Source of the DNA: Bacteroidota bacterium
GTDB lineage: Bacteria; Bacteroidota; Bacteroidia; Palsa-948
Assembly: GCA_016213405.1 (NCBI GenBank)
Contig: JACRAM010000093.1
Span: forward strand, 1-32,730
Direction: 5' to 3'
DNA: 32,730 nt
Part shown: one piece after another, positions 1-32,730 of the stretch
Numbering within the stretch: the first letter of the stretch is position 1
How the letters are laid out: each line of letters begins with the position of its first letter
Program-made: the position numbers and the translations under genes
Notes under the pieces: model-generated
The model's input: the letters and a program-made list of their open reading frames with translations, nothing else
Databases searched by the model: none
Told to the model about the DNA's origin: nothing

Positions 1-132
1 ATCACTTGCTTTTGCCTTCGGCTTCCTCCGCACAATGCCTCGCAACATTGCACTTGCTTTCAGCTAACACTTCGCGTTATCAACGTGTGTTCGGGACTTG
101 CACCCTATAGTAAAAGAACATGGATGGCGCAC
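1..132 (-). mobile_element. Group II intron, 5' end (cut by window edge)
   Basis: Read on the minus strand from 132 leftwards, the sequence opens with GTGCGCC, fitting the GUGYG 5' consensus of group II introns. It continues with the domain I-like GGGTGCAAGTCCC (about 93-105) and GGAGGAAGCCGAAGGCA (about 16-32). The 5' exon ends in TTTTTTATT, the T-run of the intrinsic terminator of the upstream T9SS gene. Bacterial class C introns are known to insert just after terminator hairpins, so placement supports the call. The body and any reverse transcriptase lie outside the window. Recognition is by remembered consensus, not by covariance search. Confidence 0.72.
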
Positions 133-133
133 A

Positions 134-166
134 ATAAAAAACCCCCTCCGATTTATCGGAGAGGGC
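134..166 (-). terminator. Rho-independent terminator of the 187-1266 gene
   Basis: An inverted repeat (142-151 with 156-165, one C-A mismatch, loop TTTA) lies just after the stop codon on the minus strand. It is followed on that strand by TTTTTT (complement of 136-141). The group II intron starts two bases beyond the T-run. Confidence 0.85.
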
Positions 167-186
167 TTTTCGGAAAAAAAAATGAA

Positions 187-1266
187 TTACTTCACTACTG
201 ACATTTTGCTGGTCATCTTATTGTTTCCAGCAGTAAGAGTATAGAAATATACTCCTGAAGAAAGATTACTTGCATCAAATTTAAATTGATGATTGCCGGA
301 TGATTGAACGCCTTGGCTGAGTGCTGACAATTTTTTGCCGGCAACATCAAACAAAGAGAATTCAACATTGGCTGATTCCTTCAGCGAATAATAAATCATG
401 GTGTTATTGCTTGCAGGGTTAGGATAGTTCTGAAGCGCAGCAATTGCATGGCTGTTTTCATTCACGCCTGTTGCAAAATCAATGACCGGATAAACTGCAA
501 GAGCAATATCCAATTGCCATGTGCTGGTAGTTCCATCATTAAATGAATGGTAACTGTTATCGCTCCACTTTTCAAAGGTATGTGTTGAGGCGGCAAGGAA
601 GTTGCCGGTCGTGCCAATACCATCAGCAGGAACTCCATCACGGGAGGAAACTAATCCTGCAGAATCTCCATTGGCATACGTAAATGTAATACCCGCCCAG
701 AAAGTTTGATTGGCAGGAATAGCTATAGCAGGACTGAAAGCTGCATTTACATTAAAAGCGCCTTCAACAGCAAGAGGAGAACCGATAAGCCCAAGTGAAG
801 CAGCGGCAGTGTCTATCTGAGAGATAGTAAATACGGGCGCTGTTCCCAGTACTGCTCCCGGAACTCCGGCAGCATCAGCCCAAATGGTGGCAGTAAACGC
901 TGCTGTTCCAGCAATCTGAGTTTTCGCTCCAAACCATAAAAGCAAATTTGTAATGCTTCCGCTTGCGCTGGTGATACCATAAGTCGCATCAAACTTCTGC
1001 ATCTTTCCAATATCGCCATAATCATTTTGTCCGGCAACATAACCGCTTCCTGAATTATAGGTAACAGCAGTGTCAACAGCTGGTTGAGGAAAAATAGGGT
1101 CCCAATGATTGGCGATTGTATCAATAACGTTCATGGGCTGAACTGCCGGTTGTTGTTTGGCAGTTACAGTAATGTTCATGGACTTTGCTTTAGCAATTCT
1201 TTGTTGTGCAAAACTATTTGCTGCAACAAAACTAACTGCTACAAGTAATAAGTAAATTTTTTTCAT
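187..1266 (-). CDS. Secreted protein with T9SS type A sorting domain
   Basis: A 359-residue protein. Residues 1-20 are a clear signal peptide (MKKIYLLLVAVSF..., cleavage after NSFAQ). The middle (about 40-260) is beta-rich with Gly/Ala/Thr repeats and matches no domain I can name. Residues about 278-359 form a type A T9SS sorting domain: YPNPAS start, the SLFDVAGKKL segment, the LSSGVYFYTL strand and a lysine-ended tail (KMSVVK). In this family that tail directs export across the outer membrane by T9SS and is removed at the surface. The gene stands alone with its own -7 box and terminator. Function of the body is unknown. Confidence 0.88.
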   Translation of the reverse strand: MKKIYLLLVAVSFVAANSFAQQRIAKAKSMNITVTAKQQPAVQPMNVIDTIANHWDPIFPQPAVDTAVTYNSGSGYVAGQNDYGDIGKMQKFDATYGITSASGSITNLLLWFGAKTQIAGTAAFTATIWADAAGVPGAVLGTAPVFTISQIDTAAASLGLIGSPLAVEGAFNVNAAFSPAIAIPANQTFWAGITFTYANGDSAGLVSSRDGVPADGIGTTGNFLAASTHTFEKWSDNSYHSFNDGTTSTWQLDIALAVYPVIDFATGVNENSHAIAALQNYPNPASNNTMIYYSLKESANVEFSLFDVAGKKLSALSQGVQSSGNHQFKFDASNLSSGVYFYTLTAGNNKMTSKMSVVK

Positions 1267-1306
1267 GATAAGTTTTTTTATTAATGTTTGATTTTAAAGC
1301 CCGCAA

Positions 1307-1314
1307 ATATAAAA
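1307..1314 (-). promoter_or_regulatory. -7 box TATATTTG for the 187-1266 gene
   Basis: A perfect match to the Bacteroidota -7 consensus TAnnTTTG about 40 bp upstream of the start codon. No convincing -33 TTG was seen. Confidence 0.5.
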
Positions 1315-1321
1315 CTTTTTT

Positions 1322-1376
1322 CTATACCTTAACTTCCGAATAATTCTCAATCGGAGGACAGGCGCAAACGGTGTCA
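1322..1376 (-). pseudogene. Remnant resembling the gcvP 3' end
   Basis: Minus-strand translation of this short stretch gives VTDTVCACPPIENYSEVKV followed by TAG. The intact gcvP 500 bp upstream ends ...[18 protein letters not shown]. The DNA shares GGAGG(A/G)CAGGCGCAAA on the plus strand (15 of 16 bases). Divergence is too high for a very recent duplication. It lies directly after the toxin stop codon, so the toxin-antitoxin module is bracketed by the real gcvP tail and this scrap. Only about 18 residues can be compared. Confidence 0.6.
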
Positions 1377-1377
1377 G

Positions 1378-1656
1378 TTACCGTTTGTAAAAAATTCTAT
1401 GCGCTAAACCAATGCGTTCAATCCAAACTGTATTTTTTTCTTATAGACAAAACCAAACGGTAATCACGCACTTCAGACACTTTTATTCGAATACGATAGT
1501 AATGTGCATACTCCCGCAGCTTCACTAATCCTCCAATCTGATGCAGTGACCCAGCGTTTTCAATCTGAATGAAAATTTTCCTGAGATGTTTGCCAGCTGC
1601 TTATTGCCGATGGCGCTGGCTTCGCGAAGGAACTTCTTCTTAAAAATCAATTTCAT
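1378..1656 (-). pseudogene. RelE/ParE-family toxin gene with two frameshifts
   Basis: From ATG at 1656 the frame reads MKLIFKKKFLREASAIGNKQ, typical of RelE/ParE mRNA-interferase or gyrase-inhibitor toxins (beta strand, then two helices), then shifts. Restoring one A near 1582 (GGAAAATTTTC) gives FIQIENAGSLHQIGGLVKLR then EYAHYYRIRIKV and DYRLVL, the family core. Removing one A from the 7-A run near 1430 gives NTVWIERIGLAHRIFYKR and stop at 1378, the family C-terminus. The two one-base indels cancel, giving a ~92-residue original. The start overlaps the antitoxin 3' end by 17 bases. As sequenced it should make no toxin. Either it is a decayed module or both homopolymer lengths are misread. 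Confidence 0.75.
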
Positions 1657-1855
1657 GCTTTCTGAACCATTTTGCAACTTCCGCCCTGCTCACGGTTTCT
1701 TTGTCTGCTTCGCCTTCTTCTGCCAGCAAGCCCAAAATATAATCTTCCCATTGTTCATCGGTCATGGTTTTAACTTTGCCCTTGAATTTTTTTATAACAC
1801 GAACAATGGTATCGGCATCTTGTTTGTCTTTTATATCTGCAATTATACGGGTCAT
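1640..1855 (-). CDS. Putative antitoxin of a RelE/ParE-type module
   Basis: A 71-residue, highly charged protein with a helical look: an N-terminal segment with TIVRVIKKFKGKVKTMTDEQ, an acidic middle and a basic end (AKWFRKHEIDF). It is called antitoxin from position: it lies directly upstream of, and overlaps, a RelE/ParE-like toxin frame, the usual antitoxin-first order. Small antitoxins of this size in Bacteroidota often lack a recognisable DNA-binding domain, and none is visible here. It has its own -7 box 16 bp upstream, so it may still be expressed although the toxin frame is broken. Confidence 0.65.
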   Translation of the reverse strand: MTRIIADIKDKQDADTIVRVIKKFKGKVKTMTDEQWEDYILGLLAEEGEADKETVSRAEVAKWFRKHEIDF

Positions 1856-1871
1856 AGATTTTTTCTTTTGA

Positions 1872-1879
1872 CAAAGATA
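1872..1879 (-). promoter_or_regulatory. -7 box TATCTTTG of the toxin-antitoxin module
   Basis: A perfect TAnnTTTG match between the gcvP stop codon and the antitoxin ATG, 16 bp before the latter. It suggests the module carries its own promoter rather than depending on gcvP readthrough. Confidence 0.5.
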
Positions 1880-1897
1880 CGGAATAAAACTTACCGT

Positions 1898-4846
<2,949 letters not shown>

Positions 4847-4870
4847 TTTTGCTTTTCTGTTTTAGAATCG

Positions 4871-4878
4871 CAAATATA
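4871..4878 (-). promoter_or_regulatory. -7 box TATATTTG for gcvP
   Basis: A perfect TAnnTTTG match 24 bp upstream of the gcvP ATG. No clear -33 element. Confidence 0.5.
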
Positions 4879-4939
4879 AAAACATATGCATAGGTAAATA
4901 AGGAGATTTTACCCTGTTGGATAAAGAATTCTGCAGGGT

Positions 4940-6778
4940 TTACTCCCTGTTCAGAAGAATAAATTTCTGATTAACAGAAGCGTATTTGCCTGTGGCATTG
5001 ATGAAGTAAACGCCTTTTGAAACATCGCTCATATCAATGGTTATAAATACATTTTCTTTTTTCTTCACGAAGTTTTTTTCTGCATGGATTACTCTTCCTT
5101 CCAAATCCGTAATGCTTAAAACTATTTCTTCCGCCACGGGAGAAAAAATATTGAGCGATAAATTATTTTCGGAAACAGGGTTTGACTGAACAATCAGCGA
5201 CAACACGTTGTGTGCGTTTGAAAGTTTAACCGAAATAATTCCAAGTTCCTGACGCTGCCCGTTGAAATCAGTTTGCGACAACCGGTAATAATTCTGCAGC
5301 GCGGGTGATTCATCAGCAAATTCATAATTACGAATCGTGCTTGAATTGCCCGATCCGTTTATTTTTCCGATTTCAGAAAATATTTTTCCATCGGCACTGT
5401 GCTCAATAGCAAAGTAATCGTTGTTGATTTCAGTGGCGGTTGACCAGAAAAGTTTTACTGCATTGTTTTCAGTTTGCCCGGAGAAAGAAATCAGTTCGAC
5501 CGGCAAAAGGGTAACATTGCATAATGTAGGACCTCCTCCGCTTCCCGCCTGAACGGGATAAGGGCTTGATGCAGTATTATTATTTCCTAATTGGCCATTG
5601 CCACCATATCCCCAATCCCATACTGTTTGATCATTTTTTAAAGCCATGGCATGAAATCCTCCGGCACCAAGCGCGATAATGCCTGTGAGAAATCCAGGAC
5701 CACCGCTTGCATCTTTCACTTTTACCGGAACGTTACTATTAGTGGGTGAATTATTATCCCCTAATGCTCCATTGGAATTATCTCCCCATGCCCATACGGT
5801 ATTATCGCTTTTCAAAGCAAGCGAGAATCCTTCTCCGGCTTCTATAGCAATAATGTTTGTTAATCCGCTGACCTGAACAGGAAAAATACTTGTACCTCCT
5901 GTGGTGCCGTTGCCTAATTCACCAAAGAAATTTGCACCCCATGCCCAAACAGTTCCGTCATTCATTAATGCAAGAGAATGCCAGTATCCTCCTGCAACAG
6001 CAATAATGTTTGTAAGAGTGCCTGAGCCGCCTGCGCCCACTACCTGAACAGGTGCGGGTCTGGCGGTGGAAGAGTTATCTCCCAGTTGCCCATTCGAATT
6101 ATTCCCCCATGTCCATACCGTTAAATCATTTTTAAGTGCGATAGAGTGGTATCCTCCAGCGGAAATTGCGGTTATGTTGGTGAGCGTGCCAGCACCACCC
6201 GGACCAAGTACCTGCACAGGAGTTTTACTCATTGAGCCAGCAGTTGTATTATTAATTCCTAATTTGCCTGCAGTTCCATTATCTCCCCATGCCCATACGG
6301 TGTTATCATTCTTCAGAGCAATAGTATGAGAATCTCCACCGTAAACAGCCGTGATGTTGCACAAATAAGTACCGCAGCCGGATGCACCTGCTACTACTTG
6401 TACAGGATACATAGCATCGGTTTGTGTATTGTCTCCTAACTCGCCTCTTGAATTAAACCCCCAAGCCCATACAGTGTTATCATTCTTCACAGCGAGTGAA
6501 TGATAACTTCCGGCTCCAACGGCTATCATGCTGCTGAGGAATCCTGCATCGAGAGGACCGTGCACAGAAACAGGTGACGGCTGGTTTGCATTTGAGTTAT
6601 TTCCTAATGGAGCGCCTCCAAAAATGCCGCCACTCCCCCAAGCCATCACTGAATTATTGGTGCATTTTGCTATGGAATGGTAATACCCGCCTGACAGGGA
6701 TTGTGCTGACAAGCAATTCCAGCAGTAAATTGCTGTGATCAAATAAAATAAAGCAATTAAAAAAATCTTTGTTCTCAT
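4940..6778 (-). CDS. Secreted RCC1-repeat beta-propeller with T9SS type A domain
   Basis: A 612-residue protein. Residues 1-25 are a signal peptide (MRTKIFLIALFYL..., LSAQ). Residues about 26-425 hold seven RCC1-type repeats, each with the pattern G-YHSLALKNDNTVWAWG-N--GQLGDN---PVQV, enough for a seven-bladed propeller. A linker (about 430-520) begins PVELISFSGQTENNAVKLFW, a segment common before T9SS tails. The C-terminus (about 525-612) is a type A sorting domain ending GVYFINATGKYASVNQKFIL. The start codon overlaps the stop of the upstream RCC1 gene (ATGA), so the two are translationally coupled. Substrate or partner unknown; RCC1-like propellers usually bind proteins. Confidence 0.9.
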   Translation of the reverse strand: MRTKIFLIALFYLITAIYCWNCLSAQSLSGGYYHSIAKCTNNSVMAWGSGGIFGGAPLGNNSNANQPSPVSVHGPLDAGFLSSMIAVGAGSYHSLAVKNDNTVWAWGFNSRGELGDNTQTDAMYPVQVVAGASGCGTYLCNITAVYGGDSHTIALKNDNTVWAWGDNGTAGKLGINNTTAGSMSKTPVQVLGPGGAGTLTNITAISAGGYHSIALKNDLTVWTWGNNSNGQLGDNSSTARPAPVQVVGAGGSGTLTNIIAVAGGYWHSLALMNDGTVWAWGANFFGELGNGTTGGTSIFPVQVSGLTNIIAIEAGEGFSLALKSDNTVWAWGDNSNGALGDNNSPTNSNVPVKVKDASGGPGFLTGIIALGAGGFHAMALKNDQTVWDWGYGGNGQLGNNNTASSPYPVQAGSGGGPTLCNVTLLPVELISFSGQTENNAVKLFWSTATEINNDYFAIEHSADGKIFSEIGKINGSGNSSTIRNYEFADESPALQNYYRLSQTDFNGQRQELGIISVKLSNAHNVLSLIVQSNPVSENNLSLNIFSPVAEEIVLSITDLEGRVIHAEKNFVKKKENVFITIDMSDVSKGVYFINATGKYASVNQKFILLNRE

Positions 6779-8286
6779 TTTGCTGATGCTTTTACAAATT
6801 TAACTATTACTTGTTTTTCCGCACCCGAAATTCTTAATAAATAAATTCCTGATGCTGCATGTGCCAAATCAATATTCAACTTGTTTATGCCGCGTATTCC
6901 CTGAATGCTTTCTTCTTTTATTCTTCTTCCGTTCAGATCAAGAATTTCGATGCGTAGTTTTGTGTCTTCAGAAAGAAATAATGTTCCCTGCAATTCTTCG
7001 CCTGTCACAAGATTATTGAAAAACAGTTCCCAATTATTTTCCTGTGTTTGTGAAACATCTGTTGTTGAAGATGAACAAAGTCCTGCCGGCTGAACAGGGG
7101 TTAATCTTTTTGTAGTGGAATTATCTCCTATTTGACCATAGGTATTATCTCCCCATATCCAGCGTGTTCCGTCATTCTTCACAGCAAAGGAATGGATTCC
7201 TCCGCCAATAATTTCTGTAATGCCTGTGAGAAACCCTGCATTGCCAGGTCCGCGCACCTGAACCGGTGTGATTCCGTCTGTCATGGAGTTATCGCCTAAT
7301 TGCCCGTATGTATTCCATCCGCAAGCCCACACGGTGCCGTCATTTTTCAGAGCGAGAAAGTGAGATCTGCCTGAAGCAATTTTTGTAATGCCTGTTAAGA
7401 AACCGATATTTCCTGCACCATGCATTTGCACAGGAACCCATTGTTCATTCAGCGTATTATCTCCTAACTGCCCGTAATTATTCCATCCGAGAGACCACAC
7501 CGTGCCGTCATTTTTCAAAGCAAAAGAATTTACTCTTCCTGCTGCAATGCCGATAATGCCGGATAAAAATCCCATGTTGCCAGCGCCTACAATTTGAACA
7601 GGAACTGATTTGCTGATTTTTGTACTGTCGCCTAACTGTCCGTTATCATTCCATCCCCATGACCAAACGGTGCCGTCATTTTTCAAAGCAAGGCAATGAT
7701 ACCAGCCGGCAGTAACTGCAATGATGCCGGATAAAAATCCCACATCAGCAGGACCATGTACCTGAACCGGAACATAACTTGAGTTAAGTGTGTTATCGCC
7801 TAACTGCCCGTAATCATTTCTTCCCCATGTCCACACGGTACCGTCATTTTTAAGTGCGATGGAATGTCCGTATCCTCCTGCAATTGCGACAATTCCGCTT
7901 AACAATCCTATATCATTTTGTCCGTGAACAAATACCGGAGTCCATCGGTCTGTGATTGTATTATCGCCCAACTGACCGTATTGATTATTTCCCCATGTGA
8001 GAAGCGTGCCGTTATTTTTCAGAGCAAGCGAATGAGACCATCCTGCCGCAAGTGCTGTAATTCCATAATTGGCGGGGCTCATTACATCTACCGGAGACCA
8101 TCTGTCTATGATAGTGTCATCCCCTACCTGACCGAACCAGCTGTTTCCCCATGCCTGTACGGAATTATCTGAACAGAGTGCGAGCGTGTGCCCTCTGCCT
8201 GCTGCGATTGTTTGGGAAAAACTATTGTCAGATTTTCCGAAGAAGAGCAGAAAAGAAATTGCTGATGTGAAGAGAATGTTTTTCAT
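6775..8286 (-). CDS. Secreted RCC1-repeat beta-propeller with T9SS type A domain
   Basis: A 503-residue protein. Signal peptide 1-24 (AISFLLFFGKSDNSFSQ). Seven RCC1 repeats of almost exactly 56 residues follow (about 25-405). The core ALKNDGTVWSWGWNDNGQLG recurs and the DNA period is 168 bp, e.g. GTGCCGTCATTTTTC repeats near 7333, 7501 and 7669. The near-uniform units point to recent expansion or homogenisation. The C-terminus (about 420-503) is a type A sorting domain (LDLNGRRI..., SGIYLLRISGAEKQVIVKFV). It lies 3 bp after the kelch gene and overlaps the next RCC1 gene by 4 bp, so the three form one transcription unit. Confidence 0.9.
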   Translation of the reverse strand: MKNILFTSAISFLLFFGKSDNSFSQTIAAGRGHTLALCSDNSVQAWGNSWFGQVGDDTIIDRWSPVDVMSPANYGITALAAGWSHSLALKNNGTLLTWGNNQYGQLGDNTITDRWTPVFVHGQNDIGLLSGIVAIAGGYGHSIALKNDGTVWTWGRNDYGQLGDNTLNSSYVPVQVHGPADVGFLSGIIAVTAGWYHCLALKNDGTVWSWGWNDNGQLGDSTKISKSVPVQIVGAGNMGFLSGIIGIAAGRVNSFALKNDGTVWSLGWNNYGQLGDNTLNEQWVPVQMHGAGNIGFLTGITKIASGRSHFLALKNDGTVWACGWNTYGQLGDNSMTDGITPVQVRGPGNAGFLTGITEIIGGGIHSFAVKNDGTRWIWGDNTYGQIGDNSTTKRLTPVQPAGLCSSSTTDVSQTQENNWELFFNNLVTGEELQGTLFLSEDTKLRIEILDLNGRRIKEESIQGIRGINKLNIDLAHAASGIYLLRISGAEKQVIVKFVKASAK

Positions 8287-8289
8287 TTT

Positions 8290-11037
8290 TTATTTTATTA
8301 AACTGATATTCCCTTTTTTTATTACTTCTTCTCCGCTTGTCAAAGTGGCTTTCATATAATACGCAAACACAAAACTTCCTTCTGTTTGTCCCCGATAAGA
8401 ACCATCCCATTCTGAAACAGGGTCGAAGGTTTCAAAAACTTTTTCTCCCCAGCGGTTGTAAATCAAAAGCCGGAATGTTTTTATGCAAGTATAATTTCCG
8501 TAAAAGATTTTTATTACATCATTCTCTCCATCTCCATTTGGTGAAAAGGCATTCGGCAGAAAAAGTTCCCCGGTGGATGAAGTGGAACAATCAAGCGGCT
8601 CAATCGGAATAATTACGAAAACTGAAATACAGGCAGAATCAACGCATCCGTTCGCATTGGTGACTGTAACGCAATACATGGTAGTTACATTTGGAGAAAC
8701 AGTTATTGCTGCGTCCGTGCTTCCATTATTCCAATTATATGCTCCGCCACCTGTCACGCTGAGCGTAGTTGAAGCGCCCTGTGTGATGGTTGCATTGCTT
8801 CCTGCATTAACAATTGGATTTGGATTTACTGTTAAGTTCGCTGAAGTAGTATCGGAACAATTCCCTATCGAAACAACCACAGAATAATTTCCAGCTACAG
8901 AAGCGGCAATGGAAGAAGTGGTTGCGCCATTGCTCCACAAATAATTTCCTCCGCCAGATGCAGTGAGTGTTGCAACATCTCCGCTGCAGATTGTTGCGCT
9001 GCTTGCCGATGCAGAAGGAGGAGGAGAAACTGTAACTGATATACTCGTATCATCCGCGCAAGAACCTGACGAGACAGAAACAGAATAAGAAGTATTGGAA
9101 GATGGAGTAACAACAATGGAAGATGTTGTCATCCCTGTGTTCCAACTGAAAATATTTCCACCCGATGCGGTCAGCGTGGTAGTTTGTCCGATGCATAATA
9201 ATGTGCTCCCGCTCACGGATGCCGTAATAGCAGCAACAATTGATACCGTTGCAGAAACCGTAGTTGTTCCGCAGCCGTTTGCAACCACTACATTATAAGC
9301 AGTGCTTGAAGTTGGAGAGACAATAATAGATGAAGTTGTCTGCCCTCCGGGAATCCATGAATAGGTTCCACCACCTGAAGCAATGAGCGTAGCAGCATCA
9401 CCGATACAGATGCTTGCATTGCCTGCCGACACCACGGGCATAGGAGAAACTGTAACCAATATACTGGTATCATCCGAACACAAACCGGATGACACGGAAA
9501 CAGAATATGATGTACTGGCAGTTGGAGTAACAACAATGAACGATGAAGTTGCGCCAGTATTCCAACTGTAGTTATTTCCTCCCGAAGCGTTGAGCGTGGC
9601 GCTTTGTCCGGAACACAATGAAGTATTTCCGCTTACAATGGCAACAACTCCTGATGAAATTGTTACAGTAGCTGAAACGGTAGTTGTTCCACAGCTATTT
9701 GCAACGACAGCAGAATAGGTAGTGGTAACAGTTGGAGTTACGATAACAGATGAAGTGGTTTGTCCTCCCGGAATCCATGAATATGTTCCTCCTCCTGATG
9801 CAGTAAGCGTAGCGGATTGCCCCGAACAGATACTTGTGCTTCCTGAAATAGTTGCCGCTGATGATTGCAGAACAACTACCGTAATATTTCCTGCAGAGGC
9901 GCAGGAACTTGTCGGATCAATTGCAGAATAAGATGTCGTAGCGGTTGGCGAAACAACAATGGATGAAGTAGTTGCGCCAGTATTCCAGCTGTAACTGCTT
10001 CCTCCTGTTGCGATAATAGTAGTGCTGCTTCCGAGGCAAATTGTATCAGGAATTGCAGTTACAGAAACAGATGCGCCCATGCTGAATTCCCACCAGTCAT
10101 TATAAAGCGTCCACTCCCACTGCCCGTTGACTAAAGTCAAAGAAGTATCCATGCCAGTTCCAATATATGCTTTATTGTTCAGCACAATAACAGAAGCATC
10201 TGTTCTGCCCGGCATGGGAAAAGATGTGGCGAATGTCCAGAAATTTGTGGTTGGATCATACTGCCAGAAATCTGTGTATGGCACACTGGTGCCATTGTAG
10301 ATTCCCATTCCAACAAATCCTTTGTTGCAAATTGAAAAACCGATTGCGCCCCAACGCCCAAGTGTGGGAATGTTTGCCTTTTGCGACCACGTATCTGTTG
10401 TAGAATTATATTCCCACCAGTCATTGTATTTCACGCCAGTGGCTTGATCCCATCCTGTTCCCCAATACGCTTTATTTCCTATGACAAAAGTGGCGCGGTC
10501 AACATCAATACGCTTTCCGCCTGAAAAATTTCCCATTTGTGTCCATGTATTATTTGCAGGGTCGTATCGCCAAAAATCGGCAAGGCAGTTTGCATTCCAG
10601 TCAAAACCTGTACCTATGTAACCATATCCTCCTACTGAAAAACCTGAAGCAGTTGCCCGGATAACGCCTCCCATGTTTGCCTTTTGTGTCCAGGTATTTG
10701 CAACGGGATCATATTCCCAAAAATCGTTTTGAAACATTCCGTTTGTTCCGCAGCCAAAATAGCCCCTTACGCCAATGGAAAAACCAAGCGCGAAGTTTCG
10801 GGGACCTCCTAAAAAGTTTGCTTTCTGAGTCCAACTGTCTGTGGCTGGATCATATTCCCAAAAGTCATCTGTATAGCCACTATAAGTATTTCCGGCACCA
10901 ATATATCCTTTATTACCAATGGGAAATGCAACTGCTGCTAATCGCCCATTGGCAGGCAAAGAAGCTTTCTGAACCCAGGTTTGCCCAATTAAAGCGAGGT
11001 GAAATATCGCCAGCGTGAAAGTTATTATTAGTCTCAT
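8290..11037 (-). CDS. Secreted kelch plus Ig-like protein with T9SS type B domain
   Basis: A 915-residue protein. Residues 1-19 are a signal peptide. About 20-335 form six kelch repeats (DFWEYDPATDSWTQKANF type, with G-GYIGAG strands), a six-bladed propeller. About 340-820 contain seven Ig-like repeats with the signature C-G-SATLTASGG--YSWNTGATTSSIVVTP--T--Y-V. The central four are two copies of a two-domain unit, with an exact 420-bp DNA period. The last ~90 residues (LPNAFSPNGDGENDV, IYNRWGEKVFET, WDGSYRG, ending KGNISLIK) are a type B T9SS tail of the gliding-motility CHU_C kind. Cargo of this type usually stays on the surface. It is the first gene of the three-propeller operon. Confidence 0.92.
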   Translation of the reverse strand: MRLIITFTLAIFHLALIGQTWVQKASLPANGRLAAVAFPIGNKGYIGAGNTYSGYTDDFWEYDPATDSWTQKANFLGGPRNFALGFSIGVRGYFGCGTNGMFQNDFWEYDPVANTWTQKANMGGVIRATASGFSVGGYGYIGTGFDWNANCLADFWRYDPANNTWTQMGNFSGGKRIDVDRATFVIGNKAYWGTGWDQATGVKYNDWWEYNSTTDTWSQKANIPTLGRWGAIGFSICNKGFVGMGIYNGTSVPYTDFWQYDPTTNFWTFATSFPMPGRTDASVIVLNNKAYIGTGMDTSLTLVNGQWEWTLYNDWWEFSMGASVSVTAIPDTICLGSSTTIIATGGSSYSWNTGATTSSIVVSPTATTSYSAIDPTSSCASAGNITVVVLQSSAATISGSTSICSGQSATLTASGGGTYSWIPGGQTTSSVIVTPTVTTTYSAVVANSCGTTTVSATVTISSGVVAIVSGNTSLCSGQSATLNASGGNNYSWNTGATSSFIVVTPTASTSYSVSVSSGLCSDDTSILVTVSPMPVVSAGNASICIGDAATLIASGGGTYSWIPGGQTTSSIIVSPTSSTAYNVVVANGCGTTTVSATVSIVAAITASVSGSTLLCIGQTTTLTASGGNIFSWNTGMTTSSIVVTPSSNTSYSVSVSSGSCADDTSISVTVSPPPSASASSATICSGDVATLTASGGGNYLWSNGATTSSIAASVAGNYSVVVSIGNCSDTTSANLTVNPNPIVNAGSNATITQGASTTLSVTGGGAYNWNNGSTDAAITVSPNVTTMYCVTVTNANGCVDSACISVFVIIPIEPLDCSTSSTGELFLPNAFSPNGDGENDVIKIFYGNYTCIKTFRLLIYNRWGEKVFETFDPVSEWDGSYRGQTEGSFVFAYYMKATLTSGEEVIKKGNISLIK
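9023..9890 (-). repeat. Tandem 420-bp repeat encoding two-domain Ig-like units
   Basis: Landmarks recur with a spacing of exactly 420 bp: GGAGAAACTGTAAC at 9023 and 9443, and GTAGTTGTTCC at about 9260 and 9680. The encoded 140-residue unit pairs an A-type domain (GGGTYSWIPGGQTTSS, then CGTTTVSATV) with a B-type domain (SWNTG..., CxDDTSI). Confidence 0.8.
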
Positions 11038-11052
11038 TAGTTATTTATAGTA

Positions 11053-11084
11053 CAAATCTGAGCAACTATATTGTATAATCCAAA
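11053..11084 (-). promoter_or_regulatory. Promoter of the three-propeller operon
   Basis: On the minus strand TTTG (11084-11081) and CAGATTTG (11060-11053) are separated by 20 bp, with one mismatch to TAnnTTTG. The box lies 15 bp upstream of the kelch gene ATG, in an AT-rich gap shared with the divergent 11300 gene. Confidence 0.45.
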
Positions 11085-11273
11085 TAATAATAAATGTATT
11101 ATTAAAAAGATAAATATTAATTTATTTGGAATTATACTGCTTCTGTACTTTGTGATAAAAAATATTATCATTACTTAAATGATTTTATTGCTATATTTTT
11201 ACTATGAAATAAATATAATTTAAGTAAATTAATATTTAATCTCCTTTTATTTATGTCGTTGTTCTTGTTTTCT

Positions 11274-11281
11274 TATTTTTG
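11274..11281 (+). promoter_or_regulatory. -7 box TATTTTTG for the 11300 gene
   Basis: A perfect TAnnTTTG match 18 bp before the ATG at 11300. No good -33 at the usual distance. Confidence 0.45.
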
Positions 11282-11299
11282 AATCATTATTAAAAACTG

Positions 11300-12811
11300 A
11301 TGATTCCTTCAAAAGACCTCTTTGAACTTATTAAATCTCTGGACAAAGGGGAAAGAATACATTTTAACAAATACGCAAACCTTCATTCTTCAGTAAATAA
11401 AAATTATCTGCACCTCTTTACTGCCATTGACAGACAAAAAGAATATGATGAATCCAAACTCCAGTCAGGGTTGAAAAATCACAGCTTTGCTAAATACTTT
11501 CCTGTTGCGAAAAATTATTTGCATGCGCGGCTTATGGATGCGCTTGCGAATTTTCACAGCGATATGAGCCCTCATGCCCGCATCAGAACCCTGATTCAGC
11601 AAATAGAACTGCTTCAGAAAAAAGGGCTGTATGCGCAATCAAAAAAATTAATACGTAAAGCTAAAAAAGTTGCATACGAAGAAGAGATTTATCATGCACT
11701 TCTTGAAATAATTTCTTCCTGGGAATTAAATATCTATATTGAAAAATATGATCTCGCCTATGCGGAGAGAATGCACCACGAGATAAAAGAAGTTTTGTTG
11801 AGAACGAATGAAAGTTTTATCTGCAATTATACTTTCCTGAAAATTCTGAACCTCTATTATCATTATTTCAGGACGCGGAATAATAAATATGTGAAAGAAG
11901 CAGAAACAGCCATCCGGAATCTCGAATTCATAAAAGCAGAAAACACAAATACCTTCAAGGGGAAACAAAGGGCGCTGGAGGCAAATATGTTTTTTTGGTA
12001 TTTAAAAGGAAATCTAGACAAAGTCAGCGGCTTTGCTCAAAAAGGGATTGAACATAATTTCACACATCCCTTAGGCATGAAAAAAGACTGCAAACCCTAT
12101 TTTATTCTGCTGAACAATTTTTTCGTGATAACGATGGAACGAAAAAAACACGATGAAGCAAATCTTGTATTAAAGAAGTTTGAGAGTGTTTCTCACTTCG
12201 CAAAAACACATTCACAAAAAGGAGCGCTGTATTACACCTACAACAATTGCTGTTTGTATTATTTCCGTGAAACAGGAAACCTACAGACAATGGAGAAACA
12301 ACTTCCGGAAATTCTAAAAGACATAGACACTTATAAAAAAGACATCAATCTTCACGACAGGGCAATCCTTCTGGCGAATGTTGCTATTTCGAATTTCTAT
12401 TTAGGGAATTATAAAAAATGTGTGTTCTTTTTTAATAAACTGAAAACCGAATATGATCTCTCAAAACACCCAGAACTTCAATACGGATATTATCTTCTGA
12501 CACTGATTGCACATTACGAATCAAAAAATTATGACGTGCTTCCCTATTCCCTGCAGGCATTTTACCGGTTTCTGAAAAAGAAAGAAAAAATTAATAATAT
12601 GGAGAAGTATATTATTTCGCTTTGCAGAAAACTAGTCAAAACAAATTCTGACAAGGAAACATTAATGGAATTCAAAAAATTCAAAGAGTTTCTATCGCAT
12701 ACAAAAGATACTCACATATATAAATTCTTTGACATTATTTCATGGCTTGAAAGCAAGATTGTGAACCGCCCGTTTGCAGATGTGGTGCGGGAGAAACAAA
12801 TTCATCGTTAA
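11300..12811 (+). CDS. Uncharacterised ~500-residue helical (TPR-like) protein
   Basis: A 503-residue protein with no signal peptide or membrane segment, so it is probably cytoplasmic. It is rich in Lys, Glu, Leu and aromatic residues and almost wholly helical. Repeated pairs of amphipathic helices (e.g. LLQKKGLYAQSKKLIRKAKK, GNYKKCVFFFNKLKTEYDLS) look like tetratricopeptide repeats. Its N-terminus (SLDKGERIHFNKYANLH) aligns with NLNKEDLRFYKLFSARHD of the 15285-16745 protein. Length and organisation match too, so the two are paralogues. Both sit beside T9SS cargo genes. No function can be assigned; a scaffold role is only a guess. The gene is divergent from the propeller operon and shares its upstream region. 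Confidence 0.8.
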   Translation: MIPSKDLFELIKSLDKGERIHFNKYANLHSSVNKNYLHLFTAIDRQKEYDESKLQSGLKNHSFAKYFPVAKNYLHARLMDALANFHSDMSPHARIRTLIQQIELLQKKGLYAQSKKLIRKAKKVAYEEEIYHALLEIISSWELNIYIEKYDLAYAERMHHEIKEVLLRTNESFICNYTFLKILNLYYHYFRTRNNKYVKEAETAIRNLEFIKAENTNTFKGKQRALEANMFFWYLKGNLDKVSGFAQKGIEHNFTHPLGMKKDCKPYFILLNNFFVITMERKKHDEANLVLKKFESVSHFAKTHSQKGALYYTYNNCCLYYFRETGNLQTMEKQLPEILKDIDTYKKDINLHDRAILLANVAISNFYLGNYKKCVFFFNKLKTEYDLSKHPELQYGYYLLTLIAHYESKNYDVLPYSLQAFYRFLKKKEKINNMEKYIISLCRKLVKTNSDKETLMEFKKFKEFLSHTKDTHIYKFFDIISWLESKIVNRPFADVVREKQIHR

Positions 12812-12844
12812 TTATTAATACCTATTCGCCTGAATGAATACGAA

Positions 12845-12852
12845 TATCTTTG
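12845..12852 (+). promoter_or_regulatory. -7 box TATCTTTG for the EamA gene
   Basis: A perfect TAnnTTTG match 17 bp upstream of the GTG start at 12870. It suggests the transporter is not only read from the upstream gene. Confidence 0.5.
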
Positions 12853-12869
12853 ACTCCTAATTATTTTTT

Positions 12870-13745
12870 GTGACGCAAAACACCCGCAGTCTTCTTCTTC
12901 TTCACTTGATTGTTTTTTTATGGGGATGGACTGCAGTGCTTGGAAAAATCATCACGCTACCCACACTGCAGATGATCTGGATTCGTGTCATCATTGCGTT
13001 TGCCGGAATTCTTGGTTATGCTTTTTATAAAAAAACTTCGCTTCTTCCATCCGGAAAAACTATTTTACAATTACTGGCGATTGGGTTGTTGGTAGGATTG
13101 CACTGGATTTGCTTTTATGGAGCCGTGAAAGCAAGCAATGTTTCTGTAACGCTTGCCTGCTTTTCCACCGGAACTCTTTTCACTTCTCTGATTGAACCTC
13201 TGTTTTACAAACGAAAAATTTTGTTTTATGAAATTCTTTTCGGACTTATAGTGATTGGAGTGCTTCTGATGATTTTTAATGTGGAAACAAAATATTTCTG
13301 GGGAATTATGCTCGGTATTGGTGCAGCGCTTACATCCTCGTTCATGGCGGTTGTGAACAGCATCATGAGCCGCAGAGGGCTCAAAGCAGAAATGATTTCT
13401 GTTTACGAAATGATTGGATGCTGGGCTTGCATTTCTGTTTTTCTTTTCGCGATGGAACCGCAGACTGCAACTTTTTTCAATATCAGCTCAACGGATTGGT
13501 TCTATATGATTGTATTCGCGGTATTCTGCACCACCATTCCGTTCATCATTGGCGTGGCAATTCTGAAAAACATTAGTCCCTACACCATGTCGCTCACGCT
13601 GAATCTTGAAACTATTTACGGAATCCTTTTCGCGTTTTTCATTTTCAGCGACACCGAACATATGTCTCCCACATTTTACTTTGGCGCTGCAATCATTCTT
13701 GCAGTTGTGTGCGCGGATGCGTATATCAAACGGTATATAAAATGA
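12870..13745 (+). CDS. EamA/DMT-family permease
   Basis: A 291-residue, very hydrophobic protein with about ten transmembrane helices in two five-helix halves, the EamA (DUF6) drug/metabolite transporter layout. The first half opens LLLLHLIVFLWGWTAVLGKI and contains GLLVGLHWICFYGAVKASNV. The second begins GIMLGIGAALTSSFMAVVNS and ends with the conserved SPYTMSLTLNLETIYGILFA. Such proteins export amino acids or other metabolites through the inner membrane; the substrate cannot be told. The start is GTG, set by the reading frame and the -7 box 17 bp upstream. It lies 58 bp after the helical-protein gene and ends at a hairpin shared with the convergent PKD gene. Confidence 0.88.
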   Translation: MTQNTRSLLLLHLIVFLWGWTAVLGKIITLPTLQMIWIRVIIAFAGILGYAFYKKTSLLPSGKTILQLLAIGLLVGLHWICFYGAVKASNVSVTLACFSTGTLFTSLIEPLFYKRKILFYEILFGLIVIGVLLMIFNVETKYFWGIMLGIGAALTSSFMAVVNSIMSRRGLKAEMISVYEMIGCWACISVFLFAMEPQTATFFNISSTDWFYMIVFAVFCTTIPFIIGVAILKNISPYTMSLTLNLETIYGILFAFFIFSDTEHMSPTFYFGAAIILAVVCADAYIKRYIK

Positions 13746-13780
13746 AAAGGGCTGAAGAATTTTCTTTCGACAGCCCTTTG
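13746..13780. terminator. Bidirectional terminator between convergent genes
   Basis: AAAGGGCTG (13746-13754) pairs with CAGCCCTTT (13771-13779) around a 16-base loop, immediately after the EamA stop codon. AAAA upstream and TTTG downstream allow it to serve both the plus-strand EamA gene and the minus-strand PKD gene. Confidence 0.7.
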
Positions 13781-13802
13781 TCATGGGGAGATGGTGGTTA
13801 AC

Positions 13803-15170
13803 CTACTTTATCAAAATCATTTTTCTTGAGAGAACGTTCCCGCCAGATCTTATTTCCAGGAAATAAACTCCGGAAGTAAGATTCTCAGCATTCCATTCGA
13901 GTTGATGTGCTCCTGCTTCTTTGTTTCGGTTTTCCAGTTCCACAACTTTCATTCCCACATGATTGAAAACAGAAATATTCACATCTGCTTTTTCTTTCAA
14001 AGAATAAAAAATGGTTGTCGAATTACTGAAAGGGTTCGGATAATTTTTTATTCCGAACACATTTCCATCCTGTTCATGAATGCCCGAACCTGTGCGCAGA
14101 ACATATACGCTGTCGCAGTTGGAGCAGGTATCTCCGTTTGCAGTAATAACAGTGAGGCAGACATTGTACCAGCCGGTCACAGAGTATTGATGCGCAACCT
14201 GCGAACATCCCGTTCCGAAATTTCCGTCACCAAAATCCCACGAGCAAGAAACATTGTTGTTTCCGTTAGAATAAAACCAAACCCATCCGCTTCCAGATGT
14301 ATCGGGATACATAGTAAAACTTGAATCGCAGGGAAGAACCGGTGGCGGAGGAGGTGGAGGTGCATTGGTAATTACTATAGTGTCGCAGAAATAAGCCGAA
14401 CAATTTTGATTCAGCGTGTCTCCATAAGAAAGGCAGACTATATAGGTTCCGCTGTAAGAATAGATGTGAATCGGATTGGGTGAGCTGGAATAACTTCCAT
14501 CACCAAAATTCCAGGAGTAGTAAGGATTGGATGCTCCGGAACAAGTACTCGTGAAGGAAACTGTGGGATCGTTTGCACTATTAAAGGTAAATGATGCCTG
14601 TGCATTGCATGGATAATATCCAATCGTATCGCAATAAGAACAAGTGTCCGTTTGGGAAACAACCGTGAGGCAAACGGTATATGTTCCGGCATTTGCATAC
14701 ATGTGCGAAGGATTTTGAAGCGAGGAATTATTTCCATCTCCGAAATTCCAGTTCCATAAAATAAAAGGTCCGCCTGTGGAAGCATCGCTGAAATAAAATG
14801 TATTACCCTGAAATACATAAGAAAAGTTTGCACTGCAGGGAGCAGGAGGTGCGTTGGTAATTACAACTGTATCACAATAAGTGCTCTGGCAATAGGGAGG
14901 CAAACTGTCCCACATGGTGAGACAAACCATATATGTTCCATTATACATATACGTATGAATGGGATTTGCCTGCCAGTCATAATTGCCGTCTCCGAAATTC
15001 CACGAGTACGAAGGCATGTTGGCTCCTGTGGATGTGTTGGTGAACGTGACCACATTATTTGTGACCGAAAATGTGAATCCTGCCTGACAGGGATTTTGAG
15101 CATGCAGAAATTGTGCACTCAATATTCCTGTTGCGAGGAGTAGCGATTGAAAGAGTTGTTTTGTTTTCAT
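13803..15170 (-). CDS. Secreted PKD-repeat protein with T9SS type A domain
   Basis: A 455-residue protein when started at ATG 15170, which gives a clean signal peptide (MKTKQLFQSLLLATGILSAQ, cleavage after HAQ). An upstream in-frame start would bury the signal and is rejected. Four PKD domains follow, each with the WNFGDG (last WDFGDG) motif, then an HxY strand and GTYMVCLT-like strand. Domains 3 and 4 are separated by a proline run (PPPPPPVLP). Conserved Cys pairs recur in each domain. The last ~85 residues are a type A sorting domain (NYPNPFSNSTTIFYSLKEKA... GVYFLEIRSGG ... KMILIK). Role: surface or secreted adhesion-type protein by architecture only. It converges on the EamA gene. Confidence 0.9.
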   Translation of the reverse strand: MKTKQLFQSLLLATGILSAQFLHAQNPCQAGFTFSVTNNVVTFTNTSTGANMPSYSWNFGDGNYDWQANPIHTYMYNGTYMVCLTMWDSLPPYCQSTYCDTVVITNAPPAPCSANFSYVFQGNTFYFSDASTGGPFILWNWNFGDGNNSSLQNPSHMYANAGTYTVCLTVVSQTDTCSYCDTIGYYPCNAQASFTFNSANDPTVSFTSTCSGASNPYYSWNFGDGSYSSSPNPIHIYSYSGTYIVCLSYGDTLNQNCSAYFCDTIVITNAPPPPPPPVLPCDSSFTMYPDTSGSGWVWFYSNGNNNVSCSWDFGDGNFGTGCSQVAHQYSVTGWYNVCLTVITANGDTCSNCDSVYVLRTGSGIHEQDGNVFGIKNYPNPFSNSTTIFYSLKEKADVNISVFNHVGMKVVELENRNKEAGAHQLEWNAENLTSGVYFLEIRSGGNVLSRKMILIK

Positions 15171-15263
15171 TTTGTTTTTTTTAATTAATGTTTTGCCTTT
15201 CATGGCGTTTGATAACACAAAGATGAAGAGAATTGAGATTAAATAGAAGTCCAAAAAGTCAGG

Positions 15264-15278
15264 TTTCTTGCCCGTTCA
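15264..15278. repeat. 15-bp repeat TTTCTTGCCCGTTCA, left copy
   Basis: It is present in direct orientation here and inverted at 16771-16785, so the pair brackets the 15285-16745 gene. This copy lies 94 bp upstream of the PKD gene start and just past the stop of the helical-protein gene. Confidence 0.65.
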
Positions 15279-15284
15279 GAAGCA

Positions 15285-16745
15285 TTAACCCTTCTTGATT
15301 TTGCCCTTAAGCCAAGCGGAATAGTTGATTACTTCTGTGTCGTCCAAAACAATTCTGGAGGAAGAGAACTTTTGAATTCTGGAGAGTAATTTCTTGTCTC
15401 TAGTGAGTTCTGGCACAGAAATCATTCGGTTGAGGATGGATAAAAACTCTTTTTCTCGTTCCTGTTCGGGTTTCGAAAGCATTCCTTTAAAATGTTTTTT
15501 CACCTGTTTGATTTTGTTTTCAAGGAAATCAAAATCCAAAAGCTCGTAGCGGATAATAAGTTCGGCAACGGCTATTTTGAAACGAAGCGCTACATCCGCA
15601 TTTTTAAATTCTGCATGAACATAGAGTTTGTTTAAACTTCGGATGGAATTATGGAACTCTCCCTTCTCAAACCAAAGTATTGCAAGATTCAGATAAATAA
15701 ATAATTCGTAGAACGGCTGGCTTTTTAGCGTTTGCTTGGAAATCAGTTCATCAAGAATGGAAATGGCTTTGTCTTTATTCAGTAAAGAATAATTTATGAC
15801 AAGAGAATTATAATAGAAGAAAATAAATTTATCATAGAGTAATTTATTGTATTCTTTCATTGCACCATGCATTTCCCCTGCATGTTTTAGCGATTCTTCG
15901 TACTTTTTATTCTTAAAGGAAGCGTTCACCATGTAATGAAGTATCTGCAATTTCGTATTGTGATTGTCTTTCTGAAAAAGCTTGTCTTTCAAAAACTCTT
16001 TGTAGGTGTTCAATAAATATTTTTCCAGCGCTTCGTATTCATGACGCTGAAGAAGAATCTGGGTAACTGCAGAATAAATCCGGAACCTCAACTTAGGACT
16101 TCTTTTCACATTTTTATTTTTTGAAAAAGCATCTACTGTTTTCTCCAAAAGTTTGAGAATAGGGTTTTCTTTCTCTAAAAAGTTCTGTGATGTTTTCAGT
16201 CGGTAATAAACAACTGCCAGAATATTATCCACCTCCAGTATGCTCTCAGAAAATTTCCTTGCCTCCTCTCTTTTATGAATATATTCTTCAGGGTTAATAT
16301 CCAAAAGCTCATGCGATAACTTTATATACTCGCCATAAATAATATCCAGCAACTCATAGTTTTCAATCTGCTTTGCTTCTTTCTCTGCTTTGTTTAAAAA
16401 ATGTTTTGCTATCCAAAATTGGTTTCGCATGAAATACAATCGCACAAGGAAAAGCAGATGATGGATGTATAAGTTTTCGTCCTTATAACAATACTGAACG
16501 GTAAGCGAACGCGCTACGTCATGAATTAAACGGTTCTTCAGAGAATACAAAGCATTCTTATCTTTTCCACCATACAATTTTTTGAAAACTGCTTCATCGT
16601 TATATTCATCTTCTGAATCGCGGATATAATCAAGCAAGAGCAAATCCTTTCTTCCATCTCCCATATCGTGGCGCGCGCTGAACAACTTATAAAAGCGCAG
16701 GTCTTCCTTGTTAAGGTTAAGTATGATTTGATTTAGAATATCCAT
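15285..16745 (-). CDS. Uncharacterised ~500-residue helical (TPR-like) protein, paralogue of 11300-12811
   Basis: A 486-residue protein when started at ATG 16745 (MDILNQIILNLNKEDLRF), chosen because a perfect -7 box (TACATTTG, 16756-16763) lies 10 bp upstream. The longer frame from 16781 would run through that box and the 15-bp repeat. No signal peptide or membrane span. It is nearly all helix, with TPR-like pairs such as FWIAKHFLNKAEKEAKQIEN and EKGEFHNSIRSLNKLYVHAE. It shares the N-terminal pattern L-K-(E/G)-(D/E)-R---(F/K)-(L/Y) and overall length with the 11300 protein. It is flanked by T9SS cargo genes on both sides. Function unknown. Confidence 0.8.
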   Translation of the reverse strand: MDILNQIILNLNKEDLRFYKLFSARHDMGDGRKDLLLLDYIRDSEDEYNDEAVFKKLYGGKDKNALYSLKNRLIHDVARSLTVQYCYKDENLYIHHLLFLVRLYFMRNQFWIAKHFLNKAEKEAKQIENYELLDIIYGEYIKLSHELLDINPEEYIHKREEARKFSESILEVDNILAVVYYRLKTSQNFLEKENPILKLLEKTVDAFSKNKNVKRSPKLRFRIYSAVTQILLQRHEYEALEKYLLNTYKEFLKDKLFQKDNHNTKLQILHYMVNASFKNKKYEESLKHAGEMHGAMKEYNKLLYDKFIFFYYNSLVINYSLLNKDKAISILDELISKQTLKSQPFYELFIYLNLAILWFEKGEFHNSIRSLNKLYVHAEFKNADVALRFKIAVAELIIRYELLDFDFLENKIKQVKKHFKGMLSKPEQEREKEFLSILNRMISVPELTRDKKLLSRIQKFSSSRIVLDDTEVINYSAWLKGKIKKG

Positions 16746-16755
16746 AATAGCGTAA

Positions 16756-16763
16756 CAAATGTA
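16756..16763 (-). promoter_or_regulatory. -7 box TACATTTG for the 15285-16745 gene
   Basis: A perfect TAnnTTTG match 10 bp before ATG 16745. The 15-bp repeat (16771-16785) lies 7 bp upstream, where a -33 element would be, so a protein bound there could control this promoter. Confidence 0.5.
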
Positions 16764-16770
16764 GTCATTT

Positions 16771-16785
16771 TGAACGGGCAAGAAA
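16771..16785. repeat. 15-bp repeat TGAACGGGCAAGAAA, right copy
   Basis: The exact reverse complement of 15264-15278. It lies in the divergent gap between the helical-protein gene (start 16745) and the small T9SS gene (start 16851). Confidence 0.65.
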
Positions 16786-16850
16786 ATTTGAATTTAAGTA
16801 TAGTATTGTGCTCTCTTTGTGATACCTTTATTTTAGATAATCACAGAACC

Positions 16851-17537
16851 ATGAAATCATTTATCAAATTTTTCGTCTGCGGAATTTTTTGCTTTTCGCT
16901 TTCTTCCGCGCACTCTCAACAGGGGACCATGAGCACAACAGCGCTTATTTTCCCTGACAGTTCCTGCGTTGGATACAGTGATTCTGTTTATGTCACCATG
17001 AAAAATATTGATACGGCATCTTATTCGGGCTCAATATTTTTTTGGATCGGCACGGCACAAACTAATTTTACGCCTATTCAATTTTGTTTTATTCAGCAGA
17101 TAACTTTACAGCCGAACGACTCTGTTCAGCAGGGATGTGTTATTAATTTTGATTCTACAAATTTTACCGGAGGAAATAATATTGTAGTAGTTTGGTCTTC
17201 TGGAAATAACAAGGCCCAGGCAGATTCAATACAAGACTTAGTATATTTATGTGGGACAGGCGCAGGTATTCATGAAAACAAACTTTCTCCCTCTTTTACG
17301 ATTTATCCCACACTAGCAAAAGATTTTATCACGATTGAGTCCCCGGAAAATGTTCTTCCTAAGAAAATTTTCATTGAAGATGTAACCGGAAGAATAATCG
17401 GAATCGTTACCCCCTCTCAGGAAAGTAAAATCCGAATCAAGCTGAATGTCGCTGACCTTAACAGCGGAATTTATTTCCTTGACATTCTCTTGCCAAATAA
17501 GCAACGGGTTGTTTCAAAATTCGTGAAGACAGACTAG
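16851..17537 (+). CDS. Small secreted protein with T9SS type A domain
   Basis: A 228-residue protein. The start at 16851 is preferred because it places a signal peptide first (MKSFIKFFVCGIFCFSLSSA, cleavage after HSQ); the longer frame from 16770 adds 27 non-signal residues. The middle (about 25-140) is a beta-rich domain of the CARDB or other Ig-like kind (VYVTMKNIDTASYSGSIFFW, ITLQPNDSVQQGCVINFDST), but the match is loose. The C-terminus (about 150-228) is a type A sorting domain: FTIYPTLAKDFITIES, the IFIEDVTGRIIG segment and GIYFLDILLPNKQRVVSKFV. It is divergent from the helical-protein gene. Confidence 0.85.
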   Translation: MKSFIKFFVCGIFCFSLSSAHSQQGTMSTTALIFPDSSCVGYSDSVYVTMKNIDTASYSGSIFFWIGTAQTNFTPIQFCFIQQITLQPNDSVQQGCVINFDSTNFTGGNNIVVVWSSGNNKAQADSIQDLVYLCGTGAGIHENKLSPSFTIYPTLAKDFITIESPENVLPKKIFIEDVTGRIIGIVTPSQESKIRIKLNVADLNSGIYFLDILLPNKQRVVSKFVKTD

Positions 17538-17570
17538 GTTTTCTTTCTCTCCTCTTCTCCTGCTTTTCCG

Positions 17571-17578
17571 TAAATTCG
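17571..17578 (+). promoter_or_regulatory. -7 box TAAATTCG for ispG
   Basis: TAnnTTCG, the common variant of the Bacteroidota -7 box, 18 bp before the ispG GTG start. The same octamer precedes hmgA (19606) and a close variant precedes hemH (26513). Confidence 0.45.
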
Positions 17579-17596
17579 TCCTGAAAAAAATTCAGC

Positions 17597-19573
17597 GTGC
17601 ATGACATTATAAAAATATCTCCCGAAGTTTATTGCAATTCTCTTTTTGAATATTCCCGTTTCAAAACACGCGAAGTTAAAGTCGGTGATTTAGGAATCGG
17701 AAGAAATAATCCCATCCGCATTCAGTCCATGACTACGACTGATACGATGAATACAATTGCTACGGTTGAGCAAAGCATTCGAATGATTCAGGCAGGATGC
17801 GAGTTGGTTCGAATCACAGCACCCAGTCTGAATGAAGCAAAAAATCTTGAACAAATAAAAAATGAACTGCGCAAGCGTGGATACAAAACTCCTATTTGCG
17901 CTGATATTCACTTCACACCCAATGCCGCAGAACACGCAGCAAGAATTGTTGAGAAGGTTCGCGTGAACCCGGGTAACTATGCTGACCGGAAAAAGTTTGA
18001 ACACATTGAATACACCGATAAGAGTTATGATGAAGAGCTAGAAAGAATCCGAGAACGATTTACTCCTCTGGTAAAAATCTGCAAAGAGAACGGAACGGCT
18101 ATGCGAATCGGAACCAATCACGGTTCGCTTTCGGATAGAATTCTTTCTCGCTATGGTGACACTCCGCTTGGTATGGTGGAAAGTGCAATGGAGTTTCTGA
18201 GAATCTGTGAAGAAGAAAAATATTTTGAGATCATTCTCTCCATGAAAGCCAGCAATACGCAGGTGATGGTGCAGGCGTATCGTTTGCTCGTTCACAAAAT
18301 GTTAGAGACAGATAGAAATTATCCGCTTCATCTTGGCGTTACTGAAGCAGGCGATGGTGAAGACGGAAGAATAAAATCCGCGGTAGGAATTGGAACTTTA
18401 TTGGAAGATGGATTGGGAGACACCATCCGAGTTTCACTTACAGAAGAACCCGAATTTGAAATTCCTGTGGCGAAAAATTTAGTGGAGAGATATTCAAACA
18501 GAAAAAATCATAAAGCAATTTCAAGTGTTTCAAGCCTCAAGTATAATCCATTTGAATATTCAAGAAGAGAAACAAAATCAGTTTCAAACATTGGCGGACA
18601 TAATGTTCCGAGAGTGATTGCAGATTTTTCTGACCTCACTCCCAGCCCCTCTCCTGAAGGAGAGGGGAGAATTACTCCTGCGAACTTATTTGCCGTAGGA
18701 TATAATTATTCTGTTCCGCTTGATAAATGGAATTTGACTGACCAAGCCTGCGATTACATTTATTTAGGTGATAACGAGATTGATTTTGAAATTCCCGGAA
18801 CGCTTGGGTTGATTTATAATTCTCAGGCTTTTGCCAAACTCAAAAACAAAACGCGCGCGTATCCTCTTTTTTGTGGAAGTGAATATTTTTCGGCTAAAGA
18901 AAAATCAAAGGAACTGAATTTTGTAGTGGTTGACATTGATACTTTGCTGAGCTCAAAATTCTCAAAAGACAAATTGGATTCAACGGTAGTTTTGATTTTC
19001 GATACGATGAACGAACATGGAATGGCTGAACAACGCAGAATGTTTTTTGAACTCGCCAATTATAAAATTCCTGTCATCATAAAAAGAAGCTATAAGGATT
19101 TATCCGAGGATAAATTTCAATTGTATTCTTCAACTGACTTAGGCGGATTATTGCTTGACGGCTTCGGAGATGGAATCTGGATTAAGCAGAAGAATTGCGC
19201 TTCACCACAAATCATTAACTCAACCGGATTTGGAATTCTTCAGGCAACTCGCACACGGATTTCCAAGACAGAATACATTTCCTGTCCGAGTTGCGGAAGA
19301 ACTTTATTTGACTTGCAGGAAACCACCGGAAAAATTCGCGCGCGCACTTCTCACCTCAAAGGAGTAAAAATTGGAATCATGGGTTGCATCGTGAACGGTC
19401 CTGGTGAAATGGCGGACGCGGATTACGGCTATGTGGGAACAGGAGTTGGAAAAATCACACTCTACAAAGGAAAAGAAGTGGTGAAAAGAAATATTTCCAG
19501 TGAAACTGCGGTGGATGAACTTATCTCACTCATCAAAGAAGGGGGCGATTGGGTGGAGAAAGAAATGCAATAG
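17597..19573 (+). CDS. ispG: 4-hydroxy-3-methylbut-2-enyl diphosphate synthase, long form
   Basis: A 658-residue IspG (GcpE), which converts MEcPP to HMBPP in the non-mevalonate isoprenoid pathway using a [4Fe-4S] cluster. The N-terminal TIM barrel carries IRIQSMTTTDTMNT, VRITAPS, ADIHFTPNAAE and EAGDGEDGRIKSAVGIG. A middle insert of about 240 residues (roughly 300-540) is the extra domain known from plant, chlamydial and Bacteroidota enzymes. The C-terminal domain has the cluster cysteines in CPSCGRT (near 562) and GCIVNGPGEMADADYG (near 595). The start is GTG; the nearby ATG at 17601 is out of frame. A palindromic repeat is read through in frame in the insert domain at about residues 348-358 (LTPSPSPEGEG). 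It stands alone before hmgA. Confidence 0.96.
   Translation: MHDIIKISPEVYCNSLFEYSRFKTREVKVGDLGIGRNNPIRIQSMTTTDTMNTIATVEQSIRMIQAGCELVRITAPSLNEAKNLEQIKNELRKRGYKTPICADIHFTPNAAEHAARIVEKVRVNPGNYADRKKFEHIEYTDKSYDEELERIRERFTPLVKICKENGTAMRIGTNHGSLSDRILSRYGDTPLGMVESAMEFLRICEEEKYFEIILSMKASNTQVMVQAYRLLVHKMLETDRNYPLHLGVTEAGDGEDGRIKSAVGIGTLLEDGLGDTIRVSLTEEPEFEIPVAKNLVERYSNRKNHKAISSVSSLKYNPFEYSRRETKSVSNIGGHNVPRVIADFSDLTPSPSPEGEGRITPANLFAVGYNYSVPLDKWNLTDQACDYIYLGDNEIDFEIPGTLGLIYNSQAFAKLKNKTRAYPLFCGSEYFSAKEKSKELNFVVVDIDTLLSSKFSKDKLDSTVVLIFDTMNEHGMAEQRRMFFELANYKIPVIIKRSYKDLSEDKFQLYSSTDLGGLLLDGFGDGIWIKQKNCASPQIINSTGFGILQATRTRISKTEYISCPSCGRTLFDLQETTGKIRARTSHLKGVKIGIMGCIVNGPGEMADADYGYVGTGVGKITLYKGKEVVKRNISSETAVDELISLIKEGGDWVEKEMQ
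18646..18667. repeat. Palindromic half-element inside ispG
   Basis: A 10-bp perfect stem (CCCCTCTCCT / AGGAGAGGGG, loop GA) preceded by CTCACTCCCAG, the arm of the GC-rich family. It is read in frame as LTPSPSPEGEG. The placement in the insert domain, away from the active site, explains how it is tolerated. Confidence 0.78.
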
Positions 19574-19605
19574 ACAATTGCAGTCAGCAGTTGGCAAAGA
19601 ATACA

Positions 19606-19613
19606 TAAATTCG
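19606..19613 (+). promoter_or_regulatory. -7 box TAAATTCG for hmgA
   Basis: TAnnTTCG 43 bp before the ATG at 19657. No convincing -33. Confidence 0.4.
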
Positions 19614-19656
19614 TACGATGAATTTTAACCTTAACCCCCAATCATAACTTTCTTCC

Positions 19657-20826
19657 ATGCCTATCTATCATAAACTCGGAAAAATTCCTCAGAAGCGTCA
19701 CGTGCAATTCACCAACCCTAAGGGAACAAAAAATCATCCGTTCTATTACGAACAATTGTTCGGCACGGAAGGATTTTCAGGAATGTCTTCTTTATTATAT
19801 CACGTTCACCGCCCAACGATGGTGAAAGAAATTGTGAAGTCATACAGCGTAGAACCGAAGATAGCCGTGAAAAAAAATATCAAAGCGATGAAACTCATCG
19901 GCTTTAATGTAGAACCTGCGGATGATTTTCTTGAAAGCAGAACTCCTCTTCTTGTGAACAGCGATGTGTATCTCGGACTCGCAGCGCCAAGAAAATCTTT
20001 CCGGAATTATTTTTACAAGAATGCAGATGCAGATGAAATGCTTTTCATTCATAAAGGAACCGGAACGCTTCGCACGTTTGTCGGCAATATAAAATTTGTT
20101 GACGGAGATTATCTCATCATTCCGCGTGGAATGATTTACCAGATGGATTTCGATTCAAAGGAAAATAAAATTCTTTATCTCGAATCTTTTTCTCCGATTT
20201 ATACTCCGAAGCGTTACCGAAATCATTTCGGGCAGTTGCTCGAGCATTCTCCTTTCTGTGAACGCGATTTCAAGCTACCGAAAAATTTAGAAACGTTTGA
20301 TAAGAAAGGAAGTTTCCTGATGAAAATAAAAAAGGAAGGAATGATTCACGAAGTGGTGTACGCTTCACATCCCTTTGATGTCATTGGATGGGATGGATAT
20401 AATTTCCCCTATGGATTTTCTATTCACAACTTTGAGCCGATAACGGGAAGAGTGCATCAGCCACCTCCCGTTCATCAGACTTTTGAAACAGATAAATATG
20501 TTGTCTGCTCTTTCTGTCCGCGCTTGTATGATTATCATCCGAAATCAATTCCTGCGCCTTACAATCACAGCAACATTGACTCTGACGAAGTTTTGTATTA
20601 CGCGAACAATGAATTCATGAGCCGGAATAATATTGCGGAAGGCGACATCACGCTTCACCCGAAAGGAATTCCGCACGGACCAGCGCCCGGAGCGATGGAG
20701 CGAAGCATTGGCGCAAAAGATACCATTGAACTTGCCGTGATGGTGGATACCTTCCGTCCGCTGATGGTAACCGAAGCCGCTGTGAAAATTGATGACGGGA
20801 AATATTTTAAGAGTTGGGTAGAGTAA
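19657..20826 (+). CDS. hmgA: Homogentisate 1,2-dioxygenase
   Basis: A 389-residue non-heme iron dioxygenase that opens homogentisate to maleylacetoacetate in tyrosine and phenylalanine breakdown. It has a two-cupin layout with an N-terminal half (DEMLFIHKGTGTLRTFVGN) and a C-terminal catalytic half. Likely iron ligands lie in PYNHSNIDSDEVLYY (His and Glu near 304-311) and HPKGIPHGP (near 333-339). The segment HQPPPVHQTFE is also conserved. Length suits the shorter bacterial form (eukaryotic enzymes are ~440). No fumarylacetoacetase or HPPD gene is nearby, so the pathway must be completed elsewhere. rpiB follows 49 bp later and may be cotranscribed. Confidence 0.92.
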   Translation: MPIYHKLGKIPQKRHVQFTNPKGTKNHPFYYEQLFGTEGFSGMSSLLYHVHRPTMVKEIVKSYSVEPKIAVKKNIKAMKLIGFNVEPADDFLESRTPLLVNSDVYLGLAAPRKSFRNYFYKNADADEMLFIHKGTGTLRTFVGNIKFVDGDYLIIPRGMIYQMDFDSKENKILYLESFSPIYTPKRYRNHFGQLLEHSPFCERDFKLPKNLETFDKKGSFLMKIKKEGMIHEVVYASHPFDVIGWDGYNFPYGFSIHNFEPITGRVHQPPPVHQTFETDKYVVCSFCPRLYDYHPKSIPAPYNHSNIDSDEVLYYANNEFMSRNNIAEGDITLHPKGIPHGPAPGAMERSIGAKDTIELAVMVDTFRPLMVTEAAVKIDDGKYFKSWVE

Positions 20827-20828
20827 AC

Positions 20829-20863
20829 AAGTCAAAAGTCAAAAGTTAAAAGTCAAAAGTAAC
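20829..20863. repeat. Heptamer tandem repeat (AAGTCAA) upstream of rpiB
   Basis: Five units: AAGTCAA, AAGTCAA, AAGTTAA, AAGTCAA and a degenerate AAGTAAC, ending 12 bp before the rpiB start codon. A 7-bp unit in a leader could change spacing by slippage. Confidence 0.85.
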
Positions 20864-20875
20864 AGCCACAAAAAA

Positions 20876-21304
20876 ATGAAGATAGCATTGGGCGCAGACC
20901 ACGCAGGATTTTCTCTCAAAGAGATTCTGAAAAAATATTTACAGGGAAAGGGATTTGAAGTAGAAGATTTTGGACCGAACTCTGAGCAAAGCGTTGACTA
21001 TCCTGATTACGCGCATCCTGTAGCGAGCGCGGTAGAAAAAAAAGAAGTTGATTTTGGTTTGCTGATGTGCGGAAGCGGAAACGGAATCAACATGACTGCC
21101 AACAAACACCAGGGAATACGCTCTGCGCTCTGCTGGAATTCTGAAATTGCGAAACTAGCGCGCCAGCACAATGACGCAAACATTCTCACACTTCCCGCAC
21201 GTTTTATTGAAGAAGCCGAAGCAAAAAAATGTGTGGATGTTTTTTTCTCCACTCCGTTTGAAGGAGGAAGGCACGAAGGAAGAGTGAAGAAAATTTCCTG
21301 CTAG
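20876..21304 (+). CDS. rpiB: Ribose-5-phosphate isomerase B
   Basis: A 142-residue RpiB/LacAB-family enzyme interconverting ribose 5-phosphate and ribulose 5-phosphate in the pentose phosphate pathway. The N-terminal ADHAGFSLKE (Asp8, His9) contacts phosphate and substrate. The catalytic cysteine is Cys65 in LMCGSGNGI. NDANILTLPARFI and the C-terminal EGGRHEGRVKKI are family signatures. Length is typical. It ends in a CTAG that also gives the stop of the convergent gene. The leader carries the AAGTCAA repeat tract. Allose 6-phosphate activity is possible in this family but nothing here suggests it. Confidence 0.95.
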   Translation: MKIALGADHAGFSLKEILKKYLQGKGFEVEDFGPNSEQSVDYPDYAHPVASAVEKKEVDFGLLMCGSGNGINMTANKHQGIRSALCWNSEIAKLARQHNDANILTLPARFIEEAEAKKCVDVFFSTPFEGGRHEGRVKKISC

Positions 21305-22389
21305 TAAAAAGCATACTCGTACTTAATAATCTTAATACTTGCTTTCTGCAACTGGCGGTCAATCTGCGAGGTCATTAATTTTTTCTCATCATCGTATAAG
21401 TAAACAATCTCATCGGTCTGTGTTCCGTTCTTGAATTGCTTTTCGGCAGTTACATTTCCAGCAGCATCATAATCGTAAGTTATTTTTTCAATATTATTTC
21501 CGCTGGAGTTGTCGGTCATTGTTTTCTCGGTTAATCTTTCGTGCGCGTCATACTTATAAGTAACGCCCGAGCGAATAAAGCCCACAATAAATTCATAAGA
21601 TTCATCTATTGGTTTCCCGTCTGTGAAATTTAAAATCCCCTGCTTGTAGGGCTTGCCTTCATCATTCAGGAATTTCTTTTTTACCTGCAGGGGTGTTAAC
21701 TGTTCATATTCAAATTTTTCATCTGAAATTATTGTCTGCACTCCCAACTTGAATACTTCGCCCGGCTTGGCAATGTTGGTTTCCTTGCAGAGCGTTTGCC
21801 GGCTTACTAATCCATCTCCAAAATATTCGTAGTAAGTGGAGTTGTAAAAATTTCCAATGCAGACGCGTTTCATTTTCAGATAGCCGTTGGAGGAATAAAA
21901 AAATTCCGTGCCGAGCGTATCGTACTGGTACTGGTAGTCAATTTTTGTTTGTGATTTCTTCACCACTTTTCCGTGCTTGTTATACACTGCAGGAACTTCT
22001 ATTTCAGTTTTCTCCAGCGAAGTGATTTCATTGTAATACTGATGAACCATGTTCCCTTCCATATCAAACGCAAAAACCTGAGCCAGCCCTTTGTCGCGGA
22101 TGATTTCTCCATCAGGTTTGTCTACCACGCTGGCAGAAATGGTTTTTATTTTATTCTGCTTGATAAAAATTCGGTTGAACTTTGGTTCGTTTGTGTAAAT
22201 TTCGTAGGGTGAAGGAGCGATGATTTGAGAATGGAGGCCCATCCCCGACCCTTCCCAAAGGGAAGGGAGTAAAAAAATAATTACTGCAAAATGTAAAAAG
22301 GATTTTGTCCTCTCCCCTTGGGGGAGAGTTAGAGAGGGGCTCTCATTTGCTTTAGTGCTTCGCTTGTATTTTCCGTTGGTAGTTTGCAT
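21301..22389 (-). CDS. Putative exported protein with YD-like repeats; N-terminus altered by repeat DNA
   Basis: A protein of up to 362 residues. The C-terminal half has YD/RHS-like strands: [50 protein letters not shown] and [10 protein letters not shown], suggesting a repetitive beta structure. The N-terminal region contains a hydrophobic export-signal core, [14 protein letters not shown]...HSQ. Two palindromic elements disturb it: one just before the core ([10 protein letters not shown]) and one inside it (SLWEGSGMG). The only ATG that reads through is at 22389, overlapping yyaL by 61 bp; an original start just before KSFLHF seems lost to the first insertion. Export may be impaired. Function unknown. 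Confidence 0.7.
22232..22343. repeat. Pair of inverted GC-rich palindromic half-elements
   Basis: Left half: GAGGCCCATCCCCGA then CCCTTCCC-AAA-GGGAAGGG (22249-22267). Right half, inverted: CTCTCCCC-TTG-GGGGAGAG (22310-22328) then TTAGAGAGGGGCTC. The 3' end of yyaL (APL-stop) and the 5' end of the next gene are both written in this DNA. Confidence 0.8.
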
Positions 22390-24344
22390 GTTTTGTTTTC
22401 GCAGATGTAAATTAACGTTTTGCCTTCAACAAACTTGCCCTGAAGCAAAGATAATTTACTCAACGCTTTTGTTCCTGTAAAGATTGCATTAGGAATAAAG
22501 TGTTCCGAAAGCTCTTTTCTTTTTTCATCAACAGAGTTGCCAACAATGGCAATCTCGTAAAACGGCTGAGTGAAGTGAAGCATCAGCATTGCCCAGTTGG
22601 AATAAGCCGAGCCATACGAGGGAATCTCATTCTGAACTTGTTTCAACATTTTTTCAGATATCTCAAGATAATTTGTCTCATCAAAATATTTTCCAAGATA
22701 AAAAAGCGAAAGTGCCATCGAGGAATTAGAAGAAGGAATCACGTTATCCTGAATTTCCATTTTGCGTGCGATGAGTTGCGAATCCCAATCAGAAGTGAAA
22801 TAAAACATTGCCGAACTTGAATCGTGAAAATGTTTCAGCGTGTAATGAGCAAGTGACTTTGCTTTGTTCAGCCATTGCTCGTCAAATGTTATTTGATAAA
22901 GTGAAATGAATGCTTCAATGGTCAAAGAGTAATCTTCGAGAAAGCCATTAATGTTTTTTGAATGAAATAGTCCGCCATCTTCTCTTGAAAGATTTTTCAG
23001 AATATAATTTGCACACCTCAAAGCCGAATTCAGAAATTCCTTTTCGTGAAATACCGAATAGGCATCTGCATATCCTTTTATCATTAATGCATTCCACGAG
23101 GCGAGAATTTTATTGTCAAGTCCGGGTTTGATTCTTTTTTCTCGAACAACAAGGACTTTCTTTTTCAGTTCTGAAATTTTATTTTGAAATTCCTCAACAG
23201 ACATGCCATATCGCTTTGCTACTTCTTCATCAGATTGTTTTCGGAGAAGGATATAATACTCTTCTTCCCAATATCCAATCTCGTTCACATTAAAATAATC
23301 TGCAAACAATTTTGTGTCATCTCCAAGAAGACTTTGCAGTTCTGCTATTGTCCACACATAATATTTCCCTTCTTCTCCTTCAGAGTCTGCATCCAGTGCA
23401 GAATAAAAGGCACCATCCGGAGAAGTCATTTCTCTTTTTACAAATTCCAGCGTTTCGTAAACAGTTTGTTTGTAAAGCGGATTCTTGGTCAGCTGATATG
23501 CTTCGGAATAAAGTGAAACCAGTTGCGCATTGTCGTACAACATTTTTTCAAAGTGCGGAACCTTCCATGTTCCATCGGTTGAGTAGCGGGCGAATCCTCC
23601 GCCAATCTGGTCATAGATTCCACCATACGCCATTTTTTCCAGTGTGAGATTTATGTGCCTGAGAAGTGAAATATCTTTTGTGAAATAATAATGTCTCAAA
23701 AGAAATTGATAATTATTCGGCAGCGGGAATTTCGGAACACGGTTAGCTCCGCCTTCAATAGTATCAAAACGTTTCTGCCAATTCTCATAGCAGATATTCA
23801 AAATTTCTTTTGTGAATGCGGGCTTCTCCGTGAATGCAGGAATCAATTCTGATTTTTTTACAGCACTAGTAAGTTCCTCTGCATATTGAAAAACTTTTTC
23901 GGGTTCGTTCTTGAAATAATCTGCGAGCGTCTGCAAAATTTTCATCCATTGCTCTTTTTGAAAATAAGTTCCACCGTAAATCGGTCTGCCATCGGGAAGT
24001 GTAAAACAATTGAGTGGCCAGCCACCGCTTCCGGTCATGATCTGAACTGCAGACATATAAACGCTGTCAACATCCGGTCTTTCTTCCCGGTCAACTTTTA
24101 TGCAGACGAAATATTCATTCATCATTTTCGCCACAACTTCATCTTCAAAGCTTTCGTGTTCCATCACATGACACCAATGACAAGCAGAATATCCAATGCT
24201 GACAAGCACCAATTTATTTTCTGCCTTTGCTTTAGCAAACGCCTCATCACTCCACGGGAACCAATCCACAGGATTCCGCGCGTGCTGTAATAAATACGGA
24301 CTTGATTCGTGAATAAGTCTATTTGAAAAAAATTTCTCTGTCAT
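22329..24344 (-). CDS. YyaL/DUF255 protein (thioredoxin-like plus six-hairpin domain)
   Basis: A 671-residue protein of the YyaL / spermatogenesis-associated protein 20 family. Residues 1-160 are the DUF255 thioredoxin-fold domain: [20 protein letters not shown], the redox-type motif CHWCH (Cys55, Cys58), [19 protein letters not shown] and [20 protein letters not shown]. The rest is an alpha/alpha-barrel of the glycosidase-like kind ([34 protein letters not shown]). The true activity of the family is not settled. The last residues (APL) and stop codon derive from a palindromic repeat. The upstream region is another dispersed repeat that supplies a TATATTTG box. Confidence 0.92.
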
Positions 24345-24350
24345 TCTATA

Positions 24351-24440
24351 TTGGGCTGAAGCCCTTAATATATGTGGATATTCATAGCCACGACCTTAAG
24401 GTCGTGGCAAATATAAATACAATAACAGGGGCTTTAGCCA
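24351..24440. repeat. Three-hairpin dispersed repeat in the yyaL leader
   Basis: A 90-bp stretch with GGGCTGAAGCCC (24353-24364), a perfect 22-nt palindrome at 24387-24408 (GCCACGACC...GGTCGTGGC) and GGGGCTTTAGCC (about 24429-24439). Different in sequence from the GC-rich family. It looks like a REP or MITE-type unit. Confidence 0.7.
24408..24415 (-). promoter_or_regulatory. -7 box TATATTTG for yyaL, inside the repeat
   Basis: A perfect TAnnTTTG on the minus strand overlapping the edge of the 22-nt palindrome by one base, 64 bp before the yyaL ATG. If used, the transcript leader would fold into the palindrome hairpin. Confidence 0.4.
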
Positions 24441-24449
24441 AACAAAATT

Positions 24450-24950
24450 TCACTTGGAAAGCGAAACTGTTTTCTTCAATTCGATTGGAAATTTTTTCTT
24501 GTAAAACCATTTACCGACTTTCACATCTCCTTTCAACGAGAGCGCAGCGCTTTTTGAAGAAACCATCGGAAGAATTTTTGCGATGTCTCCAAATCCAAGT
24601 TTTGAAAAATCTGATTTGATATGAAACGTAGAAGTGTGTTCGCCCTTTGCTTTTATTTTTGTTTTCTTCGTCAGTTTCACATGTCCTGCATTAATATCAT
24701 TTACGTTCGCATCAAATGACGAAGGAAAAACATTTACGCTTACCGAATTCGGGTTATTAATCTTCATGTCGAAATCAAATTCAACCCCTTCTTTCGTTAA
24801 ACTGATAAGTTTTACATTGCTGACTCCGCTAATAGTCACCGGCTGAATTTCTTTACAGGAAGAAAAAAACAAGAATAAAAAAAGAAGCCCCACTCCAACT
24901 CTACCCAAAGGGAAGAGAGAAATAAAAGTAGGGATAGATATTTTTTTCAT
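24450..24950 (-). CDS. LEA14-like (LEA type 2) lipoprotein
   Basis: A 166-residue predicted lipoprotein: signal with hydrophobic core LLFLFLFF and lipobox FSSC (Cys32). The mature part is a single LEA-2/WHy-type beta-sandwich: VSNVKLISLTKEGVEFDFDM, then the hallmark INNPNSVSVNV, later GEHTSTFHIKSDFSKLG. Family members are linked to desiccation or envelope stress, but the exact role is unknown. The signal peptide contains LFPLGRVGVG, encoded by a palindromic half-element, so the hydrophobic core is displaced from the basic N-terminus (MKKIS). The DNA from 24884 to 24993 is a compound palindromic element that encloses the start codon. Confidence 0.82.
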   Translation of the reverse strand: MKKISIPTFISLFPLGRVGVGLLFLFLFFSSCKEIQPVTISGVSNVKLISLTKEGVEFDFDMKINNPNSVSVNVFPSSFDANVNDINAGHVKLTKKTKIKAKGEHTSTFHIKSDFSKLGFGDIAKILPMVSSKSAALSLKGDVKVGKWFYKKKFPIELKKTVSLSK

Positions 24951-24993
24951 GTGTTACTTTCCCTTCCCTTTGGGAAGGGTTAGGGATGGGCTT
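24884..24993. repeat. Pair of inverted palindromic half-elements around the LEA gene start
   Basis: Outer arms AAGCCC (24885-24890) and GGGCTT (24987-24992) enclose CTCTACCC-AAA-GGGAAGAG (about 24899-24917) and CCCTTCCC-TTT-GGGAAGGG (24961-24979). The LEA start codon (24950) lies between the halves; the dipeptidase stop is at the right edge. Confidence 0.75.
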
Positions 24994-26367
24994 CTACTTC
25001 ATTCCTTCCGCATAGTACTTAAAGAAAAGCGGAATCGTCTCAATCCCTTTGAAGTAATTGAACAAACCATAGCACTCATCGGGAGAATGGATGTTGTCAG
25101 AATCCAACCCAAATCCCATGAGTACGGTTTTTATCTTGAGTTCTTTTTCAAAGAGAGCAACAATCGGAATGCTTCCGCCTGAACGAACCGGAATTGGTTT
25201 CTTGCCAAACGTATCCTGCATTGCCTGACTCGCAGCTTTGTAGGCAACGGAATCGGTTGGAGTAACACATCCTTCTCCGCCATGAAGCGCAGTCACTTTT
25301 ACTTTCACCGATTTCGGAGCAATCTTCTTAAAATGTTTTTCAAAAAGTTTTCCGATTTTATCTGAATTCTGGTGCGGAACAAGTCGCATAGAAATTTTCG
25401 CAAACGCTTTTGAAGGAAGAACTGTTTTTGCTCCTTCGCCCTGATATCCTCCCCAGATTCCATTTAATTCTAAAGTCGGACGGATGGAAGTTTGTTCGGT
25501 TGCAGAATATCCTTTTTCTCCTCTTAAATCTGCAACGCCTAAATCTTTCATGTACGCTTTTTTGCTGAAGGGTGCTTTTGCCATTTCGGCTCTTTCTTTT
25601 TTGCTGACAATCTCCACATCTTTATAAAAACCGGGAATAGTAATTTTTCCGTTCTTATCTTTCATGGAAACAATCATCTCTGCAAGAACTGATATTGGAT
25701 TTCCCACCGCGCCTCCGTAAACTCCTGAATGCAAATCGCGGTTCGGTCCGGTCACTTCTACTTCCATATAAGCAAGTCCGCGTAAGCCGACCGTTATAGA
25801 CGGAATATCATTTGCGAGAATGCTCGTATCAGAAATCAACACCACATCCGCTTTTAATTTTTCTTTATTTGCCTTTACAAAGTTTCCAAGATTAGCAGAG
25901 CCCACTTCTTCTTCGCCTTCAATCATGAACTTCACATTGCAGGGGAGTGAATTTGTTTTCATCATCGCTTCAAATGCTTTCACGTGCATGTACACTTGCC
26001 CTTTATCATCACAGGAACCGCGCGCGTAGATTTTATCATTCTTGATTGCGGGTTCAAACGGTGGAGAAGTCCACAAGTTGAGCGGATCAGCGGGCTGAAC
26101 ATCGTAATGTCCGTACACAAGAACCGTTGGAAGAGATGAATTAATTATTTTTTCTCCATATACGATCGGATAGCCGGGAGTAGCACATATTTCTACTTTA
26201 TCCGCTCCAGCGGCAACCAATTTTTCTTTTACGACATCGGCAGTACGAAGAACATCCGCTTTATATTTCGGATCTGCGCTGATAGATGGAATGCGGAGCA
26301 AATCCAGAAGTTCATTGAGAAAACGGTCTTTGTTGGCTGCGATGTAAGAGTTGATTTGTGTAGGCAT
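24994..26367 (-). CDS. M20-family dipeptidase
   Basis: A 457-residue zinc dipeptidase of the M20 (ArgE/DapE/carboxypeptidase G2) superfamily, dipeptidase/CNDP-like branch, probably cytoplasmic. Metal-site motifs are VYGHYDVQP (first His), RGSCDDKGQ (bridging Asp), EGEEEVGS (catalytic Glu) and, near the end, GLDSDNIHSPDE (last His). The dimerisation lid lies between about 200 and 350. Start at 26367 (MPTQINSYIAAN) is chosen because the longer frame from 26412 (MPSPEGTPSELK) is written in palindromic repeat DNA. The substrate is likely a dipeptide or beta-Ala peptide. The gene is divergent from hemH. Confidence 0.92.
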   Translation of the reverse strand: MPTQINSYIAANKDRFLNELLDLLRIPSISADPKYKADVLRTADVVKEKLVAAGADKVEICATPGYPIVYGEKIINSSLPTVLVYGHYDVQPADPLNLWTSPPFEPAIKNDKIYARGSCDDKGQVYMHVKAFEAMMKTNSLPCNVKFMIEGEEEVGSANLGNFVKANKEKLKADVVLISDTSILANDIPSITVGLRGLAYMEVEVTGPNRDLHSGVYGGAVGNPISVLAEMIVSMKDKNGKITIPGFYKDVEIVSKKERAEMAKAPFSKKAYMKDLGVADLRGEKGYSATEQTSIRPTLELNGIWGGYQGEGAKTVLPSKAFAKISMRLVPHQNSDKIGKLFEKHFKKIAPKSVKVKVTALHGGEGCVTPTDSVAYKAASQAMQDTFGKKPIPVRSGGSIPIVALFEKELKIKTVLMGFGLDSDNIHSPDECYGLFNYFKGIETIPLFFKYYAEGMK

Positions 26368-26381
26368 GGTAAATGATTTTA

Positions 26382-26404
26382 GCTCCGAAGGAGTCCCTTC
26401 GGGA
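26382..26404. repeat. 23-bp repeat, inverted copy of one inside hemH
   Basis: GCTCCGAAGGAGTCCCTTC plus GGGA is the exact reverse complement of 26856-26878. It contains the short palindrome CTCCGAAGGAG. This copy is intergenic, 15 bp upstream of the dipeptidase start. Confidence 0.75.
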
Positions 26405-26430
26405 GAGGGCAAACGTAAGAAAAAAACATC

Positions 26431-26503
26431 AGGTAATCAGTGATTAGTAATCGGTTATCAGGGTGTATTTTACTATCCACCGGTAACTGATTACTGATAA
26501 CCA
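26431..26503. repeat. AT-rich inverted repeat (GGTTATCAG / CTGATAACC) upstream of hemH
   Basis: The left side reads GTAATCAGTGATTAGTAATC then GGTTATCAGG; the right side reads CCGGTAACTGATTACTGATA then ACC. The units resemble the GTAATCGG repeats at 27640 and 28298, so this is probably a third locus of the same family. Confidence 0.55.
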
Positions 26504-26512
26504 TTGTGTTTG

Positions 26513-26520
26513 TACATTCG
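26513..26520 (+). promoter_or_regulatory. -7 box TACATTCG for hemH
   Basis: TAnnTTCG 8 bp before the ATG at 26529, which would give a very short leader. Confidence 0.4.
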
Positions 26521-26528
26521 CATTTATT

Positions 26529-27644
26529 ATGAAAAAAGGTGTTTTGCTTATCAATCTCGGCTCTCCTGATTCTCCTTCTGTGAAGGATGTTAGAAAATAT
26601 CTCAAGCAGTTTCTGAACGACCCATTTGTAATTGACATAAACCCTATAGCAAGATTTTGTCTGGTGAACTTTATTATTGTTCCAACACGTTCGAAGAATT
26701 CCGCCAAACTTTATGAAGCCATCTGGACGAAAGAAGGTTCGCCCCTGATTGTTCACAGCAAAAAGCAAAAGGAGCTTCTTCAAAAGAGCCTCACCCCTAA
26801 CCCCTCTCCTGCAGGAGAGGGGAACAAATACATTGTCGAACTCGGAATGCGCTATTCCCGAAGGGACTCCTTCGGAGCAAGTCCAAGCATTGAAAGTGCC
26901 TTGAAGAATCTAAAGGAGAAAAATGTTTCAGAGATAATTGTCCTTCCGCTTTATCCGCAATACGCAACATCCTCTACAAAATCTTCTGTGGAAGAAGTGA
27001 AGCGAATAATCAGGAAAGGAAAGTATCCACCCGTAAAATTTATTGAGAAATTTTATGACGATGAAAATTATATTGAGGCAATGGCGGATGTTGCGAAGAA
27101 ATACATAGCCCCCCCTCCCCCCGAAGGGGGGAAAACAGGCGAAAGTGTTTTTGATTTCCCCCTTCGGGGGATTGAGGGGGCTTGGGATTTCTTCATTTTC
27201 AGTTATCACGGTTTGCCCGAAAGGCAAATCACAAAAGAATCATCGCATTGCAAAATCAATAATGAGTGTTGTTCTTCCATAAACGAACACAATAAACTCT
27301 GCTACCGCGCAGGTTGTTTTGAAACTACAAGGCGGCTTGCTCAAAAATTAAACATCCCGAAAGAAAAATATACTATATCCTTTCAATCGCGCCTCGATGA
27401 TAAGTGGCTGAAACCGTATTCGGATAAAGTGATTGAGGAAAAAGCAAAGCAAGGCATAAAAAAAATTCTTGTCTTCTCCCCTGCTTTTGTTGCCGATTGC
27501 CTGGAAACCATTTATGAAATCGGAACAGAATACAATTACATCTTCAAAAATCACGGAGGAGAAAAACTACAATTAGTGGAATCGCTGAATGAAAATCCGA
27601 AGTGGATTGAGGCGCTGAGAAATATGGTAATCGGTGAACAGTAA
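26529..27644 (+). CDS. hemH: Ferrochelatase with three repeat-encoded inserts
   Basis: A 371-residue ferrochelatase, the enzyme that puts iron into protoporphyrin (or coproporphyrin) in heme synthesis. The N-terminus has VLLINLGSPDSPSVKDVRKY and FLNDPFVIDI. The core has VLPLYPQYATSST and FIFSYHGLPERQ with the metal-binding His near residue 225. The C-terminal half has SFQSRLDDKWLKPYSD and the VFSPAFVADCLETIYEI stretch with the conserved Glu. Typical bacterial length is about 320-345. The excess comes from three palindromic elements read in frame: LTPNPSPAGEG (near 88-98), SRRDSFGA (near 109-116) and PPPPEGGK...FPLRGIEGA (near 194-218). All lie between, not in, conserved motifs. Confidence 0.95.
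   Translation: MKKGVLLINLGSPDSPSVKDVRKYLKQFLNDPFVIDINPIARFCLVNFIIVPTRSKNSAKLYEAIWTKEGSPLIVHSKKQKELLQKSLTPNPSPAGEGNKYIVELGMRYSRRDSFGASPSIESALKNLKEKNVSEIIVLPLYPQYATSSTKSSVEEVKRIIRKGKYPPVKFIEKFYDDENYIEAMADVAKKYIAPPPPEGGKTGESVFDFPLRGIEGAWDFFIFSYHGLPERQITKESSHCKINNECCSSINEHNKLCYRAGCFETTRRLAQKLNIPKEKYTISFQSRLDDKWLKPYSDKVIEEKAKQGIKKILVFSPAFVADCLETIYEIGTEYNYIFKNHGGEKLQLVESLNENPKWIEALRNMVIGEQ
26801..26822. repeat. Palindromic half-element inside hemH (first)
   Basis: A perfect 22-nt palindrome (CCCCTCTCCTG / CAGGAGAGGGG) with the arm CTCACCCCTAA before it. Same stem as in ispG at 18646 apart from the loop. It is read in frame as LTPNPSPAGEG. Confidence 0.8.
26856..26878. repeat. 23-bp repeat inside hemH (second)
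   Basis: TCCCGAAGGGACTCCTTCGG plus AGC, an inverted copy of 26382-26404. It adds eight codons between GMRY and the PSIESAL helix. Confidence 0.75.
27108..27185. repeat. Compound palindromic element inside hemH (third)
   Basis: Arms AGCCCCC and GGGGGCT enclose CCCCCCGAAGGGGGG (27117-27131) and CCCCCTTCGGGGG (27159-27171). The length is 78 nt, divisible by three, adding about 26 codons just before the conserved WDFFIFSYHG strand. Same design as the gcvP element at 2561. Confidence 0.8.
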
Positions 27645-27658
27645 TCGGTAATCGGTTG
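27640..27658. repeat. 19-bp direct repeat, left of the DUF433/DUF5615 module
   Basis: AGTAATCGGTAATCGGTTG, identical to 28298-28316. It overlaps the hemH stop codon region. Confidence 0.8.
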
Positions 27659-27683
27659 GTGGTTACAGCAGATAATGCAGGCA

Positions 27684-28031
27684 TTAAATTTCTCTGCTTC
27701 TGATTTTTCGCGTAGTAATTGTAGTGAATTTGTTATAAAACTTTTCTGTGCCGACTTTAAGTATCGCTGAAACTATTTTAATTATTTGCGCTGTTTCTGT
27801 AAAATGATAACGTAAAAAAATAACGCTTATCCCTTTTGTCTTATGGGCAAACACCCACTCTCCGAAATCTTTGTCTTCAGTGAGAATAATTCTGTTGGTG
27901 GTTTTAGCAAGAAGGATAATCTCTTCATCCTGCATTCCGCGGTAACTTTCTTTTATCGAAAGCACATCTGCCGGAATTTTTCGCAATGCGTCTATGAGAT
28001 CGGTGTGCGTATTTTCGTCTGCAAGTATCAT
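27684..28031 (-). CDS. DUF5615 PIN-like toxin
   Basis: A 115-residue protein of the DUF5615 (PIN-like, Mut7-C related) family, predicted ribonuclease toxin of a type II system. Acidic residues suited to a PIN-like metal site are visible: ADEN (Asp5, Glu6) at the N-terminus and LTEDKDFGEW in the middle, followed by the strand GISVIFLRY. Residues 90-115 are basic (TTRKIRSREI). The ATG follows directly after the stop codon of the DUF433 gene (TAAATG), so the pair is cotranscribed and tightly coupled. The whole module lies between perfect 19-bp repeats. Confidence 0.85.
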   Translation of the reverse strand: MILADENTHTDLIDALRKIPADVLSIKESYRGMQDEEIILLAKTTNRIILTEDKDFGEWVFAHKTKGISVIFLRYHFTETAQIIKIVSAILKVGTEKFYNKFTTITTRKIRSREI

Positions 28032-28256
28032 TTATGCAGCTGCAACCATTTCCTCTCCTGAAATGGCATCGGCAGCATAGGCAAGCACAGCTAACACATC
28101 TTCTTTTGTAAGATGGTCATACATTTTCAGAATATCGTCAAGTGTAGCGCCTTCAGACATTTTTCTGATTATGCTTTCCACGGTAATACGAGTGCCTTTA
28201 ATTACCGGCTTGCCGAGCATTATACGGTGGTCAGATATGATTCTATCATTATTCAT
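28032..28256 (-). CDS. DUF433 antitoxin
   Basis: A 74-residue DUF433 protein: RIISDHRIMLGKPVIKGTRI, then VESIIRKMSEGATLDDILKM and YDHLTKEDVLAVLAYAAD. This is a winged-helix-like fold related to the Vap antitoxin group, and DUF433 genes commonly precede DUF5615 genes as the antitoxin. Start at 28256 (MNNDRIIS) fits the family; the longer frame from 28334 runs through the repeat. A TATCTTTA box (28261-28268) is only 4 bp upstream, so the message would be leaderless or the promoter lies elsewhere. Confidence 0.85.
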   Translation of the reverse strand: MNNDRIISDHRIMLGKPVIKGTRITVESIIRKMSEGATLDDILKMYDHLTKEDVLAVLAYAADAISGEEMVAAA

Positions 28257-28297
28257 GGAGTAAAGATACAAAAACTTGCAGATAGTACGGGGAAAGA

Positions 28298-28316
28298 AGT
28301 AATCGGTAATCGGTTG
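28298..28316. repeat. 19-bp direct repeat, right of the DUF433/DUF5615 module
   Basis: Identical to 27640-27658. Followed by TTGCTGATTACC and CCGATAACTGATT, related AT-rich units. Confidence 0.8.
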
Positions 28317-28346
28317 TTGCTGATTACCAAACACCGATAACTGATT

Positions 28347-30950
28347 TTACTTAATCACAAGTTTCTTCTTGTAAATAGTATCATTGGAGGTAGCCACTAC
28401 AAAGTAAACTCCGGCAGCAAGTTTTCCCGAAGGGTCAACGGCAATTGTTTCTGCGTCATTAGCTGATAATAAAATCACTTGCGAATAAAATTCTCTGCCA
28501 AGCAAATCCCTTACCACAATGAGTACGTTATCTCCCTGCGTGCCTGATACACTCACATTAAAGATGCCGCTGGCTGGATTTGGATAAACGGCAAACCCAC
28601 CCTTATTGCCACAGCCATTTACAGGAATCATATTAAAGGTTTGTGTTTGTCCGTTAAAATCAGTTTCAGATAAACGGTAATAAGATACCGCGCTGAATGA
28701 CTCCGTATCTTCAGCAGAATATTTTTTTACGGTTGAACTATTTCCTGCCGCAGTTACTTTGGAAATAGGATAAAACACCGTACCATCTGTGCTTTTCTCC
28801 AGCGTAAAGTAATCAGCGTTTTGCTCAGTGGCGGTCTCCCATTCCGCTTGCATTTTATAGCCTTTGCAATCTACATTGAAATAAAGAAGTTCCACTGGCA
28901 GCGGATTAACTCCCCCGATTGTTTTTGAACCGAAGGTGAATGGACTATATTGTAATTCACCTGTAGGAGATTGTATGGTGCCCGCCCCATTTCCTGCACA
29001 TGAGCCTGTAAGAATGCAATTAGCTACAGGATTAATATTCGTTGTGTTAAGTTCCCAGCAATTTACACCGTTTTCAACAAGTGTATTATCTAAATGGGCA
29101 ATCACCAAATCTGCTGTGCAGCTATTAATATCACTTGCAGCAGCATCTTCCCAATAAAGTGTAACTTGTGGAGTGTACGCTCCTGCTGTTCTGTCAAGCA
29201 TCCAATATTCTTTACCGCTAACTTCTAATAACCTTCCGGCAATGCTGTCAGCATTAAGAATATTGATAGTTGAATATCCTCCACGAAAATATTGCGCGTC
29301 AAACTGATCGGTATTTAATCCGCCAGTGCCGGTAATTCCTATTCTTCTCCACCAGGGAGTGCCGCTCACGATATTTCCAACGGGAAACACAAAATTATCA
29401 TTGCCTACTTTTCTCATAGGACCCGTTACAAAACTTGCCGCAGAACCAGAAGTAGATGTTGCGGCATCATTTATTATTAAAAGCTGGGGCGCTGAGGTAT
29501 AAAAATAACCATCGGTTAATGTAAGTGCATTAGAAACAACTGCTCCTTTAGTTACTCCGCTTACGTTTAACGTTACACCTGTGGAACTCGTGTTATTAAT
29601 GGTTAATTTATAAAAGGATGTTCTGGAAGCACCGGTGATTTGCTGGGACTGGGAACCATTCATTTTAATAGTAGCAGTAGAAGAAGAATAAGTGCCATCA
29701 TTAATAAAATCTCCTCCAATGTTTATCGTATTTGCTCCCGCATTGGTATTATCAAGCGTGCCGCTTTTTATCCACATATCATTTGCAATATCTACTGTGA
29801 GAGCAGTATTGCCGAATTTAATAGAATTACCGGTGGTAGCATAAAAATAAACATTGTAATAATCATCTTGAAGATTAAACCCCCCTGCTCCGCTACCGCT
29901 AGGCCAATCAAGAAAAAGAGTGCCTGTGCCATAGTTGGATTTTGTTACATCAACACTGCCTCCACCTTGTAAATCAAGCATTCCGGTATTGTAGTTTACA
30001 TAAAAAACATTGCCGAAACCAAAGGTAATTGTGAGGGTATTACTGCCAAAATTAAGCACTCCATTTGTTGCAGGAGTACCAGTAGAACCATCATGATTGA
30101 GAAGTTTTATTGCAAGATTACTAGTTAAAGTATAGTTGGCGCCATTTTGTATGCGAAAGATTCCATTTGTAACTAAGGCAGAAGTGGCATAAATGCCCGT
30201 TCCGCCCCAAGCACCTTGTCCGAAAAGGTCAACGTAGAAGGAGGCATCATCAAATCTTCCGTTGTTATTTATACTTCCATAAATATCTAATGCCTGGCTT
30301 ACTGTTAATACAGCGCCTGCATTAAGAGTTAAGTCCCTGCAACTTGCAGCGGCAGAAATGGTGGGCTGATTTCCCCCAGAAGGAATGGTAACATCATCAC
30401 AGGCTGCCGGCACTCCGGAAGGACTCCAATTTGTAGCGGTTCCCCAAGCAGTTGTTCCGCTGGTAAGCCATGTTTTAGCATTTCCACAAGTTGTTACTGC
30501 AATATCCCATGTCCAACTGGCACCACAGGGACCTCCATTACTGTATATTAATTGAATATAGTAAGTGTTCCCTATTGTTAATCCGGATAAAACAATCATA
30601 TTAGGATTAGCGCTGCTGGAAATACCACAGTTGCTGCCGATTTCTGTAAAAGCGAAACAAGTTCCGCTGTAAACAACACCATTGGAAAGGCACCCTCCGC
30701 TAAGTTTGTTTATGCTAACTCCATGCGAAGTGGCTGTTGCAACAAATTTATACCATACAGATTGTTGTAAAATACCGCAAGAGGGAGTAGGTTCACCTAC
30801 TTGTGTAGTGGCAGATGCGCTTGTTCCTGCTATGGGAGCGGCACCACCGTAAGCGTAGTAGCACTGGCGCAATTATCATTGGCGGGTTGGGCAAATGCGT
30901 TTACACTAAAAAACATTAAGGCAACTGCGTATGTAAGATGTTTTTGCACT
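28347..30950 (-). CDS. Secreted T9SS type A protein, frameshifted near the N-terminus
   Basis: A large cargo gene of about 867 codons broken by a one-base loss. From GTG 30950 the frame gives a signal peptide (MQKHLTYAVALMFFSVNAFA, cleavage after Q) and NDNCASATTLTV, then a TAG at 30830-30832. Adding one G near 30842-30850 joins it to the frame that continues AAPIAGTSASATTQVGEPTP to the end. The first domain has the ND-C-A...EPTPSC...VWYKF pattern common in Bacteroidota secreted proteins. The middle (CRDLTLNAGAVLTVSQALDI onward) looks like a beta-helix. The tail has PVELLYFNV, then YPNPASGIFNVSVSGTQGDN and GVYFVVATSN, a type A sorting domain. It starts 8 bp after the 30959 gene. Confidence 0.85.
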
Positions 30951-30958
30951 GTAAAAAA

Positions 30959-31246
30959 TTACTTGGGCTTTACAATTGCTTCTTTCTTTTTGTTTTTTTC
31001 TTCTTCCTTTTTTTTCTCTTGTTCAAAATATAATTGTTGGTCTCTCACATCAATTACTTCATGCCGAACAGGGATATCAGGGTTTATTTTATCTTCTGCT
31101 TTTGAAGAACCTACATCAATTTGTTTTTCTGAATTTTCGAAGTAAATATCTGGCTTTTGCTCAGCGGTCTTCTGCGTTTGCCCGCTCTGCGCAAAACACC
31201 AGCAGGATATAAAGAAAGAAAAAAGAAATGTAAAAAATAGTTTCAT
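30959..31246 (-). CDS. Small exported charged protein of unknown function
   Basis: A 95-residue protein with a signal peptide (MKLFFTFLFSFFISCWCFAQ). The mature part is very polar: SGQTQKTAEQKPDIYFENSE, then VRHEVIDVRDQQLYFEQEKK and a lysine/glutamate run (KKEEEKNKKKEAIVKPK) that could form a short coiled coil. No T9SS tail, so it should stay in the periplasm unless the Cys residues in the signal act as a lipobox, which seems poor. It is the first gene of a two-gene unit with the frameshifted cargo gene. A perfect -7 box lies 29 bp upstream, and a 21-bp-period paired motif about 100 bp upstream. Confidence 0.7.
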   Translation of the reverse strand: MKLFFTFLFSFFISCWCFAQSGQTQKTAEQKPDIYFENSEKQIDVGSSKAEDKINPDIPVRHEVIDVRDQQLYFEQEKKKEEEKNKKKEAIVKPK

Positions 31247-31275
31247 GATGTAATGGTTTTTACTCTTCTACTCTA

Positions 31276-31283
31276 CAAATTTA
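31276..31283 (-). promoter_or_regulatory. -7 box TAAATTTG for the 30959-31246 gene
   Basis: A perfect TAnnTTTG match 29 bp upstream of the ATG. TTTG at 31311-31308 is 24 bp further upstream, a little far for a -33. Confidence 0.5.
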
Positions 31284-31342
31284 TGCAATCAATAGGTAAT
31301 AGTATGACAAATGGCAGGATATTTATCATCCCCCCCCAGCTT

Positions 31343-31371
31343 TTAGACGAATGACAGGTTTTCTTAGACGA
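31343..31371 (-). promoter_or_regulatory. Paired motif TTAGACGA, 21-bp period
   Basis: TTAGACGA at 31343-31350 and 31364-31371, with starts exactly 21 bp apart, two helical turns. It is enclosed by inverted arms ATCCCCCC (31328-31335) and GGGGGGAT (31374-31381). The second copy begins 118 bp upstream of the 31246 start codon. A related pair occurs at 32452-32480. Confidence 0.5.
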
Positions 31372-31396
31372 GTGGGGGGATTCCTGTAAGTTGTAA

Positions 31397-31414
31397 CTGC
31401 TCCTTGCGGAGCAG
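31397..31414. terminator. Hairpin after the MORN gene
   Basis: CTGCTCC-TTGC-GGAGCAG, a perfect 7-bp stem 27 bp past the MORN stop codon. No T-run follows on the minus strand, so a terminator role is uncertain. Confidence 0.4.
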
Positions 31415-31440
31415 ATGAAATTCTCTAGCAGATCCCAGCG

Positions 31441-32355
31441 CTATTTGTCGGTTGCTTCAATGGGCGCTTCGCCCACATATTTGCCGTCTTTGTAAAAAGA
31501 GATGTGCTCAAGCATGCCGGCTGTGTTGTAGATATAATCCTTGCCATCTATCAGGCGGAAATTTTTAAACGTGCCGTCCTTTGACATCTGCCTGTTCTGG
31601 TTAAAAAGTTTGGCGTAGCCGTTTCCGTCAAAGGGTTTTTGCGCTTCGTTTGTTTTTTCGGTTTTCGCATCCGCCATTTTGGCCGGCTCTTTTGTTGCAG
31701 TGGTTTCGGTTTTAACTATCATTTCTTTTTTCGGCTCAAACAATTTTGTTTTTTCCTCGTCCAGCGTTCCATCGTTAAATACTTTTTCATCGCGCTTGTC
31801 GCCATTTTCATAATAGCCCACCCAGGTGCCGGCTTCTTTTCCTTCTTTCATTTCTCCTTTCATCATCAGCTGCCCGTTATCGTAATAATAGGTTTGCTCA
31901 CCCTCTCTTTTTCCTCCTTTGGTATATTTGAAATCACAAAACGTCTGCCCGTTCTCGTGGTAGGATTTGAATTCTCCCACCCAGCGGTTGTTTTCCCACA
32001 CGCCTTCCTCCATCAGTTTTCCGTTTTCCTGATACATTTTTGCATATCCGCTTGCGCGGTTGTTGGTATAGGTGATTTCTCCTTTCAGGTTTCCATTCGG
32101 AAAATAGGTTTTCCAGATGCCGGCTTTTTTGCTGTCGGCATAATTGCCCTCTTCCACTTTTGCATCAGTGGGATAGTTGGGAAGTTTTTTGATGCTGTTG
32201 AATACAATCCAATAGCCCTGCCGGAGCCCCGCAGCATCCACCGCGTTGAGCGTGTCGCCAGCATAAACATACGATGCCTGAAAGAAAATAAAAAGGATTA
32301 CCAGTTTATGGAGAAGATTTTTGGAGAAGATTTTTTCAGCCGCCATTTCTTTCAT
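31441..32355 (-). CDS. Exported MORN-repeat protein (YwqK-like)
   Basis: A 304-residue protein with a signal peptide (about 1-32, LVILFIFFQASYVYA). Residues about 40-210 hold several MORN_2-type repeats of the YwqK kind: AGIWKTYFPNGNLKGEITY, ASGYAKMYQENGKLMEEGVW, GEFKSYHENGQTFCDFKY, GEQTYYYDNGQLMMKGEM and GTWVGYYENGDKRDEKVF. A low-complexity Lys/Thr/Glu/Ala linker (about 215-245) leads to further half repeats (FDGNGYAKLFNQNRQMSKDG). Such proteins are common in Bacteroidota and often named antitoxin by transfer from Bacillus YwqK, which is not supported here. The related paired motif lies 118 bp upstream of this start too. Confidence 0.87.
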   Translation of the reverse strand: MKEMAAEKIFSKNLLHKLVILFIFFQASYVYAGDTLNAVDAAGLRQGYWIVFNSIKKLPNYPTDAKVEEGNYADSKKAGIWKTYFPNGNLKGEITYTNNRASGYAKMYQENGKLMEEGVWENNRWVGEFKSYHENGQTFCDFKYTKGGKREGEQTYYYDNGQLMMKGEMKEGKEAGTWVGYYENGDKRDEKVFNDGTLDEEKTKLFEPKKEMIVKTETTATKEPAKMADAKTEKTNEAQKPFDGNGYAKLFNQNRQMSKDGTFKNFRLIDGKDYIYNTAGMLEHISFYKDGKYVGEAPIEATDK

Positions 32356-32451
32356 CTGTAAATTATTTTTTTACGAAGCGGATCACTGCCATCAATAGAA
32401 CAGGCGAATATCTAAACAAAAATCGGGAAAGTCCTAATGATCAGGCAACAT

Positions 32452-32480
32452 TTCGACCAGTTGTTGTTTTTCTTAGATGA
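32452..32480 (-). promoter_or_regulatory. Paired motif TTCGACCA / TTAGATGA, 21-bp period
   Basis: A degenerate relative of 31343-31371: 20 of 29 positions agree, including TTTTC-TTAGA-GA at the right half. It has the same 21-bp period and the right half again begins 118 bp upstream of the start codon, here that of the MORN gene. Confidence 0.45.
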
Positions 32481-32496
32481 AATAGGCGCTCTACAT

Positions 32497-32542
32497 CCTC
32501 CCGATAGTGCCGAAGGCACTCCTTCGGAGCTATCGGGGGAGG
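32497..32542. repeat. Large hairpin upstream of the MORN gene
   Basis: CCTCCCGATAG (32497-32507) pairs with CTATCGGGGGAGG (32530-32542, one bulge pair), enclosing an inner CCGAAGG-CACT-CCTTCGG hairpin. ACTCCTTCGGAGC is shared with the 23-bp repeat in hemH. It could be a terminator for a plus-strand transcript (TTTT follows) but no plus-strand gene precedes it; a repeat-family member is likelier. Confidence 0.6.
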
Positions 32543-32592
32543 GTTTTGAAAAACCGATTCATCTTCTTTTCCTCCTTTCAGGGTGGGGCTAA

Positions 32593-32730
32593 ATTAAAGT
32601 AGGAAGCGAAGGTACAAAGTAACTTCGCCACCTCTCACACCACTGTACATGCTTAGACGCATACAGCGGTTTCATAAAGTTTTAATCGTTTGTAGTTTGC
32701 CGATAAACTGTAGTAACCTTCTTTTGCAAA
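32593..32730 (-). mobile_element. Group II intron, 3' end with domains V and VI (cut by window edge)
   Basis: On the minus strand 32673-32639 reads GAAACCGCTGTATGC then GTCTAAGCATGTACAGTGGT, folding as domain V: ACCGCTGT pairs with ACAGTGGT and TGC with GCA around a small loop. The following TGTGAGAGG and a second hairpin (GGCGAAG/CTTCGCT) with CCTAC match domain VI and its branch-point A. The general look (CCGC at the base, GTGGTGTGAGAGG) is that of class C introns. The 3' splice site is placed near 32593 from the AY end rule. The intron body lies to the right of the window. Confidence 0.72.

Follow-up and report, generated by a model that had tools for sequence, protein, structure and literature searches.

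Intrastrand triplex motifs have been described in bacterial genomes as TM_ECO and, earlier, as PIT elements (Holder et al. 2015, PMC4666352, citing Hoyne et al. 2000). According to the accessible part of PMC4666352, TM_ECO adopts a triplex fold in vitro, footprinting detected no stable triplex in E. coli cells, and every copy in E. coli MG1655 is reported to be intergenic; this part of the paper names no partner gene for TM_ECO. Neither a partner gene nor a mechanism of spread is known for bacterial triplex repeats from the literature searched, with subscription papers and preprints lying outside the search. Palindromic inserts within open reading frames are on record for Rickettsia and also, in the form of REPs, for other bacteria (PMC2229807, PMC3733652), and the product of a Rickettsia gmk gene bearing such an element retains its enzyme activity (PMC2229807).

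The locus considered here is hemH, encoding ferrochelatase, in the genome of an uncultivated Bacteroidota bacterium; it lies in a window of 32,730 nucleotides. Its frame is free of stops through three inserts, A, B and C (Table 1), which bears out the original prediction of three in-frame repeat insertions. The net gains of the inserts come from codon-level comparison of hemH with six genomes of the same genus (G001–G006), which are too diverged at hemH to give base-exact junctions. Together the net gains (27 + 21 + 66 nt) account for 38 of the 41 residues by which the protein exceeds the 330-residue HemH of the nearest allele, that of G004, so that most of its excess length is explained by the inserts, as had been proposed.

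Table 1. Features of the hemH locus and related repeats, numbered from the first nucleotide of the window
Feature	Position	Strand	Details
Triplex pair in gcvP	2562-2637		tails outward; gcvP at 1898-4846, - strand
Single triplex element in a predicted gene	18634-18667		gene at 17729-19573; G005 also has an element at this site, G001 and G006 have none
Triplex pair	22234-22342		tails outward; spacer 42 nt
Inverted triplex pair	24884-24995		at the end of and past predicted gene 24450-24950
Inverted copy of insert B	26382-26404		100% identical; in the spacer before hemH, about 125 nt from the start of the gene
hemH (ferrochelatase)	26529-27644	+	371 aa; PF00762 E=1.5e-94; TIGR00109 255 bits, cut-off 124.6
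Insert A	26789-26822	-	single triplex element, 34 nt; net +27 nt
A, mirror tail	26789-26797		
A, spacer	26798-26800		
A, pyrimidine arm	26801-26809		
A, loop	26810-26813		
A, purine arm	26814-26822		
Insert B	26856-26878		23-bp element TCCCGAAGGGACTCCTTCGGAGC; two mini-hairpins; net +21 nt
Insert C	27108-27181		inverted pair of triplex elements, tails outward; net +66 nt
C, left hairpin	27116-27132		
C, right hairpin	about 27157-27171		
C, right tail	27175-27181		
Further copy of the B family	32510-32532		one mismatch

The inserts fall into two kinds: A and C represent the PIT/TM type of intrastrand-triplex element, and B is a RAYT-associated repeat. The 22-nt palindrome that had been taken for a half-element is present (CCCCTCTCCTGCAGGAGAGGGG, 26801-26822), not as a half-element but as the core of the 34-nt insert A. 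The G-strand of this insert reads CCCCTCTCC-TGCA-GGAGAGGGG-TTA-GGGGTGAGG, and it adds TPNPSPAGE between the L and the G of a native LG. The 23-bp palindromic repeat and the compound element of the original prediction were both located, as inserts B and C; a perfect inverted repeat of the former precedes the gene, and the latter replaces four native residues and has a DNA fold with z=-4.8. The patterns of A and B occur about 45 and about 30 times in the genome, with no matches for reversed-pattern controls, and their recurrence is not due to chance. A text search of the literature, with subscription papers and preprints outside its reach, returned no paper on the encoded peptides (LTPNPSP and others).

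In an AlphaFold model of HemH built with three sequences as input, and of moderate quality (mean pLDDT 63), insert A lies between helix 72-88 and strand 101-107, insert B between strand 101-107 and helix 121-130, and insert C between helix 179-193 and strand 221-227. None of the three falls in the conserved SYHGLPER segment. It is extremely improbable that the inserts are missing from the working protein, whether because they are removed at the RNA or protein level, as an intron or intein, or because hemH is a pseudogene or misassembled. No point in support of this was found, and against it stand the absence of any Rfam match across 24500-29500, net gains that are all multiples of three in an open frame, and the occurrence of similar inserts in further genomes from this genus. 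hemH is also single-copy: a second, uninterrupted gene, which would have spoken against the original prediction, was sought in the genome with the PF00762 profile, and the single match was hemH itself.

Inserts A and C belong to an abundant family. A survey of 1.2 Mb of this genome yielded 146 hairpins with a pyrimidine-rich 5' arm and 2 with a purine-rich one, an abundance that supports high element activity, one of the two causes first proposed for the insertions. Most of the 146 follow a common formula, namely AG, a tail, about 3 bases, a pyrimidine arm, a loop, a purine arm and AG. In sequence, the tail mirrors the pyrimidine arm and varies together with it: CCCTTCCC is found with CCCATCCC, TCCTTCCC with CCCATCCT, CTCTCCCC with CCCCTCTC and CCCTCTCC with CCTCACCC. 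The fit to the mirror rule, scored over 120 asymmetric arms, is 6.61 of 8, compared to 5.65±0.06 when arms are swapped among elements, and the observed fit was reached by none of 500 swaps. The rule is not universal, since 67 of the 146 hairpins fit at a spacer of 3-4 with at least 6 of 8. Opposite an arm T the tail base is T in 86 cases, A in 45, and C and G in one each; opposite an arm C it is C. Read on the other strand, this rule is the code of a purine-motif triple helix. Both hallmarks of TM/PIT motifs were found: a pyrimidine–purine hairpin with a short loop, in hemH A and C included, and a third segment mirroring the stem by the purine-motif code, though not in every element. The mirror co-variation is repeated in elements beside DUF559 genes, in the genus and in other families, and tails point outward in 28 of 31 neighbouring hairpin pairs.

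Three other accounts of the tail were rejected. As a direct repeat of the arm it has a fit of 5.68, near the swap level of 5.52. A G-quadruplex or i-motif as its general reason needs four G3 tracts, and is dismissed because, judging from the element list, classes like GGAGAGGGG keep the mirror rule without them. A subterminal motif of the ACGCGCAA type, common to all pairs and cassettes, was seen in 3 of 28 pairs.

At least 76 of the 146 hairpins are intragenic, 74 in called genes and 2 in hemH; these counts are lower bounds because the gene caller was crude and overlooked even hemH. The hosts, judged by sequence, include the core genes gcvP, ligA, glyA, prfC, murD, murE, aroB, mutS, meaB and recG, and comparison of thirteen element-bearing genes showed plain empty sites in congeners. 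Insertions in the congeners, hemH included, fall at sites used in this genome in 12 of 17 cases (1.4 expected if uniform), a figure inflated by shared ancestry and interspecies transfer, as indicated by conflicting relationships of ligA and hemH. By eye, elements recur close to the N-terminus of proteins predicted to be secreted (e.g. C54:56415, C88:3883, C68:52719), where the tail encodes residues near the likely signal-peptide cleavage site. In ligA and aroB of G003 (L175, L199), a repeat coding for GRDLKSRP occupies sites that hold triplex elements in related species.

Within hemH, site A is occupied in the present genome, G005 and G006, and site C in these three and G003; both are empty in G001, G002, G004 and the aligned outgroups. 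The simplest interpretation is that elements inserted repeatedly into two tolerant loops, and the occupation of the same two loops in relatives supports loop preference, the second cause originally proposed. A more tentative reading, somewhat doubtful though compatible with the explanation preferred below, is that A and C each derive from one old insertion which was later lost, remodelled or exchanged. This reading would accommodate the W found instead of Y after insert C in three species, the shared element class of this genome and G006 at site A, and the disagreement between the hemH gene tree and the species tree on G006, a conflict from which it follows that alleles have moved. Against it, a hemH tree made without the insert columns joins the present allele to the empty one of G004 (100/98) and places the remaining alleles, those of G003, G005 and G006 among them, in a second group (100/99); the elements at site C are of different classes between species, and the empty alleles have kept outgroup-like sequence. 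Recombination between species in hemH is likely, and because the tree conflict points to it the number of independent hits is uncertain. Of the three independent insertions envisaged at the outset, B, which is absent from hemH of all six congeners and present in this genome alone, is clearly an event separate from A and C; the independence of A and C is uncertain, and their history may be more complex, interspecies recombination included.

A DUF559 domain between two triplex elements was first revealed by comparison of recG. DUF559 proteins are endonuclease-like, of the PD-(D/E)XK/Vsr-like type. By title and abstract opening, no paper on DUF559 concerning repeats or gene mobility was found in a literature search that left subscription papers and preprints outside. 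Across the genus and other Bacteroidia, 23 of 30 DUF559 loci have triplex-type hairpins on both sides, at most 260 nt away; the same arrangement is seen at 0 of the 27 RAYT loci compared and in 0.2% of windows drawn at random from this genome. The layout of these cassettes is regular, with hairpins at similar distances and tails mostly outward. They lie in frame in RecJ (within DHH), TsaD, MutS (domain III), RecG (helicase C), HsdR, MetH and SpoIIE-type proteins, and they split the Pfam domains of RecJ, TsaD, MutS and MetH. Neither inteins nor introns were recognised, there being no Pfam splicing domain in nine cassette-bearing proteins and no Rfam match near hemH. The recG gene of this genome (L119:7632-9803) carries its cassette in frame within the helicase C domain, at a site that is empty in four congeners. 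One mutS site holds a cassette in two congeners and is empty in four; here it looks like the remnant of a cassette with both ends kept. The repair genes recG, recJ and mutS recur as hosts, and recJ contains a cassette in G001, G005 and G003 (L242, L232, L253), that of L242, the one scanned, being within DHH.

Outward-facing hairpin pairs, insert C of hemH among them, are arranged like a DUF559 cassette that lacks the gene, and the elements are therefore taken as non-autonomous relatives of such cassettes. The left end of insert C resembles that of a DUF559 cassette of G006 (L243). As in MITEs, which have their ends in common with a longer enzyme-coding element, the same outward-tailed ends are seen in the cassettes. 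Over 60 genomes, with kinship ignored, the number of elements correlates with that of DUF559 genes (Spearman 0.66), as it does outside the genus (0.52, p=7e-5, kinship again ignored). The association in presence outside the genus is weak (both in 13 genomes, elements only in 4, DUF559 only in 18, neither in 18; Fisher p 0.08), and in many genomes that have one or two DUF559 genes the single motif counted is without a match; G001, with two such genes, has very few elements. The original interpretation is partly supported; it had missed the difference between the triplex elements A and C and the other family of B, the dozens of affected genes and the flanking of DUF559.

A decidedly unlikely alternative regards the A/C elements as REPs that RAYT (HUH) transposases mobilise, DUF559 being unrelated. 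The genome has 8 Y1_Tnp genes, and G001, which has none, has few elements; moreover, a hairpin with a guide tail is a typical RAYT substrate (PMC6006769), and insert B does fit. RAYT as the mobiliser of A and C is nevertheless contradicted by the flanks, since not one of the 27 RAYT loci has such elements on both sides, and by copy numbers, which are unrelated to RAYT number once DUF559 is controlled for (0.10, kinship ignored). The GTAG/CGTC tag described for REPs (PMC3733652) is likewise missing. For insert B, RAYT is the better match: TCCCnnnGGGA / CTCCnnnGGAG mini-hairpins accompany 11 of 12 TYTQ-type RAYT genes and none of the 18 other RAYTs, and B is a fused pair of mini-hairpins like these, thus sharing the RAYT-flanking character of REP/RAYT repeats. 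It most likely arrived by another route than A and C, through a RAYT (HUH) transposase.

The association of DUF559 with hairpins extends to other phyla. In plasmid records from Cyanobacteriota, Proteobacteria and Deinococcota, all 14 DUF559 loci have hairpins on at least one side and 5 have them on both, with a density of 4.1 per kb near the gene and 0.56 per kb farther out; the mirror rule holds at these elements, its fit being reached by none of 1000 swaps. Two such genes lie between functionally linked neighbours, one between two transhydrogenase subunit genes in Sphingomonas (L279) and one between paaD and paaZ in Deinococcus (L278). The DUF559 gene of E. coli K-12, ycjD, occurs in 3,365 of 5,426 complete genomes of the species. 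In K-12 MG1655 a hairpin that matches the published triplex pattern follows the 3' end of ycjD at a distance of about 170 nt (L267:7207-7240; chance about 0.4%), and a degenerate motif overlaps that end. It is possible that DUF559 is a passenger or itself lands in elements. The fuller form of this idea, in which DUF559 is a target or passenger of pre-existing triplex elements spread by replication slippage, template switching or recombination, is nonetheless unlikely. Palindromes and triplexes are unstable and tied to rearrangement (PMC4666352), and template switching could maintain perfect stems; the regular cassette layout, with similar hairpin distances and outward tails, the cassette, remnant and empty states of one mutS site, and the association in further phyla all argue against it.

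The explanation that fits best overall is probably that the A/C repeats are triplex elements and non-autonomous partners of a DUF559 nuclease, B having come separately. The mirror copy of the arm can lie against the hairpin as a third strand, and may do so in cells, and the short elements would be MITE-like, non-autonomous relatives of a cassette consisting of an element, DUF559 and an inverted element. The DUF559 protein may recognise the folded element and help it to be copied elsewhere, perhaps through a break and its repair. Intragenic insertions would survive solely where the frame stays open and the protein loop is tolerant, so that tolerance would act as a filter; in hemH the tolerant spots would be the helix-to-strand turns at A and C, and relatives would be occupied at the same sites because these turns tolerate insertion. 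More broadly, DUF559 and triplex repeats could well form a widespread mobile system in several phyla, a counterpart of RAYT/REP with a Vsr-like nuclease, inserting elements and cassettes in frame into core enzymes. The DUF559 association can be checked in E. coli K-12 at ycjD, which makes the origin of triplex repeats directly testable. The in-frame colonisation of core enzymes offers a natural test bed for the tolerance of proteins to inserted peptides, and such elements call for caution in genome annotation.

Of the systems described previously, the Rickettsia palindromic elements (RPEs) have, to our knowledge, neither a triplex tail nor a link to DUF559. They resemble the present elements in being palindromic insertions, in frame, in conserved protein genes (Ogata 2000; PMC2229807), but they are 105-146 bp long (PMC2229807), compared to about 35-80 bp for the A/C type, and the hemH inserts, at 34-74 nt, fall short of that range and differ in anatomy. 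The REP/REPIN/RAYT system shares several features with A and C: short palindromes, occurrence as singles and inverted pairs, a flanked partner nuclease gene and, in some species, intragenic copies (PMC3733652, PMC6006769). Inserts A and C differ from REPs in having a C-rich mirror tail in place of the GTAG/CGTC tag at the hairpin foot (PMC3733652), and in being associated with DUF559 rather than a Y1 HUH transposase; it is insert B that resembles RAYT-flanking repeats. The cassette genes contain the same endonuclease-like domain as YcjD/DUF559 (PF04480; solved relative 3hrl). TM_ECO/PIT elements, as described in PMC4666352, have in common with the A/C type a hairpin with a mirror third segment, the purine-motif code, a spacer such as TTA, dispersed singles alongside inverted pairs, and copy numbers that are very different between close relatives. 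Unlike TM_ECO, described there as intergenic in MG1655, at least half of the elements here are intragenic and in frame, and they fall into many co-varying stem classes. The exact TM_ECO pattern, CCCTCNCCC-N3-6-GGGNGAGGG-N3-GGGNGAGGG, has 1 match in 1.2 Mb, and insert A departs from it in its 9-nt arms and shifted register. Insert A is nonetheless close to the TM_ECO design, and insert C consists of two such elements facing outward.

Follow-up and report, generated by a model that had tools for sequence, protein, structure and literature searches.

The window, by which we mean the whole 32,730-nt stretch of Bacteroidota DNA that was analysed, carries two genes on its reverse strand that are each preceded by a pair of short direct repeats. 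Gene 1 (P0001) lies at 30959-31246 (-); its 95-aa product belongs to no Pfam family and, as judged by eye, has a signal-like N-terminus. Gene 2 (P0002) lies at 31441-32355 (-), and its product is an exported protein of 304 aa that contains MORN_2 repeats. Site 1, upstream of gene 1, occupies 31343-31371 (-), with the near half-site at 31343-31350 and the far half-site at 31364-31371; it reads TTAGACGA-N13-TTAGACGA on the forward strand and TCGTCTAA-N13-TCGTCTAA in the gene direction. Site 2, upstream of gene 2, occupies 32452-32480 (-), with the near half-site at 32452-32459 and the far half-site at 32473-32480, and reads TTCGACCA-N13-TTAGATGA on the forward strand and TCATCTAA-N13-TGGTCGAA in the gene direction. 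The original prediction had recognized both pairs at these coordinates, and our hand count agrees with it that 20 of 29 positions are identical. It had also pointed to an equal distance of 118 bp from each pair to the start codon. The measurement itself holds (near edges of the far half-sites at 31364 and 32473, gene starts at 31246 and 32355), but the agreement is a coincidence: across the regulon, the sites stand at widely differing distances from the ATG.

Site 1 is further enclosed by an 8-nt inverted repeat (31328-31335 and 31374-31381), described earlier as C8 and G6 arms. The arms exist but are absent from the other sites, and a structural role for them was rejected on this ground. Just upstream of site 2, an inverted repeat with nearly perfect arms of 17 nt, separated by 4 nt, spans positions 32500-32537; an exact 18-nt stretch of it occurs, among 278 loci, only at this same position.

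In the gene direction, the full motif reads TTCGTCTAA-N12-TTCGTCTAA, with some spacer letters conserved as well. The information content over 43 sites resolves two copies of (CCA)TTCGTCTAAAA, of which GTC is the steadiest part, separated by a spacer that is A/T-rich and then C-rich. The repeat may be written as an 8-nt core with N13 or as a 10-nt core with N11, and its period in the aligned sites is 21 bp, with 18-bp exceptions in the P0002 family. In some places, three or four half-sites follow one another at 21-bp intervals (for example, L038 and L172). A possible weak third half-site lies between site 1 and its promoter box at 31303-31323 (-), where the gene direction reads CCATTTGTC; it is the third copy (67%) in the 21-mer repeat family D1, and the sister-species profile R3 described below matches it at 31306-31324 (-) with an E-value of only 0.4.

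The extended motif differs in its behaviour from the loose TTAGANGA pair originally put forward for a genome scan, which showed no enrichment. At up to two mismatches, the loose pair gave 65 matches against 114 for a reversed-pattern control, and at up to three mismatches with the C fixed it gave 39 against 107 over the whole genome, the control differing in codon content and its count being possibly inflated. Within the window, 6 matches were found against 3.9 expected. The top loose-pattern matches share the extended motif; nearly all of them are intergenic, with the downstream gene in one orientation. Six matches inside long ORFs (L035, L042, L043, L045, L046 and L049) were dropped before alignment A1 was made, and the intergenic counts for this genome are therefore biased. 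The sister-species counts carry no such filter, and none of the 24 sister sites examined, out of 31, falls inside an ORF of at least 100 aa. Three weak rows (L040, L044 and L047) were left out of alignment A2, and the site lookup in loci L055-L084 covered plus-strand rows.

Profile searches reveal that the motif is concentrated in one genus. Profile R1, built from the sequences of 18 sites of this genome, gave 36 matches here at E <= 10, 21 of them at E <= 0.01. Searched against 295 genomes of the class, the same profile matched 31 times in six sister species (6, 6, 4, 4, 1 and 10), an average of 5.2 per sister genome, compared with 0.24 per genome outside the genus (68 matches in 288 genomes). 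Similarly, profile R2, built from 40 sites, matched 55 times within the genus (seven genomes) and 13 times among 31 other genomes. Among the best 24 loci outside the genus, the promoter box described below stands at 37-39 nt in one, which is the background level. One genome of another family (G029; loci L110, L227 and L241) has up to four weak motif matches, and neither of the two places read there has the promoter box at that spacing.

Profile R3 was made from 21 sister-species sites, leaving out the two orthologues of the window genes; these sites had originally been found with a profile trained on the sites of this genome, the two of the window included. It matches site 1 at 31337-31377 (-) with E = 2e-9 and site 2 at 32444-32485 (-) with E = 4.3e-7, and the third-ranked of the 31 matches listed in the window has E = 0.3. 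Judged by their sequence, the window pairs are a real, shared, direct-repeat regulatory site and not a product of chance.

The sites are positioned with respect to the promoter. Past the near half-site, at 37-39 nt or at one or two further periods of 21 bp, stands a TAnnTTTG box, which we take to be the -7 element of the main Bacteroidota promoter. Over 45 sites, 13 perfect boxes were found, eight of them at 37-39 nt, two at 59 nt and one each at 80, 15 and 34 nt, so that 11 of the 13 stand at 37-39, 59 or 80 nt. In this genome, at least five of the six box letters are present at 37-40 nt in 9 of 24 sites, whereas the median for 4-nt windows at other positions is 1. The spacing was first noticed by eye in this genome, and the sister species offer a cleaner test: of 24 sites examined among the 31 found there, 13 have at least five of six letters at 37-39 nt, whereas 3-nt windows placed at other offsets have a median of 1. 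After similar downstream sequences were merged, the box is present in 14 of 33 clusters, compared with a background of 3.7% (binomial p ~4e-12). A good box at 37-39 nt is missing in 24 of the 45 sites, window site 2 included. By the -7 numbering that we assume, the pair centre in the 38-nt class would lie near -64.

At site 1, a perfect box, TAAATTTG at 31276-31283 (-), lies 59 nt (38 + 21) past the near half-site, and a weak alternative with 4 of 6 letters, TACTATTA at 31297-31304 (-), lies 38 nt past it. Site 2 has a weak box of 4 of 6 letters, TAGATATT at 32407-32414 (-), 37 nt past the site, and no better one at 37-39, 59 or 80 nt. The orthologue of gene 1 in G006 carries its box, TATCTTTG, at 80 nt (38 + 42), and TATCTTTG occurs in Bacteroides promoters according to the part of the source available (PMC6193735). 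In L172, the 59-nt case was counted from the middle of three half-sites, and the box lies 38 nt past the last one. The distance to the promoter box, and not that to the start codon, is the key distance.

The sites are retained at orthologous promoters, where the half-sites are kept and the remainder has diverged. The P0002 family has nine close members in the seven genomes, and an intact TCGTCTAA is found upstream of eight of them, the window copy having TGGTCGAA. A TAnnTTT-like box stands 38-39 nt downstream of most of these sites, and the far half-site is often 18 bp away instead of 21 bp, or weak. The ~18-bp far half-site was read in several P0002-family promoters (L177, L179, L180, L181 and L182); a spacing of 18-21 bp is reported for the repeats of CoxC in the available part of PMC11347149, close to this value. 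P0001 has a single orthologue, in G006 (E = 3.5e-8), with an intact site upstream (L157/L205). Furthermore, the gene for a 98-aa protein has the site upstream in G000, G002, G003, G004 and G006, and G005 retains the site and the same promoter stretch alone (L229).

A downstream reading frame follows 22 of the 24 sites of this genome, and 14 of these 22 start in a signal-like manner, as judged by eye. A Pfam search of 18 target proteins identified T9SS tails (two proteins), CHU_C with SprB and PKD, SLT with LysM, SLT with SBP_bac_3, MORN_2 (two proteins), MAM, Sortilin-Vps10 and one RecQ helicase, and the rest have no family. The expectation that the sites precede exported-protein genes is thereby borne out, the regulon being mostly exported (T9SS cargo, SprB-repeat, LysM/SLT and MORN_2 proteins). 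Elsewhere in the window, positions 4940-11037 contain a tandem series of genes whose exported products, RCC1-like and kelch-like, have T9SS-like ends, as judged by eye. The architecture described here is that of a site preceding exported-protein genes in an uncultured Bacteroidota group, with its spacing to the promoter fixed. With the operator defined and its distance to the promoter box known, the regulon of surface and secreted proteins becomes concrete and open to testing, and the operator also offers a route to the regulator.

Each pair would be the operator of a dimeric transcription activator, formed by two (CCA)TTCGTCTAAAA half-sites arranged head to tail with a 21-bp period. With the box 37-39 nt away or 21-bp steps further, the bound protein and RNA polymerase would face each other along one side of the helix, and an activator acting from upstream of the promoter is likely. 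Whereas motif, intergenic place, orientation, box spacing and conservation were computed, we infer activation, regulator family and regulator identity, and the operator probably serves a dimeric activator of the LytTR type. The regulon would be restricted to the genus as sampled and would consist mostly of exported proteins. The combined architecture of operator and promoter is real and, as sampled, limited to the genus, and its general kind is already known.

Known operators were compared through those parts of the published reports that were available, and the statements below apply to these parts. LytTR operators consist of two 9-11-nt repeats with 11-13-nt spacers and have no common consensus (PMC4847170). 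The aligned genus sites are built in this way, with an 8-nt core and N13 or a 10-nt core and N11; they lie upstream of -35 and are centred near -60 on our assumed -7 numbering (the box following 37-39 nt on in the 14 of 33 clusters), and a LytTR regulator is encoded in all seven genomes in which they occur. The core bound by AlgR of Pseudomonas aeruginosa, CCGTTCGTC, with the variants CCGTTCATC and CCGTTTGTC (PMC4064291), can be set against the genus CCATTCGTC; a G or an A is accepted at the corresponding position, and 8 of 9 bases of the core agree with the genus half-site (p ~0.001, uncorrected for the several published motifs compared). AlgR differs in that its sites do not have to form direct repeats and their distances are scattered (PMC4064291), whereas the genus sites are phased pairs near the promoter. 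The yhjX promoter bound by YpdB of E. coli has GGCATTTCAT-N11-GGCATTTCAT, again direct repeats with a 21-bp period, and YpdB belongs to a two-component pair with a LytS-type kinase (PMC4847170). The YpdB and genus half-sites agree at 5 of 10 positions (p 0.7), and their similarity by eye is not beyond chance. YpdB also differs in having few targets.

An LRS proper is a self-regulated operon that encodes a soluble LytTR regulator and a membrane protein. Within the same phylum, the LRS-like LytTR operons of Bacteroides carry 11-bp direct repeats with N11 upstream of a TATCTTTG promoter, the end of the repeat lying 34 nt from the box compared with ~40 nt in the genus, in the same register (PMC6193735). 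These operons differ in that a single operon, which includes a membrane-protein partner, is predicted to control itself, whereas the genus has many targets and no autoregulation was seen; no site lies near the REC-less LytTR gene of G000 (L218) or near the scanned sister ones. At P2 and P3, AgrA of Staphylococcus aureus binds as a dimer to direct repeats whose centre lies near -60 (PMC4227749). It differs from the genus system in its half-site and its promoter type. In the literature searched, as far as it was available, no paper gave an operator of such kind for a Bacteroidota LytTR regulator.

Would another protein fit the same layout? An activator of a different family, neither LytTR nor AraC, for instance with an undescribed DNA-binding domain, would suit the finding that the motif neither stands beside nor controls any regulator gene checked, and the genus half-site is only modestly like LytTR half-sites. 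Yet LytTR would suit the direct repeats with their 21-bp period, their position near -60 and the core like that of AlgR, and one LytTR orthologue is present in all seven genomes; we regard a different family as the less likely reading. AraC-type (HTCS) activators also bind direct repeats about 21 bp apart, and the AraC HTH (PF12833) is present in five of the seven genomes. However, two site-bearing genomes, G003 (98% complete, four sites) and G006 (100% complete, ten sites), have no PF12833 match; an AraC regulator was rejected as nearly refuted and retains almost no probability.

The pairs might instead be repressor operators or dual sites, as CoxC, which is also of the LytTR type, acts as a repressor at a set of three direct repeats that overlap -35 (PMC11347149, available part). 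The genus pair lies upstream of the promoter core and not over it, and the phase of the box is kept at 38, 59 and 80 nt, which fits contact with polymerase; repression or a dual role is quite improbable. The remaining alternative, a chance likeness or copies of a duplicated promoter segment maintained without selection, would account for the similar flanks of some sites (L031, L037 and others cluster) and for the lack of enrichment of the loose pattern. It does not account for 33 clusters of unlike downstream sequence that share motif and box spacing, or for half-sites kept in orthologous promoters while the rest diverges, and this cross-species conservation refutes it, leaving it highly improbable.

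LytTR regulators are common in Bacteroidota, and the LytTR-type dimeric activator of the original prediction remains the best available candidate. The geometry fits, but no LytTR operon read carries the motif, so that the protein that uses the sites is probably, though not firmly, assigned to the LytTR type. Nor did any regulator gene checked share the motif, as had been suggested it might: no site was found upstream of the LytTR and partner-kinase operons read, among which L129 has one weak 14-bit partial match.

One LytTR orthologous group is present in all seven genomes (L052, L139, L140, L142, L143, L144 and L147); L145, whose reading frame is doubtful, was left out of the LytTR protein comparison. 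The genes of this group adjoin one for a large sensor kinase, to which Pfam assigns Reg_prop/Y_Y_Y/His_kinase in G000, and an HPPD-like gene lies close by. The activator would be a LytTR-type response regulator, with L052 and its six orthologues beside the propeller-type kinase as the best single candidate. The L052 pair is a plausible regulator, with somewhat less than even expectation on our part. G005 has the same orthologue yet only 1-2 sites. More tentatively, the Reg_prop kinase and the L052-type regulator could run a genus-wide surface regulon in which the distance from operator to box is quantised at 38, 59 and 80 nt, half-sites being gained or lost as whole units and the helix face being kept.

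Small receiver-less LytTR proteins, mutually divergent, occur in several species (L054, L148, L149, L150, L151, L152, L153 and perhaps L146), and the motif was not found beside those of their genes that were scanned. A second LytTR group is present in the six sisters and absent from this genome, which has the most sites, and is therefore not required. In sister species, this second regulator stands in a conserved gene row (L213, L214 and L215) with the order NadA-like, MORN_2 protein, sensor kinase, LytTR and TPR-like, the NadA and TPR assignments being made by eye; the kinase in L213 has PAS and HisKA_2 by Pfam. The MORN_2 link between this row and gene 2 of the window may be more than chance.
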